Assembly: GCA_017619675.1 (NCBI GenBank)
Contig: JAFZRX010000005.1
Span: 1 to 64,000, forward strand
DNA length: 64,000 nucleotides
Direction of reading: 5' to 3'
DNA from: Bacteroidales bacterium
GTDB taxonomy: Bacteria; Bacteroidota; Bacteroidia; Bacteroidales; UBA932
Position numbers and translations under genes: made by a program
The notes under the pieces: model-generated
What the model was told of the DNA's origin: nothing
The model's database searches: none
The model's input: only the letters and a program-made list of their open reading frames with translations
Shown here: positions 1 to 64,000 of the stretch, one piece after another
Position numbering within the stretch: the first letter of the stretch is position 1
Layout: each line of letters starts with the position of its first letter

Positions 1-120
1 AATACGAACCGAGTCAATAGAAAAGAATCCCGGTGTTGGAGTCGACAGTCTGCACACATATTTAGACACGTGCAGATTTCTTATTATAGCTTAAAACTGG
101 GGCATTATTTGGGGCACTAG

Positions 121-155
121 AAACAAAAAACGCCTCGCAGATATCTGCAGAGGCG
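121..155 (-). terminator. Intrinsic terminator of tRNA-Asp
   Basis: A 25-base hairpin (131-155, outer stem CGCCTC/GAGGCG, inner GCAGATATCTGC palindrome) lies eight bases past the tRNA 3' end. On the minus strand it is followed by a T-rich run at 121-130, the form of an intrinsic terminator for the tRNA. Confidence 0.75.
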
Positions 156-162
156 TTTTAAG

Positions 163-237
163 CGGTGCGGACGAGGCTCGAACTCGCGACCTCCGGCGTG
201 ACAGGCCGGCATTCTAACCAAACTGAACTACCACACC
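163..237 (-). tRNA. tRNA-Asp (anticodon GTC)
   Basis: Read on the minus strand the sequence folds as a full tRNA. The acceptor stem is GGTGTGG/CCGCACC with one G-T pair and a G discriminator at 163. The anticodon stem CCGGC/GCCGG holds the seven-base loop CTGTCAC, giving anticodon GTC for aspartate. The T arm carries the usual GTTCGAG sequence. CCA is not encoded. It has its own promoter and terminator and is divergent from the pqqD-uvrA genes. Confidence 0.95.
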
Positions 238-264
238 TTGAGTTCTCCCGTTTGGAAGTGGATG

Positions 265-294
265 CAAATATAGATATATTTTTGTTCGGTGCAA
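265..294 (-). promoter_or_regulatory. Promoter of tRNA-Asp
   Basis: On the minus strand TTTTG (its last three bases at 292-294) is followed after 19 bases by TATATTTG (265-272), matching the Bacteroidota TTTG-N19-TAnnTTTG consensus. The -7 element ends 27 bases before the mature tRNA 5' end. Confidence 0.75.
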
Positions 295-316
295 AATTTT
301 TTTTGAGTTATCTTTG
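281..316 (+). promoter_or_regulatory. Probable promoter of the pqqD-like/uvrA genes
   Basis: TATCTTTG at 309-316 is a perfect -7 element. The best -33 candidates are TTTG at 281-284 (spacing 24, too long) or the weaker TTCG at 285-288 (spacing 20). The -7 element ends only seven bases before the ATG at 324, so the mRNA would have almost no leader. Confidence 0.45.
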
Positions 317-323
317 TATTCCA

Positions 324-593
324 ATGAAGATAAAGGAAGGATTCGTATTGAGGGAACTGGGAGACCAGTTCATTGTGTGCCCGGAGGGACTTGACGTTCT
401 GGACAGCGGCCGTATGTTTGCCCTGAACGGACCGGCGGCATATCTGTGGCAGCAGGTCCAGGGCAGTGATTTCACTGAGGAAACGCTCCTTAAGCTGCTT
501 GTACAAGAATACGATGTCCAGGAGCAGACGGCCCTGAGGGACGTCGGATCCCTTGTCAAGGCCCTGAAGGAATTCGGGGTGGTAGAAGAATGA
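324..593 (+). CDS. PqqD-like peptide-binding protein
   Basis: An 89-residue protein of the PqqD/RiPP recognition element fold: an N-terminal '[13 protein letters not shown]' strand region, a central '[15 protein letters not shown]' segment and a C-terminal helical part with acidic residues. Family members bind precursor peptides for modifying enzymes, but no radical-SAM enzyme, precursor peptide or transporter is nearby, so its partner is unknown. The ATG at 324 is preferred: the open frame begins at 165, but that part overlaps the tRNA and the promoter. A later TTG at 348, preceded by AAGGAAGG, would cut off the conserved first strand. It lies 10 bases before uvrA and is probably cotranscribed. 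Confidence 0.7.
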
Positions 594-603
594 AAGGCGG
601 CAG

Positions 604-3417
604 ATGAACGATATAGTCATTAAAGGCGCAAGGGTAAACAACCTCAAGAACATAGATGTAAACATCCCGCGCGCCAAGTTCGTGGTGATTACCGGAATAT
701 CCGGTTCGGGAAAGTCTTCCCTGGCTTTTGACACCCTGTATGCCGAAGGCCAGCGCCGCTATGCCCAGAGCCTTTCGTCCTATGCCCGCCAGTTCCTTGG
801 AAGGATGTCCAAGCCCGATGTGGACATCATTGACGGCATTCCGCCGGCAATTGCCATAGAGCAGAAGGTGAACACCCGCAACCCCCGTTCAACCGTAGCG
901 ACCACTACTGAGATTTACGACTACCTGCGCCTGCTGTTCTCGCGCGTGGGGCACACTTTCTCCCCGGTTTCGGGGCAGGAAGTCCATCGTGACACAATCC
1001 CGGAAGTGGTGGAATTCATAACCTCCGCAACGGGCTACGTCTATATCCTTTCGGACATCCAATGGAGCGGACGCGATGACAAGGTTGAGCTGCTGCTCTC
1101 CCTTAAAGAACTGGGATACAACAGGTTATATGCCGATGGGCAGCCCCTCCGCATAGAGGAGATCCTCCAGGCGGAGGACGCGGTCTGGCCGCAGGAAGCA
1201 TTTCTGCTCGTAGACCGCGCCAGCGCGCCCTTCGACCGGGACCGCGTGATCGCATCCGTGTCGGATGCATTCTCACGCGGGGACGGCCGCATGGCCGTGG
1301 TGACAGACCAGGGCATACGGCATTTCAGCAACCGCTTCGAACTTGACGGAATAACCTTCCGCGAGCCGGACGAATACCTCTTCAGTTTCAACAGTCCGCT
1401 GGGCGCGTGCCCGGTGTGCGGCGGCCTTGGCAAGATTATAGGCGTGAGCGAGGACATGGTCATCCCTGACAAGAGCCTGAGCATCTACGACGGGGCCATA
1501 GCCTGCTGGAGAGGGGAGAAGATGGGCTGGTTCAAGGACCATCTGGTTGAGGTTTCCGGCAAATATGGCATCCCCATATTCGAGCCTTACTGCAAACTGA
1601 GCCAGGAGATAAAGGACCTTATTTGGTACGGAGATCCGCCTGCGGAAGGCCATGACTACGACGAAGATCCCACCCGCCTCATAGGCATAAAGGAATTCTT
1701 TGACTGGGTAGAGACCCAGCGCTACAAGATACAGTACAAGTATATGCTCAGCCGCTTCAGCGGGCGCACCACGTGCCATGCCTGCGGCGGAAGCCGCCTG
1801 CGGCCGGAGGCCCTCTGGGTGCGCGTGGGCGGCCGCACCATACACGAACTCCTGAGCATGAACGTGGATACGCTGCTGGATTTCTTCAAGGACCTCCAAC
1901 TGACGGAGAACGAAAGGGAAATAGCCTCTGAGCCCCTCTCGGAGATAGTTTCCCGCCTCAGATACATCCAGGACGTGGGTCTGGGCTACCTGACCCTGAA
2001 CCGCGCAGGAAACACCCTCTCCGGCGGAGAGAGCCAGCGCATAAACCTTGTGACCGCCCTGGGAAGTTCCCTGGTGGGATCCATGTATATCCTGGACGAG
2101 CCGTCCATAGGCCTGCATCCGCGCGACACGGAGCGCCTCATAGGCGTCCTGCGCCGCCTGCGCGACATGGGCAACACCGTAGTTGTAGTGGAACATGACG
2201 AAGAGATCATCCGCGCCGCGGATGTAGTCATAGACATGGGTCCCAAGGCAGGAATAAACGGAGGAGAGATAGTCTTCCGCGGCTCCCTGAAAAAAGGCCT
2301 TCCAAGCGAGCACGGCCGCTCCCTCACCCTAGACTACCTGTCCGGCGCCCGCAAGCGATACCTGCGCGAAAAACGCTCCTGGAACTATGCCATCAAGCTG
2401 GAAGGCGTAATGGAGCACAACCTCAAGGGCATGGACGTGCAATTCCCCCTGGGCGTGCTGAACGTGGTTACCGGCGTAAGCGGCAGCGGCAAGTCATCGC
2501 TGGTTGGGGACATACTGTACCCGGCCATGTTCCGCCGCCTGAACGACACCGGCAACCTTCCAGGCACCTTCCGCCGCCTCAGCGGCAACCTGGACCGCAT
2601 TACCCGCGTGGAATACGTTGACCAGAACCCCATAGGCAAGAGCTCCCGCTCCAACGCCGTCACATACCTCAAGATTTACGATGACATCCGCAAGCTCTTC
2701 GCGGAGCAGCAGTATGCCAGGCTCAACGGCTTCGGCCCTTCGTACTTCTCCTTCAACCAGGAGGGAGGCCGCTGCCCCGAGTGTCAGGGCGAAGGCGTCG
2801 TCAAGATTGAGATGCAGTTCATGGCCGATGTCACCATGGTGTGCGAGGCCTGCGGCGGCAAGCGTTTCAAGCCAGAAGTGCTGGAAGTGCGCTACAGGGA
2901 GAAGAACATAGACGACGTCCTCAATATGAGCGTGGACGATGCCATGGCCTTTTTCAAGCAGGGGAGCGAGCCCTACGCCAAGAACATAGTCCGCAAGTTA
3001 AAGACCCTTGCGGACGTGGGACTTGGCTACATCAAGCTGGGCCAGAGCAGTTCCACCCTGTCCGGAGGCGAGAGCCAGAGGATCAAGCTGGCCTACTTCC
3101 TCTCCATGAGCGGCGAAAGCGGAATCAGCGAGCGTGAGAAGATATTGTTTATCTTTGACGAGCCCACTACCGGCCTGCATTTCTACGACGTTGAAAAACT
3201 GCTCAAGGCCTTTGACGTGCTGCTCTCAAAGGGCCACAGCCTGGTAGTGGTGGAGCACAACCTGGACGTTATCCGCAACGCGGACTGGGTGATAGACCTG
3301 GGCCCGGATGCCGGAGACGCCGGTGGAGAAATAGTATTTGAAGGCACCCCTGAGGACCTGGTAAAAGAAGGAAAGACCTTTACGGCAAAATATCTCAAGG
3401 AACAATGGACGCAGTAA
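604..3417 (+). CDS. uvrA: Excinuclease ABC subunit A
   Basis: UvrA, the damage-recognition ATPase of nucleotide excision repair, which loads UvrB at DNA lesions in the cytoplasm. At 937 residues it has the usual length. Walker A motifs are at residues 31-39 (GISGSGKSS) and in the second half (GVSGSGKSS). Both ABC signatures ([11 protein letters not shown] and [11 protein letters not shown]) and both Walker B/H-loop regions ([17 protein letters not shown]) are present. The paired CxxC zinc modules (CPVCGG/CHACGG and CPECQG/CEACGG) are intact. The pqqD-like gene ends 10 bases upstream and the Stealth gene starts inside the last 13 bases, so the three probably form one transcript. No SOS-box was looked for systematically. 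Confidence 0.98.
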
Positions 3418-4265
3418 TTACATACGTCAACGGGCTTGACCCCCAGTGGCAGGCTGAGTATGCCGCTACGGTGGGCGGCGACATCCTCCAGAAGCGTTTC
3501 CGCGACTGGGGGACCCTCCCGTACCTGTATAAAGGCATACGCAGGCATATGCCCTATATCAAGAACGTCTATCTGGTAGTATCAGGCGAAAGCCAGGTCC
3601 CGGACTGGGTAAAGGAGAGCGATATGAAGGTGGTATATCACAGGGACATAATCCCTGCGGACTATCTGCCCACCTTCAACTGCAATACCATTGAACTGTT
3701 CCTGCACCGCATCCCCGGGATAGACGAGCAGTTCCTGAACTTCAACGACGACATGTTCCCCGTGAGGGACTCCAAGGCCGAAGACTTCTTCCTTGACGGA
3801 AAGCCCGTCACCGGCTTCTCACGCAATCTTATAGCGGGCAATCTGTTCAAGATAATGGCCCGCAATACTGACCGGAAAGTGAGGGAGGCCCTGGACATGC
3901 CCAGGAGCGCGTTTTTCATCCGGCCCCAGCACACGGTCTATCCTTTCCTGAAAAGCGCCTGCGAAGAGGTGCACGCCCGGATGGAGAAGCAGATCTACGC
4001 GTCCCTCAGCCCGGTAAGGGAGGAATACAACCTGCTCCATTATGTGTTCCTGGACTATCTGTACTATACAGGACGGGCAATTGACCAACGCCATTCCAAC
4101 AAGCATTTTTCGCTGGCCGCCGCCTCTTCCGGCAAGATTGCGGCCTTCCTGAAGGACCCTTATACGGACTTTGTATGCATCAATGACGTGCAAATGTCCG
4201 ACGAACGCTATAAAAGCACTAAAAAAGTGCTGTTGGATGCATTTCAAAGCAGATTTTTTGAATAA
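3405..4265 (+). CDS. Stealth family sugar-phosphate transferase
   Basis: A 286-residue protein with the conserved regions of the Stealth family: CR1 (residues 1-15, '[14 protein letters not shown]'), then CR2 with 'RDWGTLPYL', 'VYLVVSGESQVPDWV' and 'FLNFNDDMFP'. Stealth proteins transfer sugar-1-phosphates (hexosamine phosphates) in capsule or exopolysaccharide synthesis, and relatives include the human GlcNAc-1-phosphotransferase. No signal peptide or membrane span is evident. It overlaps uvrA by 13 bases in another frame, implying coupled translation. No other polysaccharide genes are adjacent, so the acceptor cannot be told. Confidence 0.88.
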   Translation: MDAVITYVNGLDPQWQAEYAATVGGDILQKRFRDWGTLPYLYKGIRRHMPYIKNVYLVVSGESQVPDWVKESDMKVVYHRDIIPADYLPTFNCNTIELFLHRIPGIDEQFLNFNDDMFPVRDSKAEDFFLDGKPVTGFSRNLIAGNLFKIMARNTDRKVREALDMPRSAFFIRPQHTVYPFLKSACEEVHARMEKQIYASLSPVREEYNLLHYVFLDYLYYTGRAIDQRHSNKHFSLAAASSGKIAAFLKDPYTDFVCINDVQMSDERYKSTKKVLLDAFQSRFFE

Positions 4266-4337
4266 TCTTGTTTTGTAATTAAAAAAATATTCATACCTTT
4301 ATAGTGTTCACTTTGTATTTATAATAGTATAAAAGGC

Positions 4338-4365
4338 GGCGGTCGTGAGATCTCCCGTCTTTTTT
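4338..4365. terminator. Possible two-way terminator between convergent genes
   Basis: GGCGG (4338-4342) pairs with CCGTC (4355-4359) with one G-T pair, followed by six T on the plus strand (4360-4365). On the minus strand the hairpin is followed by TTTTAT. It lies between the convergent Stealth and fimbrial-lipoprotein genes. The stem is short. Confidence 0.35.
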
Positions 4366-5666
4366 CATCGTACCACTATAACGCAAAGGAACGCTTCGTC
4401 TACAATTCCTCCCGCTTCCATATATACCATTCCGGTACCTCGGCCCGTAAGGACCAGCTGTACGCCGTGTCCGTCACGGTCCACGGTATAGTCATATATA
4501 CCCCTGAGGCGGTCTCCTTCCAACAGTTCGTAGTCCAGTTCCACTGGAGTGTCCTGCGGATAGACGTCACACCATATATGGAACCTGTCACCTATGCTTC
4601 CAGTGATGAAATCTCCGGGATACAGCGTGGCGGAACCTTGAGTGACCGCTCCGGAGTCCTGCATGTCCTCATCGGGGGACAGGGATCCGGGGCGGCTTAT
4701 ATGTATGTCCATCACATAGTTGACATTGCGGCATACGCCCTGTTTTCCGGCGGCGTAGCCGTATCCCGGGCGGTTTATGGGAACAGGGTAGTAATAGGTC
4801 TGTCCGTCGATTTCTCCCTGTATTACCAGCCTTGTGAAGGGCGAACCGGAAGACTCTTCCAGGACATCGTTTGGGTAACAGTACAGGCTGAAGGTCTCAT
4901 AGGTCACCTCTCCGTCCATCTCGCGCGAGACGCGGGGCGTCAGGCTCAGCAGCTGCGGGCTTGACATCTTTCCCAGGTCCGATTCCCTCAGCCTTCCGGA
5001 ATTGAATATCTCAACGGGCCTGAACCCGTCCCTCCTCAGCGGCTGGCAGGAACCGTTGACATTGGTAAGGTACGCCTGTACGTTTGTAAGCCGTTTCCCC
5101 GCATAGGAACCTTTCAGTTTCACGCTCAGGCCAACCACCTCCACCTTGCTCAGCAGGGGTTCCAGGACTATGTTCCAGGGGCCTTCCGTACCTGCGCAAA
5201 TCACTGTCTCTCCGCTCATTACGGGGCTTCCGGAGGCCTCGTCCTCAAGGCTTACATATAGGGATTCAAGGTCTTCATAGCAGTGGACGGAGGCTATCTG
5301 GTCCGCGCGGAGGCGGGCGCCGCTTATCATTGCCACAAGGCGGTCTCCGCTGCCGGAGACCACGCTGGCAATGCCCGCGCCGCCGTAGCCCTGCCGGCAG
5401 TAGGAATCCAGGCTCTTTACGGCCCCGTCCTTGAAAACGAATATATCCAGCCCGGCAGGCGGGATGCTTCCCGACGATTTGACATGGACTTTAGTATGGA
5501 TGTTCCATCCCGCCTCCAAGCTTTCCCCGACTCCCGTCGGGCCTTTGGAACAAGCCGGCAATATGGCAAGCAATGAGATTAGAGTAATTAGCAAGTTGGG
5601 CAGACCCGCCCTGGACGGATGTCCTAGGAGATAAAAGATGCGCTTATTCCCGGTTTGTTTTTCCAT
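4365..5666 (-). CDS. Mfa2/FimB-like fimbrial anchor lipoprotein
   Basis: A 433-residue predicted lipoprotein: basic N terminus, hydrophobic stretch at about residues 22-38 and a lipobox ending in Cys39 (LPACS). The body resembles the Bacteroidales Mfa2/FimB fimbrillin family: two beta-rich domains, a 'YYYPVPINRPGYGY' segment and a late 'RNVNYVMDIHISRPGS' strand typical of these proteins. Family members sit in the outer membrane and anchor or cap fimbriae. No fimbrillin genes lie next to it, so it may act alone or with subunits encoded elsewhere. The family assignment rests on pattern recognition, not a search. It is convergent with the Stealth gene and has its own promoter. Confidence 0.6.
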   Translation of the reverse strand: MEKQTGNKRIFYLLGHPSRAGLPNLLITLISLLAILPACSKGPTGVGESLEAGWNIHTKVHVKSSGSIPPAGLDIFVFKDGAVKSLDSYCRQGYGGAGIASVVSGSGDRLVAMISGARLRADQIASVHCYEDLESLYVSLEDEASGSPVMSGETVICAGTEGPWNIVLEPLLSKVEVVGLSVKLKGSYAGKRLTNVQAYLTNVNGSCQPLRRDGFRPVEIFNSGRLRESDLGKMSSPQLLSLTPRVSREMDGEVTYETFSLYCYPNDVLEESSGSPFTRLVIQGEIDGQTYYYPVPINRPGYGYAAGKQGVCRNVNYVMDIHISRPGSLSPDEDMQDSGAVTQGSATLYPGDFITGSIGDRFHIWCDVYPQDTPVELDYELLEGDRLRGIYDYTVDRDGHGVQLVLTGRGTGMVYMEAGGIVDEAFLCVIVVR

Positions 5667-5688
5667 AGTTGTAACAGGTTTTCACCGG

Positions 5689-5719
5689 CAAAGCTATAAG
5701 CGCAAGACACTCCTTGAAA
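5689..5719 (-). promoter_or_regulatory. Promoter of the fimbrial-type lipoprotein
   Basis: On the minus strand TTTC (5716-5719) is followed after 19 bases by TAGCTTTG (5689-5696), one base from the TTTG-N19-TAnnTTTG consensus. The start codon lies 22 bases beyond the -7 element. The -33 part falls inside a 45-base inverted repeat. Confidence 0.6.
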
Positions 5720-5750
5720 GCAAAATAAAGATTTGCTCGCAAGAAGTGTC
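5706..5750. repeat. 45-base imperfect inverted repeat
   Basis: Two 20-base arms (5706-5725 and 5731-5750; outer halves GACACTCCTTG and CAAGAAGTGTC) match at 16 of 20 positions around a five-base loop. It overlaps the -33 element of the lipoprotein promoter. There is no clear T-run after it in either direction, so an operator or an RNA structure at the GH51 3' end are both possible. Confidence 0.5.
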
Positions 5751-5794
5751 TGAATTTTTAGCCCGGGGGCTTATAAAAATCGCTTACGCGCGGA

Positions 5795-7864
5795 CTATTT
5801 TACGGAGAACTCGTAAAGGATTACGCTGTGAGGGGCAACCGTGATGCTCTTGCCCAGTTTCTCCTTGCGTGTCTGGAGGCGTACTACGTCAGGATTGTCC
5901 AAGGTGTTGGCGTCAGTGCTCTCTGCAGGGGCCAGTGCGTATACGGTCACGTTGGAATCCGGCTTGCCGCCGTCGAACTTGAGGACGAAACTCTGCTTCT
6001 CCTCCGTAGGGTTGACTACGGATACCATGACCTTGCCGGACTTGCTGTCCTTGGTGGCCATGATGTCAAGAGGATAGGTAGGGCTTCCTGAAGGCTCCAG
6101 GGGAATGTCCACGAACGGGGTTCCCGGCATGGCCTTCTGCGGAGAATTTCCGGTAAGGTCCAGAGGAATGTCGCCCTGGTGCTCGATGAAGAGCTTGAAC
6201 AGCAGACCGGTGGCGCTGATGGTGGCCTTGTTGTCGTCATAGGTATAGAGACTGCCCACGCTGGTGATACCGGCCATCATTACATAGTAACTGTAGCGGT
6301 ACATCTCGTGCAGGGTGATGGCGGCGCCGATGGTGCCCTGGAAGCCGCGTCCGCGGCCGCCTGCCCATTCGTCGATCCAATAAGGTACGTGCTTTACGCC
6401 TTCGATGAGTTCCTCGTACTTGTCCATGGTCTCGGCGGAGTTCTTAACCCTGTTCGCCGCCAGGCGGATGGACTCCATGAAATCGAACTGATAGGGAACC
6501 CAGCTGTCCGTGGCGTCGTCAAAGTATGCGCCTGAGTTGGGATAGATGTGCTCTGACAGATAGTCGATGTACTGGATTGAGCCCAGCAGGAGCTGTCCTG
6601 TCCAGTCGAAATCGCCAAGGAAAGGAACGGGCAGTTCGGTCTGGAAAGGCTTGCGGTAATTCCTGTACTGGCTGCTCTGCTCAGGTACGGAAGCGCCGGA
6701 TGCGATGAGTTTGATGTTGGGGTCCTTCTCGAGCATGGCTTCGCCAAAGTAATTGTGCTTCAGGACATAGTGCTCAGGTGACATGTGTCCGAGCTGCCAC
6801 TCGCCATAGCCCTCATTTCCAACGCCCCAGTAGATGACTCCGTAGGGGGCCGGGTGTCCGTTCTTCGCACGAAGTTTTCCCATGGGGGAGCCTTCTGCAC
6901 CGTTCACATACTCAACCCACTGTGCGGCTGAATACGCGTCGCCGAATCCGGTGTTCACCACCAGGTACGGCTCGCTGCCCAGCAGCCTGCACCATGTAAG
7001 GTACTCGTCTGTACCCATGTCGTTGTACTCCACCGTATTCCAGGCGTAGTCATAGCGCGGAGGACGCTGGTCAGGGTCGCCTATGCCGTCACGCCATTCG
7101 TAACCGGAGAGGAAGTTTCCTCCCGGCCAGCGGTAGATAGGAGAACCGATCTCCCTGAGGATATTCACGAGGTCTGCGCGGAAGCCCTCGATATTGTCCG
7201 CGGGCATCAGCGATACCGCGCCAATCTCGAAGCTGCCGCTGCCTTCGCCCACGATCTCCAGGGCGGCGTCCTGTACGTCCGCTCCCGCGGTGAAGTTGAA
7301 GTAGTACTTCTTGTAGTCCTTGCCCAATCCTTCGAATACAACTGTCTGACGGTCAGCGGCTCCGCTGCCCCATACGAGGCTCACGGACACTTTTACGGGA
7401 TCCGTGGACTTGAGGATCACGCGGCCTGTATAGCCGCGGCCCTTCTCAAGCCACAGGCCGGCCTGACGGATACCGTTCTTTCCGGAACTTAGGCTGACAA
7501 CAGGTGACTGTTTGCCAACATAGGGATTCTCCTTGTCCATGGTTACGGAGGACTCGGGGCCTATAGGGCGCCAGCGGAGCTGGTGCCGCCTTGAGTTCCT
7601 TGGAACCAGAGTCTCTGAATTGTTCACCGGATAGAAGAACTTGCGGTCTGAGAGCATCTCGGCCCAGATACCGTTCTCGAACATGTTGCCGAGAAGTTCA
7701 GTGAACATGCCGTGGATGAAAGGATGGATGGGGGTTCCTTCCTGGTCAAGATGGATGGTGGCCTCTATCTGCGGTGCGTCGTCCTTGGCCGCTGCGGCGG
7801 CGGGGAAGCACAGCTGTCCCGCCAGCAGTGCGGCGAGGCAGAGAATAACTAATCTAGGTTTCAT
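5795..7864 (-). CDS. Secreted GH51 alpha-L-arabinofuranosidase
   Basis: A 689-residue exported glycosidase that should remove arabinofuranose from arabinoxylan or arabinan. Residues 1-26 form a signal peptide. After an N-terminal barrel strand region ('IHPFIHGMFTELLGNMFENGIW') there is a beta-sandwich insert at about residues 100-220, likely carbohydrate-binding. The (beta/alpha)8 part follows with 'YRWPGGNF', the acid/base motif 'WGVGNEGYGEW' and the nucleophile motif 'YWIDEWAGG', and the protein ends in a C-terminal beta domain. It lies 38 bases after nqrF with no clear promoter of its own, so read-through from the nqr operon is possible. A second, shorter GH51 lies at 42530. Confidence 0.92.
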   Translation of the reverse strand: MKPRLVILCLAALLAGQLCFPAAAAAKDDAPQIEATIHLDQEGTPIHPFIHGMFTELLGNMFENGIWAEMLSDRKFFYPVNNSETLVPRNSRRHQLRWRPIGPESSVTMDKENPYVGKQSPVVSLSSGKNGIRQAGLWLEKGRGYTGRVILKSTDPVKVSVSLVWGSGAADRQTVVFEGLGKDYKKYYFNFTAGADVQDAALEIVGEGSGSFEIGAVSLMPADNIEGFRADLVNILREIGSPIYRWPGGNFLSGYEWRDGIGDPDQRPPRYDYAWNTVEYNDMGTDEYLTWCRLLGSEPYLVVNTGFGDAYSAAQWVEYVNGAEGSPMGKLRAKNGHPAPYGVIYWGVGNEGYGEWQLGHMSPEHYVLKHNYFGEAMLEKDPNIKLIASGASVPEQSSQYRNYRKPFQTELPVPFLGDFDWTGQLLLGSIQYIDYLSEHIYPNSGAYFDDATDSWVPYQFDFMESIRLAANRVKNSAETMDKYEELIEGVKHVPYWIDEWAGGRGRGFQGTIGAAITLHEMYRYSYYVMMAGITSVGSLYTYDDNKATISATGLLFKLFIEHQGDIPLDLTGNSPQKAMPGTPFVDIPLEPSGSPTYPLDIMATKDSKSGKVMVSVVNPTEEKQSFVLKFDGGKPDSNVTVYALAPAESTDANTLDNPDVVRLQTRKEKLGKSITVAPHSVILYEFSVK

Positions 7865-7902
7865 ACGGTCATATAATTAAAGTGTTACAGTTTCTGATTA
7901 TG

Positions 7903-9144
7903 TCATCCGCCGAAGTCGTCGTAAAGGATGCTTTCCGGGGCCACTCCCAGCGAGTCCAGCAGGCCGTTCACTGAGGCCACCATCATTGGCGGGCCGCACA
8001 TGAAGTACTTGATGTCCTCCGGGGCGGGGTGGTCTTTCAGGTAGGTGTCGTACATCACCTGATGCACGAATCCGGGGGTGTACTGAACGCCGGCGGCGTC
8101 AGCGGCGGGGTCGGGACGGTCCAGCGCCAGGTGGAACCTGAAGCTGGGGAAGTCCCTCTCCAGCCGCGCGAAGTCCTCCAGGTAGAACGCTTCCACCAGG
8201 GACCTGGCGCCGTAGAAGAAGGTAACTTTCCTGTCCGAGCGCATCGTCCTGAAAAGATGCATTATGTGGCTGCGCAGGGGCGCCATTCCGGCGCCGCCGC
8301 CCACAAAGATGTACTCCGCATCGGCGGGGTCGTCCTCCGGAAGGAGGAACTCCCCGTAGGGGCCGCTGATGGTGACGCTGTCGCCGGGCTTGCGGGAGAA
8401 TATGTATGACGATGCGATTCCCGGAGGGACGCTCTTCCCCCGCGGCGGCGTGGCGATGCGCACGTTGAGTTTTATGATGTCCCCTTCGGCCGGATAAGAA
8501 GCCATGGAATACGCGCGCACCGTGGGTTCCGCGTTGGCGCATTCCAGGTTGAAGAATCCGTTCCTTTCCCATTCCGGGCGGTATTCAGGGTCAATCTCCA
8601 TGTCCTTGAACAGCACCTTGAAGGCGGGTATGTCTATCTGGATGTACTGGCCGCTCCTGAAGTCCATGCCCTGGCCTTCAGGGAGGCGTACGGTGAATTC
8701 CTTGATGTAGGTGGCCAAGTTGCGGTTGGAGATGACCTCGCATTGGTATTTCCTGGCGCTGAGCGCGCTTTCCGCCACCTTTATCTTCAGGTTGTCCCTG
8801 ACCTTGACCTGGCAGCCCAGGCGCATCCTTTCCTTGATCTGCCTGCGGGTGAAGTAGCCCGTCTCGGTGGGGAGGATCTCGCCTCCGCCTTCAGGGACCT
8901 GCACCTTGCACTGCCCGCAGTTCGCCTTCCCGCCGCAGGCCGAAGCCAGGAATATGTTCTCCTGCGCCAGCGTGGCCATGAGGTTGGAGCCGGGCTTCAC
9001 CTCCAGCACCTTGCTGCCGTCGTTGATGTCAATCTTCACCGTCCCTGACGGGGTGACCTTCTTCTTTACAAAAAGAAGGAGGGCCACCAGCAGGAGGGTG
9101 ACTATAAGCGCGACGGCTATGGCTGCGATCAGGGTGTAACTCAT
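7903..9144 (-). CDS. nqrF: Na+-translocating NADH:quinone reductase subunit F
   Basis: NqrF, the NADH-oxidising subunit of the sodium-pumping Na+-NQR complex in the inner membrane. The 413 residues comprise one N-terminal membrane helix (about 3-26), a ferredoxin-like 2Fe-2S domain with Cys70, Cys76, Cys79 and Cys111, a FAD domain with 'RAYSMASY', and a NADH domain with '[12 protein letters not shown]' and 'FMCGPPMM'. Electrons pass from NADH through FAD and the iron-sulfur centre to the other subunits. It is the last nqr gene and overlaps nqrE by four bases. Confidence 0.98.
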
Positions 9145-9755
9145 AGCGCTATCCCCATGAATGCCATAAACGCGATGCCCATGAGGCCCACGGTTATGAA
9201 GGTTATACCAATGCCCCTGAGGCCCGCCGGCACGTTGGAGTAGGCCATCTTCTCCCTGATCGCGGCCAGGGTCACGATGGCCAGGTACCAGCCTACGCCG
9301 GAGCCCAGGGCGTACACTAACGCCTCAAGGATGTTCCCGAATTCCCGCTGCTGCATGAACAGCGATCCTCCCAGGATCGCGCAGTTCACGGCTATCAGCG
9401 GGAGGAAGATTCCCAGCGAGGAGTACAGCGACGGCGAATACTTCTCCACTATCATCTCCACTATCTGCACCATTGCGGCTATCACCGCTATGAACAGGAT
9501 GTAACTGAGGAAACTGAGGTCCACGGCGGCGAACTTGAGTCCCAGCCAGGCCAGGGCGCCGGGCTGCAGGACGAACCTGTTCAGCAGCCAGTTGACAGGG
9601 ACGGTGATGGCCAGTACCAGCACAACGGCTATTCCAAGGCCGTTTGCCGTCTTGACGTTCTTGGATACGGCAAGGTAGGAACACATACCCAGGAAGTATG
9701 CGAAGATCATGTTGTCAACGAATATTGACTTTATGAAAAGGCTCAGATATTCCAT
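9141..9755 (-). CDS. nqrE: Na+-NQR subunit E
   Basis: A 204-residue integral membrane protein with about six hydrophobic segments, matching NqrE in length and sequence ('[20 protein letters not shown]'; '[20 protein letters not shown]'). With NqrD it forms an inverted membrane pair that holds an iron centre between conserved cysteines and takes part in sodium-coupled electron transfer. It overlaps nqrD by one base and nqrF by four, typical of tightly coupled translation. Confidence 0.97.
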
Positions 9756-10369
9756 TATTCCTGCAGTTCCTTGTCAATGCTTCTCTGTATCCAGATGATG
9801 CAGCCCAGGATGATAAGTGCCATTGGCGGCAGTATCATCAGGCCGTTGCCCTGGTATCCCAGCGCCTTGAGCACGGGGATGCCGAACAGTGTTCCGGAGC
9901 CCAGGAGCTCGCGGAAGAATGCCACTATGAGGAGGATGAGCCCGTAGCCCAGGCCGTTGGCCAGGCCGTCCAGGATGGCCGGCAACGGCCTGTTTCCCAG
10001 GGCGAAGGCCTCGATCCTTCCCATAACTATACAGTTTGTAATAATCAGTCCCATGTAGACTGACAATTGTTTGTCAATAGCGTAGGTCGCCTCGAATGAC
10101 CTGAGAACCTGGTCCACCAGGATTACAAGGAGTGCCACCACGACCAGTTGGACTATGATGCGCACCCGGTTGGGGATTGTCTTGCGCAGCAGGGAGAGGA
10201 TCAGGCTTGAAAGGCCCGTCACAATGGTGACGGACAGGGCCATGACCAGCGCGCCCTTCAGCTCCACCGTAACGGCCAGCGAAGAGCAGATGCCCAGTAC
10301 AAGAACGGTTATGGGGTTGTTCTTGAACAGCGGGTTCAGTATGGTCTCCTTCAATTTGCCCATGGTCAA
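9755..10369 (-). CDS. nqrD: Na+-NQR subunit D
   Basis: A 204-residue membrane protein with about six hydrophobic segments, homologous to NqrE and RnfE ('[20 protein letters not shown]', '[17 protein letters not shown]'). It forms the NqrD/NqrE core of the complex, with conserved cysteines in the two half-helices. It overlaps nqrC by four bases and nqrE by one. Confidence 0.97.
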
Positions 10370-10986
10370 TTCTCAATATATGCCTTCATCCAGGTATCAA
10401 TTGCCGCTTCCAGGCCCCTGGAAGTCATTGTGGCACCGCTGATGGCGTCAAATTCCACCTTCCCGTCCTTTCCTATGGCCTTGCCCCTGAAGGAGGCGCG
10501 GAAGGAAGGGTCGTCCTTAATCTTGCCTCCAAGGCCGGGGGTCTCCGATTCGTGGTCGAAATATGCCCCGGCAATGGTGGTATTGTCCTGTTCAAGGCCT
10601 ATGTAACCCCATACGGGGCCCCAGAGGCCTGATCCGTAGACGGCGCGGACGGTAACGCCGTTCTTGAACCTGTATGCCGGCAGGGAAAGCGGTTTGCCCT
10701 GCTTTATGTTGTAGTTCTGCGCTTTCAGTTGGGAGGTGGTGTATACCTGCGGGTCTCCGTCAATCTGTTCCTTGAAGGCCTCCAGTACGGCCTGGTTGTC
10801 CACCATCCTCCATTTCTCCATCTCCCCTAAGCCGGCGGCAACGAGGACCTGCCTTACGGTCTCGGCCTTCTCGTTGGCGGACTGCCTGGGCTTGAGGGCC
10901 TGGGAGACCACGGCAAGCACCGCGGCCACCAGGACGCATACCAGCGTGGTATAGATTACCGTATATCTGTTGCCTTCCGTGTTCAT
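10366..10986 (-). CDS. nqrC: Na+-NQR subunit C
   Basis: NqrC carries a covalently bound FMN on the periplasmic side of the complex. The 206 residues have one N-terminal membrane helix (about 7-27) and an FMN-binding domain. The flavinylation motif 'SGATMTS' lies near the C terminus, with Thr186 the expected FMN attachment residue. Flavin transfer needs ApbE, which is not encoded here. It overlaps both nqrB and nqrD by four bases. Length is slightly under that of gamma-proteobacterial NqrC (about 255). Confidence 0.96.
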   Translation of the reverse strand: MNTEGNRYTVIYTTLVCVLVAAVLAVVSQALKPRQSANEKAETVRQVLVAAGLGEMEKWRMVDNQAVLEAFKEQIDGDPQVYTTSQLKAQNYNIKQGKPLSLPAYRFKNGVTVRAVYGSGLWGPVWGYIGLEQDNTTIAGAYFDHESETPGLGGKIKDDPSFRASFRGKAIGKDGKVEFDAISGATMTSRGLEAAIDTWMKAYIEN

Positions 10987-12119
10987 CTGCCGCGTGCCTT
11001 CCTGAGTTTTCTGTTTATGTGACGCTCCGTGACCACATGGTCAATGAGCGGGGCGAATGTGTTGCCCAGCAGTATCGCCAGCATCATGCCCTCCGGATAG
11101 CCGGGGTTGAAGAGGCGGATTGTGACGCAAAGGACTCCTATCAGGAATCCGTATATCCATTTTCCCGTTTCCGTCTGTGCGGATGTCACGGGATCCGTTG
11201 CCATGAACACCGTTCCAAAGGCGAATCCGCCCATTACCAGGTGCCACCAGGCCGGGAGGCCGCTGACGCCCGTGGCATTGGCTATGAAGCCAATGAACAG
11301 GGCTCCCGCGACGCTGGAGGCCATTATCTTCCAACTGGCTATGCCTGTCCATATCAGGATGAAGGCGCCCAGCAGGATGGCAATGACGCTGGTTTCTCCC
11401 ACTGAGCCTGGAACTGTTCCCATGAACAGGTCCCAGAAGCCGGTGCCGTACTGCGCGCCCGCGCTTTCCAGGGCGGAGACGCCGTCTCCGGCCAACGAAA
11501 GCGGCGTGGCGCCCGTAGCGGCGTCGATCAGCGCCTCGCCCTTGTGGAGGGCAATCCAGGTGTCGTGACCGGTCATGCTGGCTGGGTAGGAGAAGAACAG
11601 GAACGCCCGCGCCACCAGCGCCGGGTTCCAGATGTTCATTCCGGTGCCGCCGAACACTTCCTTCGCGAAGATGACTGAAAATGCCACGGCGACGGCCAGC
11701 ATCCACAGGGGCACGTCAACCGGCACTATCAGCGGGATGAAGAAGCCCGTGACCAGATAGCCCTCGTTGACTTCCTCGCCCCTGAACTGCGCCCAGGAGA
11801 ACTCTATGAACAGTCCAACCGCATAAGAAACCACGAACAGCGGAAGCACTTTTCCCAGGCCGAAGACAAAGTCCGCCCAGAAAGCGGGGGAGGCCCCGGT
11901 TGCCAGGGAGTGCTGGTATCCCACGTTCCAGATGCCGAACAGGGCGGCCGGGACGGCGGCCAGCAGCGCTACTATCATGACGCGCTTCAGGTCCACGGCG
12001 TCCCGCACGTGGGAACCCTTCCGGGTCACCGTGCCTGGAACGTGCAGGAATGACTCGAAGGCGTCTATGGTAGAATGCAGCCAGTAAAGCTTGCCTCCTT
12101 TTTCAAAGATTGGGTTCAT
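10983..12119 (-). CDS. nqrB: Na+-NQR subunit B
   Basis: NqrB, the largest membrane subunit, contains the sodium channel, riboflavin and a covalent FMN. The 378 residues show about ten hydrophobic segments. The motif 'DAATGATPLS' places the expected FMN-linked threonine at residue 205. It is followed four bases later by nqrC (overlap) and is preceded by nqrA with a four-base gap. Confidence 0.97.
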   Translation of the reverse strand: MNPIFEKGGKLYWLHSTIDAFESFLHVPGTVTRKGSHVRDAVDLKRVMIVALLAAVPAALFGIWNVGYQHSLATGASPAFWADFVFGLGKVLPLFVVSYAVGLFIEFSWAQFRGEEVNEGYLVTGFFIPLIVPVDVPLWMLAVAVAFSVIFAKEVFGGTGMNIWNPALVARAFLFFSYPASMTGHDTWIALHKGEALIDAATGATPLSLAGDGVSALESAGAQYGTGFWDLFMGTVPGSVGETSVIAILLGAFILIWTGIASWKIMASSVAGALFIGFIANATGVSGLPAWWHLVMGGFAFGTVFMATDPVTSAQTETGKWIYGFLIGVLCVTIRLFNPGYPEGMMLAILLGNTFAPLIDHVVTERHINRKLRKARGR

Positions 12120-12123
12120 GCCG

Positions 12124-13461
12124 TCAAGTCATTTCTCTGAGCATCAGGTCTATGCCTTTTGCAATCATATCCTGTATGCTGTTCTTGGAAGGATCTATGA
12201 ACTCGCACAGGGCCAGATCCTCCGGAAGGACTTCGTATATGCCGTACTTCTCCATCTTGTCAATGTCTCCGGCAAGGCAGGCCTTGGCCAGGAATACCGG
12301 ATACAGGTCCATGGGGAGTACTTTTGCGTAGTAGGAGTCGGACATCACAAACGCGCGGGGGCCGCCGTGCAGGTTGGTGTCCATGTCATACCTGCGCCCT
12401 TTGCCCAGCAGCCAGCTGAAGTAGGTGCGGTCCGCGCTGAACTGCTTCAGGCGCAGCGGCCGCATCCATCCCAGGAGTTCCTTCTCCGTCCCTTCCTTCA
12501 GTATGGTTATCTGGTTGTCAAAGAAGCCCAGGAAGCCGTCAGCGCCAGCGCAGGTGCCGCTGAGGATGTCTCCGCTTATGATGCGGAGACCGTCCGCGGC
12601 CCCGCAGAAGGGCGCTATCCCGGCCATCGGCATGCCCGGGAGGGCTTCGATGTAGGCCGGGTCAACCGCGGCGGGGCCGCATACGGCCACCTTGCGCCGC
12701 ACGTCGTAGCGGCCCTCAAGGAGCAGCCTTCCAATGGCGGCCAGGCCGTCGGGACATATAGTCCAGACGGTGTCGCCCTTGAGGATCGGGCAGATGTGGC
12801 TGATCTGGACGCCCACGTTGCCGGCGGGGTGCCTGCCTTCAAATATGTGGATCCGGGCACCGTCCAGGGAGGCGAAGACGGAGTCTGCGCCCTTCACGGA
12901 CAGGTGCACGGGCGCTATCTTGCCGAGCGCCGTCACTGCGGCCTGGATGTACTTGATATCGTCACTAAGGGTGAATTCCGTATCGGCCGCCAGGGGAGCG
13001 GTGCTGAATGCGGAGATGAAGATGGCCTTGGGGGTAAGGGATGGGTCAGCGATAACGCCGTACGGGCGCTGCACCAGGAACGGCCACAGGCCGCTTTCCA
13101 GCAGCGCCTCCCGCACCTGCGCTCCATCCATGGCGGAAGGGTCTCTCTTTGGGAAAACGGTGTCGCCTCCGCCGGGCTCGATCAGCACGGCAAGGAGCTT
13201 CCGCTTGTCGCCCCTGACAATGCTTTTGACCGTTCCTCCAACGGGTGAAGTGAGCAATATCTCCGGATGGTTCTTGTCTGAAATGACGGGACTTCCGGCC
13301 AGGACCCTGTCACCTTCCTGGACCAACAGCCTGGGCGTCAGGCCCTTGAAGTTTTCCGGGCAGACCGCCGCGGCCACGCCTGACACCTTCCTTACGGAAG
13401 AAGCGGCCATGCCGCTTATGGGTATGTCCAGTCCCCGCTTTATTTTATAGATGTCAGGCAT
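12124..13461 (-). CDS. nqrA: Na+-NQR subunit A
   Basis: NqrA, the soluble quinone-interacting subunit of Na+-NQR, 445 residues, full length. The N terminus ('IKRGLDIPISG') and 'GDRVLAGSPVISDK' and 'SPVGGTVKSIVRG' (a biotinyl-like fold) are conserved. It is the first gene of nqrABCDEF and is divergent from the helicase gene across only 40 bases. A -7-like TAATTTAG on the minus strand (13466-13473) ends four bases before its ATG, implying a nearly leaderless mRNA. Confidence 0.97.
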   Translation of the reverse strand: MPDIYKIKRGLDIPISGMAASSVRKVSGVAAAVCPENFKGLTPRLLVQEGDRVLAGSPVISDKNHPEILLTSPVGGTVKSIVRGDKRKLLAVLIEPGGGDTVFPKRDPSAMDGAQVREALLESGLWPFLVQRPYGVIADPSLTPKAIFISAFSTAPLAADTEFTLSDDIKYIQAAVTALGKIAPVHLSVKGADSVFASLDGARIHIFEGRHPAGNVGVQISHICPILKGDTVWTICPDGLAAIGRLLLEGRYDVRRKVAVCGPAAVDPAYIEALPGMPMAGIAPFCGAADGLRIISGDILSGTCAGADGFLGFFDNQITILKEGTEKELLGWMRPLRLKQFSADRTYFSWLLGKGRRYDMDTNLHGGPRAFVMSDSYYAKVLPMDLYPVFLAKACLAGDIDKMEKYGIYEVLPEDLALCEFIDPSKNSIQDMIAKGIDLMLREMT

Positions 13462-13465
13462 ATCG

Positions 13466-13494
13466 CTAAATTACTCATTTTTTTCGTAATTTCG
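13466..13494. promoter_or_regulatory. Divergent promoters for nqrA and the helicase
   Basis: In a 40-base gap there is one -7-like element per strand: TAATTTAG on the minus strand (13466-13473) for nqrA and TAATTTCG on the plus strand (13487-13494) for the helicase gene. They end four and seven bases from the two ATG codons. Each is one base from TAnnTTTG. No strong -33 element is seen for either. Confidence 0.4.
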
Positions 13495-13501
13495 CAGCCA
13501 T

Positions 13502-15784
13502 ATGGAAAACAATGTAGGTACTATCCTTGAGGGGTTGAATCCTGAACAGTCCAGGGCTGTCCAGTGCATAGAAGGGCCGGTGTTGATAGTAGCCGGAGCG
13601 GGTTCTGGTAAAACCCGCGTCCTGACCCGCAGAATCGCATATATCCTGGCGCAGGGAGCTGCCAGGCCGTCGGAGATACTGGCGCTTACCTTTACCAAGA
13701 AGGCCGCCGGAGAAATGAAGGAGAGAATTGCCGCCCTTGTGGGCGATGACTGCGCCCGCTGGCTGTGGATGGGCACCTTCCACGCCATCTTCATCCGCTT
13801 CCTCAGGGAGTATGCAGACTTCCTGGGCTATCCCAAGAACTTTACCATCTATGACACTTCGGATTCCGTAAGCGCCATAAAGACCTGCATAAAGGAACTC
13901 CAGCTGGACGACAAGATATACAAGCCAAAGGAGGTTCTCTCGCGCATTTCACTGGCCAAGAACAACCTGGTGACGGCCTTCGCCTATTCCCAGAATACCA
14001 ATGCCATAACCCGTGACACCCAGGCCCGCAAGCCTCGCATCTGCGACATCTACGAGCTTTACACCAAGAAGTGCAAGGCCAGCGGCGTAATGGACTTTGA
14101 CGACATACTCCTCCAGATGAACATCCTCCTGAGGGACAATCCGGAGGCTTTGGAGGCAATTGCGGCGCATTTCCGCTATATCCTTGTGGACGAGTACCAG
14201 GACACCAACTACGCCCAGTACATAATCCTCAAGAAACTGGCCTACGCGCACCATAACATCTGCGTTGTGGGTGACGATTCCCAGTCGATATACGCTTTCA
14301 GGGGCGCCAAGATAGAGAACATACTTAATTTCAAGAAGGACTATCCGGAGTGCAGCATCTTCCGCCTGGAAGAGAACTACCGCTCCACCCGCACAATAGT
14401 TAGCGCGGCCAACTCGCTGATCGCGCACAACACGGGACGCATACGCAAGGAGTGCTTCTCCAGCGGCGAGAGGGGAGACAAGATATCCCTTGTGCGCGCA
14501 TATACGGAACAGGAGGAGGCGCTGCTCATTGCGGGCGGGATACAGCGCATCCTGCGCGAGGAGGGCGCACAGTACCGCGATTTCGCGGTGCTGTACCGCA
14601 CCAACGCGCAGTCCCGCAGCATAGAGGAAGCCCTCCGCCGCCGCAACCTGCCGTACCTGATCTATTCAGGCAACGCCTTCTTCGAGAGGGCAGAGGTCAA
14701 GGACCTGATGGCCTACTTCAAGCTGGTGATCAACAACAACGATGACGAAGCCTTCCGCCGCATAGTGAACAAGCCGGCGCGCGGCATAGGCGGGACAACG
14801 CTGCAGGCGGTGTCCGACATTGCCGCGGCGCAGGAATGCAGCATGTTCAAGGCGGCTCTCCAGCATCCAAAACTGAAGGCCTTCACCGACATGATCCTGA
14901 CGCTTTCCGCTTATGCGGAAACGATGGACGGACAGGAACTGGCCGTGCGCATCGCGGAGGTTTCCGGCCTGTACGCATATTACAAGTCTGACACCAGTAT
15001 AGAAGGCCTTTCCCGTACCGCCAACGTTGAGGAACTCCTCAACAGCGTTGCGCAGTATGCGGAAGAACTGGAGGAAGGGGAACCCTGCCGCCTGGACATG
15101 TACCTGGAGAACGTCTCGCTGCTCAGCAACGTTGATGTCTCCGACGATGAGGACGGCGCCAACAAGATAGCGCTGATGACCGTGCATTCCGCCAAGGGCC
15201 TGGAGTTCCCTTACGTGTTCATCGCGGGGCTGGAGGAGAACCTGTTCCCCAGCGGGGGAATGATGGCATCGCCCAGCGACATCGAAGAGGAAAGGCGCCT
15301 CTTCTACGTCGCCATCACCAGGGCCAAGAAGGCTGTGAGCCTTTCCTATGCCGATACGCGCATGCGCAACGGCCGCCACGAAAGCAACAGCGTGAGCCGC
15401 TTCGTCCGCGAAATAGACGACAGGTACCTGGACAACCCTCTTCCAAAGGAGAACGCGTCAGGCTCGGGGAGCGCCTTCGGCTCTTCCGGACGCTTCGCCT
15501 CCGGAGTGGAGCGCCAGCGCCCATTCACCTTCGCACCGCGTGACAACACTGCGGTGAAGCGCCCTCCCGTACAGGAAAAACCGCAGATTATTGACAGTAA
15601 TTTCGTACCTTCGCCAATCTCCGACCTGAAGGTTGGCTGCAGGGTGGAGCACAACCGCTTCGGCGGCGGCCTGATAACTGAGATAACAGGTACCTTCCCG
15701 GACCTCAAGGCAAAGATTTCCTTTGACGACTACGGGGAGAAATACATAATGTTGAAATACGCAAAACTTAGAATAGAAAAATGA
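13502..15784 (+). CDS. UvrD/PcrA-type DNA helicase
   Basis: A 760-residue superfamily 1A 3'-5' helicase for repair and for removing proteins from DNA. The motifs are in order: Q-motif region 'LNPEQSRAV' (12-20), Walker A 'AGAGSGKT' (31-38), 'LTFTKKAAGEM', motif II 'DEYQDTN', motif III 'GDDSQSIYAFRGA', motif IV 'EENYRST', motif V 'TVHSAKGLEF' and motif VI 'RRLFYVAITRAK'. The C-terminal tail ends in a Tudor-like 'GCRVEHNRFGGGLITEI' segment, as in PcrA/UvrD. The next gene starts within its last four bases. PcrA and UvrD cannot be separated by eye. Confidence 0.95.
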   Translation: MENNVGTILEGLNPEQSRAVQCIEGPVLIVAGAGSGKTRVLTRRIAYILAQGAARPSEILALTFTKKAAGEMKERIAALVGDDCARWLWMGTFHAIFIRFLREYADFLGYPKNFTIYDTSDSVSAIKTCIKELQLDDKIYKPKEVLSRISLAKNNLVTAFAYSQNTNAITRDTQARKPRICDIYELYTKKCKASGVMDFDDILLQMNILLRDNPEALEAIAAHFRYILVDEYQDTNYAQYIILKKLAYAHHNICVVGDDSQSIYAFRGAKIENILNFKKDYPECSIFRLEENYRSTRTIVSAANSLIAHNTGRIRKECFSSGERGDKISLVRAYTEQEEALLIAGGIQRILREEGAQYRDFAVLYRTNAQSRSIEEALRRRNLPYLIYSGNAFFERAEVKDLMAYFKLVINNNDDEAFRRIVNKPARGIGGTTLQAVSDIAAAQECSMFKAALQHPKLKAFTDMILTLSAYAETMDGQELAVRIAEVSGLYAYYKSDTSIEGLSRTANVEELLNSVAQYAEELEEGEPCRLDMYLENVSLLSNVDVSDDEDGANKIALMTVHSAKGLEFPYVFIAGLEENLFPSGGMMASPSDIEEERRLFYVAITRAKKAVSLSYADTRMRNGRHESNSVSRFVREIDDRYLDNPLPKENASGSGSAFGSSGRFASGVERQRPFTFAPRDNTAVKRPPVQEKPQIIDSNFVPSPISDLKVGCRVEHNRFGGGLITEITGTFPDLKAKISFDDYGEKYIMLKYAKLRIEK

Positions 15785-18684
15785 AAAAACTTGCATTGAT
15801 TGCAGCAGCCGCAGTGCTGCTTCTGGGTCTGGGAAGTTGTTCCCGCAAGTACGAAACCGTTAAGGGAGACCCTCTTAAGACTAAGATCTACACCCTGGAC
15901 AACGGCCTCAAGGTCTATATGTCCGTAAACAAGGAAGAGCCCCGCATTCAGACTTACATAGCCGTAAGGGTCGGCGGAAAGAACGACCCCGCTGACAACA
16001 CCGGTCTCGCCCACTACCTGGAGCACATAATGTTCAAGGGAACCGAGAAACTGGGCACATCTGACTACGCCGCGGAGAAGGTATACCTTGACCAGATCGA
16101 GGAACTCTTCAACGTATACAAGGGCACCACTGATCCGGACCAGCGTACGGAAATCTATCACAGGATAGACTCCCTTAGCTATCTGGCATCCCAGATATCC
16201 ATCCCCAACGAATATGACAAGGTAATGTCCGTAATAGGTGCCTCAGGCTCCAATGCCTTCACCTCCAACGACGTCACCTGCTATACGGAGAACATCCCCT
16301 CCAACCAGATAGAGAACTGGGCCAAGGTACAGAGCGACCGCTTCAAGAACCTGGTCATCCGCGGATTCCACACAGAGTTGGAGGCCGTATACGAGGAGTT
16401 CAACATGTACCTGAACGACGACCAGGAGAACGCCATGATAGCCATCGACTCCGTCCTGTTCAAGAACCACCCGTATGGCAAGCAGACTGTTATCGGTACC
16501 CAGGAGCACCTCAAGAATCCTTCCATCTCCGCCATCAAGAAGCAGAAGGCAACCTACTATGTGCCCAACAACGTGGCCATCTGCCTTTCCGGAGACTTCG
16601 ATCCGGACAACATGGTAAAGATCATCGAGCAGTACTTTGGAGACTGGCAGCCCAATCCTGACATTCCCAAGCTGACATATGAGCCCGAGGCTCCCATCAC
16701 CACACCTGTGGAGAAGGATGTTTACGGAACCGAGGCCGAGTTCGTGATGATGAGCTGGCGCTATCCCGGCGGAAAGGACATCTTTGACAACGAGGCATGT
16801 TCCCTGGTAGGAGAGGTTCTCTACAACGGTCAGGCAGGCCTTATCGACATGGATGTCAACCAGCAGCAGAAGACCCTCATGGCCGGAGCCATGAACTATG
16901 ACAGGACAGACTACGGTGAATTCTTCCTTATAGGATATCCCAAGGAAGGCCAGACCCTTGAGGAGGTACGCGACATCCTTCTGAAGGAGGTTGCAAAGCT
17001 CCGTTCAGGAGACTTTGACGAGGATCTTGTAGAAGCCGTCAAGGCAAACCTCAAGCTTCAGTACATGCAGTCCCTGGAGAGGAACCAGAGCCGCGTGAGC
17101 ATGTTCATGGAGTCCTTCATCGCTGGACTGGACTGGAAAGATTACATCCAGAGCTTCGACCGCATCTCCAAGCTCGACAAGGATGACGTAGTTGCCTGGG
17201 CGCAGAAATATCTTGGTCCTGACAGCTATGTGCTTGCATTCAAGCGCCTTGGCGTCAACCCCAAGAGCAACAAGATTGAGGCTCCAAAGATTACCGCAAT
17301 CGCCACCAACCGTGACATGCAGAGCGACTTCCTCACGGAGGTCCAGAATACCGTTGTCGCGCCAATCGAGCCTGTTTTCGTAGATTACAGCAAGGACCTT
17401 TCAATGTTCAGCGTAAAGCCCGGCGTTGACGTAATATACAAGAAGAACGAGACCAACGACATAGCCCAGCTGGTATTCCGCTTCTACAAGGGCCTCCTTT
17501 CTGACCCGGCCCTCTCAATGGCATTCAACTACCTGAATTATCTGGGAACCCCTGACCGCAGCGCGGAAGACATTGCGACGGAGGAATACAGCCTGGCCTG
17601 CAGCCACTCCTTCAATGTCAATTCCACTTATACTTCCTACAGCGTCTCAGGCCTTTCCGAGAACATAGGCAAGTGCCTGGAGATCGTTGAGGACCTCATG
17701 GCCAACGCAGTGGGTGACGACGATATCCTGGAGGCGCTCAAGTTCGATGAACTCCAGTCCCGCATGGTGGCAAAGCAGACCCAGAGTTCCTGCAACTCCG
17801 CACTTAATGATTATGTTATCAACGGCCCTGAATATATAAAGAGCACCACTCTGACCAACGGTCAGGTGATGGACCTCACGTCAGACGAACTTCTGGCAAA
17901 GGTTAAGGAATTCCTCGGATACGCCCAGGAAGTCCTCTATTATGGACCCGAGTCCGAGGCTTCCTTGAAGACTCTCCTTGCCGATTCACACAAGACGGCC
18001 GACAATCCCGTGAAACTGGAGCGCCAGTATGAGAAGATGCGCAGGGTGACCGAGCCCGCAGTATATGTGGCTCCTTACGATTCCCGCCAGTTCAACTACA
18101 TCCAGTTCTCCAACAGGGGAGAGGCCTTCGACAAGGGCGAGGCCGGAAACATCGAACTCTTCAACGCCTACTTTGGCGGCGGCATGAACACCGTGGTGTT
18201 CCAGGAGATGCGTGAGGCACGCGCCCTCGCATACAGCGCAGGCGCCTACCTGTCCACTCCCGCCACCCTCAAGGACGAGTATTCCTTCTACGCCACGATA
18301 GGCTCACAGAACGACAAGCTTGTCCAGGCAGTGAAGGCGTTTGACGAAATCATTAACGACATGCCAGTTTCAGAGGCCGCCTTCGACATTGCCAAGAGCA
18401 ATATCGAGTCAACCCTCCGCACCCAGCGCTCCATAGGCGTACGCGCCCTGAACAGCTACCTCAGCGCCAGGGACCTGGGCCTTACCGAGCCTCTTGCAAA
18501 GACCATCTATGAGTCCCTTGGAGACCTTACCCTTGACAACCTGGTTGCAACCCAGCAGAAGTGGGTGAAGGACCGCACCTACATCTACGGTATCCTCGGT
18601 GATCCTGCGGACCTTGACATGGACTTCCTCAAGACCCTCGGCCCTGTGACCAACCTCACTCTGGAAGACATCTTCGGATTCTAA
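15781..18684 (+). CDS. M16 family zinc peptidase, lipoprotein
   Basis: A 967-residue pitrilysin-type (M16) metallopeptidase. Residues 1-20 are a lipoprotein signal (GLGSC, Cys20). The inverted zinc motif HxxEH is at 78-82 ('HYLEH'), with the downstream zinc-ligand glutamate in 'EAVYEEFNMY'. The second half repeats the fold without the zinc site, giving the usual active/inactive two-half clamshell. Such proteins degrade peptides in the periplasm or at the cell surface. It overlaps the helicase gene by four bases (ATGA) and ends at a strong terminator. Confidence 0.93.
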   Translation: MKKLALIAAAAVLLLGLGSCSRKYETVKGDPLKTKIYTLDNGLKVYMSVNKEEPRIQTYIAVRVGGKNDPADNTGLAHYLEHIMFKGTEKLGTSDYAAEKVYLDQIEELFNVYKGTTDPDQRTEIYHRIDSLSYLASQISIPNEYDKVMSVIGASGSNAFTSNDVTCYTENIPSNQIENWAKVQSDRFKNLVIRGFHTELEAVYEEFNMYLNDDQENAMIAIDSVLFKNHPYGKQTVIGTQEHLKNPSISAIKKQKATYYVPNNVAICLSGDFDPDNMVKIIEQYFGDWQPNPDIPKLTYEPEAPITTPVEKDVYGTEAEFVMMSWRYPGGKDIFDNEACSLVGEVLYNGQAGLIDMDVNQQQKTLMAGAMNYDRTDYGEFFLIGYPKEGQTLEEVRDILLKEVAKLRSGDFDEDLVEAVKANLKLQYMQSLERNQSRVSMFMESFIAGLDWKDYIQSFDRISKLDKDDVVAWAQKYLGPDSYVLAFKRLGVNPKSNKIEAPKITAIATNRDMQSDFLTEVQNTVVAPIEPVFVDYSKDLSMFSVKPGVDVIYKKNETNDIAQLVFRFYKGLLSDPALSMAFNYLNYLGTPDRSAEDIATEEYSLACSHSFNVNSTYTSYSVSGLSENIGKCLEIVEDLMANAVGDDDILEALKFDELQSRMVAKQTQSSCNSALNDYVINGPEYIKSTTLTNGQVMDLTSDELLAKVKEFLGYAQEVLYYGPESEASLKTLLADSHKTADNPVKLERQYEKMRRVTEPAVYVAPYDSRQFNYIQFSNRGEAFDKGEAGNIELFNAYFGGGMNTVVFQEMREARALAYSAGAYLSTPATLKDEYSFYATIGSQNDKLVQAVKAFDEIINDMPVSEAAFDIAKSNIESTLRTQRSIGVRALNSYLSARDLGLTEPLAKTIYESLGDLTLDNLVATQQKWVKDRTYIYGILGDPADLDMDFLKTLGPVTNLTLEDIFGF

Positions 18685-18698
18685 TGGATCCGGACATA

Positions 18699-18735
18699 AA
18701 AAAGACCGGCGGTCAAAGACAGCCGGTCTTTTTTT
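18699..18735. terminator. Two-way intrinsic terminator
   Basis: AAAAAGACCGGC (18699-18710) pairs with GCCGGTCTTTTT (18722-18733), flanked by an A-run and a T-run, so it can stop transcription on both strands. It lies between the convergent M16 peptidase and carboxylesterase genes. Confidence 0.92.
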
Positions 18736-18748
18736 GTTCAATGTAATT

Positions 18749-20299
18749 CTAGTAGCCGAGCTCGGTGACAGTCTTGCCGAAGTATGATGCTTCGTTGTCC
18801 TGTGCGTCAAGCTTGAATACCATGAAGTTAGGATTGTCGTTGGTGCAGGGTTCCCACTCGCCGCCGTTGGGGCCGTTAGGATCGCTGTACTTGGCGAAGT
18901 TTGTCCAGTAGGTGAGCATCTTCTCTGAGAGATCCCAGTCGCCTTGTGTCCAAGGCCTCCAGCAGTGCTGCAGGGACTTGAATACGAACCAGAGGTCTGA
19001 AGAGTGGAATGCGCCCTTGAGCCTTACGGTAACCTCAGGGTGTGAACCGTCGTCCGGGAGAGGACGTGCGAACTCGTAAGCCCATGCCTTGCCTCCCTTC
19101 TCCTTGCGGTTCTGGCCGAACGCGATTATTCCGTCGGTCATGTTGCTCATGTCGTTCATGGTGTAGCCGATCATGTAGGGAACGTCTGCAAGGGTTCCGT
19201 CAAGGGCGGCTGCGTCGAAGCTCTCCAGTGAAACGTAACCGTCAACTATAGGACGTGCGGAAACGCCTCCTGTGTTGCCTGTGGCGTTGCTGTAGATGGT
19301 TCCTGCGGCATAGATTACCTCAGTGTCAGCGGCACGCATCTTCTCGATGGTGTCATATCCTGCCCAGTCGTAAACGACCTTGGTTCCGAATGCGGCCTGC
19401 TGCAGGGCGTTGAGGCCTGCAGGGGCTACGGGAGCCTTGTATGCGGCAAGTTTGGGAGCTGCCGCAGGACGGGCTGCCGGAGCCGCGGCGGTACGTGCAG
19501 CGGGAGCTGCGCTGCCGGTGCGGGGAACTGTAAGTCCGCCGGCGCTCATGATGACCGCCTTGTGGAAGAGGCCGCGGGCGAGGGGAGACTCGCAGAGGGT
19601 CTTCACCGCTCCGCCGCCTGCGCTCTGGCCAAAGATCATTACGTTGCCGGGATCTCCACCGAACTGCTCGATGTTGTTCTTGATCCACTTGAGGGCTGCG
19701 ATCATGTCCATGATACCGTAGTTTCCTGCGGCACCGTTGGGGCCTTCCTCGCAGAGGTCAGGATGTACAAGGAATCCGAAGACGCCAAGACGGTAGTTGA
19801 TGGAAACCAGGACTACGTCCTTGCCAGCCCACTCCTGTGCGTCGAACTCAGGCTCGGTTCCGAATCCCTCGCGGTATCCGCCACCATGGATCCAAAGTGC
19901 GACAGGAAGTTTTGCATTGGTCTGTCCGGGCTGCTTTGTCCATACGTTCAGATAGAGGCAGTCCTCGCTGAACGGGGCCTCGTCACCGTAACCCCACTCT
20001 GTGTAGTAACCGCCCTTGTACTGGATGTGCTGGTAACTTGGGTTACCGAACCTGTTGGCCAGATAGACGCCCTTCCAGGGCTCTACCGGCTGGGGAGCTT
20101 TCCAGCGGTTTTCCCTGATAGGCGCTGCTGCGTAAGGGATTCCGCGGAATACGAACACGTCCTTTACATTGTCCACAGAAACGCCCTGAACCTGGCCTCC
20201 CTCAATGGAGAGGACCGGGCTGAGCTTTTCTTGTGAAACGGGCTTCTGGCATCCTACCAGGATAGCCAGAAGTCCGGTTAAAATCAGTATTTTCTTCAT
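18749..20299 (-). CDS. Carboxylesterase type B lipoprotein (copy 1)
   Basis: A 516-residue alpha/beta-hydrolase of the carboxylesterase type B family. A lipoprotein signal (LVGC, Cys17) suggests anchoring in the outer membrane or periplasm. The oxyanion motif 'IHGGGYREG' and the nucleophile elbow 'GQSAGG' (Ser226) are clear, and 'GAFHSSDLWFVF' carries the expected catalytic histidine. A low-complexity Ala/Pro-rich insert lies at about residues 262-290. Given the SusCD genes beside it, it may remove acetyl or feruloyl esters from hemicellulose, which is inference. It is the downstream copy of a tandem pair, separated from copy 2 by one base. Confidence 0.9.
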   Translation of the reverse strand: MKKILILTGLLAILVGCQKPVSQEKLSPVLSIEGGQVQGVSVDNVKDVFVFRGIPYAAAPIRENRWKAPQPVEPWKGVYLANRFGNPSYQHIQYKGGYYTEWGYGDEAPFSEDCLYLNVWTKQPGQTNAKLPVALWIHGGGYREGFGTEPEFDAQEWAGKDVVLVSINYRLGVFGFLVHPDLCEEGPNGAAGNYGIMDMIAALKWIKNNIEQFGGDPGNVMIFGQSAGGGAVKTLCESPLARGLFHKAVIMSAGGLTVPRTGSAAPAARTAAAPAARPAAAPKLAAYKAPVAPAGLNALQQAAFGTKVVYDWAGYDTIEKMRAADTEVIYAAGTIYSNATGNTGGVSARPIVDGYVSLESFDAAALDGTLADVPYMIGYTMNDMSNMTDGIIAFGQNRKEKGGKAWAYEFARPLPDDGSHPEVTVRLKGAFHSSDLWFVFKSLQHCWRPWTQGDWDLSEKMLTYWTNFAKYSDPNGPNGGEWEPCTNDNPNFMVFKLDAQDNEASYFGKTVTELGY

Positions 20300-20300
20300 T

Positions 20301-21863
20301 TTAGTATCCGAGCTCTGTTACAGGCTGGCCGAATTCAGAAGCTTCCTTGTCCTGAGCGTCCAGTTTGAATACCATGAAGTTGGGGTTCTCCTTGGTGCAA
20401 GGTGCCCACTCGCCGCCGTTAGGGCCGTTAGGATCGCTGTATTTTGCGAAGTTGGTCCATGCGGTAAGCATCTTCTCTGAGAGATCCCAGTCGCCCTGTG
20501 TCCAAGGACGCCAGCAGTGCTGGAGTGACTTGAATACGAACCAGAGGTCTGAAGAGTGGAATGCGCCCTTGAGCCTTACGGTAACCTCAGGATGTGAGCC
20601 GTCGTCCGGGAGAGGACGTGCGAACTCGTAAGCCCATGCCTTGTTGCCCTTCTCCTGGCGGTTCTGGCAGAATGCTGCGATACCTGCGGAAAGGTTGCCC
20701 ATATCGTTCATTGTGTAACCGATCATGTAAGGAACGTCAGCGAGTGATCCGTCAAGCGCGGCCTCGTCGAAGCTCTTGAGTGATACGTAACCGTCAACGA
20801 TAGGAGCGCCGTTTACGCTGCCGTAGTTGCCTGTGGCGTTGTTGTAGATGGTTCCGGCTGCATAGATGATCTCAGTGTCAGCGGCACGCATCTTCTCGAT
20901 TGTGTCATATCCAGCCCAGTCGTAAACGACCTTGGTGTTGAATGCTGCCCTCTGGAGTGCGTTGAGTCCTTCAGGAGCAACAGGAGCCTTGTAAGCTGCG
21001 AGCTTTGGAGCTGCTGCCTGAGGTGCGCCGAATCCAGGGAATCCTCCGCGCGGAGCTGCTCCCCTTCCGCCTGCTGCGCCACCCTGTGCAGGAACTGTAA
21101 GTCCGCCTGCGCTCATGATGACAGCCTTGTGGAAGAGACCGCGGGCGAGAGGAGACTCGCAAAGGGTCCTTACTGCGCCGCCACCTGCGCTCTGGCCAAA
21201 GATCATTACGTTGTTGGGATCTCCACCGAACTGCTCGATGTTGTTCTTGATCCACTTGAGAGCGGCGATCATATCCATGATTCCGTAGTTTCCTGAAGCG
21301 CCGTTAGGACCTTCCTCGCAGAGCTCAGGATGGGTAAGGAATCCGAATACGCCAAGACGGTAGTTGATGGAAACAAGGATTACGTCCTTGCCTGCCCACT
21401 CCTGTGCGTCGAACTCAGGCTCGGTTCCGAATCCCTCGCGGTATCCGCCACCGTGAATCCACATTGCAACGGGGAGTTTTGCATTTGTCTGTCCGGGCTT
21501 CTTGGTCCATACGTTCAGATAGAGACAGTCCTCGCTGAAAGGAGCCTCGTCTCCGTAACCCCACTCTGTGTAGTAGCCACCCTTGTACTGGATGTGCTGG
21601 TAGCTAGGGTTACCGAACCTGTTTGCGAGATAAACTCCTGTCCAAGGAACTACCGGCTGCGGAGCTTTCCAGCGGTTCTCCCTGATAGGAGGTGCCGCGT
21701 AAGGGATTCCGCGGAATACGAACACGTCTTTAACATTGTCTACTGACACACCCTGAACCTGGCCACCCTCAATTGTGAGGACCGGGCTGAGTTTTTCAGT
21801 TGCAGCCTTCTGGCAGCCTACCAGAAGAGTCAGTAAACCGGCTAGGATTAAAAGTTTTTTCAT
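20301..21863 (-). CDS. Carboxylesterase type B lipoprotein (copy 2)
   Basis: A 520-residue paralogue of the next gene, nearly identical along most of its length, with the same lipoprotein signal (Cys17), nucleophile elbow 'GQSAGG' (Ser225) and C-terminal histidine motif. Its low-complexity insert is different: Gly/Arg-rich ('GGRGAAPRGGFPGFG') where copy 1 is Ala/Pro-rich. It is the first gene of the pair, with its own promoter, and lies just downstream of the first susCD pair on the same strand. Substrate is unknown; a hemicellulose ester is plausible. Confidence 0.9.
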   Translation of the reverse strand: MKKLLILAGLLTLLVGCQKAATEKLSPVLTIEGGQVQGVSVDNVKDVFVFRGIPYAAPPIRENRWKAPQPVVPWTGVYLANRFGNPSYQHIQYKGGYYTEWGYGDEAPFSEDCLYLNVWTKKPGQTNAKLPVAMWIHGGGYREGFGTEPEFDAQEWAGKDVILVSINYRLGVFGFLTHPELCEEGPNGASGNYGIMDMIAALKWIKNNIEQFGGDPNNVMIFGQSAGGGAVRTLCESPLARGLFHKAVIMSAGGLTVPAQGGAAGGRGAAPRGGFPGFGAPQAAAPKLAAYKAPVAPEGLNALQRAAFNTKVVYDWAGYDTIEKMRAADTEIIYAAGTIYNNATGNYGSVNGAPIVDGYVSLKSFDEAALDGSLADVPYMIGYTMNDMGNLSAGIAAFCQNRQEKGNKAWAYEFARPLPDDGSHPEVTVRLKGAFHSSDLWFVFKSLQHCWRPWTQGDWDLSEKMLTAWTNFAKYSDPNGPNGGEWAPCTKENPNFMVFKLDAQDKEASEFGQPVTELGY

Positions 21864-21905
21864 AATGTGTTATATGATTAAACGATCGTGCGGTTAAAAC
21901 AACTT

Positions 21906-21938
21906 CAAATATAGCAATTTTTTTCTATTGATAATCAA
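21906..21938 (-). promoter_or_regulatory. Probable promoter of the esterase pair
   Basis: On the minus strand TATATTTG (21906-21913) is a perfect -7 element. TTG at 21936-21938 is 22 bases upstream, slightly longer than the usual 19-21. The ATG is 42 bases downstream of the -7 element. Confidence 0.5.
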
Positions 21939-21943
21939 TTTTA

Positions 21944-23800
21944 TCAATGAGGAAGTTTACCGTTGCTGTAGAGCCAGTCGTTTACGTCTTCGTCAAGGAA
22001 TCCGGGAGTCTGCTCAAGTACGCCGTTAGCCAGTGAGATTTCCGTGGAAGGAATCCTCATGAAACCATGTGAAGCCTTGTAACGCGCGGAGATGCCCGGG
22101 CCGTCCCAGTTCCTGTAGCCGCCCTGAACCACAGTTCCGCGGTAGGTGTTGTACTCGCCAAGCTGATTCTGCTCGATGATGTCTCCCGCCGTTTCAGGAT
22201 ACCACCTTCGGAGGTCGTTGAAACGGATTCCCTCAAAGCAGAACTCATACCTGCGCTCCTTCTGCAGACGCTCGAAAGTATAGCTGTCGTAAGGCTGCAG
22301 GCCGGCGCGTGCGCGGATCTGGTTCATTCCGGTCACGGTGCCCTCCAGTTCGTCCAGCATGAGGAGCACGTCGGCGTAGCGGATATAGATCACGTCGTTG
22401 CGCATACCGCTGGAGTTGGAGTTGGTATCGAAGTTGGGATAGCAGCGGAAGAAGGTACGGTAGATGGTTCCATCCATCTTTCCTCCTTCGAGTGCGGAAA
22501 CGTTGATGTACTTCTTGTTGTACAGGAAAGTCTTCTCAACCTCCTTGGTAGGGGCGCCTTCGTAGTAGTCCATCTCGGCCTTTTCGCCTGCAGGCCACCA
22601 TGTTCCGGCCGTGCCGTCGGAGTAAACCTGCGCGGCGTTTCCTGTTGCCAGGATGGTTCCAAAGAATCGCTTGTCGGCAAGGCCGTAGTCAGGATCCTCA
22701 GCCCAGTCCCTCGCGAATTTAGGATTGACGGAGTTCTCGTTGTAAGCGCCGCCGTAAGGGAACATTGACTTGGATACGTTGTTGGAAAGGTCACGCAGAC
22801 CCTGGCGCAGGCCAAGGCAGTTTCCGTTTCCGTTCAGGTTGGCCACAAGGCTGAAATGCGCACCCCAGATGGTCTCCTTGCAGTGGTTGCCCACCCAGTG
22901 GAGTCCTTCCTTTCCGGCGTATGTGCCAAGTTCGTCCTGGGTTCCGTATGCGTAGCCGGTGGTGTAGTCATTGGTGTAGCACCAGATCTCGCGCTGGTCG
23001 CTTACCAGACCAAAGCCGGAATTGTCGCGTACGTCCTTGAGGTAGTTGATGACGTCTGCCTTGGTGACGCCGGCCATGTCGCTCTTCTTGTAGAATCCGG
23101 TGTAGAACATCCATATCCTTGCCATGAGGGCCTCTGCCGCGTATTTTGTGGCGCGTCCGACCATGCCGGCGGTCTGGGTGTAGCCGTATTCTGAAGGCAT
23201 GAGGCTGATGGCCTGCTTGAGGTCGCTGGCTATGGAAGCGTATATCTCATCCACGCTTGCCTTTTCCTTGTTCACAGGCTCAGTGCTGTCAAGCAGCGGG
23301 AAAGTTCCAAAGTTCTGTGCCAGTTCCCAGTCGTACCATGCACGGAGGAAATAAAGCTGGCCAATGATGTAGTTCTTGGTCTTTGAACTGTCAAAGAGCG
23401 CGTCGTCCAGTTCAGGGATGGTCTGGAGGCCGTAGTTGGAGCGGAATACGCCCTCGTAATAAGTCTTCCATGCATCCGTGATGCTCTCCTGCCTCTGGAT
23501 CAGGAACCTGTCGTATGCCTGGGCCCAGGTAGAAGATGTGGAGCCTGCTCCAAAGCAGTCGTCGCTGGCAGCGTTCGCAATGAAGATGGAGCTCTGCCAT
23601 GCATAGCTCTCCTGATACATCCTGGGCAGTCTGTTATAGACGCCGGTCAGGATCTGGTCCGCGTCGGCGGCTGTCTGGGGGAAGTTGCCGGTATCCTTCT
23701 TGTTGAAGTTGGTGGAGTCGAGGATAGAATCCATGTCGCAACCGGTAGCAACGAGCGCCAGTGCAAATGCTATATATGTAAATATCTTTTTCATATTCAA
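21944..23800 (-). CDS. SusD/RagB family glycan-binding lipoprotein (pair 1)
   Basis: A 618-residue SusD-like lipoprotein (signal peptide with Cys21). The N-terminal TPR-like helical part includes 'ADADQILTGVYNRLPR' and 'YFLRAWYDWELAQNFG'. The C-terminal half carries the hallmark 'GMNQIRARAGL' and 'KERRYEFCFEGIRFNDLRRW'. SusD proteins form the lid over the SusC channel and bind oligosaccharide at the cell surface. It lies 11 bases after its SusC partner. The usual start could be the second methionine (residue 3). Confidence 0.95.
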   Translation of the reverse strand: MNMKKIFTYIAFALALVATGCDMDSILDSTNFNKKDTGNFPQTAADADQILTGVYNRLPRMYQESYAWQSSIFIANAASDDCFGAGSTSSTWAQAYDRFLIQRQESITDAWKTYYEGVFRSNYGLQTIPELDDALFDSSKTKNYIIGQLYFLRAWYDWELAQNFGTFPLLDSTEPVNKEKASVDEIYASIASDLKQAISLMPSEYGYTQTAGMVGRATKYAAEALMARIWMFYTGFYKKSDMAGVTKADVINYLKDVRDNSGFGLVSDQREIWCYTNDYTTGYAYGTQDELGTYAGKEGLHWVGNHCKETIWGAHFSLVANLNGNGNCLGLRQGLRDLSNNVSKSMFPYGGAYNENSVNPKFARDWAEDPDYGLADKRFFGTILATGNAAQVYSDGTAGTWWPAGEKAEMDYYEGAPTKEVEKTFLYNKKYINVSALEGGKMDGTIYRTFFRCYPNFDTNSNSSGMRNDVIYIRYADVLLMLDELEGTVTGMNQIRARAGLQPYDSYTFERLQKERRYEFCFEGIRFNDLRRWYPETAGDIIEQNQLGEYNTYRGTVVQGGYRNWDGPGISARYKASHGFMRIPSTEISLANGVLEQTPGFLDEDVNDWLYSNGKLPH

Positions 23801-23811
23801 TTCCTCCTTAA

Positions 23812-26800
23812 TTAAAATCTGATGCTGATTCCGGCCTGGAATACCTTGGGGTTAGGATAGAAACCGCGGTCGATACCGGAAGTCCAGCTGTAGCCTGCGC
23901 CGTAGCCCACCTCCGGGTCCATACCGTCGTACTTGGTGAAAGTGATAAGGTTCTGTCCCGTGAAGAAGATCCTCAGCTGCTCGCAAGGAAGTTTCTTGAA
24001 AGCGGACTTGAGGTCGTAACCGATGGTGATGTTGCGGACTTTGAGATAGTCTGAGTCAAATACCCAGATGTCTCCCTGATAGCCCTTGCAGTAGAAGTTG
24101 TTGTGCTTTCCTGAGGAGAAGCGCGGGAAGGAATTGGTGGAGCCTTCGCCAGTCCACAGCCTCTTTACGAAGTTGTTGGCGTAGTTGTCGGTGTTCTTCC
24201 ATCCGAACTCGTGATAGGTGAGGTAGCACTGCTGGCCAAAGTCGCCGGAACCGTTGATTGAAACGTCCAGGCCCTTCCAGCTGAAGCCGATGTTGAATCC
24301 CACCGTGTAATCCGGATGAGGGTTACCTATCTCCGTTACGTCGTTGTTGTCGTATACGCCGTCCACAACCTGCTCCGTCCAGATAACGTCACCCGGCTGG
24401 GTGTTCTCGTATCCGTTCATGAAGGTGTAGCCCTTGTCGCGGTATTCGTCAATCTGGGCCTGGTTCTGGAAGATACCCTCGCTGGCGATACCGGTGAAGT
24501 AGCCGATAGGCTTGCCCGGGCGCGCCTCGAAGGCGTTGTAAACGTTTACGTTGTTTGAGATCACGTTGTATCCTCCGTGGATGATTCCGTCAGCGTTGTT
24601 GATGTAGAGAACCTCATTGCGGTTGTGTGAGAGGCTGACGTTGGCGTTGTACCTGAAGTCTCCAATATGGTCGTTCCAGCCAAGGGAGATCTCGAATCCC
24701 TCGTTGCGCACGGCGCCGCCGTTGATGGTAGGAGCACCCGTTCCGTATGTCTTGAGGGCGGGGGCGTCAACCAGCCAGTCCTTGGTGTCCTTGCGGTAGA
24801 GGTCGAATCCTATGTTCATCCTGTAGTCGAAGAGGTTGGCGTCGAATCCGAGGTCTATCTGCTCGGTGGCCTCCCAGGTAAGTTCGGTGTTGGGGATGAT
24901 GTCCGGATAGGCTCCGGTGGAAGTGGCGGACTGGTCGTATGTGAAGTCATATCCAGTGATGAAGGCTACGGTTCCAAGATACTGGAAAGCCTTGATGCGG
25001 GAGTTTCCGTTGCGGCCCCAGCTTGCGCGGAGTTTCAGGAAGTCCAGCCATCCCTTGGAGAAGTCCATGAAGTCCATGTTGGAGATAACCCATCCTGCGG
25101 AGAATGAAGGGAAGTATCCGTAGCGGTGACCGCGTGCGAAGTTGGATGAACCGTCGGCACGGAGGATGGCGGTTGCCATGTAGGTCTCCTTGTAGTTCCA
25201 GTTCAGACGTCCGAACAGCGAGAACAGGTTGTTGTATGGTGTCTGGTTGGATCCGCTAACAGATAACATGCTGGAGTTGATGTCGCTGTCGCAGTTGCTG
25301 ATGGTGGCGGATTCCCAGGTTCCGAACAGGGTCTGCTGGCGGGTGGTGGAGAGGGAAGTGCCCCATGCGGTTCCTTCAATTGACTGTCCTACCAGGGCGT
25401 CAAAGTGGTGCTGGCCAAAGTTGTGGCTGTACTGCAGGGTGTTCTCCCATGTCCAGCTCTGGCTGAGGCTCATTGACTGGGTGATGTCGTCATACTCGTT
25501 GAAACTGTTTCCGGCAAGCTGGTAGGTAGGGGTGTACTCCCTGCTTGCTCCCGTTCCCAGACGATAGCCGAGCTGTGTCTTGAAAGTCCAGTCCTGCAGC
25601 GGGGTGAATGTAAGGAATGCGTTGGCCTGGATGCTGTAGTTGCTTCCCTGGTACTTTGAATAGGTGTTGGACTCCAGGGGGTTGGTGATGTTCTCTTCCT
25701 GGTACCATCCGTCACGGATCTGGTCCTCATAGGTGTAGAGGGTTCCGTCTGTGTCGTATGCAGGGAGGAGAGGGTCGTACTGCATCAGGGAGCGAAGTTC
25801 CGTGCTGTAGTTGTGGTTGAAGTATTGGCTGATTACCAGGTTCTCGCCAAAGGTGAGGATGTCGCGGCCGGAGCTCGCCTTCCACAGTGAAATGTCGCTG
25901 TTGATGCGGAAGGTGTTCCTCTTGTAGTAATACTTGCCCTTTGGATATCCGAACGATGACTCGGAGTATGAGTTTGAGTAACCCATTGAGAAACGGATCA
26001 GGTCAGAGCCACCGGTGATTCCTACGGAAGTTCCGTACATTGGAGCGTTCTGGTTGATCATTTCCTTGACCCAGTTGGTTCCGTCCCAGGTTCCGTTCTG
26101 GATCTGGGCCCACTGTACGGGCATTACGTTGGGGTAGTCGTAGTAATGCTCGCCCGGCTGGATGGCGCCTTCGTCAAGCATGGCGCGGTCTACCAGGTCT
26201 ATGTACTCCTTGGCTCCCACGGTGGAAACGCCGTTCATGTTGGGGCGCTGGATAGCGTAGTATGAGTCGAAGGTTACAGTAACCTTGTCCCTCTTTCCCT
26301 GGCGGGTGGTTACGAAGATTACTCCCGCGGCGGCACGGGCTCCGTAGATGGCGGCCGATGCGGCGTCCTTAAGGATGCTGATGGACTCGATATCGGAGGA
26401 GTTGAGGTGCTCGATGGATCCGCCGGCAATGCCGTCGATAACGTACAGAGGGGTTGAGTCTCCGGTGGTGTTCAGACCGCGGATGGTGATCTTGGGGCTG
26501 CCCCAGGACATACCGCTGGTACGTGTGATGCTTACGCCAGGGGTGGTGCTGTAGAGTGAAGTCAGGACGTTGGTCGTGCTCTGTTTCTGGATTTCATCGC
26601 TGTTCACGGTCACCACAGATCCGGTCACCAGACCTTTCTTCTGCGTACCGTAACCCACAACGACGGCTTCTTCCAGGGCCTCGTTGTCCTCCGAAAGCGT
26701 AATTGTCATCGGATTCCCGCTGGTAACTACTACCGACTGGGTTGAATAACCGATTGAAGAGAATTCAAGGGTAGAACCTGGGGCTACCTGAATGGAGAAG

Positions 26801-26997
26801 TTACCGTCAAGATCGGTAACTGTACCGGCGGTGGTGCCCTTGACAAGGACTCCGACGCCGATCAGCGGATCTCCGTTTGCGTCTATGACCTTTCCGTTAG
26901 CGGTAACGGTCTGGGCGAAAGCGTGAGATCCGAATGCCGTCAAGGCAATCAAAACTGCCAAAAGAGCCCTCAGCAGGCTCGCTTTCGATAGATTCAT
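23812..26997 (-). CDS. SusC/RagA TonB-dependent transporter (pair 1)
   Basis: A 1061-residue outer-membrane importer. The signal peptide ends near residue 28 (AFA-QT). A carboxypeptidase-D-like domain (about 30-115, 'GKVIDANGDPLIGVGVLVKG') follows, then a TonB box ('EEAVVVGYGTQKKG'). The plug has 'PLYVIDGI' and 'ISILKDAASAAIYGARAAAGVI', and a long beta barrel ends in 'FQAGISIRF'. With SusD it takes up oligosaccharides using TonB energy. The upstream 26998-27175 is AT-rich and gene-free; no perfect promoter was found there, the nearest -7 being TATCTTTA on the minus strand. Confidence 0.96.
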   Translation of the reverse strand: MNLSKASLLRALLAVLIALTAFGSHAFAQTVTANGKVIDANGDPLIGVGVLVKGTTAGTVTDLDGNFSIQVAPGSTLEFSSIGYSTQSVVVTSGNPMTITLSEDNEALEEAVVVGYGTQKKGLVTGSVVTVNSDEIQKQSTTNVLTSLYSTTPGVSITRTSGMSWGSPKITIRGLNTTGDSTPLYVIDGIAGGSIEHLNSSDIESISILKDAASAAIYGARAAAGVIFVTTRQGKRDKVTVTFDSYYAIQRPNMNGVSTVGAKEYIDLVDRAMLDEGAIQPGEHYYDYPNVMPVQWAQIQNGTWDGTNWVKEMINQNAPMYGTSVGITGGSDLIRFSMGYSNSYSESSFGYPKGKYYYKRNTFRINSDISLWKASSGRDILTFGENLVISQYFNHNYSTELRSLMQYDPLLPAYDTDGTLYTYEDQIRDGWYQEENITNPLESNTYSKYQGSNYSIQANAFLTFTPLQDWTFKTQLGYRLGTGASREYTPTYQLAGNSFNEYDDITQSMSLSQSWTWENTLQYSHNFGQHHFDALVGQSIEGTAWGTSLSTTRQQTLFGTWESATISNCDSDINSSMLSVSGSNQTPYNNLFSLFGRLNWNYKETYMATAILRADGSSNFARGHRYGYFPSFSAGWVISNMDFMDFSKGWLDFLKLRASWGRNGNSRIKAFQYLGTVAFITGYDFTYDQSATSTGAYPDIIPNTELTWEATEQIDLGFDANLFDYRMNIGFDLYRKDTKDWLVDAPALKTYGTGAPTINGGAVRNEGFEISLGWNDHIGDFRYNANVSLSHNRNEVLYINNADGIIHGGYNVISNNVNVYNAFEARPGKPIGYFTGIASEGIFQNQAQIDEYRDKGYTFMNGYENTQPGDVIWTEQVVDGVYDNNDVTEIGNPHPDYTVGFNIGFSWKGLDVSINGSGDFGQQCYLTYHEFGWKNTDNYANNFVKRLWTGEGSTNSFPRFSSGKHNNFYCKGYQGDIWVFDSDYLKVRNITIGYDLKSAFKKLPCEQLRIFFTGQNLITFTKYDGMDPEVGYGAGYSWTSGIDRGFYPNPKVFQAGISIRF

Positions 26998-27175
26998 AGG
27001 ATTTTTTAAGGTTAGTTGAATTAATGTTTATGATTAAAAGTTAAAATGTGGTCAGTTGATATAATTCTATTAGTAAAGATAAGATTTTTCTGTGTATTGT
27101 ACTATCTTGATGTGTCTTTTTTTTGCGCCTGACATCATACAATTTGAAAATTATTAAAAAAATCAACACGAAAAA

Positions 27176-27206
27176 TTTGGCAAAACAAAGATTATTGCTA
27201 TATTTG
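27176..27206 (+). promoter_or_regulatory. Consensus promoter of the DUF4493-like lipoprotein gene
   Basis: TTTG (27176-27179), 19 bases, then TATATTTG (27199-27206): a perfect match to the Bacteroidota promoter. Transcription should begin near 27212-27215, exactly at the base of the long leader hairpin. Confidence 0.8.
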
Positions 27207-27214
27207 TCCTTGAA

Positions 27215-27318
27215 GTTTTTCATAGTTTAAGTTTAGGTTAAGTAGCGAGGCAGCCGCAGAGATGCGGCTACCTCGTGAAATTTTAATGAAACCCTAACTC
27301 TTAAACTATATGAAAAAC
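27215..27318 (+). promoter_or_regulatory. Leader hairpin covering the start codon
   Basis: The leader folds on itself. The outer arm 27215-27239 pairs with 27290-27318 (10 + 7 + 5 + 2 pairs with small bulges). The first block, GTTTTTCATA, pairs with TATGAAAAAC, which contains the ATG at 27310-27312. Inside lies a second hairpin, 27246-27275, with twelve pairs, one mismatch and a GAGA loop. It could control translation, or it could be a DNA palindrome bound by a protein. Confidence 0.6.
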
Positions 27319-28362
27319 ATCTTTGTCATGGCGGCCGCGGCCGCCCTTCTCACTGCGTGCGATTACTTTTTCCCCGTAGAAAACGGGGAACTTTCCATCT
27401 CCTTCTCAAAAGAGGGCTATCTGGCCACAAAATCTTCAAGAACAATCCCTGACACAAACAGTTTCATCCTCTCAGTGGTTTCCGCAAAGGGGAGCGTGCT
27501 GTATGACGGCGCATACGGCGCCGCGCCGCAGCCCATACAGGCGGCTCCCGGCTCTTATACGGTAAAGGTGGTTTCAGAACGATCTTCCGGTCCGGCGTTT
27601 GAAATGCCCTTGTACGGAGATGAGCAGATTGTGGGAGTCGAGACTGGAGGCCTGTCAAATGTAAACTTGTTCTGCACGCAATTGAACTGCGGCATTAAAC
27701 TGAACTATGACTACACTTTCCTTCAGAGGTATCCGGGGGCGGGCGTCCTGATCACCTCCGCGGAAGGCTCCCTTGCCTATCCGGCGGGGGAGACCCGCAC
27801 GGCTTATTTCCAGCCCGGCATAGTGAACCTTCAGCTGAAACAGGGCGATGCGCTTTCGCCGCTCATGACCAGGAGCCTGAAGGCGAGGGAGAATCTCATC
27901 CTGAATATTTCCTCCGCACAGAACCAGGGGCTTACCATCCAGGTGGACACCTCCTGCACCTGGATCAATGAGGAATATATCATTGGAGGACAGAACGATG
28001 ATCCGGGAACGGAGCCGGACAACGCCATGGGCGTATGGGACGCAAGGCAGAACGTGGGGGCCAGGGAAGTGTGGGTTTACGGATACATCGCCGGGGGAGA
28101 CCTGTCGTCTTCCAAGGCAAAATATGAAGGGCCCTTCACGTCAAAGACAAACCTGCTCCTGAGTCCGAAATATCCTGTAAGCAGCAGGGAAGGATGTGTC
28201 TCCGTACAGCTCCAGCAGGGGGATACCAGGGACGCCCTGAACCTGGTTGACAACCCGCAACTGCTTGGAAGACAGGTATTTCTGAAAGGTAATATAGTGG
28301 CTTCATATTACGGTCTGCCGGGCATTCAGGCCATTACTGAATTTGTGCTGTCACTCCCTTGA
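27310..28362 (+). CDS. DUF4493/DUF6359-like lipoprotein
   Basis: A 350-residue predicted lipoprotein (signal with LLTAC, Cys17). Residues about 25-200 resemble the DUF4493 beta-sandwich: 'GELSISFSKEGY', a 'PGSYTVKV' strand, then the 'N..LFCTQLNCGIKL' region. The last 110 residues ('AMGVWDARQNVGAREVWVYGYIAGG' in part, 'ALNLVDNPQLLGRQVFLKGNIVASYYG') resemble a second Bacteroidales domain that I recall as DUF6359. Neither has a known function. The family names are from memory and unsearched. It is divergent from susC pair 1 and sits directly upstream of xylBA, whose promoter overlaps its stop codon, so a role in surface glycan handling is likely but unproven. Confidence 0.65.
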   Translation: MKNIFVMAAAAALLTACDYFFPVENGELSISFSKEGYLATKSSRTIPDTNSFILSVVSAKGSVLYDGAYGAAPQPIQAAPGSYTVKVVSERSSGPAFEMPLYGDEQIVGVETGGLSNVNLFCTQLNCGIKLNYDYTFLQRYPGAGVLITSAEGSLAYPAGETRTAYFQPGIVNLQLKQGDALSPLMTRSLKARENLILNISSAQNQGLTIQVDTSCTWINEEYIIGGQNDDPGTEPDNAMGVWDARQNVGAREVWVYGYIAGGDLSSSKAKYEGPFTSKTNLLLSPKYPVSSREGCVSVQLQQGDTRDALNLVDNPQLLGRQVFLKGNIVASYYGLPGIQAITEFVLSLP

Positions 28363-28388
28363 TAAATGATTTTTTTTAGATATCTTTG
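28359..28388 (+). promoter_or_regulatory. Promoter of xylBA
   Basis: TTG (28359-28361), 19 bases, then TATCTTTG (28381-28388). The -33 element overlaps the stop codon of the preceding gene. The xylB ATG lies 25 bases past the -7 element, giving a leader of about 20 bases. Confidence 0.78.
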
Positions 28389-28413
28389 TCAAGATTAACC
28401 AATAAGTAATAAC

Positions 28414-29889
28414 ATGTATTCTTTAGGTATTGATATAGGCTCTTCATCCATAAAGGTTTCTTTACTGGATATTGAAAAAGGCGTATGCCTTGCGTCATCT
28501 ACTAACCCAACGGCAGAAATGAAGATATCTTCCCCGGTAAAAGGCTGGGCGGAGCAGGATCCAATGCTCTGGTGGAAGTATATCTGCGACGGTGTTCAGG
28601 ATATCGGACTGCAGTATGACCTCAAGCAGGTTTCTTGTATAGGTATCACATATCAGATGCACGGACTCGTCGCGGTGGACAAGGACATCCATCCTGTCCG
28701 CGACGCCATTATCTGGTGTGACTCCCGCGCCGTGGCTATAGGTGAGGAGGCCCTCGAGGCCATCGGTCATGAAAAGTGCGTTACACATCTGCTCAACTCT
28801 CCGGGCAACTTCACGGCTTCCAAGCTCGCCTGGGTGAAGCGCAACGAGCCGGAGGTATATGAGAAGATCTACCGCTTCATGCTCCCTGGAGACTACATCA
28901 ACTATCTCCTTACAGGAAACGTGTCCACAACGGAGACAGGCCTTTCAGAGCAGATTCTCTGGGACTTCAAGCAGAACGCCAGGGCTGACTTCGTGGCCGA
29001 TTACTACGGAATTGACACGGCAATGATCCCTGACATAGCCCCTTCAATAGGCATATCAGGAAGGACAACGGCCAAGATAGAGGCCCTTCTGGGAATTCCT
29101 CAGGGAACCCCTGTCGCATACCGCGCAGGAGACCAGCCAAACAACGCATTCTCACTTGACGTACTCAACCCCGGTGAGGTTGCGGCTACCGGCGGTACCA
29201 GCGGAGTTGTATACGCCGTTACTGACAAGCGTCTCCCTGACCCTCAGTTTCGCGTAAACAGTTTCCTTCACGTTAACCACACTGCAAAGCAGAACCGTTA
29301 CGGAGTTCTCCTTTGCATCAACGGAACCGGAATCCTCAATTCATGGGTAAGGCGCAACATCGCCCCGGATATGACATATAGCCAGATGAACATCATCGCT
29401 GACAGCATCCCTGTAGGATCTGACGGCCTTCTCATGCTCCCGTTCGGAAACGGAGCGGAGAGAGTCCTGGGCAACCGCCAGGTTGGCGCCGGCATCGCCG
29501 GAATTGACCTCGTACGCCACTCTTCGGCACATATCATCAGGGCCGCCCAGGAAGGCATCGCATTCTCCTTCCGTTACGGCCTTGACGTAATCAAGGAACT
29601 CGGCATGGCAACAAAGGTTATCCACGCCGGAAAGGCAAACCTGTTCCTGAGCCCTATATTCCGCCGTACCCTTGCCACCCTCTGTGACTCCACCATCGAG
29701 ATCCTCAGCACTGACGGAGCCCTTGGAGCAGCCCGCGGAGCGGCTCTCGGATGCGGATTCTACAAAGATTCCAAAGAGGCTTTCGCAAACCTTCAGAAGG
29801 AAGGCGAGGTCACCCCTGTGGCAGAGTGGAAGGAACCTCTCGAGGAGGCTTATGGAAGATGGAAAGAATATCTTAACAAATCACTTTAA
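28414..29889 (+). CDS. xylB: Xylulokinase
   Basis: A 491-residue FGGY-family kinase that phosphorylates D-xylulose to xylulose 5-phosphate in the cytoplasm. The N-terminal phosphate-binding motif 'LGIDIGSSSIKVSL' and 'GISYQMHG'-type segment ('GITYQMHGLV') match xylulokinases. The middle has 'ATGGTSGVVYAV', and the C-terminal motif 'STDGALGAARGAALGCG' contains the ATP-site glycines. It is 16 bases upstream of xylA and shares its promoter, forming the xylose catabolic operon. Other FGGY substrates are less likely given xylA. Confidence 0.93.
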   Translation: MYSLGIDIGSSSIKVSLLDIEKGVCLASSTNPTAEMKISSPVKGWAEQDPMLWWKYICDGVQDIGLQYDLKQVSCIGITYQMHGLVAVDKDIHPVRDAIIWCDSRAVAIGEEALEAIGHEKCVTHLLNSPGNFTASKLAWVKRNEPEVYEKIYRFMLPGDYINYLLTGNVSTTETGLSEQILWDFKQNARADFVADYYGIDTAMIPDIAPSIGISGRTTAKIEALLGIPQGTPVAYRAGDQPNNAFSLDVLNPGEVAATGGTSGVVYAVTDKRLPDPQFRVNSFLHVNHTAKQNRYGVLLCINGTGILNSWVRRNIAPDMTYSQMNIIADSIPVGSDGLLMLPFGNGAERVLGNRQVGAGIAGIDLVRHSSAHIIRAAQEGIAFSFRYGLDVIKELGMATKVIHAGKANLFLSPIFRRTLATLCDSTIEILSTDGALGAARGAALGCGFYKDSKEAFANLQKEGEVTPVAEWKEPLEEAYGRWKEYLNKSL

Positions 29890-29905
29890 TAATTAATTAT
29901 CATTT

Positions 29906-31219
29906 ATGGCTAACAAAGAATATTTCCCGACCGTAGGGAAAATCCCTTTCGAGGGTAAGGGTTCAAAGAACCCCATGGCATTCCATTACTATGATCCTGA
30001 GAAGGTCGTAGCAGGCAAGAAGATGAAGGACTGGCTCAAGTTCGCAATGGCTTGGTGGCACACACTGTGCGCTGAGGGAAGCGATCAGTTCGGTCCTGGA
30101 ACCAAGACATTCCCTTGGAACGGCGATCCTGACCCGGTTCAGGCCGCAAAGAACAAGGTTGACGCCGGCTTCGAGCTCATGCAGAAACTCGGAATCAACT
30201 TCTACTGCTTCCACGATGTAGACCTCGTAGCAGAGGCTGACACAATCGAGGAGTATGAGAAGAACCTCAAGGAGGTTGTCGCTTACCTTAAGAAGAAACA
30301 GGAAGAGACCGGAATCAAGCTCCTCTGGGGCACAGCAAACGTATTCGGACACAAGCGTTACATGAACGGCGCTTCCACAAACCCTGACTTTGACGTTGCA
30401 GCACGCGCAATGGTTCAGATCAAGAACGCCATTGACGCTACAATCGAACTGGGCGGACAGTGCTATGTATTCTGGGGCGGCCGCGAGGGCTACATGAGCC
30501 TCCTGAACACTGACATGAAGCGTGAGAAAGAACACATGGCCACAATGCTCAAGATGGCCCGTGACTATGCACGCGGAAAGGGATTCAAGGGCACATTCCT
30601 CATCGAGCCTAAGCCGATGGAGCCTTCAAAGCACCAGTATGACGTCGATTCAGAGACCGTTATCGGATTCCTCCGCGCCAACGGACTTGACAAGGACTTC
30701 AAGATCAACATCGAGGTTAACCACGCTACACTCGCAGGCCACACCTTCGAGCACGAGCTCCAGGCTGCATCTGACGCAGGCCTCCTCGGAAGCATCGACG
30801 CAAACCGCGGTGACTATCAGAACGGATGGGATACCGACCAGTTCCCTATCGACCTGTTCGAGCTCGTTCAGGCTATGATGGTCATCATCCGCAACGGCGG
30901 CCTCGTTGGTGGAAGCAACTTCGACGCTAAGACCCGTCGTAACTCTACTGACCTTGAGGACATCGTTCTCGCACATGTTTCCGGAATGGACGTAATGGCA
31001 CGCGCACTTGAGATCGCAGCTGACGTTCTTGAAAACTCTCCTATCGAGGCAATGCGCAAGGAGCGTTACGCTTCTTACGACGCTGGAGTAGGTAAGGACT
31101 TCGAGGATGGCAAGCTCACCCTTGAGGATGCAGTTGCATACGCAAAGAAGGTAGGCGAGCCCAAGCAGACCTCCGGCAAGCAGGAGCTCTACGAGAGCAT
31201 CATCAACCTGTACATCTAG
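29906..31219 (+). CDS. xylA: Xylose isomerase
   Basis: XylA converts D-xylose to D-xylulose. The 437 residues match the class II (longer) isomerases of Bacteroidota. Catalytic and metal-binding motifs are intact: '[14 protein letters not shown]', '[15 protein letters not shown]', '[19 protein letters not shown]' and 'GSIDANRGD', with '[10 protein letters not shown]' near the end. Codon use is strongly biased, suggesting high expression. It is followed by a terminator shared with the convergent susD of pair 2. Confidence 0.98.
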
Positions 31220-31240
31220 TACTTTGATAATCAAAATAAA

Positions 31241-31268
31241 AGAGGCGACCGAAAGGCCGCCTCTTTTT
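31241..31268. terminator. Two-way terminator after xylA
   Basis: AGAGGCG (31241-31247) pairs with CGCCTCT (31258-31264), with an inner CC/GG pair and a GAAA loop, followed by six T. An A-run precedes it, so it can also act for the convergent susD. Confidence 0.9.
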
Positions 31269-31283
31269 TGTGTTTGCTGTTTC

Positions 31284-32966
31284 CTAATAACCCTGGTTCT
31301 GGTTCAGGTTAGGATTGTTGTCAACCTCTGAGATAGGGATTGGCAGCCAGATCTTGTGGGCCTGGAAATCCTTGTTGAACTTGTCGGAACGCTTGGCTAT
31401 CTTCTGGTAGTAAGATCCCATGTCGCCGATGCCCCAGCGGCGGATGTCTACGAAACGCTCGCACTCGAAGGAGGTCTCCTTCGCATCCTCGATGTCAAGG
31501 ACGCTCATCACGGCGTCAAGCGTGATGTTGCCGGCCTTGATGGCTGCGTATCCGAAGTCCGCGTTCATGTCGTTGGAACTGTCGTTGTCAGGGTTTACAT
31601 ATACGGAAGCGACAGGCTCGCGGTCTGCAAGCTTGGCGAGTCCGGCGCGCTGGCGTACGTCGTCAATCTGCTTGATGGCGCCGTTCAGGTCTCCGGTCTG
31701 GGCAAGGCACTCGGCATAGTCCAGCTTGATCTCACCAAGGCGGAAGATACGGTTGTTGGTTCCCTCGCAGTTGTCGGAGTTAACCTGTACGCCGTTCTCG
31801 TACTGGGCCACGTATTTGTTGATCATCACGCGGGTACCGCGGTCCTTCCACAGGTTGTAGTCCTTGTATCCCCACTGGTCGTGTGCAGGGAAGTCGTTGA
31901 AGATATCCGGGTACAGGAGGGTAGCCTCCAGACGCGGGTCATACATTCCGGCCGTGGTCGTAGGAGTGTCGGCTACAGTAACCTCGTTCTTGAAGGCCCA
32001 GAGCAGCCAGCGCTCTGCGTCGTAGTCACCCCATCCAAGAGGGGACAGTCCGTAGAATTTCCACCTCCACATACCGTAATCCGGAGTAGCGCCGTTGTTG
32101 TTACGTCCGTAGTATGCTCCACCGGCACCTGCGGTGTTGGCGTAGTTCTGGATCTCCCAGATTGACTCGGAGTTGTTCTCGGTAGTGATCTTGAAGTTGT
32201 CGTTGAAGTCAGCGACAAGGCTGAATCCTCCGTTCTCAATGATATCCCTGTAGTAAGGCAGGGCCTTGGCGTACTGCTTGTTCCAGTTCATGTAGGTCTT
32301 ACCAAGCACGCAGGCTGCGAACCACTTGGTAACACGGTACTGGTTGGCGTACTTGCCGCTGTAGTTCTTGAAGTAGGATCCCGGAAGGACTTTGTATGCG
32401 AATTCCGCATCCTCGACTATCTTCTGGCAAACCTCGTCGAAGGTGTTCTCTGCAGGCTCGTCGCCGGCTTCTGTAACATAGTCGATGTAAGGGATCTTGC
32501 CGTAAAGCATAACCAGCTGATAATACGCGTATGCGCGGATGGCCTTGGCCTGGCCTATGATCTCGTCCTTGTTGTACTCCTTCCATTCAGTTACGTTCTC
32601 CTCAGCGAACTGTATTACCTGGTTGCTGCGGAATACCTGCTGGTAAAGCTGGTTCCATGTGGTGGTGTTCCAAAGCCAGGAGTAGTTCTCGTAATGGAGC
32701 ATGATGTAGTTGATCAGGTCCGTGGTGGAGTATGTGAGGCACTCGTCGGACTGGCCTGAGAACTGGTTGGAACTCATCATTGAGTAATATGAGTTGTAGA
32801 AAGAGTGGTAGAGACCTGTCAGGGTGAGGTCAATGTCTCCTTCGGAGTTGAAAGCGGTGTCCTTGGTAAGGGCGTTCGGATTGTCCAGGACAAGCAGGTC
32901 ATTTGAGCAGGAGGCGGCGAATAAGGCGCCCAGTGCTATCGTCAATATATATAAGTACTTTTTCAT
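31284..32966 (-). CDS. SusD/RagB family glycan-binding lipoprotein (pair 2)
   Basis: A 560-residue SusD-like lipoprotein (signal with AASC, Cys20). N-terminal 'LTLTGLYHSFYNSYYS' and 'AKAIRAYAYYQLVMLYGKIPY' form the TPR-like part. The C-terminal hallmark 'AIKQIDDVRQRAGLAKL' and 'ETSFECERFVDIRRWG' are present. It binds oligosaccharide at the cell surface with the SusC of pair 2, from which it is separated by five bases. Next to xylA and GH43, a xylan-type ligand is plausible. Confidence 0.95.
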   Translation of the reverse strand: MKKYLYILTIALGALFAASCSNDLLVLDNPNALTKDTAFNSEGDIDLTLTGLYHSFYNSYYSMMSSNQFSGQSDECLTYSTTDLINYIMLHYENYSWLWNTTTWNQLYQQVFRSNQVIQFAEENVTEWKEYNKDEIIGQAKAIRAYAYYQLVMLYGKIPYIDYVTEAGDEPAENTFDEVCQKIVEDAEFAYKVLPGSYFKNYSGKYANQYRVTKWFAACVLGKTYMNWNKQYAKALPYYRDIIENGGFSLVADFNDNFKITTENNSESIWEIQNYANTAGAGGAYYGRNNNGATPDYGMWRWKFYGLSPLGWGDYDAERWLLWAFKNEVTVADTPTTTAGMYDPRLEATLLYPDIFNDFPAHDQWGYKDYNLWKDRGTRVMINKYVAQYENGVQVNSDNCEGTNNRIFRLGEIKLDYAECLAQTGDLNGAIKQIDDVRQRAGLAKLADREPVASVYVNPDNDSSNDMNADFGYAAIKAGNITLDAVMSVLDIEDAKETSFECERFVDIRRWGIGDMGSYYQKIAKRSDKFNKDFQAHKIWLPIPISEVDNNPNLNQNQGY

Positions 32967-32971
32967 AATCC

Positions 32972-35900
32972 CTAGAATGTCATGTTAAGACCGAAGATGA
33001 TAGTGTACGGATTTGAAACGCCGGTGCCGTAGTTGCCCGGAGTGAAGATGCCGCCCTTGAAGTCAGGATCGAGACCTGAGAACTTTGTGAGGGTGAGCAT
33101 GTTCTGTGCGGTAACGGAAGCGGTGAGGCTCTTGATTACAGTGCCTATGGCTCCCTTAGGCAGCCAGTTGTAACCCAGGGAGATAGAGTTGAACTTGAAG
33201 AAGTCTCCTCTCTCAAGGAACCTGGTGGTGTAGGCTATGTCATTGTAAGTGTAGCCCTGGCGTGCGCGAGGATACCAGATGTCGTTGTGCTGGTTCTCGG
33301 TGGTCCACCAGTTAAGTCCGCTGCGCAGCTGATGGATGGTGTTTGCGGAACGTCCGTCAACCGTTGAGCGGTAACCGTTCAGGGTGTACTTGAAGAACTC
33401 GCCGAATCCGGAGATCTGGAGGCTCCAGTTCTTGTATTCGGCCATGATGTTCAGGGAAGCCTCGAGGCCCGGCCAAGGACTCTTGTCATAGATGGCCTGG
33501 CGGTCAGAGGTGTTGATACGGCCGTCTCCGTTGACATCCTGGAAGTTGATGTCTCCGGCCTTGGCGTTACGCAGCTTGGAAGCGGCGGCTTCCTCGTCGG
33601 TCTGGAACAGGCCGTCTGCAACTACAAGGTAGAACAGTCCCAGAGGATGGCCAACTTCTGACCAGGTGTTGGTAGTGTAGTAGTTGGTGACGCCGTATCC
33701 CAGTCCGTCAAGGCGGTTCTCGTTATGTGAGAAGTTGGCGCCGATACGGTAGCTGAAGTCGCGGTTAACGTTCTGCCTCCACTGGAGCTGCAGCTCGATA
33801 CCGCGGTTGGAAAGGGTGGCGGAGTTAACTACAGGGTTGTTGGTGGCTCCGTTCACACGGAGGATTTCCTGGTTGTAGAGACAGTCCTTTGACTTGGATA
33901 CATAGTACTCCAAGGTAACAAGGAGCTGGTTGTTGAGGAATGCCATGTCAATACCGGCGTTGTGCTGGATCAAGGTCTCCCAGGAGATATCCCTGTTGGA
34001 GAGTTCCACGATAGCCTGGCCTGCGGTAGGTGCGAGGCCTCCGGAGTAGTTGTATGATGTATAGCTGTTGATCAGGGACATCCAGTCATAGTTTCCTACG
34101 TTCTGGCTTCCCAGGCGTCCGTAACTGTAACGGATCTTGAAGTCGTTCATCCAGGAAACGTTCCAGAAGTCTTCCTGAGAAACACGCCAGCCCACTGACA
34201 TTGAAGGGAAGAATCCCCACTTGTTGCCGGGTGCGAAGCGTGAAGAACCATCTGCACGTACCGTTGCCTGGAAGAGATACTTGCTGGCGTATGAATAGTT
34301 AACACGGCCGAAGTAGGAGATCAGGCGGCTCTGGTTGGTGCTTCCGGTAGATCCTGAGAGTACGAGTCCACTGCTCACGTTCTTAAGATAGAAGCCGCCG
34401 GCGGTCTGTACCAGCTGCTGGCGTGCAGAACCTACGCTGCTGCTGAAAGTATCCTGATAGGACTGTCCCAGCACGGCGTTGATGTTATGCTGTCCAAGGA
34501 TCTTGTCGTAGTTCAGGGTGTTCTCGATCAGGTAGGTGGTGCTGCGGCTGGCTGAAGCGCTGGCATTGGAAGCCACGTCGGTGAAGTTCAGGGCGAACTG
34601 GGTACCGGTCTCCCAGCTGCGTGAATGGTTGTCATTGATGTTGGCTCCAAGGTTCAGCTTATATTTGAGTCCGTCGATAGGGAGCTTGATCTCTCCCCAG
34701 GCTGATGCGCGGATGTACATGGCCTCGCTGAGGCTGTAGCCGTTGGAGTCGTCGCAGGTGGCCACTACGTTATATGCGGTGGTGTATGCAGGGTTTCCGG
34801 TGTTGTTTCCGATACCCCAGCCCCTCTTTCCGTATACGTCATCGTGGATAGGTACCAGCGGGGACATTCCAACCACGTTGTTGAGGCCGCTGTTGGAATG
34901 GCTCTTGTTGTTGGTGAGACCGAACTGCAGGCTCTGTCCGAAGGTTACTATTCCCTTGGTGAAGGAAGAGGTGATGGATGCGGTCTCACGCCTCATTGAA
35001 CGTCCTATCTGGGCGCCGCTGTTGGCCATGTGTCCGTAGGATACGCGGAAGCGCGCGTCCTGGCTTCCTCCGGATATTGACAGGTCATATTTCTGCTGGA
35101 TTCCGGTCTTGTAGTATGCGTCCTGCCAGTCAGTGTTATGTGTCCAGAAGTTAGGTGTGGCAGCCCTTGAAGAACCGGTCGCGCGGCCGTCCTCGTAGGT
35201 CTGGGTGAGGAGGGCGACGGCCTCGTCATGGTCAGCGTAGTTGTCACGCTTGTTCCACTGTACGGAGGTTTGGTTGGAGAAGGAGATGTCCACCTTTCCG
35301 GCCTTGCCCTGCTTGGTTGTGATGATGATAACGCCGTTTGCGGCGCGGGATCCGTAGATGGCCGCCGCAGAGGCGTCCTTGAGGATCTGGATGCTGTCAA
35401 TGTCATCAACGTTGAATCCGATGTTGTTGGAAGTAGGGATTCCGTCGATGATGTAGAGAGGGGTGTTGTTGGTGAGGGAGCTAGTACCACGGATGAGGAC
35501 CGTAGGAAGGTCTCCCAGACCGCCGCTTGAACGTACGTTGACACCGGCTGCAAGGCCCTGGAGGGCGTCGGCGATCGAGTTGTTCGCCTTGTTCTTGTAG
35601 TCTGAGGTCTCAATTACGGAAACGGCTCCGGTGAGGTCTGCCTTCTTGATGGATCCGTATCCGATCACGACCATCTCATCGAGCATTTCGGAAGATTCGT
35701 TCATCACCGCGTTGATGGTACTGCTGTTGCCTACGGCAATCTCCTGAGTATCCATACCGATGAATGAGAAGACCAGTGTGGCTCCGTTGGGAACGTTGGG
35801 CAGGGTGTAGCGTCCATTGGTATCAGTGCTGGTACCTATGGAATTGTTTCCCCTGACCATTACGGCCACGCCCGGTACCGGTTCGCCTGCAGAATCTGTC

Positions 35901-35995
35901 ACAGTACCGGACACCGTCCTGGTCTGGGAAAATGCTGTGGCTCCGATAAGCATAATGGCTAATGCCATGCAACTCTTTAACAAAAGTCTTTTCAT
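32972..35995 (-). CDS. SusC/RagA TonB-dependent transporter (pair 2)
   Basis: A 1007-residue outer-membrane importer. Signal peptide to about residue 23 (AFS-QT), carboxypeptidase-like domain ('GTVTDSAGEPVPGVAVMVRG'), TonB box ('DEMVVIGYGSIKKADLTGAV'), plug with 'PLYIIDGIPTSNNIGF' and 'IQILKDASAAAIYGSRAANG', and a barrel ending in 'TIIFGLNMTF'. Energy comes from TonB-ExbBD encoded elsewhere. It lies 49 bases after the GH43 gene and is probably cotranscribed with it and with susD. Confidence 0.96.
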   Translation of the reverse strand: MKRLLLKSCMALAIMLIGATAFSQTRTVSGTVTDSAGEPVPGVAVMVRGNNSIGTSTDTNGRYTLPNVPNGATLVFSFIGMDTQEIAVGNSSTINAVMNESSEMLDEMVVIGYGSIKKADLTGAVSVIETSDYKNKANNSIADALQGLAAGVNVRSSGGLGDLPTVLIRGTSSLTNNTPLYIIDGIPTSNNIGFNVDDIDSIQILKDASAAAIYGSRAANGVIIITTKQGKAGKVDISFSNQTSVQWNKRDNYADHDEAVALLTQTYEDGRATGSSRAATPNFWTHNTDWQDAYYKTGIQQKYDLSISGGSQDARFRVSYGHMANSGAQIGRSMRRETASITSSFTKGIVTFGQSLQFGLTNNKSHSNSGLNNVVGMSPLVPIHDDVYGKRGWGIGNNTGNPAYTTAYNVVATCDDSNGYSLSEAMYIRASAWGEIKLPIDGLKYKLNLGANINDNHSRSWETGTQFALNFTDVASNASASASRSTTYLIENTLNYDKILGQHNINAVLGQSYQDTFSSSVGSARQQLVQTAGGFYLKNVSSGLVLSGSTGSTNQSRLISYFGRVNYSYASKYLFQATVRADGSSRFAPGNKWGFFPSMSVGWRVSQEDFWNVSWMNDFKIRYSYGRLGSQNVGNYDWMSLINSYTSYNYSGGLAPTAGQAIVELSNRDISWETLIQHNAGIDMAFLNNQLLVTLEYYVSKSKDCLYNQEILRVNGATNNPVVNSATLSNRGIELQLQWRQNVNRDFSYRIGANFSHNENRLDGLGYGVTNYYTTNTWSEVGHPLGLFYLVVADGLFQTDEEAAASKLRNAKAGDINFQDVNGDGRINTSDRQAIYDKSPWPGLEASLNIMAEYKNWSLQISGFGEFFKYTLNGYRSTVDGRSANTIHQLRSGLNWWTTENQHNDIWYPRARQGYTYNDIAYTTRFLERGDFFKFNSISLGYNWLPKGAIGTVIKSLTASVTAQNMLTLTKFSGLDPDFKGGIFTPGNYGTGVSNPYTIIFGLNMTF

Positions 35996-36044
35996 ATGCC
36001 TTTGGTTTAAAATTAGATTATAGTAAGGTTGAAAGATAATTCAG

Positions 36045-37199
36045 TTACGGAAGGTATTTCTCTCCCAGGACAAGCTTGTCGCCGCTCAGGTCCACGGTCC
36101 ATATTTCAGGCTTGCGCGGGCCGTCGCCCTCGGAATGATGGATGGCCATGAGGGTCTTGCCTTCGAATGACTTGAACAGCATTGCATGTCCGGAATTGTC
36201 TCCCTTGAAGGAATCCTCTTCCTGGATCCATGGTCCGTCAATGGTGCCTGACTCGGAATATGCCACGCCTTCGCAGTAGCGGTTCTTTCCCCAGCTGGCC
36301 CATATCATTCCCAGGCGCCCGGTACCGGTTCGGAACAGTTCGGGCCCGTCTGTTACCCAGCCGGGAATCTTCATTCCGTAGGTGGCCTCGCCGTTGCCGT
36401 TCATCTCATATACCCACGGCGCCTCGCTGGCGCGGAACATGGTCTTTGGCTTGGTGAGGGGAGTGCTGAAGTCATCGCTCATCTCCATGTATTCCATGGT
36501 GCCGTCGATTGTCTGCAGCCACTCGTGCACGAACACTACGTAGTTCTTGCCGCCCTCGCTCCAGATTGTGCCGTCCAGGATGGCCCAGTTGCGGGGGTAC
36601 AGGCAGAAGTCATATTCATTTACGATTGGCTTGTAAGGGCCCTTTGCGGTATCGGAAACCAGGACCATTGACTGGGCGCGGTGCACGTTGTAACGGCGCG
36701 GTATCACGTCCACAAGGTCATCGCGGTCGCTGAAGGTACCAATGAAATAATACTTGTCCCCAATGTGGTGGAGCTCCGCGGCGGCTACGCCTCCGGATTT
36801 CTCCATCCATGTGCCTGACACATCGTAAGCCTGGTAGGGACCGGTCCACATGTTGAGGTCAGGGGATGTGTAGATGCGCCCTCCGGTGCTGGTGAGGTAG
36901 TACAGGTGTGTGGCCTCGTCTGCAAGGATGAACGGGTCGCTCATGGAAAGCTCTGCAAGCGGGACTGTCTTTACCTCCGGCGCCGGCCGCGGCTGCTGGG
37001 GACGCGCTGCGGCACCCTGGGTTGCCGGCCGCGCGGATCCGAAGCCTTTCTGGCCCGGGTCGGAAGGCGGGGCCTGCTCGCCTGGAACCAAAGGTTCCTG
37101 CGGCTCTGCTATACAGGGCTTGGGCGCATTGTTGCAGGATACGGTAATTGCGCATACTGCCAATGCCATTGACAATAGGTTAAGTCTGGTTCTGAACAT
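36045..37199 (-). CDS. GH43 glycosidase lipoprotein
   Basis: A 384-residue five-bladed beta-propeller hydrolase of family GH43, acting on xylan- or arabinan-type chains. Residues 1-22 form a lipoprotein signal (TVSC, Cys22). A Pro/Ala-rich linker follows at about 30-78, probably holding the enzyme off the membrane. The catalytic base is Asp88 in 'MSDPFIL'; 'AILDGTIW' carries the pKa-tuning Asp and 'VTDGPELF' the acid Glu. It is first in a GH43-susC-susD unit with its own promoter. The subfamily, and so xylosidase versus arabinofuranosidase activity, cannot be told by eye. Confidence 0.88.
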   Translation of the reverse strand: MFRTRLNLLSMALAVCAITVSCNNAPKPCIAEPQEPLVPGEQAPPSDPGQKGFGSARPATQGAAARPQQPRPAPEVKTVPLAELSMSDPFILADEATHLYYLTSTGGRIYTSPDLNMWTGPYQAYDVSGTWMEKSGGVAAAELHHIGDKYYFIGTFSDRDDLVDVIPRRYNVHRAQSMVLVSDTAKGPYKPIVNEYDFCLYPRNWAILDGTIWSEGGKNYVVFVHEWLQTIDGTMEYMEMSDDFSTPLTKPKTMFRASEAPWVYEMNGNGEATYGMKIPGWVTDGPELFRTGTGRLGMIWASWGKNRYCEGVAYSESGTIDGPWIQEEDSFKGDNSGHAMLFKSFEGKTLMAIHHSEGDGPRKPEIWTVDLSGDKLVLGEKYLP

Positions 37200-37235
37200 A
37201 TGGTTATATGTTTATAGTGTCTAAGTGGTTTATAT

Positions 37236-37266
37236 CAAAAGTAGTGATTATTATAGTAATGTGCAA
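37236..37266 (-). promoter_or_regulatory. Promoter of GH43-susC-susD
   Basis: On the minus strand TTG (37264-37266), 20 bases, then TACTTTTG (37236-37243). The ATG lies 36 bases downstream. The promoter sits just past the terminator of the small RNA candidate, which separates the two units. Confidence 0.7.
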
Positions 37267-37284
37267 TCAAATAATAAAAGATTT

Positions 37285-37309
37285 AAAGCCCGCTGTCACA
37301 GCGGGCTTT
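37285..37309 (-). terminator. Terminator of the small RNA candidate
   Basis: A perfect 11-bp stem, AAAGCCCGCTG/CAGCGGGCTTT, with a three-base loop. On the minus strand it is followed by AAATCTTTTATTATTTG, a T-rich tail. Confidence 0.85.
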
Positions 37310-37393
37310 AATGGTTAGTTAGTAGTGTATTACCTTAAAGAAGGCTAATTATGTTGGTTAGAATTATCAGCTAGGACTTAATCGTTTTAAGTC
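37285..37393 (-). ncRNA. Candidate ~110-nt small RNA
   Basis: On the minus strand a consensus promoter (37399-37428) is followed by about 110 non-coding bases ending in a strong terminator hairpin. The RNA would begin with the hairpin GACTTA/TAAGTC around an AAACGAT loop (about 37375-37393), contain a small CCTT/AAGG hairpin, and end with the 11-bp GC-rich stem at 37285-37309. No open frame of note is inside. The layout (Bacteroidota promoter, short RNA, terminator) resembles known Bacteroidales small RNAs such as the Bacteroidales-1 motif, but identity was not tested. Confidence 0.6.
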
Positions 37394-37398
37394 TGTTG

Positions 37399-37428
37399 CA
37401 AAGGTACACCTATTTTTTGATTTTGCAA
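37399..37428 (-). promoter_or_regulatory. Promoter of the small RNA candidate, inside a palindrome
   Basis: On the minus strand TGTTG (TTG at 37426-37428), 19 bases, then TACCTTTG (37399-37406). The two elements lie in the arms of a perfect 9-bp inverted repeat, TGTTGCAAA (37394-37402) and TTTGCAACA (37422-37430), which may bind a regulator. Confidence 0.75.
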
Positions 37429-37431
37429 CAC

Positions 37432-37470
37432 AAAAAACAAAAAAATCAAGAAAAATTATATTTTGATTTT
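37432..37470 (-). terminator. Possible AT-rich terminator of trmD
   Basis: On the minus strand AAAATCAA (37463-37470) pairs with TTGATTTT (37442-37449), followed by a long T-run. It overlaps the trmD stop codon. The stem has few G-C pairs, so its strength is uncertain. Confidence 0.35.
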
Positions 37471-38152
37471 AAAATTTTTTAGAAAGTAGCTCTGGCCGGA
37501 GTTCCTTTGTCCTCTGGAGCGCCTGCTCGTCCTGCCATGACTGGATTAACTTGGGATTGCCGCTTAACAGCACGTCCGGAACTTTCCAGCCGTTGAACTC
37601 CGCGGGACGGGTATAGACGGGAGGGGAGAGGAGGTCGTCCTGGAAGGAATCGCTGAGGGCGGAGGTCTCGTCCGTCAGGGCGCCGGGTATCAGGCGGACT
37701 ATGGAGTCCGCCACCACGGCGGCCGGGATCTCGCCTCCGCTCAGGACATAGTCCCCTATGGAAATCTCCCTTGTGATGAGGTGCTCGCGGATGCGGTGGT
37801 CAATTCCCTTGTAGTGTCCGCAGAGGAGAATAATGTTCTCCTTGAGTGATAGTTCGTTGGCCATTCCCTGGTTGAGGAGTTCGCCGTCAGGGGACATGTA
37901 GATGATTTCGTCATAAGTGCGTTCGGCAGTGAGTTCGTTTATCATCTTGAACACGGGTTCCACCATCATCACCATGCCGGCGTCGCCGCCGTAGCAGTAG
38001 TCGTCCACGGACTTGTGGGGCCCCAGTCCGTATTTGCGGATGTTGTGTACGTGTATCTCCACAAGGCCTTTTTTTATGGCCCTGCCAACTATTGAGTGGC
38101 TCAGCGGACTCTCCAATAATTCAGGTACGACGGTAAGTATATCTATCCTCAT
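37469..38152 (-). CDS. trmD: tRNA (guanine37-N1) methyltransferase
   Basis: TrmD methylates G37 next to the anticodon of several tRNAs, preventing frameshifts. With the start at 38152 ('[10 protein letters not shown]') it has 227 residues, the family length. An ATG 45 bases upstream would add a non-conserved hydrophobic tail and is rejected. The motif '[16 protein letters not shown]' and the SAM-binding trefoil-knot segment '[15 protein letters not shown]'/'[15 protein letters not shown]' are intact. The gene is divergent from the DUF349 gene. Confidence 0.96.
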
Positions 38153-38241
38153 TTTGACATTAATCCTTTTGCGTAGCAAAAATAGCAAATAGTTCAAAAA
38201 TTTAGGTATATTTGTAGGCTAATACTTAATTAACATCTATT

Positions 38242-39993
38242 ATGAGTGAGAATAATATTCCTGATGTTGTAAACCAGGCATCAGATGTACTTGAAACCGT
38301 AGAAGCGGCAGTAGAACAGACAGTAGAAACGGCAACCGGCGCAGCGGAGAAGACCTTCGAGGAACTTATAGAGTCCTTCAAGGAGATATTCAGCGACGAG
38401 CAGAAGATGAAGAGGCAGAAGGAGCTGGAGGCCATCAGGACCGCATTCTACAAGAAACTAAACAAGGAAAAGACAGAAGAGAATCCTCTGACTGAAGTGG
38501 AGGAGACCTTCAAATCATTATATGAAGACTTCAAGGCCGAGCGCGCGGAATACAACAAGACGCTTGACAAGGAAAGGGGAGAGAACCTTGAGAAGAAGAA
38601 GGCTGTCCTGGAGGACCTGAAGGCCCTTGTGGAGACACAGGAGGACATCAACGCCACCTTCCCCGCATTCCGCGACATCCAGGCCCGCTGGAAAGAGATA
38701 GGTCCGGTTCCCGCCGCAAACTTCCGCGATATCAACGACACCTACCAGTACTATGTCGTTAAATTCTACGACATGGTAAAGATCAACCACGACCTGCGCG
38801 ACCTTGACTTCAAGAAGAACCTTGAGGTCAAGGAGAAATTCTGCGAGGCGGCCGAGAAGCTCGCTGAGAATCCCAACGTAGTTGAGGCATTCCGCGAGCT
38901 CCAGAAGCTGCACGAGCAGTGGAAGGAGTACGGCCCCGTGGCAAAGGAATACCGCGAGTCCATCTGGGACCGCTTCAAGGCGGCCACCGCAGTAATCAAC
39001 AAGAAGTACCAGGCCCATTTCGAGGACCTCAAGGGCGAGCAGGCGGAGAACCTCGCGGCAAAGTCAAAGCTTTGCGAGAAGGTTGAGGAGATCGCTGCCA
39101 AGGCCGAGGCCGGAGAAGTCGCTTCCAACGAGTGGAACGTCCTGGCCAGCCAGATAGAGGGCATCCAGAAAGAGTGGAAGTCAATAGGCTTTGCCTCCAA
39201 GAAGGACAACCAGAAGATCTACGACCGCTTCCGCGCAGCCTGCGACCGTTTCTACCTCAAGAAGCGCGACTTCTACGTAGACTACAAGGGCAGCATGGTT
39301 GAGAACCTGGCCAAGAAGGTGAAGATAGTTGAGCAGGCGGAGGCCCTCAAGTCCAGCACTGAGTGGAAGAAGGCAACCGACCAGTTCATCCAGCTCCAGA
39401 AGCAGTGGAAGGAGATAGGCCCGGTAGCCCACAAGAAGGGAGACCAGCTGTGGAAGCGCTTCCGCGCCGCCTGCGACGAATTCTTCGCCGAGAGGGACAA
39501 GAACGCCAAGCCGGAGAACGACTACCACTTCAACCTCAAGGCAAAGAAGAAGATCATAGAGGAGATCAACGCATATGTTCCTTCAGATGACGCCGCCGCC
39601 AACGAGGAGGCCGCAAAGGAGTTCATCCAGAAGTGGCAGGCAATAGGCTTCGTGCCTTTCAAGGAGAAAGAGAAGATTGCCGCCGCATACAAGGAGGCCT
39701 TCCAGGCCAAGTTCCCTGGCATGAACACCAGGGGAGACCGCAGGGGCGCAGGCAGGAACTTCCAGAAGGCTCCACGCTCGGAGAAAGACATCCTTATCCA
39801 GCAATACAACGAACTCCAGCAGGATATCGACACCTATGAGAACAACATAGGATTCTTTGCCATGTCCAAGAATTCAGAGCCGCTCATCAACCAGATGAGG
39901 GAAAAGATCGAGGTGGCCAAGGGAGAACTCAAGGCCCTTCAGGACAAGATCCGCCAGCTGGAGGAAGCAGAGGCCGCAAACGAACAGGAGTAG
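38242..39993 (+). CDS. DUF349 repeat coiled-coil protein
   Basis: A 583-residue, highly charged, helix-rich cytoplasmic protein with five DUF349 repeats, each with a 'W K x I/Y G' core: 'RWKEIGPVP', 'QWKEYGPVA', 'EWKSIGFAS', 'QWKEIGPVA' and 'KWQAIGFVP'. An acidic N-terminal helix (about 5-60) and a C-terminal coiled coil ('GELKALQDKIRQLEEAEA') frame them. DUF349 proteins are widespread in Bacteroidota and of unknown function. A -7 element TATATTTG lies at 38207-38214 with no good -33 partner. yidC follows after three bases. Confidence 0.85.
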   Translation: MSENNIPDVVNQASDVLETVEAAVEQTVETATGAAEKTFEELIESFKEIFSDEQKMKRQKELEAIRTAFYKKLNKEKTEENPLTEVEETFKSLYEDFKAERAEYNKTLDKERGENLEKKKAVLEDLKALVETQEDINATFPAFRDIQARWKEIGPVPAANFRDINDTYQYYVVKFYDMVKINHDLRDLDFKKNLEVKEKFCEAAEKLAENPNVVEAFRELQKLHEQWKEYGPVAKEYRESIWDRFKAATAVINKKYQAHFEDLKGEQAENLAAKSKLCEKVEEIAAKAEAGEVASNEWNVLASQIEGIQKEWKSIGFASKKDNQKIYDRFRAACDRFYLKKRDFYVDYKGSMVENLAKKVKIVEQAEALKSSTEWKKATDQFIQLQKQWKEIGPVAHKKGDQLWKRFRAACDEFFAERDKNAKPENDYHFNLKAKKKIIEEINAYVPSDDAAANEEAAKEFIQKWQAIGFVPFKEKEKIAAAYKEAFQAKFPGMNTRGDRRGAGRNFQKAPRSEKDILIQQYNELQQDIDTYENNIGFFAMSKNSEPLINQMREKIEVAKGELKALQDKIRQLEEAEAANEQE

Positions 39994-39996
39994 CGT

Positions 39997-41859
39997 ATGG
40001 ATAAAAACTCTATAGTAGGACTTATCCTCATCGCGATGGTCCTTTTCGGGTTCACCTATATCCAGAAAAGGAAATACCAGAACCAGATGGAGGCCCAGGC
40101 CGTCCAGGATTCCATAGCCCTTGCCGAATCCATCAGGAGGGGCGATGTCCCTGCGGCGGACCAGCCGGCCGTCATTCCGGACAACCAGCCGGCAGAAATC
40201 CAGGTGCCCATCTATAAGGACACCATGCTGACCATGGCCTCCGCCGCGGATGAGATGTTCTATACCCTTGAGAACGAGCTGCTCAAGGTCACCTTCACAT
40301 CAAAGGGAGCGCAGCCGTATTCCGCACAGATCAAGGGTTACACAAACTATGACAAGACTGACCTGTACCTCTTCAAGGACGGAGGCAACAAATATGAAGT
40401 GAACGTCTACACGGGAGAGTACATCAAGACATCTGACTTCAGTTTCTCCCTGGTGGAGAGTTCAGACACCAAACTTGTGTTCAGGCTTCCATTTGACGGA
40501 GGCGGATATATTGAGCAGAAGTACGAACTCCCTGCGGATTCCTATATGGTCAACAACACCCTTTCCTTTGTGGGAATGGGCTCCATCATCCCGGGCAACG
40601 TCTCCAACATAGACATTGACTTCGCCACCATAATCCCAAGGATGGAGAAGGGCTACAAGAACGAGTCCCAGTACTCCAAGCTGGACTACTATTTCAGCGG
40701 GGAGAAGAAGCCCGTTGAGATTGGCCGCGGACGCAACAACAGCAAGAGGATTGACTCCAAGCTGTCCTGGTTCGCCTTCCAGCAGCAGTTCTTCAGCTAT
40801 ATTGTCCGCGCGCATGACGAATTCGCACTGGGAGACGTCTCAATCGACTTCTTTTCACAGGATGACCCTTCACGCAACCTCATGACCTGCAAGGCGGAGA
40901 TGCGCATGGAACTCCAGCGCCAGACCCCGGACAACATAGAGATGGGCTTTGACATGTACATGGGTCCCAACCATTACCAGACCCTGCAGTCATACGACCA
41001 GAAGTATGAGAAGATAATCCCTCTGGGAGGATGGCTCGTAGGTTGGTTCACAAGGTTCGTGATCATCCCTATGTTCAACTTCTTCCACCGTTTCATTGGA
41101 AGTTACGGTCTCATCATCCTCCTGATGACCCTGGTTATCAAGCTGGTGGTGCTGCCGTTCACATACAAGTCGTTCGCATCGTCCGCCAAGATGGCCGCCC
41201 TGAGGCCGTTCATGGACAAGATAAACGCCAAGTATCCAAAGCAGGAAGACGCCATGAAGAAGCAGCAGGCCACAATGGACCTGTATAAACGGGCGGGAGT
41301 GAGTCCAATGGGAGGATGCCTCCCAACCCTCCTCACGTTCCCTATACTCTGGGCAATGTTCCGCTTCTTCCCGGCATCCATCGAGCTGCGCCAGCAGCCT
41401 TTCCTGTGGGCCAAGGACCTTTCCGCCTATGATTCCATCATAGAGTTCGGCCGCAGGATCCCCCTGCTGGGAGACCACCTCTCCCTGTTCGCCCTCCTGA
41501 TGGCGGTAGTTATGTGGGTTTACTCCAAGTACACCCTCTCCAGCCAGCCGGCAGGCGATGACCCCAGCGCCCAGAGCATGCGCTTCATGAGCCTCTGGAT
41601 GATGCCTATAATGATGTTCTTCATCTGTAACAACCTGTCATCAGCCCTCAGTTACTACTACCTGCTTTCACAGTTGATAGCGATGCTGGAGATCTGGATC
41701 ATCCGCAAGTTCATCGTGAAGCCGGAGGCCGTGGTGGCAAAGGTCAAGGCGTCGGAAGGAAAGCCTATCCCCAAGTCCAAGTTCCAGCAGAGGCTCGAGG
41801 AGGCCCAGAAGATGCAGCAGATGCAGGCCCGCAATCAATCGAACAACAAGAAGATATAA
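39997..41859 (+). CDS. yidC: Membrane protein insertase YidC
   Basis: YidC inserts and folds inner-membrane proteins, alone or with SecYEG. The 620 residues have an N-terminal membrane helix (about 5-21), a large periplasmic beta domain (to about 340) and five C-terminal helices. Conserved insertase segments include 'WGLIILLMTLVIKL'-type sequence ('YGLIILLMTLVIKLVVLPF'), 'MDLYKRAGVSPMGGCLPTLL' and 'MMPIMMFFICNNLSSALSYYY'. The tail is basic. It sits between the DUF349 gene and yggS with almost no spacing, suggesting an operon. Confidence 0.97.
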   Translation: MDKNSIVGLILIAMVLFGFTYIQKRKYQNQMEAQAVQDSIALAESIRRGDVPAADQPAVIPDNQPAEIQVPIYKDTMLTMASAADEMFYTLENELLKVTFTSKGAQPYSAQIKGYTNYDKTDLYLFKDGGNKYEVNVYTGEYIKTSDFSFSLVESSDTKLVFRLPFDGGGYIEQKYELPADSYMVNNTLSFVGMGSIIPGNVSNIDIDFATIIPRMEKGYKNESQYSKLDYYFSGEKKPVEIGRGRNNSKRIDSKLSWFAFQQQFFSYIVRAHDEFALGDVSIDFFSQDDPSRNLMTCKAEMRMELQRQTPDNIEMGFDMYMGPNHYQTLQSYDQKYEKIIPLGGWLVGWFTRFVIIPMFNFFHRFIGSYGLIILLMTLVIKLVVLPFTYKSFASSAKMAALRPFMDKINAKYPKQEDAMKKQQATMDLYKRAGVSPMGGCLPTLLTFPILWAMFRFFPASIELRQQPFLWAKDLSAYDSIIEFGRRIPLLGDHLSLFALLMAVVMWVYSKYTLSSQPAGDDPSAQSMRFMSLWMMPIMMFFICNNLSSALSYYYLLSQLIAMLEIWIIRKFIVKPEAVVAKVKASEGKPIPKSKFQQRLEEAQKMQQMQARNQSNNKKI

Positions 41860-42507
41860 TTGATAGAGAGCAACTTAAAAAATCTTTGGAAGGAACTGCC
41901 GCCGGATGTGAAATTGGTGGCAGTTTCCAAATATTACCCGGTTGAGGCCATCCAGAGGGCGTATGACGCCGGGCAGAAGGTCTTTGCCGAAAGCCGTCCC
42001 CAGGACTTCGCCGCAAAGGTCCAGGTCCTTCCAAAGGACATAGAGTGGCACTTCATAGGCCATCTCCAGACCAACAAGCTTAAACTTGTGCTTCCTTACG
42101 CCGCCCTTGTCCAGAGCGTTGATACCAGGCACCTTCTTGATGAGATCGAGAAGTGGGGCAAGGCCAATGAGCGCGTCACGGACATCCTCCTGGAAATACA
42201 CATCGGCGCGGAGCAGACAAAGCAGGGCTTCGCTGAGGAGGAGGCGCTGGAAATCCTGTTCAATGCCGACAAGTTCCCCCACGTGCGCTTCCGCGGCCTC
42301 ATGGCGATGGCCACCAACACCGAAGACGAGAGTATCATTGACGCGGACTTCGAGCGCATAGACACCTTCATGGCGTATCTCAAGGATCTTTTCCCGGAAC
42401 TGGAAGCCTTTGACCAGCTGTCCATAGGGATGTCCGGAGACTATAAGATCGCCCTGCGCCACGGTGCTACCATGGTGCGCATAGGCACCGCCATTTTCGC
42501 TGAATAA
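41860..42507 (+). CDS. YggS/PLPBP family PLP-binding protein
   Basis: A 215-residue single-domain PLP protein that helps keep pyridoxal phosphate balanced. The PLP lysine is in 'LVAVSKYYP', and 'WHFIGHLQTNK' and 'LSIGMSGDYKIALRHGATMVRIGTAIF' are family signatures. The gene begins with a TTG directly after the yidC stop codon; no in-frame ATG near the start would keep the conserved N terminus, so TTG is chosen. It is probably cotranscribed with yidC, and GH51 follows after 22 bases. Confidence 0.94.
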   Translation: MIESNLKNLWKELPPDVKLVAVSKYYPVEAIQRAYDAGQKVFAESRPQDFAAKVQVLPKDIEWHFIGHLQTNKLKLVLPYAALVQSVDTRHLLDEIEKWGKANERVTDILLEIHIGAEQTKQGFAEEEALEILFNADKFPHVRFRGLMAMATNTEDESIIDADFERIDTFMAYLKDLFPELEAFDQLSIGMSGDYKIALRHGATMVRIGTAIFAE

Positions 42508-42529
42508 ACCACATAAAATAACCTATCAT

Positions 42530-44089
42530 ATGAAAAAATTGTATGTTATACTCTTGGCTGCGTTCCTGGCATTGCCTGCAATGGCCCAGACCGCAAGGAT
42601 CAAGATAGACACAGACCGCAAGATCGGAGAGATTGACAAGAATCTCTACAGCAACTTCACCGAGCACCTTGGCCGCTGCATCTACGGCGGTATCTACGAT
42701 CCCGAGTCCTCACAGGCCGACGAGGCCGGACTCCGCAAGGACGTGCTCAAGGCCATCAAGGACCTGAACGTTTCCATTACCCGCTATCCGGGCGGAAACT
42801 TCGTTTCTAACTATCACTGGCTGGACGGCGTGGGTCCTTACCGCAAGCCCCGCCTTGAACTGGCCTGGCAGCGTCTGGAGACCAACGAGTTTGGAACCGA
42901 CGAGTTCGTGGACTTCGCCCGCAAGGTGGGCACCGAGCCTTATTTCGCCATCAACCTGGGAACCGGAACCATAGAGGAGGCCCAGTGGTGGGTTGAGTAC
43001 TGCAACATCAAGGAAGGCCCATACTATGCGGAACTGCGCCGCCAGTATGGACACGAGGAGCCCTACAACATCAAGTACTGGGGCCTTGGAAACGAGATGG
43101 ACGGAGACTGGCAGATGGGCCAGCTTTCACCCATGGACTACGCCAAGAAGGCTCGCGAGGCAGCAAAGATCATGTCCTACACTGACCCAACCATCAAGCT
43201 CATCGCTTCAGGATCATCAAACTACACCCCTGGCGCCAACCCTGACGAGTGGAACCGCACCATCCTTGACTACCTTGACGGCTTTGTAGACTACATCGCC
43301 CTGCACATGTACGTGGGCAACCAGACTAACAACTACTATGACTTCCTGGCAACCCCTCTTGTAATGGACCAGCGCACCCAACTTGTAAAGGGTATGATCC
43401 GCGAGTACAACAAGAGCGACCGCCCCATTAAGATAGCCTGGGACGAGTATAACGTATGGTACCGCGCGAGGGATGACGCAAGCGTAGTGGGCGTGCACGC
43501 CCTCGAGGAGCACTACAACCTTGAGGACGCCCTGGTAATCGCAGGTTTCCTCAACTGCTTCGTACGCAACGCAGACATAGTGAAGATGGCCAACATGGCC
43601 CAGCTGGTCAACGTCATCGCCCCTATCTTCGTGGAAGACGACAAGATGTACCTCCAGACCATCTACTATCCGCTCCAGATGTTCGCCAACAACATGAAGG
43701 GCGAGTCCCTGGACGTATACGTGGACTGCGACAAGTACAACACCTCACCTGACTTCTCACTTGGAGACAACGAGGTCAACACATCCGTTACCGACGTTCC
43801 TTACCTTGACGTTACCGCCGCACTTGACGGAGACGACCTGGTCATCTGCGTTGTTAACCGCAACAAGGACAAGGCAATCGCCACCGACATCATCTGCCAG
43901 CAGGCCAAGTTCAGCGGCCCCGTGGAGGTGTACGAGATCAACGGACCGGACATCAAGTCTGAGAACACCGTGAACAAGACCACCGTCTCCACCCAGAAGA
44001 AGGCTGACCTCAAGAATCCCGGCAACGCCAACCTGAGGTACTCCTTCCCGGCCCATTCAATCACTATGCTCAAGGGCAAGGTAAAGTAG
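42530..44089 (+). CDS. Secreted GH51 alpha-L-arabinofuranosidase (shorter type)
   Basis: A 519-residue exported GH51 enzyme (signal peptide to about residue 20, AMA-QT). It shows 'NFTEHLGRCIYGGIYDP', 'SITRYPGGNFVSNYHW', the acid/base Glu189 in 'GLGNEMDG', the nucleophile Glu306 in 'IAWDEYNVWY', and a C-terminal beta-sandwich. Unlike the GH51 at 5795 it has no carbohydrate-binding insert and matches the classic arabinofuranosidase length. It should release terminal arabinose. It precedes a serine hydrolase by seven bases, probably in one transcript. Confidence 0.95.
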   Translation: MKKLYVILLAAFLALPAMAQTARIKIDTDRKIGEIDKNLYSNFTEHLGRCIYGGIYDPESSQADEAGLRKDVLKAIKDLNVSITRYPGGNFVSNYHWLDGVGPYRKPRLELAWQRLETNEFGTDEFVDFARKVGTEPYFAINLGTGTIEEAQWWVEYCNIKEGPYYAELRRQYGHEEPYNIKYWGLGNEMDGDWQMGQLSPMDYAKKAREAAKIMSYTDPTIKLIASGSSNYTPGANPDEWNRTILDYLDGFVDYIALHMYVGNQTNNYYDFLATPLVMDQRTQLVKGMIREYNKSDRPIKIAWDEYNVWYRARDDASVVGVHALEEHYNLEDALVIAGFLNCFVRNADIVKMANMAQLVNVIAPIFVEDDKMYLQTIYYPLQMFANNMKGESLDVYVDCDKYNTSPDFSLGDNEVNTSVTDVPYLDVTAALDGDDLVICVVNRNKDKAIATDIICQQAKFSGPVEVYEINGPDIKSENTVNKTTVSTQKKADLKNPGNANLRYSFPAHSITMLKGKVK

Positions 44090-44096
44090 GACGGCC

Positions 44097-45626
44097 ATGA
44101 AAAGCATCAAGAGAATTATACTGTCAGCGGCTATGCTGCTGACAGCATTCGTTTCAGCATCCGCATACAACGACGGCATTCCTCGCAGCACGCCGGAGGC
44201 CGAGGGCGTGGATCCCCAGGTAATAACCAAGTTCTTCTCGGACCTTGACAAGAGCGGCCTTGAGGTGCACAGCATCATGATCATCCGTCACGGAAAGGTG
44301 ATAGCCGAGCACTGGTGGGCGCCCTATGCGCCGGAGTACACCCACGCGATGTATTCCTGCACAAAGACCTTCACCGCAACGGCGATAGGCTTCGCCGTAC
44401 AGGAAGGCCTGCTCAAGGTGAGCGACAAGGTCATCTCCTTCTTCCCGGACCTCCTTCCGGACGTCATCTCCGAGGATCTTGCCAACCTTACGGTTGAGCA
44501 TCTCCTCTCGATGAGCGTGGGCCACAAGTCCACCTCCTACGCAGGCTCCGGCCTCCCGCAGGTGAAATCCTTCCTTGCGGCGGAGTTCCAGTATCACCCC
44601 GGAACCCATTTCGCGTACAACATATCGGCATCGCACATGCTGTCCAACATCATCACCAGGGTGACGGGCCTTTCCATCAAGGAGTACCTTGAGCCAAGGC
44701 TTTTCGAACCCCTTGGAATCAAGGACATCGTATGGGAGATGGATGACGACGGCCACAACATGGGCAACGGAGGGTCACACCTCCGCACGTCGGACATGGC
44801 CAAGTTCGGCATCTTCCTGATGAACAAGGGCAAGTACAACGGCAAGCAGCTGCTGAACTCCGAGTGGATCGAGACGGGCACAAGGCCGCATATCTACCAG
44901 AAGGACCCTGAGGGCCCTGAGAAGGACGCCAAGGACGACGGAGGCCAGGGATACGGCTACCAGTGCTGGATGGGCCGCAACGGCTCTTACAGGGCCATCG
45001 GCGCCATGAACCAGGTTATCCTGGTGTTCCCTGACAAGGACTTCGCAGTGATATCTACCGGAGCGGTACGCGACGAGACCGGATTCAACAACCTGGTTTA
45101 CGAGATGCTCCCGGGAGTGGGGGACAAGAAACTCAAGGCCTCCAAGATCAACCTGGAACAGGAATTGGCGGGCTACGCCCTCAAGAAGCCTTTCGAGCCT
45201 ACTGTTCCACAGGCCAAGTCAGAGACCCGCAAATACCGTATGTACCAGAACAACTACGGAATAGAGAAGGTTGACTTCCGCTTTGACGCAAACGGCAACT
45301 GCCAGGTTACCTTCGAGACACCGGCAAGCAACACCAACCTTGACTTTGGCGTAACGGACTGGAAGATCCGCCAGACGGACCGCAAGATGGCCCTGGCCCG
45401 TTCTTCCTATCCCAACACCGCTGACATAACTCCTTATTACTCAGCGGGAATGTGCGCATGGACCGGCAAGGACGAACTGTCCGCCCAGTCCCTTTCATTC
45501 TTCAATGCGGGCGCGACGGAGAACTTCCGCTTTACCTTTGACGGTGACAAGCTGAAGATGGAAATCCTGGGTTCAGGAGGGCCCAACGCCGCTAACGTTG
45601 TGCTTGAAGGAGTGAATTGTAAATAG
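44097..45626 (+). CDS. Exported serine hydrolase, beta-lactamase class C fold
   Basis: A 509-residue protein with a signal peptide (to about residue 23) and a class C/S12 hydrolase domain. The active-site SxxK is at residues 87-90 ('SCTK'), with 'HFAYNISASHMLS' in the position of the second motif. Residues after about 370 form an extra beta-rich domain. Family members include esterases, D-aminopeptidases and penicillin-binding enzymes. Downstream of an arabinofuranosidase, an esterase acting on decorated glycan is possible but unproven. Its last 35 bases overlap the 3' end of the convergent lpxB. Confidence 0.88.
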   Translation: MKSIKRIILSAAMLLTAFVSASAYNDGIPRSTPEAEGVDPQVITKFFSDLDKSGLEVHSIMIIRHGKVIAEHWWAPYAPEYTHAMYSCTKTFTATAIGFAVQEGLLKVSDKVISFFPDLLPDVISEDLANLTVEHLLSMSVGHKSTSYAGSGLPQVKSFLAAEFQYHPGTHFAYNISASHMLSNIITRVTGLSIKEYLEPRLFEPLGIKDIVWEMDDDGHNMGNGGSHLRTSDMAKFGIFLMNKGKYNGKQLLNSEWIETGTRPHIYQKDPEGPEKDAKDDGGQGYGYQCWMGRNGSYRAIGAMNQVILVFPDKDFAVISTGAVRDETGFNNLVYEMLPGVGDKKLKASKINLEQELAGYALKKPFEPTVPQAKSETRKYRMYQNNYGIEKVDFRFDANGNCQVTFETPASNTNLDFGVTDWKIRQTDRKMALARSSYPNTADITPYYSAGMCAWTGKDELSAQSLSFFNAGATENFRFTFDGDKLKMEILGSGGPNAANVVLEGVNCK

Positions 45627-46704
45627 ATTCCGCTATGGCATTGGAGGCGCCGCTGCCTCCAAGGGCCTGGCGGATGGCGGCGTAGTCCGCGAGCATCTGC
45701 GAGCGGCGCTCGCCTGGAGCCGAGATGGCCCTTATCTCAGCGGCGACATTGTCTGAAGTGAAGTCTTCTTGGATCAGTTCCTTGAAGACTTCCTTGTCTA
45801 ATATGAGGTTGCCAAGGGAGATGTACTTGATGTGGTCCATCACCCTGAGGATATACCTGGCTACGAATGCGGTGAGCTTTGAGGTGCTCCAGCAGACTAC
45901 CTGCGGGGTGCCTATCAGGGCCGCCTCCAGCGAGGCCGTTCCTGAATTGATGATTGCCGCCTGCGCGTACTTGAGGATATCGTACGTGCGCCCGAAGATC
46001 AGTTCCACGTTGGTGCGGTTGCCGATGAACTGCTTATAGTCCTCTACGGGGCGTGACGGAGCTCCGGCAATCACGACCTTGCAGCCAAGTTTGTCAGCGA
46101 CCTCCATGCATACGGGCATCATTCGCCTGACCTCTCCCTTGCGGGAACCGGGCAGAAGGGCTATGTAAGGGGTATGGCTGGCAGGGGAGTACCTATGCTC
46201 GTCCACTGCGTCCAGCAGGGGATTGCCCTTGTAGATGAAGTCCACCCCGGCCTTCTGGAAATACGGGATCTCGAACGGGAACACTATGTACAGTTTGTCC
46301 ACGTATTTCTTCAGTTTGCGGTTGCGTCCCTCGCGCGAAGCCCAGGTCTTGGGTGCTATGTAATAGTAGACCTTGAAGCCTTTATTATGGGCGAATTCCG
46401 CGATCCTGAAGTTGAATCCGGGGTAGTCTATCAGGATTACCACGTCCGGCTTCCATTCCAGGATGTCTTTCTTGCATAAGCGGATGTTGCCAAGGAGCTT
46501 GCCCGCCTTGCCCAGGACGTCAGTCAGTCCCATGACCGCGCCGTCATTGTAGTGGCGGACGGGGCGCTCCCCGCAGGCGGCGGACATCAGGTCTCCACCC
46601 CAGAAGCGGAACGCCGCCTGCGGGTCACGGGCCCTGAGCCCCTTTATGAGATTGCTTCCGTGAAGGTCTCCGGAAGCCTCGCCTGCAATAATATAGTACT
46701 TCAT
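45592..46704 (-). CDS. lpxB: Lipid-A-disaccharide synthase
   Basis: LpxB (GT19) joins UDP-diacylglucosamine and lipid X in lipid A synthesis at the inner membrane. At 370 residues the length is normal. 'IIAGEASGDLHGSNLIKGL', 'VVILIDYPGFNFRIAEFA' and 'YYIAPKTWASREGR' are conserved, as is the UDP-binding 'NSGTASLEAALIGTPQVV'. It directly follows surE. Its 3' end overlaps the convergent serine hydrolase gene by 35 bases. Confidence 0.96.
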   Translation of the reverse strand: MKYYIIAGEASGDLHGSNLIKGLRARDPQAAFRFWGGDLMSAACGERPVRHYNDGAVMGLTDVLGKAGKLLGNIRLCKKDILEWKPDVVILIDYPGFNFRIAEFAHNKGFKVYYYIAPKTWASREGRNRKLKKYVDKLYIVFPFEIPYFQKAGVDFIYKGNPLLDAVDEHRYSPASHTPYIALLPGSRKGEVRRMMPVCMEVADKLGCKVVIAGAPSRPVEDYKQFIGNRTNVELIFGRTYDILKYAQAAIINSGTASLEAALIGTPQVVCWSTSKLTAFVARYILRVMDHIKYISLGNLILDKEVFKELIQEDFTSDNVAAEIRAISAPGERRSQMLADYAAIRQALGGSGASNAIAESIYNSLLQAQR

Positions 46705-47544
46705 TTATTTCCTGTGAAGCTCTTCCATCTGAAGGGCTTTCAGACGCTCGCTTTCCTCGCGGTCCTGATTGTAAATGTTATGGGCCACTATCGCCACGTA
46801 TCCGTCCTTCAGGAGGCGGTGGTCGCAGCCGTCGTCGTTGCCCGGGTTCTCCACGGCGTAGCCGGTCATCATGTAGAGTTCCTCTCCCTCCTCCGGCTCT
46901 TCCTGGTTGAAGATGCCCATGTCCTCGAGGTAGATGCCCCTTTTCCTGTATATTTCCGGGTCGAAGGCCTGGTACTCTTCCTCCCAGTGGATGCGCCCAA
47001 GTCCGGCAACTTTTATGCCCTTGACATCGTCCAGGGAAGCCTTGGGGAAGTTGATGTTGTAGTAGAGACCCCTGCGGCGAGGGTGGTCAGTCATTATCTT
47101 CCGGAAGATATCGGGGAAGAGCGCCTTTACCGCGCTGAAGTCCCCCTGGGGACTGAAATCATCCAGGGAAACCCCGATGCCTATGATGCCGTTCACGGCG
47201 GCTTCCTGCGCGGCGCCCAGGGTGCCGGAGTACAGCGACGCGGTGGCGGCGTTTGAGCCGTGGTTGATGCCGCACACAACCACGTCCGGACGCCTGTCCC
47301 CAACCAGGATATTGTCTATGCCGAACTTGACGCAGCTTGCCGGCGTGCCGTCAAGATACCAGCGGTCCGGGGCGATCTGCTTCACCGCTATGCGCTTGAA
47401 GCCCAGCGATATAGCCATTGACATTCCGGACTGGTGATATTTGGGGGCTACCACGGTTATCTCCCCGAAAGGACGCATTATCTCAATCAATGCCTCCAGT
47501 CCGCGGGCCTTGTAGCCGTCATCGTTGGTGATAAGAATTTTCAT
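46705..47544 (-). CDS. surE: 5'/3'-nucleotidase SurE
   Basis: SurE removes phosphate from nucleoside monophosphates in the cytoplasm. The 279 residues begin with the metal-binding 'MKILITNDDGYKARGLEAL', followed by 'VVAPKYHQSGMSMAIS', 'VCGINHGSNAATASLYSGTLGAAQEA' in part and 'GIIGIGVSL'. It is slightly longer than E. coli SurE (253) through a C-terminal tail. Its stop codon abuts the lpxB start, forming a surE-lpxB operon divergent from gapA. A -7 element TATATTTG lies upstream on the minus strand (47561-47568). Confidence 0.95.
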   Translation of the reverse strand: MKILITNDDGYKARGLEALIEIMRPFGEITVVAPKYHQSGMSMAISLGFKRIAVKQIAPDRWYLDGTPASCVKFGIDNILVGDRRPDVVVCGINHGSNAATASLYSGTLGAAQEAAVNGIIGIGVSLDDFSPQGDFSAVKALFPDIFRKIMTDHPRRRGLYYNINFPKASLDDVKGIKVAGLGRIHWEEEYQAFDPEIYRKRGIYLEDMGIFNQEEPEEGEELYMMTGYAVENPGNDDGCDHRLLKDGYVAIVAHNIYNQDREESERLKALQMEELHRK

Positions 47545-47604
47545 GGAAGATTTATTTATGCAAATATATGAAATAAGTATTTTATTTAGTAATTTTGCGA
47601 GGAT

Positions 47605-47622
47605 TTAGGGACCACTCCCTAA
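47605..47622 (+). promoter_or_regulatory. Small hairpin in the gapA leader
   Basis: TTAGGGA (47605-47611) and TCCCTAA (47616-47622) form a perfect 7-bp stem with a four-base loop, eight bases after a -7-like TAATTTTG (47590-47597). It would sit near the 5' end of the gapA mRNA and may stabilise it. Confidence 0.4.
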
Positions 47623-47659
47623 CAAGGTTAGTAGCAAATTATTAATTCAATATTTTTAA

Positions 47660-48676
<1,017 letters not shown>

Positions 48677-48694
48677 TTTGAAACCACTTTATAC

Positions 48695-48736
48695 CGGAGG
48701 GTGCGTTCTGCCTTAGAGCCACCCTCCGTTATTTTT
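48695..48736 (+). terminator. Terminator of gapA
   Basis: CGGAGGGTG (48695-48703) pairs with CACCCTCCG (48720-48728) around a 16-base loop, followed by TTATTTTTA. Confidence 0.85.
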
Positions 48737-48749
48737 AGAAACTGACCAT

Positions 48750-49946
48750 ATGAAAAAGTTCTTCTTCATCCTTGCAGCGGCACTTTGCCTCACGGCATCG
48801 CTGTACGCCCAGCAACAGCAGGCCAGGATCGCGTGGCCGGACTACAAGTTCCAGACAGTGAAGGCCAACCCCATCACTTCAGTTAAGAACCAGGCCAGCA
48901 GCGGAACCTGCTGGGCTTTCTCGGCAATCGGATTCCTTGAGTCAGAGGTCATCCGCATAAACGGAATAAAGGACCCTGCCAAATATCCGGACCTTTCCGA
49001 ATTCTTCATCGTAAGCCACTCATACCTTGACAGGGCTGACAAGTACATCCGCCTGGACGGCAACCTTACCTTTGGCGCCGGAAGCGAGGCAGACGACGTG
49101 CTTGACGTGATCAGGGACTACGGTATCGTTCCCAACTCCGCAATGACCGGAATGAACTACGGAACCGAACTGCCCCGCCAGGCAGAATTGGACGCCGTTC
49201 TCAAGGCTTATGTAGGCGCTGTGGTACGCAACCCCAACAGCACCCTCTCAACCGCCTGGAAGCGCGGTTTCAAGGCCATCCTGGACGAATACCTGGGCCC
49301 TTGGCCGGAGACCTTCACCGTTGACGGAAAGACCTACACCCCGGAGTCCTACAGGGACGCCCTCAAGATCAATCCTGACAACTATATCTCCCTCACTTCT
49401 TTCAACCACCATCCGTTCTATTCCTCATTCGCGATCGAGATCTGCGACAACTGGCGCTGGGACAAGGCATACAACGTTCCTATCGACGAGCTCATGCAGA
49501 TTCTGGACGACGCCCTGAACGCAGGCTACACCGCGGCTTGGGGAGCTGACGTTTCCGACCCCGGATTCACCCGCGACGGACTGGCAGTATGGGTTGACGT
49601 ACAGGCTACCGCAAGCGCAGGTTCAGACCAGGCTCACTGGGTTGGAGTTGACAACAGCAACCAGCCGGTAGTAGTGCCTGTAGAGAAGGCCGTTACACAG
49701 GAGACACGCCAGATTGACTTCGACAACAAGACCATGACCGACGACCACGGAATGCAGATCTTTGGTATTGCCAAGGACCAGTGGGGCAACAAGTACTACA
49801 TGGTAAAGAACTCATGGGGCGTTACCGGCAAATATGACGGTATCTGGTACGCTTCAGAGGCATATGTAAAGGCACAGACACTTGACCTTGTATTCCACAA
49901 GGACGCTGTTCCTGCTGCCCTGAAGGCAAAACTGGGCGTCAGGTAA
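48750..49946 (+). CDS. Exported C1B-like cysteine peptidase
   Basis: A 398-residue papain-fold peptidase of the bleomycin hydrolase/aminopeptidase C group. The triad is visible: Cys54 in 'SSGTCWAFS', His in 'DDHGMQIFG' and Asn in 'MVKNSWG'. Unlike cytoplasmic PepC it carries a signal peptide (to about residue 20), so it should act in the periplasm or outside. Such exported forms are common in Bacteroidales. The stop codon overlaps the start of pssA by one base (TAATG). Confidence 0.92.
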   Translation: MKKFFFILAAALCLTASLYAQQQQARIAWPDYKFQTVKANPITSVKNQASSGTCWAFSAIGFLESEVIRINGIKDPAKYPDLSEFFIVSHSYLDRADKYIRLDGNLTFGAGSEADDVLDVIRDYGIVPNSAMTGMNYGTELPRQAELDAVLKAYVGAVVRNPNSTLSTAWKRGFKAILDEYLGPWPETFTVDGKTYTPESYRDALKINPDNYISLTSFNHHPFYSSFAIEICDNWRWDKAYNVPIDELMQILDDALNAGYTAAWGADVSDPGFTRDGLAVWVDVQATASAGSDQAHWVGVDNSNQPVVVPVEKAVTQETRQIDFDNKTMTDDHGMQIFGIAKDQWGNKYYMVKNSWGVTGKYDGIWYASEAYVKAQTLDLVFHKDAVPAALKAKLGVR

Positions 49947-50665
49947 TGCAGCTGCGCAAGCACATCCCTAACCTTATCACCTCCATCAGCCTCCTCTGCG
50001 GGGCGGTGGGGGTGATATTCGCTTTTTCCGGCAGGCTGGACAGGGCGTTCTACCTGATGCTGGCCGCCGCCGCGTGCGACTTCCTGGACGGCTTTGCCGC
50101 CAGGCTCCTGCACGCTTATTCAGACATGGGCAAGGAACTGGATTCCCTTGCCGACCTGGTAAGTTTCGGCGTCCTGCCGGCAATGATGCTCATCAACCTG
50201 AAGGCCGCGGTGAACTTTGGCGACACGCCCCTTATGTGGTTCCCGGTGCTTCTGGTGGCCTTCACGGCGCTGCGTCTGGCCAGGTATAACGTCACCGACG
50301 GGGGGACGCAGTATTTCGTAGGCCTGCCTGCGCCTTCCTGCGGCCTGATCTGCGGGTCGCTGTGCTACTTCGTATCCTGCGAGCCCGCCTCGTTCCTGGC
50401 CCTGTGGGTGCTGAACGACTGGTTCATCCCTGTGCTCACCGTGGCGCTGTGCGCCCTCCTGGTGAGCAGGATACCCATGTTCAGCGCAAAGTTCTCGCTC
50501 AAGGACCCGGTTCCCGTCAACCGCAAGCGCATCGCCTTTGCGGTGGACATCGTCCTTATTATAGCGATAGTCGCGGCTACGGGGCTCAACTGGTCCATGG
50601 TGGTCCTGCTGGGCTTCGTAACTTACGTTGTGATGAATGTGATCCTCGCGGCGCTGAAGGTCTAG
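49946..50665 (+). CDS. pssA: CDP-diacylglycerol--serine phosphatidyltransferase
   Basis: A 239-residue membrane enzyme of the CDP-alcohol phosphatidyltransferase family making phosphatidylserine, the precursor of phosphatidylethanolamine. The full signature D45-x2-D48-G49-x2-A52-R53-x8-G62-x3-D66-x3-D70 is present, with about seven hydrophobic segments. Serine as substrate is inferred from the N terminus ('HIPNLITSISLLCG'), typical of PssA type II. The gene ends in a four-base overlap (CTAG) with the convergent CDF exporter. Confidence 0.88.
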   Translation: MQLRKHIPNLITSISLLCGAVGVIFAFSGRLDRAFYLMLAAAACDFLDGFAARLLHAYSDMGKELDSLADLVSFGVLPAMMLINLKAAVNFGDTPLMWFPVLLVAFTALRLARYNVTDGGTQYFVGLPAPSCGLICGSLCYFVSCEPASFLALWVLNDWFIPVLTVALCALLVSRIPMFSAKFSLKDPVPVNRKRIAFAVDIVLIIAIVAATGLNWSMVVLLGFVTYVVMNVILAALKV

Positions 50666-51609
50666 TCTTCGTCGTGATGGTGATGGTGGTGGTGTGCGCC
50701 GCATTCAAGCTCGTCGCACTCGGAACCCTCGCTTTCCATCTCAAGAGTTGAATGGCTGATCCCCTTGTGGGTCAGCTCTTCTTTTATGGCTTCGCCTATC
50801 TCGTGCATACGGGTGACATCGTTGATCACCACGTGCGCGGTGAGGGCGTTTTCCGTGGTGCTTATCGGCCAGATATGCACGTGGTGGACGCCGCTCACGC
50901 CTTCGCATGCGAGGATGGCCTCGTTGACCTTGTCAGGGTCGATGTCCTCCGGCACGGCGTCGATGCTCAGGCGCAGGCTTTCGGAAAGGAGTTTCCAGGT
51001 GCTCACAAGGATGACGGCGGCAATGATGAGGCTGACTATGGGGTCGATGACGTTCCAGCCGGTGAGGCTGATGACTATTCCGGAGATAACTACGCCCACG
51101 GAGACGAGGGTGTCGGCGAGCATGTGGAGGAAGGCCCCGCGGGTGTTGATGTCGTGCTTGGAATTGCGCGACAGCAACCACGCTGTGAGGCCGTTGATAA
51201 CGATGCCCACGCCGGCGGTCCAGGAGACTGCGGCGCCGTTTACGGCGTATGAATCGAGGGATGAGAATTTGTGTATGCTTTCAATGATGATTGCGCCCAC
51301 TGCCACCAGGAGTATTATGGCATTCAACAAGGATATTAGAACGGAGCTTTTCTTATATCCATAGGTGTATCTCCTGGTGGAATGGCTGGTGGAGAGCTTG
51401 AAGGCTATCATAGCCAGCAGCAGGCTGAAAACATCGCCCAAGTTGTGACCTGCGTCCGAAATCAGACCCAGGGAATTGCTAAAGAAACCCATGGTAACCT
51501 CAACGGCTACGAACAATAAATTGAGGACGATGGAAAATATGTAAACCCCGTTCAACGATTCAAACTGATGAACGTGCGCATGATCATGATGGTGGTGAAC
51601 GTGTTCCAT
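50662..51609 (-). CDS. Cation diffusion facilitator (zinc-type) exporter
   Basis: A 315-residue inner-membrane divalent-metal/H+ antiporter of the CzcD/ZitB type. Both ends are histidine-rich ('EHVHHHHDHAHVH' at the start and 'HHHHHHH' near the end), suiting zinc. Six membrane helices carry the site residues in 'DAGHNLGDVFSLLLA' and 'LHMLADTLVSVGV', and a cytoplasmic C-terminal domain follows. The start is set at the ATG at 51609: the frame continues to a TTG at 51666, but that TTG is itself the -33 element of the promoter, so it cannot be the translated start. Confidence 0.93.
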   Translation of the reverse strand: MEHVHHHHDHAHVHQFESLNGVYIFSIVLNLLFVAVEVTMGFFSNSLGLISDAGHNLGDVFSLLLAMIAFKLSTSHSTRRYTYGYKKSSVLISLLNAIILLVAVGAIIIESIHKFSSLDSYAVNGAAVSWTAGVGIVINGLTAWLLSRNSKHDINTRGAFLHMLADTLVSVGVVISGIVISLTGWNVIDPIVSLIIAAVILVSTWKLLSESLRLSIDAVPEDIDPDKVNEAILACEGVSGVHHVHIWPISTTENALTAHVVINDVTRMHEIGEAIKEELTHKGISHSTLEMESEGSECDELECGAHHHHHHHDED

Positions 51610-51625
51610 ATCCGTACAATCAATA

Positions 51626-51666
51626 ATAACGGGAACAAAGGTAGGCCTGTTCCCGTTATCAGTCAA
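51626..51666 (-). promoter_or_regulatory. CDF exporter promoter with palindrome over the -7 element
   Basis: On the minus strand TTG (51664-51666), 20 bases, then TACCTTTG (51636-51643). A perfect inverted repeat, ATAACGGGAACA (51626-51637) and TGTTCCCGTTAT (51648-51659), brackets and partly covers the -7 element. It may be an operator for a metal-responsive regulator, or the 3' terminator hairpin of the upstream aminotransferase gene. Confidence 0.65.
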
Positions 51667-52866
51667 TCACAATTTATTGGGATATGCTTCCAGTGCTTTT
51701 TCCAGGATGTATAGGGCCCGCTTGAGTTTTGGAACCTCCAGCACGTAGGCCACGCGGACGTGCCGCTTGCCAAGGCTCTTGTCCAGGTAGAACGAAGCGG
51801 CGGGGGTTACCATCACGGTTTCGCCGTCAAGGCGGAAGTCAGTGAGGAGCCACTTTGCGAAGGCCTCCGCATCGTCGACGGGGAGTTCCGCGATTGTGTA
51901 GAAGGCGCCGTCCGGCTTTGGCGTGAACACGCCGGGAATCTTGTTGAGGTACTCCACTGCGCAGTCCCTGCGGGCGATGTACTCTTCCTTGGTCTGGTCG
52001 AAGTACTCCTGGGGGGCGTCAAGGGCGCCAAGCGAGGCGTACTGCCCCAGGACAGGGGGGCAGAGGCGAGCCTGCGCCAGCTTGACCACGGCGGCCATCA
52101 CGTCCTTGTTGTGGGATATGGTGCAGCCGATTCGGCAGCCGCAGAGGTTGTAGCGCTTTGACACGGAATCGATCAGGATTACCTGCTGCTCCAGTCCCTT
52201 GAGGTTCATGGCGGAGTAGTGGGGCTCGTCTGTGTAGCAGAATTCGCGGTAGACTTCGTCGGAAATGAGGAAGAGGTTGTGCCTGCGGCAGAACTCTCCC
52301 AGGATTTCCATTTCCTCCTTGGGGTAGACCACGCCGGTAGGGTTGCCCGGGTTGCTGATCATCAGGGCCTTGGTGCGGGGGGTGAGGGCTTTCTCGAAAG
52401 CCTCTATTCCCGGTACGCGGAAGCCTTCCCTGATGCTGGTGCGGACTACGTTCACTCCAATGCCGTACTTTTCCGCCAGGGTGTAGTAGTTGGTGTAGTA
52501 AGGCTCTATGAGGAGGATTTCGTCGCCGGGGTCGCAGGTGATCTGGAGGGCGAACTCTATGCCTTCCGATCCGGCCTCGTTGATGACTATCTCGTCAATG
52601 GCTACGTCAATGCCGATCTTCTTATAGTATTTCTCTATCATGTCCCTGCGCAGTTCTATGAGACCTGCGGAGTTGGTGTAGGAGACGTGATGGAGATTGA
52701 TGTTCTTGATTGCGTCCAGGGCGCAGTCCGGGGACTTGATGTCCGGGGCGCCTACGTTAAGGTGATACACTTTTACGCCGGCGGCTTTTGCGGCATCGGC
52801 GAAGGGAACTAATTTTCTGATTGCTGAAGCAGGTAAATGCTGAGTCCTTGAAGATATCTGAACCAT
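51667..52866 (-). CDS. PLP-dependent aminotransferase, class I/II
   Basis: A 399-residue fold-type I aminotransferase. It shows 'HLNVGAPDIKSP', 'EPYYTNYYTLAEKYG', 'ISNPGNPTGVVYPKEEM', 'LISDEVYREF' and the PLP-lysine motif 'SVSKRYNLCGCRIG'. The set looks like an aspartate- or aromatic-type enzyme; substrate cannot be fixed. The ATG at 52866 ('MVQISSRTQHLPAS') is preferred to one 51 bases upstream because a -7 element lies between them. It is divergent from the exonuclease gene. Confidence 0.9.
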   Translation of the reverse strand: MVQISSRTQHLPASAIRKLVPFADAAKAAGVKVYHLNVGAPDIKSPDCALDAIKNINLHHVSYTNSAGLIELRRDMIEKYYKKIGIDVAIDEIVINEAGSEGIEFALQITCDPGDEILLIEPYYTNYYTLAEKYGIGVNVVRTSIREGFRVPGIEAFEKALTPRTKALMISNPGNPTGVVYPKEEMEILGEFCRRHNLFLISDEVYREFCYTDEPHYSAMNLKGLEQQVILIDSVSKRYNLCGCRIGCTISHNKDVMAAVVKLAQARLCPPVLGQYASLGALDAPQEYFDQTKEEYIARRDCAVEYLNKIPGVFTPKPDGAFYTIAELPVDDAEAFAKWLLTDFRLDGETVMVTPAASFYLDKSLGKRHVRVAYVLEVPKLKRALYILEKALEAYPNKL

Positions 52867-52886
52867 ATTACTATAACTAACAAAAA

Positions 52887-52914
52887 CAAAGATATGGATT
52901 ATTTTGTATCTTTG
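52887..52914. promoter_or_regulatory. Mirror-image divergent -7 elements
   Basis: CAAAGATA (52887-52894) is the reverse complement of TATCTTTG (52907-52914), so each strand has a perfect -7 element, one for the aminotransferase and one for the exonuclease gene, each about 21 bases from its ATG. No matching -33 element is clear on either side. Confidence 0.55.
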
Positions 52915-52935
52915 CATCTGTACTTAGCAATTTAA

Positions 52936-53544
52936 ATGTATAAAGACAGCATTAAGCCTGAAGAAATGGAAAAACTGCCCATGGCAGGGTTCCAAGGTGA
53001 AATCCAGGTGATAGATAAGAAGGGTCTGAAGTATCTCAAGGCCCTGGAATACCTCAACAGGCAGCAGGTGATTGGTTTCGACACTGAAACCCGTCCCACT
53101 TTCAATCAGTCGCAGAAGAGCAACGGCGTGTCGCTGCTGCAGTTATCCGGTCCGGACAAGGCTTTCCTTTTCAGGGTGAAGCTGCTGGGAATGACTCCCA
53201 GGCTGTGCCGCCTGTTGGCCAACGAGAAGATAGCCAAGGTTGGCGCGGCCACCGCTGATGATGTGCGCGGACTGCAGAAGTACGCCAGGTTCAAGGCGGC
53301 GTCGTTCATCGACCTTCAGAAGATTGTGTGGGAGTACGGTATAAAGGACAAGAGCGTCAAGAAAATGGCGTGCATCATACTTGGATTCAGGATTTCCAAG
53401 ACTCAGCAGCTCTCCAACTGGGAGGCCGAGACTCTGTCCGAGGCGCAGAAGAAGTACGCTGCCACGGACGCGTGGGTCTGCCGGGAGATGTATCTGAAAC
53501 TCCTTGCAAGCGAGAAGAATCCGTTATGGCAAGAATCATCCTAA
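52936..53544 (+). CDS. 3'-5' exonuclease domain protein (RNase D-like)
   Basis: A 202-residue DnaQ-fold exonuclease of the DEDDy type. Motif I is 'GFDTETRP' (Asp49, Glu51), motif II lies around 'VGAATADDVRGLQKYA', and motif III is 'KYAATDAWVCREMY'. It lacks the HRDC domains of true RNase D. Its natural substrate is unknown. The last 19 bases overlap the methyltransferase gene that follows, so the two are likely translated from one mRNA. Confidence 0.9.
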   Translation: MYKDSIKPEEMEKLPMAGFQGEIQVIDKKGLKYLKALEYLNRQQVIGFDTETRPTFNQSQKSNGVSLLQLSGPDKAFLFRVKLLGMTPRLCRLLANEKIAKVGAATADDVRGLQKYARFKAASFIDLQKIVWEYGIKDKSVKKMACIILGFRISKTQQLSNWEAETLSEAQKKYAATDAWVCREMYLKLLASEKNPLWQESS

Positions 53545-54743
53545 AGAAGAACAGGGAGGAATCCCTCCTTCGTTTCCACCCGTGGGTTTTCTCCGGAGCC
53601 ATAGCCCAGATACAGGGCTCTCCGGCAGAAGGCGACGTTGTGTCCGTATATGCCGCAGACGGCTCGTTCCTGGCCATTGGACACTATCAGATAGGCTCCA
53701 TAGCGGTCAGGGTCCTCAGCTTCGAATATGAGGCTCTTCCGGCCGATTTCTGGGAGACTTCCCTCCGCCGCGCGCTGGAGGTTCGCATTGCTTGTGGGTT
53801 AGCATCGCTTCGGGAGCCAGCATTGCCTCCCTGCGCTGTTACAAACTGTTATAGGTTGGTGCATGGGGAGGGGGATAACCTGCCGGGGCTGATCATTGAT
53901 TATTACGACGGAGTGTGTGTGATGCAGGCGCATTCGGTGGGGATGTTTAGGGCTAAGAAGCAGATCTGCGACGCGCTGAAGGCGGTGTACGGCGATGGCC
54001 TGAAGGCCGTTTATGACAAGAGTTCGGGCACGGCGCCTTTCAAGGCGGGGCTGGAACTGGTGGACGGGTACCTTTATAAGGCCGAAGGCTTCGGCGACCA
54101 AAGCCAGGTGGTGCTGGAGAATGGGCACAAGTTCATCGTCAATTGGACGGAGGGGCAGAAGACTGGTTTCTTCCTGGATCAGAGGGAGAACAGGGCGCTG
54201 GTGGGCAGGATGGCCGCCGGCAGGCGCGTGCTGAACCTGTTCTGCTATACGGGAGGCTTCTCCATCTACGCGCTGGCCGGCGGCGCCCTGCACGTGGATT
54301 CGGTAGACAGTTCGGCAAAGGCGCTGTCCCTGGTGGACAAGAACGTTGAGTTGAACGGCTTCGACGCGTCCATGAACGAGAGCTTCTGCACTGACGCAAT
54401 AGAGTTCCTGCGCAATTCGCCGCAGGACAAGTATGACCTGATAATAGTGGATCCGCCGGCGTTCGCGAAGCACCGCGAAGCCCTGGGGAATGCCCTCCGG
54501 GCATACCAGAGGCTCAACGCGGCCGCCATCGCCAAGGTGGCTCCCGGCGGCCTGGTGTTCTGCTTCAGCTGCTCGCAGGTGGTCACCAAGGAGGATTTCG
54601 CCCTGGCGGTATTCTCCGCCGCGGCCCAGACCGGCCGCAGCGTCCGCATACTTGACCGGCTCAACCAGCCGGCGGACCATGCCGTCAATATCTATCATCC
54701 GGAAGGGGAGTATCTGAAGGGGCTGCTGCTATACGTAGAGTAG
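53526..54743 (+). CDS. RlmI-type 23S rRNA cytosine methyltransferase
   Basis: A 405-residue class I SAM methyltransferase of the RlmI/RlmK-like family (COG1092). An N-terminal PUA-like domain ('RFHPWVFSGAIAQIQG') precedes an EEHEE-type middle ('KTGFFLDQRENRALVG') and a catalytic domain with 'RVLNLFCYTGGFSIYAL' (motif I) and 'LIIVDPPAFAK' (motif IV). 'CFSCSQVV' is near the end. The frame is open from 53328 but the ATG at 53526 starts at the PUA domain; upstream sequence only mirrors the exonuclease gene. RlmI itself modifies C1962; which cytosine is used here is inferred. Confidence 0.92.
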   Translation: MARIILKKNREESLLRFHPWVFSGAIAQIQGSPAEGDVVSVYAADGSFLAIGHYQIGSIAVRVLSFEYEALPADFWETSLRRALEVRIACGLASLREPALPPCAVTNCYRLVHGEGDNLPGLIIDYYDGVCVMQAHSVGMFRAKKQICDALKAVYGDGLKAVYDKSSGTAPFKAGLELVDGYLYKAEGFGDQSQVVLENGHKFIVNWTEGQKTGFFLDQRENRALVGRMAAGRRVLNLFCYTGGFSIYALAGGALHVDSVDSSAKALSLVDKNVELNGFDASMNESFCTDAIEFLRNSPQDKYDLIIVDPPAFAKHREALGNALRAYQRLNAAAIAKVAPGGLVFCFSCSQVVTKEDFALAVFSAAAQTGRSVRILDRLNQPADHAVNIYHPEGEYLKGLLLYVE

Positions 54744-54745
54744 CC

Positions 54746-56083
54746 GTGCTTCCGGAAAAGTTCACATATCCGTTCTGCTATGTGCCGCACCCGCTGATCC
54801 GGGAGGCGGCGGACGCGCTCATAGCGCGCATCGACGCCTCCGATTCCCTGCGGGGGCTGTTCTCCGAGGGGAAGATGATGGGCGCCCTCCTGGTGCAGGA
54901 CGCCGCCGGAGCCACGCAGGTGCTTTACGGCTTCTCCGGCGTGGCGGGCGGCACCGCCTTGGTGGACGGCTTCGTTCCGCCCATCTTCGACCTGACGGAG
55001 CCGGGCGGCTACTACCGCGCCGCCGAGGCCCGCATCAGCGACATCAACCGCCGGCTGGCGGGGGAGTCGCTGCCTGCGGAGGATGCCGCGGCGCTTGAGC
55101 GCGAGCGCCACGCCCTTTCCGTGGACCTGCAGGACTGGATATTCAGCCGATACCGCGTCTCCAACGCCCTAGGCGAAACCTTCTCCATCAAGGAGGTTTT
55201 CGCCCGCCGCGGACTGGTTCCGCCAGGCGGCACGGGCGACTGCGCGGCGCCCAAGCTCCTCCAGTACGCCTACTCGCACGGGCTGAAGCCCCTTGCGATG
55301 GGCGAATTCTGGTACGGAGCCTCCCCGCGCCGCGAAGTCCGCGCCCAGGGCCGCTTCTACCCCTCCTGCACCGGCAAATGCGGCCCGCTCCTGGAGTTCA
55401 TGCTCCAGGGCCTTGACGTGGAGCCCAACCCCCTGATGCAGGTTTCCACCCGCGACCCCCGCATCGTCTTCATTGACGATTCCATAATAGTGGCCGAAAA
55501 GCCTTCCGGCATGCTGGCCGCTCCCGGCCGGTACGTCTCCCACTCCATGGTCAGCGCCCTGGAGAAGATGACCGGGGCCGAAGTGTTCTCCTGCCACCGT
55601 CTGGACATGGACACTTCCGGCCTGATGGTCTTTGCCCGAAGCGCCTCAGTCCAGGCCGAAATGCACCGTCAGTTCGCGGCTGGGGAAGTGCGCAAGCGCT
55701 ACCAGGCGCGCCTGCAGCCCGGCCGCTCCCTCCCCGCCGAGCAGGGCGAAATCAGCATCCCGCTCTCCCTGGACTACTACGACCGTCCCCGCCAGATGGC
55801 CGATTTCGAGTCCGGCAAGCCCGCTCTCACACGCTATCGGGTGCTCCGTCACCGCCGTGACGGCAGCACCGACATAGAGTTCGAGCCCCTCACCGGCCGC
55901 ACCCACCAGCTTCGCGTCCACGCAGCCCACGCCCTTGGCCTGGGCCGCCCTATAGCCGGCGACCGGCTATACGGAGGCGATCCCGCCTCCCCGGACGCTC
56001 CGCTCCTCCTCCATGCCTCCCGCCTGGAATTCCTTCATCCCGCGACAGGGGAGACCATGGTCTTCGAGTCCCCCTTAAAATAA
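54746..56083 (+). CDS. RluA-type RNA pseudouridine synthase with N-terminal extension
   Basis: A 445-residue protein whose C-terminal half (about 245-445) is an RluA pseudouridine synthase: 'VAEKPSGMLAAPG', the catalytic-Asp motif 'CHRLDMDTSGLMVFAR', and 'LTGRTHQLRVHAAHALG'. The first 240 residues are not S4-like and contain 'ALLVQDAAGATQVLYGFSGV', an acidic helical stretch, and 'FYPSCTGKCGPLLEFMLQG', a layout seen in a Bacteroidota/gamma-proteobacterial subgroup. Its target base is unknown. The start is GTG, two bases after the previous stop codon. The GC content is higher than that of its neighbours. Confidence 0.88.
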   Translation: MLPEKFTYPFCYVPHPLIREAADALIARIDASDSLRGLFSEGKMMGALLVQDAAGATQVLYGFSGVAGGTALVDGFVPPIFDLTEPGGYYRAAEARISDINRRLAGESLPAEDAAALERERHALSVDLQDWIFSRYRVSNALGETFSIKEVFARRGLVPPGGTGDCAAPKLLQYAYSHGLKPLAMGEFWYGASPRREVRAQGRFYPSCTGKCGPLLEFMLQGLDVEPNPLMQVSTRDPRIVFIDDSIIVAEKPSGMLAAPGRYVSHSMVSALEKMTGAEVFSCHRLDMDTSGLMVFARSASVQAEMHRQFAAGEVRKRYQARLQPGRSLPAEQGEISIPLSLDYYDRPRQMADFESGKPALTRYRVLRHRRDGSTDIEFEPLTGRTHQLRVHAAHALGLGRPIAGDRLYGGDPASPDAPLLLHASRLEFLHPATGETMVFESPLK

Positions 56084-56084
56084 A

Positions 56085-56115
56085 TTTGCATTTAGAGCAA
56101 AATCCCTTATATTTG
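56085..56115 (+). promoter_or_regulatory. Consensus promoter of tRNA-Cys
   Basis: TTTG (56085-56088), 19 bases, then TATATTTG (56108-56115): a perfect match. The tRNA begins 10 bases past the -7 element. The promoter overlaps nothing but lies within two bases of the upstream stop codon. Confidence 0.85.
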
Positions 56116-56125
56116 CAATCCCAAA

Positions 56126-56199
56126 GGTGCGTTGGCCGAGTGGCTAGGCGCAGGTCTGCAAAACCTGTCACAGTGGTTCGATTCCGCTACGCACCTCCA
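56126..56199 (+). tRNA. tRNA-Cys (anticodon GCA)
   Basis: A complete tRNA: acceptor GGTGCGT/ACGCACC, U discriminator as expected for cysteine, and CCA encoded at 56197-56199. The anticodon stem CAGGT/ACCTG holds CTGCAAA, giving GCA. The T arm reads GGTTCGATTCC. Its 3' strand is also part of the long terminator stem that follows. Confidence 0.96.
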
Positions 56200-56246
56200 A
56201 CTGAAAAGAGCTCGACATCCGTCGGGCTCTTTTCAGTTGGAGGTGC
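56191..56246 (+). terminator. Terminator stem continuous with the tRNA 3' end
   Basis: Arms 56191-56216 and 56221-56246 are 26 bases long and complementary but for one G-T pair, with a four-base ATCC loop. The inner part (GAGCTCGAC/GTCGGGCTC then TTTTC) looks like an intrinsic terminator. The outer part pairs with the last nine bases of the mature tRNA, including CCA. Confidence 0.75.
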
Positions 56247-56320
56247 TGACGCACAGCCAATTCATTGGGGGGCTACCCCCCCCAAACCCCCTGTGTCGGC
56301 CTCCGGCCTCCGAAAATTGC

Positions 56321-56429
56321 CGTGGAGCGTAACTGCTTGATAGTCAATGAAAAGATGGTTTCAATGGTAGTGATTTTGGGTACCATTGAAATGCTTATTT
56401 TATTGATTTACAGATACATACGCTCCACG
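56321..56429. repeat. REP-like palindrome D (diverged family)
   Basis: An imperfect palindrome of 109 bases. Ends CGTGGAGCGTA and TACGCTCCACG are perfect complements; the centre TTTCAATGGTA/TACCATTGAAA is another perfect 11-bp pair; the sequence between matches in part. The ends resemble elements A-C (CGTGGAG, then GTAACT, then TTGATnGTCA), but the core has TTTCAATGGTA in place of their TTTAACGGTCGCGA. It lies nine bases past the stop codon of the acetyltransferase gene. Confidence 0.8.
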
Positions 56430-56438
56430 CAGTTTTCA

Positions 56439-56858
56439 TTATAAGCGGCGGAGCATGAGGACTTCGTCGCCTCTGTCTTCTATTATATTGAAACCGGCTT
56501 TACGGTACATCCTGAAGGCGTAGTTGGCCTTTTGGACGGAGAGGGAGACCTGCTCGTGTCCTTTATCCCGGAGCAGGTCCAGCATGCGCTCCAACAACTG
56601 TGAACCGATGCCCTGGTTCCGGAATTCCTTATACAACGATATTGCCAACGACGGCGTCTTCTCATCAACGTGGCCGTAATCATCCATCACCCGCGCCCAT
56701 ACGGCGCCGATGACCTTCCCGTCGCATTCCGCGACCAGGCAATGGTCATCGGGCTTCCGCCCGAAGCCCTGGACATACACCTGCAGCTCCGCGCTCTCGA
56801 TGATGGACCTTGGCGGCGCGTCCACACCCTCCGGCCGTATTTCCCTTATGACAGTCAT
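56439..56858 (-). CDS. GNAT family acetyltransferase
   Basis: A 139-residue GCN5-related N-acetyltransferase. The acetyl-CoA site is seen in 'LYKEFRNQGIGSQLLERML' (R/Q-x-x-G-x-G/A), with the preceding strand 'KTPSLAISL' and the late 'KANYAFRMYRKAGFNII'. The substrate is unknown. It overlaps the upstream alpha/beta-hydrolase gene by four bases and is probably its operon partner. Palindrome D follows its stop codon. Confidence 0.88.
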   Translation of the reverse strand: MTVIREIRPEGVDAPPRSIIESAELQVYVQGFGRKPDDHCLVAECDGKVIGAVWARVMDDYGHVDEKTPSLAISLYKEFRNQGIGSQLLERMLDLLRDKGHEQVSLSVQKANYAFRMYRKAGFNIIEDRGDEVLMLRRL

Positions 56859-57604
56859 GCCTTGGATGTGTCAAATAATCCCTTGATCCGGCCGGCTACT
56901 TCTTCCGGGTGGTCAACCAGCAGCTGGCCGTGATTCATCTTGGGGAAGATCTCAATGTGGACTTCCGGGTATATCTTCTTCAAATGATCGACTTGCGGCT
57001 TGGCGACAAAGGCTTCCAGAGTCCCGTACCAGAAGTGTATGTCAGGCCCGTAGATAGATTCCAACTTATTGGTATAGACTGACTTGTAGCCGTCAAGTAC
57101 GGCACGGCCGCCACCATAGGGGTAGATCTTTCGGCATTCATCCAGAAGGACGTCAAAGTAGTGGGAGTGGAAGACCCATCGCCAGAAACCGGTCCAGTGA
57201 TAGCAGGTCCATACGTTGGCGCACTGGTAATAGCGCAGAGGTCCTATCAGCCATCTGGGCAGCGGCAACAGGGGTGCCGCATCCAGGATGGCGTGGTCAA
57301 TGGCGACTTCATTCCTCTCCAGCACCCGGGAAAGGATTTTCCCTCCCAGCGACAGTCCGTAAGCGCAGTCAAGGCGGCCGTCATATTGTTCTTTGACATA
57401 TGCGATCACCTGCGCAGCCTGGTCATCGATGGAGGTGAACTGAGTATGCTTCCCCAGAGTGAAACCGTCCACCTGGACGGCAATGATCCGGAACCTGTCC
57501 TTCAGCAGATCAATCAGGGGCAGGAATATCTCATATGACACACCCAGCCCCGGGATCAGCAGCAGCGACTCCGCCCCCTCTTTACCGAATAACTTGAAAT
57601 CCAT
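56855..57604 (-). CDS. Alpha/beta-hydrolase fold protein
   Basis: A 249-residue cytoplasmic alpha/beta-hydrolase. It begins with 'LLLIPGLGVSYEIFLPLIDL', has the nucleophile elbow 'CAYGLSLGGKILSR' (GxSxG) and ends with the likely catalytic histidine in 'FPKMNHGQLLVDHP'. The substrate is not evident. A -7 element TATATTTG lies upstream on the minus strand (57636-57643). It overlaps the acetyltransferase gene by four bases. Confidence 0.85.
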   Translation of the reverse strand: MDFKLFGKEGAESLLLIPGLGVSYEIFLPLIDLLKDRFRIIAVQVDGFTLGKHTQFTSIDDQAAQVIAYVKEQYDGRLDCAYGLSLGGKILSRVLERNEVAIDHAILDAAPLLPLPRWLIGPLRYYQCANVWTCYHWTGFWRWVFHSHYFDVLLDECRKIYPYGGGRAVLDGYKSVYTNKLESIYGPDIHFWYGTLEAFVAKPQVDHLKKIYPEVHIEIFPKMNHGQLLVDHPEEVAGRIKGLFDTSKA

Positions 57605-57744
57605 TATGATAAAGTTTACCAGTTTGTACTGACAACAAATATAACACTAAGAATTTGTAAATTTGGCAATGGAACCAAACGGGACAGAGAGGAAGCGGAA
57701 AACATCCCGGCAAACTCCGTGGCCGTAGGCGTTCCCGCAGTAGT

Positions 57745-57771
57745 AAAAAGCTCACTCCCTCCTTTTGAGGG
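57745..57771 (-). terminator. Possible terminator of the GH2 gene
   Basis: On the minus strand CCCTC/GAGGG (57757-57771) forms a short stem with a five-base loop, followed by TTTTT at 57745-57749 after seven other bases. It is weak. The rest of the gap 57605-57777 shows only the hydrolase promoter. Confidence 0.3.
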
Positions 57772-57777
57772 TTAATA

Positions 57778-59589
57778 CTATTTACTGTCGTACCACTGTT
57801 TGAGGATGTAGAAGGCCTTTTTCTTTTCGCCCTTGTCGCTGAAGAGGCCTTTCCTGTTGTAGTAGTCCTGGATTTCCGGCAACACGCGGCGGGGGGAGCG
57901 GAAGTCCTTCAGGATCCAGGGCGTGGTGCCTGAAAGGCCTTCGATCTTCTCTATCATAGCCAGGTTCTCTTTGTACAGGTTCTCCTGGAATTCCTCCGTC
58001 CAGCGCTGGTTGGCCGGTCCATGCAGGCCATATTTTGCGCCGCCGCCGAACTCGCTGATTATGACCGGTTTATCATATGGGATCTCCCAGCTCATCTTGG
58101 CCGCGTCGTTCACGTCTCTGTACCAGCCGATGTACTCGTTGAAACTTACCACGTCCACATATTTGTTCATGTTGTCGTTCAGGCGGTTGACGTAGTTGGA
58201 GGCCCCGGTCACCTCCATAGCCATGGAGATCAGGCGGGTGGAGTCGAGGGTACGGGCGTATTCGGCCAGATTGCCCAGGAACGTGTCGCGCTCATCGGAG
58301 TGTGGAGTCTCGTTGGCGATGCTCCAGATTATTATGTTGGCGCGGTTGTGGTCGCGGGTTATCATATCGGTGAGCTGCTGTTTGGCATTGTCGTAAGTGC
58401 CGGGGTTGGTCCAGGCGATGGTCCAGTAGCAGGGGATTTCGCTCCATACCATTATGCCCATCCTTTCAGCCTCGCGTATCATGTTTTCATTATGGGGATA
58501 GTGGGCCAGGCGGACAAAGTTGCAGCCCAGTTCCTTCGCCCAGGAGAGCAGCGTGCGCGCGTCCTCCACGGAGTTCGCGCGGCCGCCGCCGTTGGGCTTC
58601 TCCTCGTGTATGGATATGCCTTTCAGGAAGACCGTCTCATTGTTCAGCAGTATCTGCTTGCCGCGGGTCTCTATGGTGCGGAAACCAATCTCATCTGCTA
58701 TTGTGCTTGCGTCAAGAGTAAGCTGGACATCATAAAGTTTAGGGTTATTGGGGCTCCAGAGCTGCAGGTTCTTGGCCTTTACCTTAAGGGTTCCGCTTAC
58801 CTTGCCCTCCGCATCTGTAGTCAGTTGCTGCTCCAGTTTCAATTCAGGAATGGAGACTTTTACCGTGTGTCCGGCCTCGGCCTTGTTCAGTTTAGCGGAG
58901 AAACTGATCTCCCTGTCCTTTGCCTTGGCATCCGCTTTCTGCAGCTGGAGGCTGTAGTCCTGCAGATACACAGGACCGACCTTGACCAGCATTACGTCAC
59001 GGGTGATTCCGCCGTAGTTCCACCAGTCAAAGATCTGGGTGGGCACGTCCTCCGCGTGGCGCTTGTTGTCCACCTTGACAATGATGGTGTTCTCGCCTTC
59101 GCGCAGCAAGTCGCTGATATCCAGGTTGAAAGGGGTGAAACCCCCGATATGGTGTCCCGCTTTCCGGCCGTTCACCCAGACATGACAGTCGTAATTGACC
59201 GCCCCAAAGTAGAGCAGGGTGCGGTAGTCGGTTATAGGTACCGCCAGGAAACTGCGTTTGAACCAGACCGTTCCTTCGTAGAAGAACAGTCGGTCGTCCT
59301 GGGTGTTCCAGTCCGATGGGATCTTCATGGTGGGCGACTTGTCAAAGTCGTACTCTATAAGGTCCTCCGGCCGGCGGGGCTTGGCGTTCCTGAAGAACCC
59401 GGAGGAAGTTGGGTTCATGCGGTAGTCGTAATAGCCTTCCTCCTGGACATCCACTATGTAGTTCCAGTCACCGTTCAAGGTGGTTCCTTCGTAGGCCCTG
59501 GCATTTTGAAGCAACGGCAGTTCAGACTGGCCATAAGCATAGCCTGCACACAATACGCCTGTCAATACGGCAATCAAAATCTTTTTCAT
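57778..59589 (-). CDS. Exported GH2 glycosidase, probable beta-glucuronidase
   Basis: A 603-residue GH2 enzyme with a signal peptide (to about residue 20). It has an N-terminal jelly-roll ('WNTQDDRLFFYEGTVWFKR'), an immunoglobulin-like domain and a TIM barrel. The acid/base is in 'IIIWSIANETPHSD' and the nucleophile in 'VIISEFGGG'. Near the C terminus 'YYNRKGLF' supplies an N-x-K motif, which in beta-glucuronidases contacts the sugar carboxylate, so glucuronidase rather than galactosidase activity is favoured. It could remove glucuronate side groups or conjugates. It lies 19 bases after the methyltransferase-like gene. Confidence 0.85.
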   Translation of the reverse strand: MKKILIAVLTGVLCAGYAYGQSELPLLQNARAYEGTTLNGDWNYIVDVQEEGYYDYRMNPTSSGFFRNAKPRRPEDLIEYDFDKSPTMKIPSDWNTQDDRLFFYEGTVWFKRSFLAVPITDYRTLLYFGAVNYDCHVWVNGRKAGHHIGGFTPFNLDISDLLREGENTIIVKVDNKRHAEDVPTQIFDWWNYGGITRDVMLVKVGPVYLQDYSLQLQKADAKAKDREISFSAKLNKAEAGHTVKVSIPELKLEQQLTTDAEGKVSGTLKVKAKNLQLWSPNNPKLYDVQLTLDASTIADEIGFRTIETRGKQILLNNETVFLKGISIHEEKPNGGGRANSVEDARTLLSWAKELGCNFVRLAHYPHNENMIREAERMGIMVWSEIPCYWTIAWTNPGTYDNAKQQLTDMITRDHNRANIIIWSIANETPHSDERDTFLGNLAEYARTLDSTRLISMAMEVTGASNYVNRLNDNMNKYVDVVSFNEYIGWYRDVNDAAKMSWEIPYDKPVIISEFGGGAKYGLHGPANQRWTEEFQENLYKENLAMIEKIEGLSGTTPWILKDFRSPRRVLPEIQDYYNRKGLFSDKGEKKKAFYILKQWYDSK

Positions 59590-59608
59590 ATTATGGAAAT
59601 CAGTTGTT

Positions 59609-60280
59609 TTACCAAATTAAGGGAATCATCCTGTATTTAACCTTCTGCTTGTATTCCTTGTAGCCTTCAAGGCCTTCTTCCAGGACGGCTTCCTCGTTGC
59701 GTATCCTCTTGACTATCACTGGGATATACCCAAGCATTATAAGGAAAGAAATAGGGGAGGCCAGCACCAGGGGCATGGCCAGGAACAGTATTGTTGTGGC
59801 CATGTACATGGGATGGCGGACCACTCCGTACAGTCCGGTGTCAACCACCTTCTGGTTCTCCTGAACCTCAATGGTCCGCGAAAGGTAGGTGTTCTCCCGC
59901 AGGACTTCCGCATACAGCAGATACGATATCAGGAATATCACTGCCGATACCCACACCGCCCAGTCCGGAAGCATCCATATCTTCAGGCGCCAGTTAAGAC
60001 CGGCCACCACGAAGGCCGCCAGGAACAGCGAGGCGCTCGTAAGCACCACCACCTTTTGCTCCGCCTCCTTCTCCTTTGCGTTCAGCCGCTTCCGCAGCAG
60101 GTCCGGATTCTTTGCCATCATGACCAGTCCGGCTATGAACATTGGGACGAAGAGTATGCCCATCAGCAGCCAGCCCTGCCAGTAGCGCAATGACCCGGCC
60201 GGCACAAAGATCAGCACCCCGAGCACTATTACACCCAGGAAGAATTTAACCAACGCTTGTTTCAGAAGTCCTTTATCCAT
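59609..60280 (-). CDS. Isoprenylcysteine carboxyl methyltransferase-family membrane protein
   Basis: A 223-residue integral membrane protein with about five hydrophobic helices. The C-terminal motif 'TGLYGVVRHPMYMATTILFL' and 'RIRNEEAVLEEGLEGYKEY' match the ICMT/PEMT-like family. Bacterial members methylate unknown small or lipid substrates. It precedes the GH2 gene on the same strand. A TATATTTG -7 element lies upstream on the minus strand (about 60305-60312). Confidence 0.82.
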   Translation of the reverse strand: MDKGLLKQALVKFFLGVIVLGVLIFVPAGSLRYWQGWLLMGILFVPMFIAGLVMMAKNPDLLRKRLNAKEKEAEQKVVVLTSASLFLAAFVVAGLNWRLKIWMLPDWAVWVSAVIFLISYLLYAEVLRENTYLSRTIEVQENQKVVDTGLYGVVRHPMYMATTILFLAMPLVLASPISFLIMLGYIPVIVKRIRNEEAVLEEGLEGYKEYKQKVKYRMIPLIW

Positions 60281-60335
60281 AATCCCATCACCTCTGTTGT
60301 CTTACAAATATACATAATCTCCTTGAATTTTGGGT

Positions 60336-60444
60336 CCGTGGAGGTAACTTGTTGATGGTCAGCGAGATGGAACTTTTAACGGTCGCGAAATCGCGACCGT
60401 TAAAGTACAGTTCTCGCTGATTCCCAGCCACTTACCCCCACGGG
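60336..60444. repeat. REP-like palindrome A
   Basis: A 109-base imperfect palindrome with ends CCGTGGAGGTAA and TTACCCCCACGG, an inner GCGAGA/TCTCGC pair and a perfect core TTTAACGGTCGCGA-AA-TCGCGACCGTTAAA. It is almost identical to the reverse complement of element B. It begins nine bases past the stop codon of the truncated TolB-like gene. Confidence 0.9.
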
Positions 60445-60452
60445 CGCCTCTG

Positions 60453-60815
60453 TTAGAAGGAGGCGTTGCGGAGGTAGAGGGCGCTTTCGCGGAGGCCTAT
60501 CCACTTCATGTCCGTGGTGATGACGTGGTCGTTGTTGCAGGCGTTGATGTCGCCGGTGGGGATTTCGATCAGGTCCGTAGAGCCGTCCGGGGCAATCTTA
60601 TATAACTTTCCGTCTTTGTTTATTACCAGCCATTTACCGTCCGGGGTCCAGTTGGGGGCTTCGATAACAAATGGGAACTCCTTTACCACCCGATAGGTCC
60701 TGGTAGGAATGTCATAGACTTCTAGGAAACTGTGTTCGGGGTTGGGATGCTGCGCCTGGGCTGTCAGGCTCAGGGCAAGCAATAATGCGGCGGGGAGAAG
60801 GGAAATGCGGTTCAT
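60453..60815 (-). pseudogene. Truncated TolB-like beta-propeller protein
   Basis: A 120-residue exported protein (signal peptide to about residue 21, AQA-QH; start at the second methionine, one base after the upstream stop codon). It has 'IEAPNWTPDGKWLVINKDGKLYKIAPDG' in part, a TolB/WD40-like blade, and ends soon after 'NNDHVITTDMKWIG'. Members I know of are about 290 residues, so more than half is missing, including most blades. The coding frame breaks off close to palindrome A. It is probably a remnant, though a short functional product is possible. Confidence 0.65.
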
Positions 60816-60816
60816 A

Positions 60817-61758
60817 TCAAGAATTGTCAGTCTTTGAATCATGCCTTGAGTAAATGCGGGCGACTATCGCGCCGCTGATGTTGTGCCAGACGCTGAAGAC
60901 GGCGCCGGGGATGGTAGCCATGGGGAGGGCGGCGAAGTGGAGCGTGGCCAGCGAGGAGGCCAGGCCGCTGTTCTGCATGCCCACCTCCACGCTGATGGCG
61001 CGACGCTTTGCCGGCGTCAGTTTCAGGAGGTATCCTATGAGATAGCCTATTGCCAGGCCGCAGACGTTATGGAGCATTACAACCAGGACTATGATCAGTC
61101 CGCCGGAAAGCAGTTTGCCTGCATTGGCGGCCATTACTATCATGACTATCAGGCAGATGGCTATGGTGGAGAGCGCAGGGAGGTAGCTGGTGGCGTGCTC
61201 GGTGGCCTTGGGCCACAGCCGCTTCACCAGCAGACCCAGCGCGATTGGCAGTATGACCACCCAAAGGATGCTCAGCAGCATTCCCGGAACGTTTACGTCA
61301 ACGGTCTGCCCGGCGAAGAGCCATACCAGCAGCGGGGTCAGCACCGGGGCCAGGATGGTGGACGTGGCCGTCATCCCCACGGATAAGGCCAGGTCCCCCC
61401 TGGCCAGGTAGGTGATGACGTTGGATGCCGTTCCGCCGGGGCAGCATCCTACCAGGATGACGCCCACGGCCAACGCCGCATCCAGCGAGAATATCCGCGT
61501 AAGGGCGAAAGCCAGCAGCGGCATCACCGTGAACTGCGCCAGGCAGCCGATGAGCACGTCCCTGGGGCGGCTGAACACCACGCGGAAATCATCCGTCTTC
61601 AGCGTCAGACCCATCCCGAACATGATCACCCCAAGCAGCGGATTGATCAGCGTGGTCTTCATCCGCCCCACCGCCTCCGGCCACAGCAGCGCCGCCACCG
61701 CCGACAGCAGCACCAGCACTCCCATATAGTCCGAAATCCACTTACACAACCGTTTCAT
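60817..61758 (-). CDS. Bile acid:sodium symporter family transporter
   Basis: A 313-residue inner-membrane protein of the BASS/SBF family, with nine to ten helices. 'GVIMFGMGLTLKTDDFRVVF', 'VGCCPGGTASNVITYLARGDLALSVGMT' in part and 'GMQNSGLASSLATLHF' are conserved and hold the sodium-site residues. Related bacterial proteins move organic anions such as pantoate or 2-keto acids; bile acid itself is not implied. A consensus promoter ends four bases before its ATG. Elements A and B lie on either side of it and the truncated gene. Confidence 0.92.
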   Translation of the reverse strand: MKRLCKWISDYMGVLVLLSAVAALLWPEAVGRMKTTLINPLLGVIMFGMGLTLKTDDFRVVFSRPRDVLIGCLAQFTVMPLLAFALTRIFSLDAALAVGVILVGCCPGGTASNVITYLARGDLALSVGMTATSTILAPVLTPLLVWLFAGQTVDVNVPGMLLSILWVVILPIALGLLVKRLWPKATEHATSYLPALSTIAICLIVMIVMAANAGKLLSGGLIIVLVVMLHNVCGLAIGYLIGYLLKLTPAKRRAISVEVGMQNSGLASSLATLHFAALPMATIPGAVFSVWHNISGAIVARIYSRHDSKTDNS

Positions 61759-61762
61759 ACCT

Positions 61763-61793
61763 CAAATATAATCATTTCCTTTCTTCATCTCAA
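61763..61793 (-). promoter_or_regulatory. Promoter of the symporter gene, leaderless layout
   Basis: On the minus strand TTG (61791-61793), 20 bases, then TATATTTG (61763-61770). Only four bases separate the -7 element from the ATG, so transcription should start at or next to the start codon. Confidence 0.75.
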
Positions 61794-61827
61794 TCCTACT
61801 TTCCTTCTGACAGGCCGTTCTGTATTT

Positions 61828-61941
61828 GGCCCGTGGGGGTAAGTGGCTGGGAATCAGCGAGAACTGTACTTTAACGGTCGCGATTTCGCGACCGTTAAAA
61901 GTTTCATCTCGCTGACCATCAACAAGTTACCTCCACGGGCC
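61828..61941. repeat. REP-like palindrome B, upstream of RAYT
   Basis: A 114-base imperfect palindrome, ends GGCCCGTGG and CCACGGGCC, inner GCGAGA/TCTCGC, core TTTAACGGTCGCGA-TT-TCGCGACCGTTAAA. It has the same orientation as element C and the opposite of A. It lies 90 bases before the RAYT start codon. Confidence 0.92.
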
Positions 61942-61973
61942 TTAAATTAAACGTGTAATTTCAAGGGGATACG

Positions 61974-62003
61974 TTCAACGGAACGCCTATTCTGATATCT
62001 TTG
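61974..62003 (+). promoter_or_regulatory. Promoter of the RAYT gene
   Basis: TTC (61974-61976), 19 bases, then TATCTTTG (61996-62003). The -7 element is perfect; the -33 differs by one base. A GAGGAAGG at 62021-62028 just before the ATG at 62032 is an unusually good Shine-Dalgarno site for this phylum. Confidence 0.6.
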
Positions 62004-62031
62004 TTTTCAGTAATCAAAGTGAGGAAGGGCG

Positions 62032-62964
62032 ATGAGTAAGGATTACAGAAACTATCTCCCCGGTCAGGCACATCATGTGTATTGTAAGGCAGTCAACGGA
62101 TACGTTATCTTCTATTCCTCGAGGGACTGTATTTACTTCTTGACTCTGTATTATCATCTTGCCAGGCGCTATGGTATAGTTACCAGGGCAGTCTCCATTA
62201 TGCCTAATCACGTACATTCAAACCAGCAGGCTCTATCGGAAGAATCGTTCATGAATTTCAACCGGGACCTGACCAGGGATTTCGCCCGTGAGTACAATAA
62301 GGAGCATAGAAGGAAGGGGAGACTGTTCCTTAAACCGTTCGGCTTCGCGCCTAAAACAGTTGGAAAGAAAATCAGGGATAATATCTCATATATCGTCAAT
62401 AATCCTGTGGCCGGGAAACTGTCCGGAACTATTGACGGATACAGGTGGAACCTAATGGCCTACAGGAATAGTAACCATCCCTTTTCTGAAAAGATAGTTC
62501 TTAGAAAAGCTTCCATGGGGCTTCGCCGGTCCCTTGCCCTCCTACAATATTTCTATGATAACGGCATCCCCCTGGATTATAACCGCCTGAGATTCTTGTT
62601 CAAAGGACTTGGTTCCAAGGAAACGGCACAATTGACAGACAGAATCATATCAATGCACAATTTCCTGGACTATGATGCTGTTGCGGAATATTACCAAGGA
62701 GACATCGAGAACGCCGTAGTGTCAATCAGCCTCAATTCCGGAAGTGAGCATGACATTCCGGAAGACTATGAGGATTACAGCAAATACAAGATGATGCTGC
62801 AGAAGACTAAAGCTTCAGGAATAGATCTCAAACAGTGCAATTTTGAGACGATGCCGGCGGATCATCTGGCCCGATTGGCAGAAATCTTCAGCAGTGCCGG
62901 GATTCCCATCAAACAGATCCGGAAATTCCTCCACCTAAAAATGGAAGACCGTGGAGGTAAGTGA
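62032..62964 (+). CDS. REP-associated tyrosine transposase (RAYT)
   Basis: A 310-residue Y1/HUH transposase. The HUH motif is 'MPNHVH' (His60, His62). The likely catalytic tyrosine is Tyr120 in 'NISYIVNNPVAGKL', matching the YI..NP motif of this family. 'LPGQAHHVYCKAVNGYVIF' is the usual N terminus. RAYTs nick and move single-stranded REP hairpins. This one has a C-terminal extension of about 150 residues, a type I recall from other Bacteroidota. It has its own promoter and a Shine-Dalgarno site. Its last five sense codons and stop codon lie inside palindrome C, so the C terminus is repeat-encoded. Confidence 0.88.
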   Translation: MSKDYRNYLPGQAHHVYCKAVNGYVIFYSSRDCIYFLTLYYHLARRYGIVTRAVSIMPNHVHSNQQALSEESFMNFNRDLTRDFAREYNKEHRRKGRLFLKPFGFAPKTVGKKIRDNISYIVNNPVAGKLSGTIDGYRWNLMAYRNSNHPFSEKIVLRKASMGLRRSLALLQYFYDNGIPLDYNRLRFLFKGLGSKETAQLTDRIISMHNFLDYDAVAEYYQGDIENAVVSISLNSGSEHDIPEDYEDYSKYKMMLQKTKASGIDLKQCNFETMPADHLARLAEIFSSAGIPIKQIRKFLHLKMEDRGGK

Positions 62965-63056
62965 TTGGAAGTCAGCGAGAAAGGTACTTTAACGGTCGCG
63001 ATTTCGCGACCGTTAAAAGTTCTATCTCGCTTACCCTCAGTGGGTTACCTCCACGG
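62949..63056. repeat. REP-like palindrome C, overlapping the RAYT 3' end
   Basis: A 108-base imperfect palindrome with ends CCGTGGAGGTAA and TTACCTCCACGG, inner GCGAGA/TCTCGC and the same perfect core as B. It begins 16 bases before the end of the RAYT frame. Same orientation as B, so the gene is flanked by direct copies. Confidence 0.92.
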
Positions 63057-63090
63057 GGGTTGCCCGCGGGTAGGTGGGCGGGGGAGGGAC

Positions 63091-63999
63091 CTAGAGGAAG
63101 AAGAAGGAGGTGTCGGTGAAGAAGCCGAAGTCCAGGAGGAGGCCCAGGTTGATGGAGTTGACGGGGCCTATTCCCGTGAAGTTGGAGTGGGCACCGAATA
63201 CCTTGAAGGTGAGGCTGGTCTCGCGATAGTAATAATTGCCGTACGTAAGGGAGAGGGCCCTCTTGAGCTTTATGCCCACGTTCATGCCCGCCTGAATATA
63301 GAAACTTGCAAGTTCGCTGTTGTTGTTGCCGCCTTCGGTCTTGAATTCGGCGGGGAACTTCTGGTCTATGAAACTGACGCCGAAATCAAATTCCGGACGG
63401 AGCGAGAAGGCCGGCTTGTCAAGGATGGTATATCCCAAGTCGATGAGCGCAAGGCCGGAACTGCAGTTGACGCCCTTCTGCCAGTTGTAATCCTTGTCGG
63501 AATCATAGTAGAAGTTGCCTTCCTTGAGCTGGCCGGCGCTGCCTATATACAAGGATAATCCAAAATTTAGTTTCTTGTATATGAACTCATATCCTATATC
63601 CATCCCGTGGGTGGGGCCTAAATAGCGGGAAAGGCCATTGCCGAATATCTGGGATGAATAACCGGCGAAGAACCTGACCCCATATCGATTGTCCAGGACA
63701 GCCGGTGCTGTAACGGGCGTTTCCTGCCAGGAATCGAGTTCCTCTTCATACTGTACCTGGTACTTGGCCAGTGCCACGGCGTCGTATCCGTATGCTGTTT
63801 CCATGTGGAATGCATCCAGGGCGCTGGCCAACTGACGCTGGCTAAGGTCCCTGATCTGCCTGTAGCCGTAGGGATTGGCATTCAGCTGGTCCTGGAACCT
63901 GCGCCTGTACGCCTCCACAATATTGAATTCGGTCTGGAGGAAATCCAGGGCCTGTTTCCTGGAAACATCCTGATTGACCCAGGACTGTATCTGGTCCAT
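63091..63999 (-). CDS. Outer-membrane beta-barrel-like protein, C-terminal part
   Basis: The last 302 residues of a protein whose 5' end probably lies beyond the window. A methionine codon at 63999 could be a start, but there is no signal peptide and the first 80 residues look like an internal helical part ('WVNQDVSRKQALDFLQ'). The rest alternates hydrophobic and polar residues with aromatic ends ('GVRFFAGYSSQIFG', 'MDIGYEFIYKKLNFGLSLYIG') and finishes in 'LGLLLDFGFFTDTSFFFL', as in outer-membrane barrels. Function is unknown. It is convergent with the RAYT gene. Confidence 0.55.
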   Translation of the reverse strand: MDQIQSWVNQDVSRKQALDFLQTEFNIVEAYRRRFQDQLNANPYGYRQIRDLSQRQLASALDAFHMETAYGYDAVALAKYQVQYEEELDSWQETPVTAPAVLDNRYGVRFFAGYSSQIFGNGLSRYLGPTHGMDIGYEFIYKKLNFGLSLYIGSAGQLKEGNFYYDSDKDYNWQKGVNCSSGLALIDLGYTILDKPAFSLRPEFDFGVSFIDQKFPAEFKTEGGNNNSELASFYIQAGMNVGIKLKRALSLTYGNYYYRETSLTFKVFGAHSNFTGIGPVNSINLGLLLDFGFFTDTSFFFL

Positions 64000-64000
64000 C

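Follow-up and report, generated by a model that had tools for sequence, protein, structure and literature searches.

A probable lineage-specific REP–RAYT-like system with giant palindromes in a Bacteroidales genome

Enzymes of the HUH superfamily cut single-stranded, hairpin-forming REPs beside a foot motif and can join strands, as the available text of two reports describes (PMC6006769, PMC8266576). The window, by which we mean the whole stretch of 64,000 nucleotides analysed here, ends with a RAYT-like gene between palindromes of 106 bp, whereas REP elements measure 20–40 bp. The locus raises the question of whether gene and palindromes form a REP–RAYT system, as a sequence-only reading had proposed, or an arrangement of another kind. 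The features concerned are as follows.

56321..56429 (+), another palindrome of this superfamily, 109 bp long, placed loosely in class I
60337..60442 (−), palindrome A (class I, 106 bp), inverted relative to B
60453-60842 and 60817-61758 (−), two ORFs between A and B
61832..61937 (+), palindrome B (class I, 106 bp), on the upstream side of the RAYT
61996..62003 (+), TATCTTTG box upstream of the RAYT, putative promoter element
62032..62964 (+), RAYT-like HUH/Y1 endonuclease gene, 310 aa, with His60/His62 and with Tyr120 in YIVNNP
62950..63055 (+), palindrome C (class I, 106 bp), on the downstream side of the RAYT

The order at the window end is A (minus), two minus-strand ORFs, B, the RAYT-like gene and C; the ORF at 60817-61758 presumably encodes a BASS-type transporter. 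With the limits of B and C trimmed to their symmetric extent, A, B and C are each exactly 106 bp, position i standing opposite position 107-i, which confirms the ~110-bp palindromes said to bracket the RAYT. Their reported common orientation is borne out despite the near-symmetry of the element, B and C being 86% identical in the same orientation vs 76% in the opposite one, and their ends, GCGAGA pair and core are as that reading described. The third copy, A, lies outside the range it covered (61828..63056) and is 98% identical to B at a distance within 1.5 kb. C starts inside the RAYT gene, which takes its last codons, stop included, from the foot of C, CGTGGAGGTAAGTGA. The overlap of the 109-bp palindrome with coding sequence is limited to the end of a short ORF. 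At 56191-56246, 75 bp before it, there is also a near-perfect 56-bp inverted repeat (GCACCTCCAACTGAAAAGAGC...).

The HUH and tyrosine motifs attributed to the protein hold up, since H60, H62, Y120, N123 and N124 are invariant in an alignment of 50 homologs, and the reported extension of ~150 residues is real (~145 extra residues compared with the 165 codons of E. coli rayT). The window protein scores 17.1 bits with Pfam Y1_Tnp, under the curated cut-off of 23, and 30.4 bits with the NCBIfam REP transposase model (NF047646), where the curated cut-off of 80 is not reached; on 14 control genomes NF047646 gave matches in 8, only 1 of which had a match above the cut-off. Y1_Tnp matches 46 of 50 subfamily members, and further Pfam families each match one member at most, so that the C-terminal ~150 residues show no recurrent Pfam family among the 50 searched. 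This part gave only weak PHROG matches to entries of unknown function (E 0.05). Against solved structures, a profile of 50 relatives matched the 2xm3 transposase (E=0.0015) and TnpArep 4er8 (E=0.066) over the core region only, with no clear relative beyond the core. We take 2xm3 to be ISDra2 TnpA. A helix-turn-helix in the C-terminal part is only a guess. The octamer TATCTTTG, which we take to resemble the Bacteroidetes −7 promoter box (consensus TAnnTTTG), also lies upstream of both RAYT paralogs on contig C6.

To count the palindrome we used two models, R1 built from 10 copies and the broader R2 built from 48 palindromes of many genomes, partly from RAYT loci under test. Together they locate it 30 times in the genome (E<=0.01), one further 41-bp match being left out. 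The element is far above chance, with 30 copies here and none found by R2 (E<=0.001) in five of 10 RAYT-less genomes of the same genus. Clustering of the 30 copies at 0.75 gave five groups, which make four classes.

Class I, 17 copies, among them A, B and C and three loosely placed ones; flanks the window RAYT
Class II, 8 copies, one of them directly upstream of the broken RAYT C6:108439
Class III, 2 single palindromes counted as a class, with a CTGGCAG foot; flank the intact RAYT C6:122354
Class IV, 3 copies; no RAYT seen

Three of the four classes thus lie beside one of three RAYT paralogs (one broken), and another class II copy stands 577 bp downstream of the broken gene, past a small ORF. 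The two relatives of the window RAYT are 56–60% identical to it, four further RAYT-like genes are distant, and near-identical RAYT copies are absent from the genome. R2 gave no matches near the four distant genes (two on C15, one each on C4 and C16), where the palindrome finder saw a weak 110-bp and a 105-bp inverted repeat, of a different architecture, in two. The broken paralog (C6:108439-109328; L024:1940-2829) is split in two ORFs, and its relative L233 has one ORF there.

Most copies of the palindrome (22/30) overlap no ORF of >=70 aa, and the other 8 overlap short ORFs, the RAYT end or, once, the edge of a 265-aa ORF. The palindromes are therefore multi-copy and mainly extragenic, as REPs are, and the original idea, against which a genome with few other copies would have counted, survives on the whole, with 30. 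No target-site consensus was seen by eye in the palindrome flanks. Six pairs of palindromes lie 28–287 bp apart, each joining a class I copy to one of class II or IV, on contigs C17, C14, C4 and C10 (loci L029, L030, L031, L034, L035 and L056). Contig C17, 4.5% of the genome, carries 8 of the 30 copies (Poisson p ~9e-5, assuming independent copies, which the pairs are not).

Across the genus, a RAYT homolog was found at E<=1e-10 in 89 of 151 genomes, and we compared 92 RAYT loci, 3 of this genome and 89 drawn from the longer homolog list. A simple ungapped palindrome scan caught only one of the three window copies, so a gapped, unbiased finder was used instead. It detected a palindrome of 85–150 bp within 400 bp at 68 of the 92 loci (48 upstream, 48 downstream, 28 both) and none within that distance at 24. 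Near RAYTs there were 97 palindromes in 73,244 bases (1.32/kb) vs 16 in 154,867 further away (0.10/kb), a density ~13 times higher. With R2 at E<=0.01, at least 89 of the 92 loci had a match among the 300 of 324 matches listed, as counted by eye and not always within 400 bp. The unit is stereotyped, consisting of a palindrome, ~70 bp, the RAYT and a palindrome at the stop codon. The gene is flanked by its own palindrome family, as is expected of a RAYT.

The two palindromes of a locus resemble each other. In 20 of 24 two-sided loci the own partner was the best match (ranks 2, 3, 3 and 15 in the others), and partner similarity averaged 0.448, a value that 10,000 permutations never approached beyond 0.239. 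The similarity of palindromes also grows with that of their RAYTs (Pearson 0.33, Mantel p=0.0002, n=59), a growth limited to close RAYTs, with no trend among distant ones (Spearman 0.08). The nearest relative of the window RAYT, L234 (70%), has a GTGGAG foot and an AACGGT core like those of class I; L233 (58%), which occupies the locus of the broken C6:108439 copy, has a class II-like foot and core; and L230 (65%) has the GTGGAGTG foot type in common, but not the core. Among 27 dispersed palindromes from other genomes, hand-picked from fetched loci (2 of 29 queries were dropped as they had no reference), 12 found their best RAYT-adjacent match in their own genome out of 46 genomes (permutation p=1e-4) and 15 found it elsewhere; one query, L103, lies only 1.4 kb from its RAYT. 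The RAYTs L232, L235 and L236 occupy one locus in different genomes, and the foot is GTGGCAGC in L232 and GTGGTCAC in L235 and L236, which looks like rewriting of the site in situ.

We consider it roughly 80% probable that the locus belongs to a lineage-specific REP–RAYT-like system with giant 'double-foot' REPs, in which each RAYT has its own palindrome class. The RAYT would act on single strands as a HUH endonuclease, recognising palindromes of ~106–109 bp from its own class, which would fold as hairpins when single-stranded, for example on the lagging strand. Cutting and rejoining at the foot by the RAYT would, over time, have seeded copies into intergenic sites.

The anatomy of the palindrome suggests how such recognition might be organised. 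Its length is nearly fixed at 106–109 bp, and 48 palindromes show covariation of 0.500 vs 0.206±0.009 when shuffled and 0.11–0.165 when slid. In 47 ungapped palindromes, foot positions 1-6 and core positions 40-46 are 85–100% paired while varying. Conserved boxes are AA at 10-11, YTGA at 16-19 and TCAR at 23-26, and positions 12-15 and 20-21 are paired in at most about half. Class I has the GTGG foot, as do roughly half or more of the 48 palindromes, and other feet among them are CTGG, CTGTT, GTCGA, GCAGC and the like. We propose that recognition would be modular, with conserved surfaces of the protein reading the boxes common to the subfamily (AA beside the foot, YTGA..TCAR in mid-stem and unpaired patches at fixed positions). 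What identifies each RAYT would lie in the outer foot (1-6) and the core hairpin (about 40-46), both of which would be rewritten as palindromes as the enzyme diverges. Chance or terminator hairpins are ruled out by the near-fixed length, the family structure and the proximity to RAYTs.

In the 10 copies of this genome alone, covariation was not above shuffles; their boxes stay symmetric although pairing as such is not kept, a pattern expected of a double-stranded binding site or of copies in decay. Such symmetric conservation would suit host or regulatory sites, acting as double-stranded protein-binding sites or transcript hairpins, with the RAYT adjacent by chance or as a secondary user, and so would the 22 copies clear of ORFs and the persistence of palindromes in one genome, G030, where no RAYT was found. 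We regard this explanation as highly improbable, given the ~13-fold enrichment at RAYTs, the matching of own partners and the five RAYT-less genomes with no palindrome, and because a host site is not expected to change sequence with each RAYT.

Presence of the palindromes largely follows presence of the enzyme. Of the 151 genomes of the genus, 46 were positive for palindromes with R1, and a RAYT was present in 42 of these vs 47 of the 105 negatives (Fisher p=2.7e-8). For R2 we chose 40 near-complete genomes, counting both strands and scoring at most 98 candidates. All 30 RAYT-positive genomes had 8–97 matches, and the 10 RAYT-negative ones had 0, 0, 0, 0, 0, 2, 5, 18, 21 and 92 (Mann–Whitney p=1.2e-4, or 3.2e-4 once 10 of the 30 that may have supplied model sequences are removed); because the genomes in these association tests share ancestry, the p-values make them look more independent than they are. 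Equal abundance in genomes that lack the RAYT would have spoken against the system. Five such genomes had none and two had few, but G039, G093 and G030 had 21, 18 and 92. A profile search of the 10 and two more genomes found no RAYT in 5 of 12, including G030, and weak matches in the other 7, nearly all to the N-terminal core (one G001 ORF also matched C-terminally); those in G039 and G093 were only weak, N-terminal and RAYT-like. As G030 is 97% complete and has no subfamily RAYT even by profile, either palindromes can persist after the RAYT is lost or the assembly lacks the gene. The REP–RAYT reading has good support in its cognate palindromes, its dispersed, mostly extragenic copies and its co-occurrence across genomes.

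The subfamily has a narrow distribution. Its profile at E<=1e-20 matched 44 of 199 genomes of the family and 6 of 25 genera, one of which, g11, is matched by the N-terminal core alone. In an order-wide sample of 247 genomes from 173 genera, a subfamily match (E<=1e-30) was seen in this genome only, and none in the other Bacteroidales families sampled. Among 30 loci found by name, 26 come from Bacteroidales/Bacteroidia MAGs, many from rumen or gut samples, and the remaining 4 are core matches only (24–28%). RAYT loci in other genera of the family had an R2 match (E<=0.05) in 17 of 17 cases, and other RAYT-like loci had a weak one in 1 of 22. A gut-type Bacteroidales appears to carry an unusual version of a known spreader of DNA repeats.

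Comparison of related genomes bears on whether the whole block moves. With 1.2–1.5 kb of flanks compared, the similarity of ~85% between L128 and L136, from different genomes, is confined to the block, its limits being the downstream foot on one side and a point within the upstream palindrome on the other, and in L063/L066 it ends at the palindromes, as judged by eye. These sequence comparisons may represent two cases in which a whole palindrome–RAYT–palindrome block has moved. Along with the stereotyped unit, they favour an autonomous IS200/IS605-like or TIRtron-like transposon, of which solo palindromes would be leftover ends or MITE-like derivatives; IS200/IS605 elements likewise have hairpins close to either end, and their Y1 HUH core is matched by profile. 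Identical multi-copy transposase genes, however, are not found, the nearest relatives in the genome being the diverged paralogs already described, and solo palindromes outnumber such RAYTs, with 30 places vs three. Moreover, several RAYTs stand at one locus in two or three genomes (L232/L235/L236, L242/L243/L135, L240/L251, L015/L233), and the solo palindrome C7:263190 is at the same place in G283, another species. We therefore consider a transposon unlikely. In G285 the C7:263190 locus has no palindrome, but a neighbouring stretch is missing too, and no clean empty site was seen there, as G130 and G001 have no match but their right side is not conserved. Adjoining the orthologous palindrome in G283 is an 86-bp near-perfect hairpin (L261:1411-1496), which was not found at the C7:263190 site here.

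TIRtrons (TIRYT; De Nocera et al. 2013, PMC3733652), which carry a GGGGWSAS motif, also have a RAYT-like gene between long inverted or self-complementary repeats that form moderate repeat families. The available text on TIRtrons describes neither an architecture common to many enzymes nor coevolution with them. A more specific version of the REP–RAYT-like system, which we advance tentatively and would not yet favour, is that a RAYT subfamily of a few genera of one Bacteroidales family uses a rigid ~106-bp, three-zone palindrome as a modular code, in which the boxes are constant and each enzyme rewrites foot and core as palindromes, with both strands as substrates and with spread as unit and as solo palindrome. 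Both strands would be substrates because both palindrome ends carry the foot. If this were true, unit moves and the spread of solo palindromes would bring the life styles of REP, TIRtron and IS200 together in one system.

Among described systems, the closest is REP/RAYT (TnpAREP), class 2 of TnpAY1 in Quentin et al. 2018 (PMC6006769). According to the available text of that report, the likeness lies in an enzyme with HUH and Y...NP motifs, few divergent paralogs, an own family of flanking and dispersed palindromes and GTGG at the foot of the commonest palindrome type. The differences lie in the ~106–109 bp with three paired zones, vs a search template with stems of 7–20 plus 1–10 pairs, in a foot that is not always GT[AG]G, and in a protein that is 310 aa long and conserved in its C-terminal part. 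Bacteroidetes RAYTs with neighbouring REP-like structures have been reported before, and we compared subclass 2.4 and subclass 2.6, the 'atypical' structures of Bacteroidetes, by their published description (PMC6006769). Subclass 2.4, 'double foot', has GT[AG]G...C[TC]AC ends, YIxNNP, W-Q and a REP inserted inside the gene. Here GTGG...CCAC ends are found in class I alone among the classes, YIVNNP fits and the host is likewise a member of the Bacteroidetes, but the motif is W-N (W139-N140) and the 310 aa contrast with medians of 194 aa (2.4) and 179 aa (2.6). To call the system a less-studied type was accordingly fair, although double-foot REPs and atypical Bacteroidetes structures are already in print (PMC6006769).

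A literature search of titles and abstract openings found no Bacteroidales report of this palindrome, and the near-fixed length, the three-zone design and the enzyme-by-enzyme rewriting over 70–90 loci are not described in the available text of PMC6006769 and PMC3733652. RAYT–palindrome recognition and joint change of site and enzyme have been studied in vitro with three enzyme/REP pairs, in the text available (PMC8266576). Here some 70–90 enzyme/palindrome loci of one genus allow constant and variable zones to be distinguished by eye, a natural data set for the recognition code, for single-strand nickases and for REP-like repeats as domesticated or parasitic elements. The system also suggests that large REP families can escape searches that rely on short GT[AG]G hairpins.

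Finally, we considered whether the system is still active, as the sequence-only reading had allowed. Seven dispersed class I copies found by BLAST are 70–77% identical to B, the remaining dispersed ones are detectable only with models, and only A and C are close, so the dispersed copies are old or were made from variants, and present activity is only a possibility. The divergence, the broken RAYT at C6:108439 and the palindrome position common to another species would all suit decayed, inactive relics of an old spread whose mobility has been lost, an outcome compatible with the REP–RAYT-like system that we think improbable, though less so than a transposon. Against it stand the near-identity of A and B within 1.5 kb, the catalytic residues invariant in 50 sequences, and purifying selection, with dN/dS of 0.09–0.21 in six close RAYT pairs of related genomes and of 0.04–0.22 when the two halves of the protein are taken separately, so that both are constrained.
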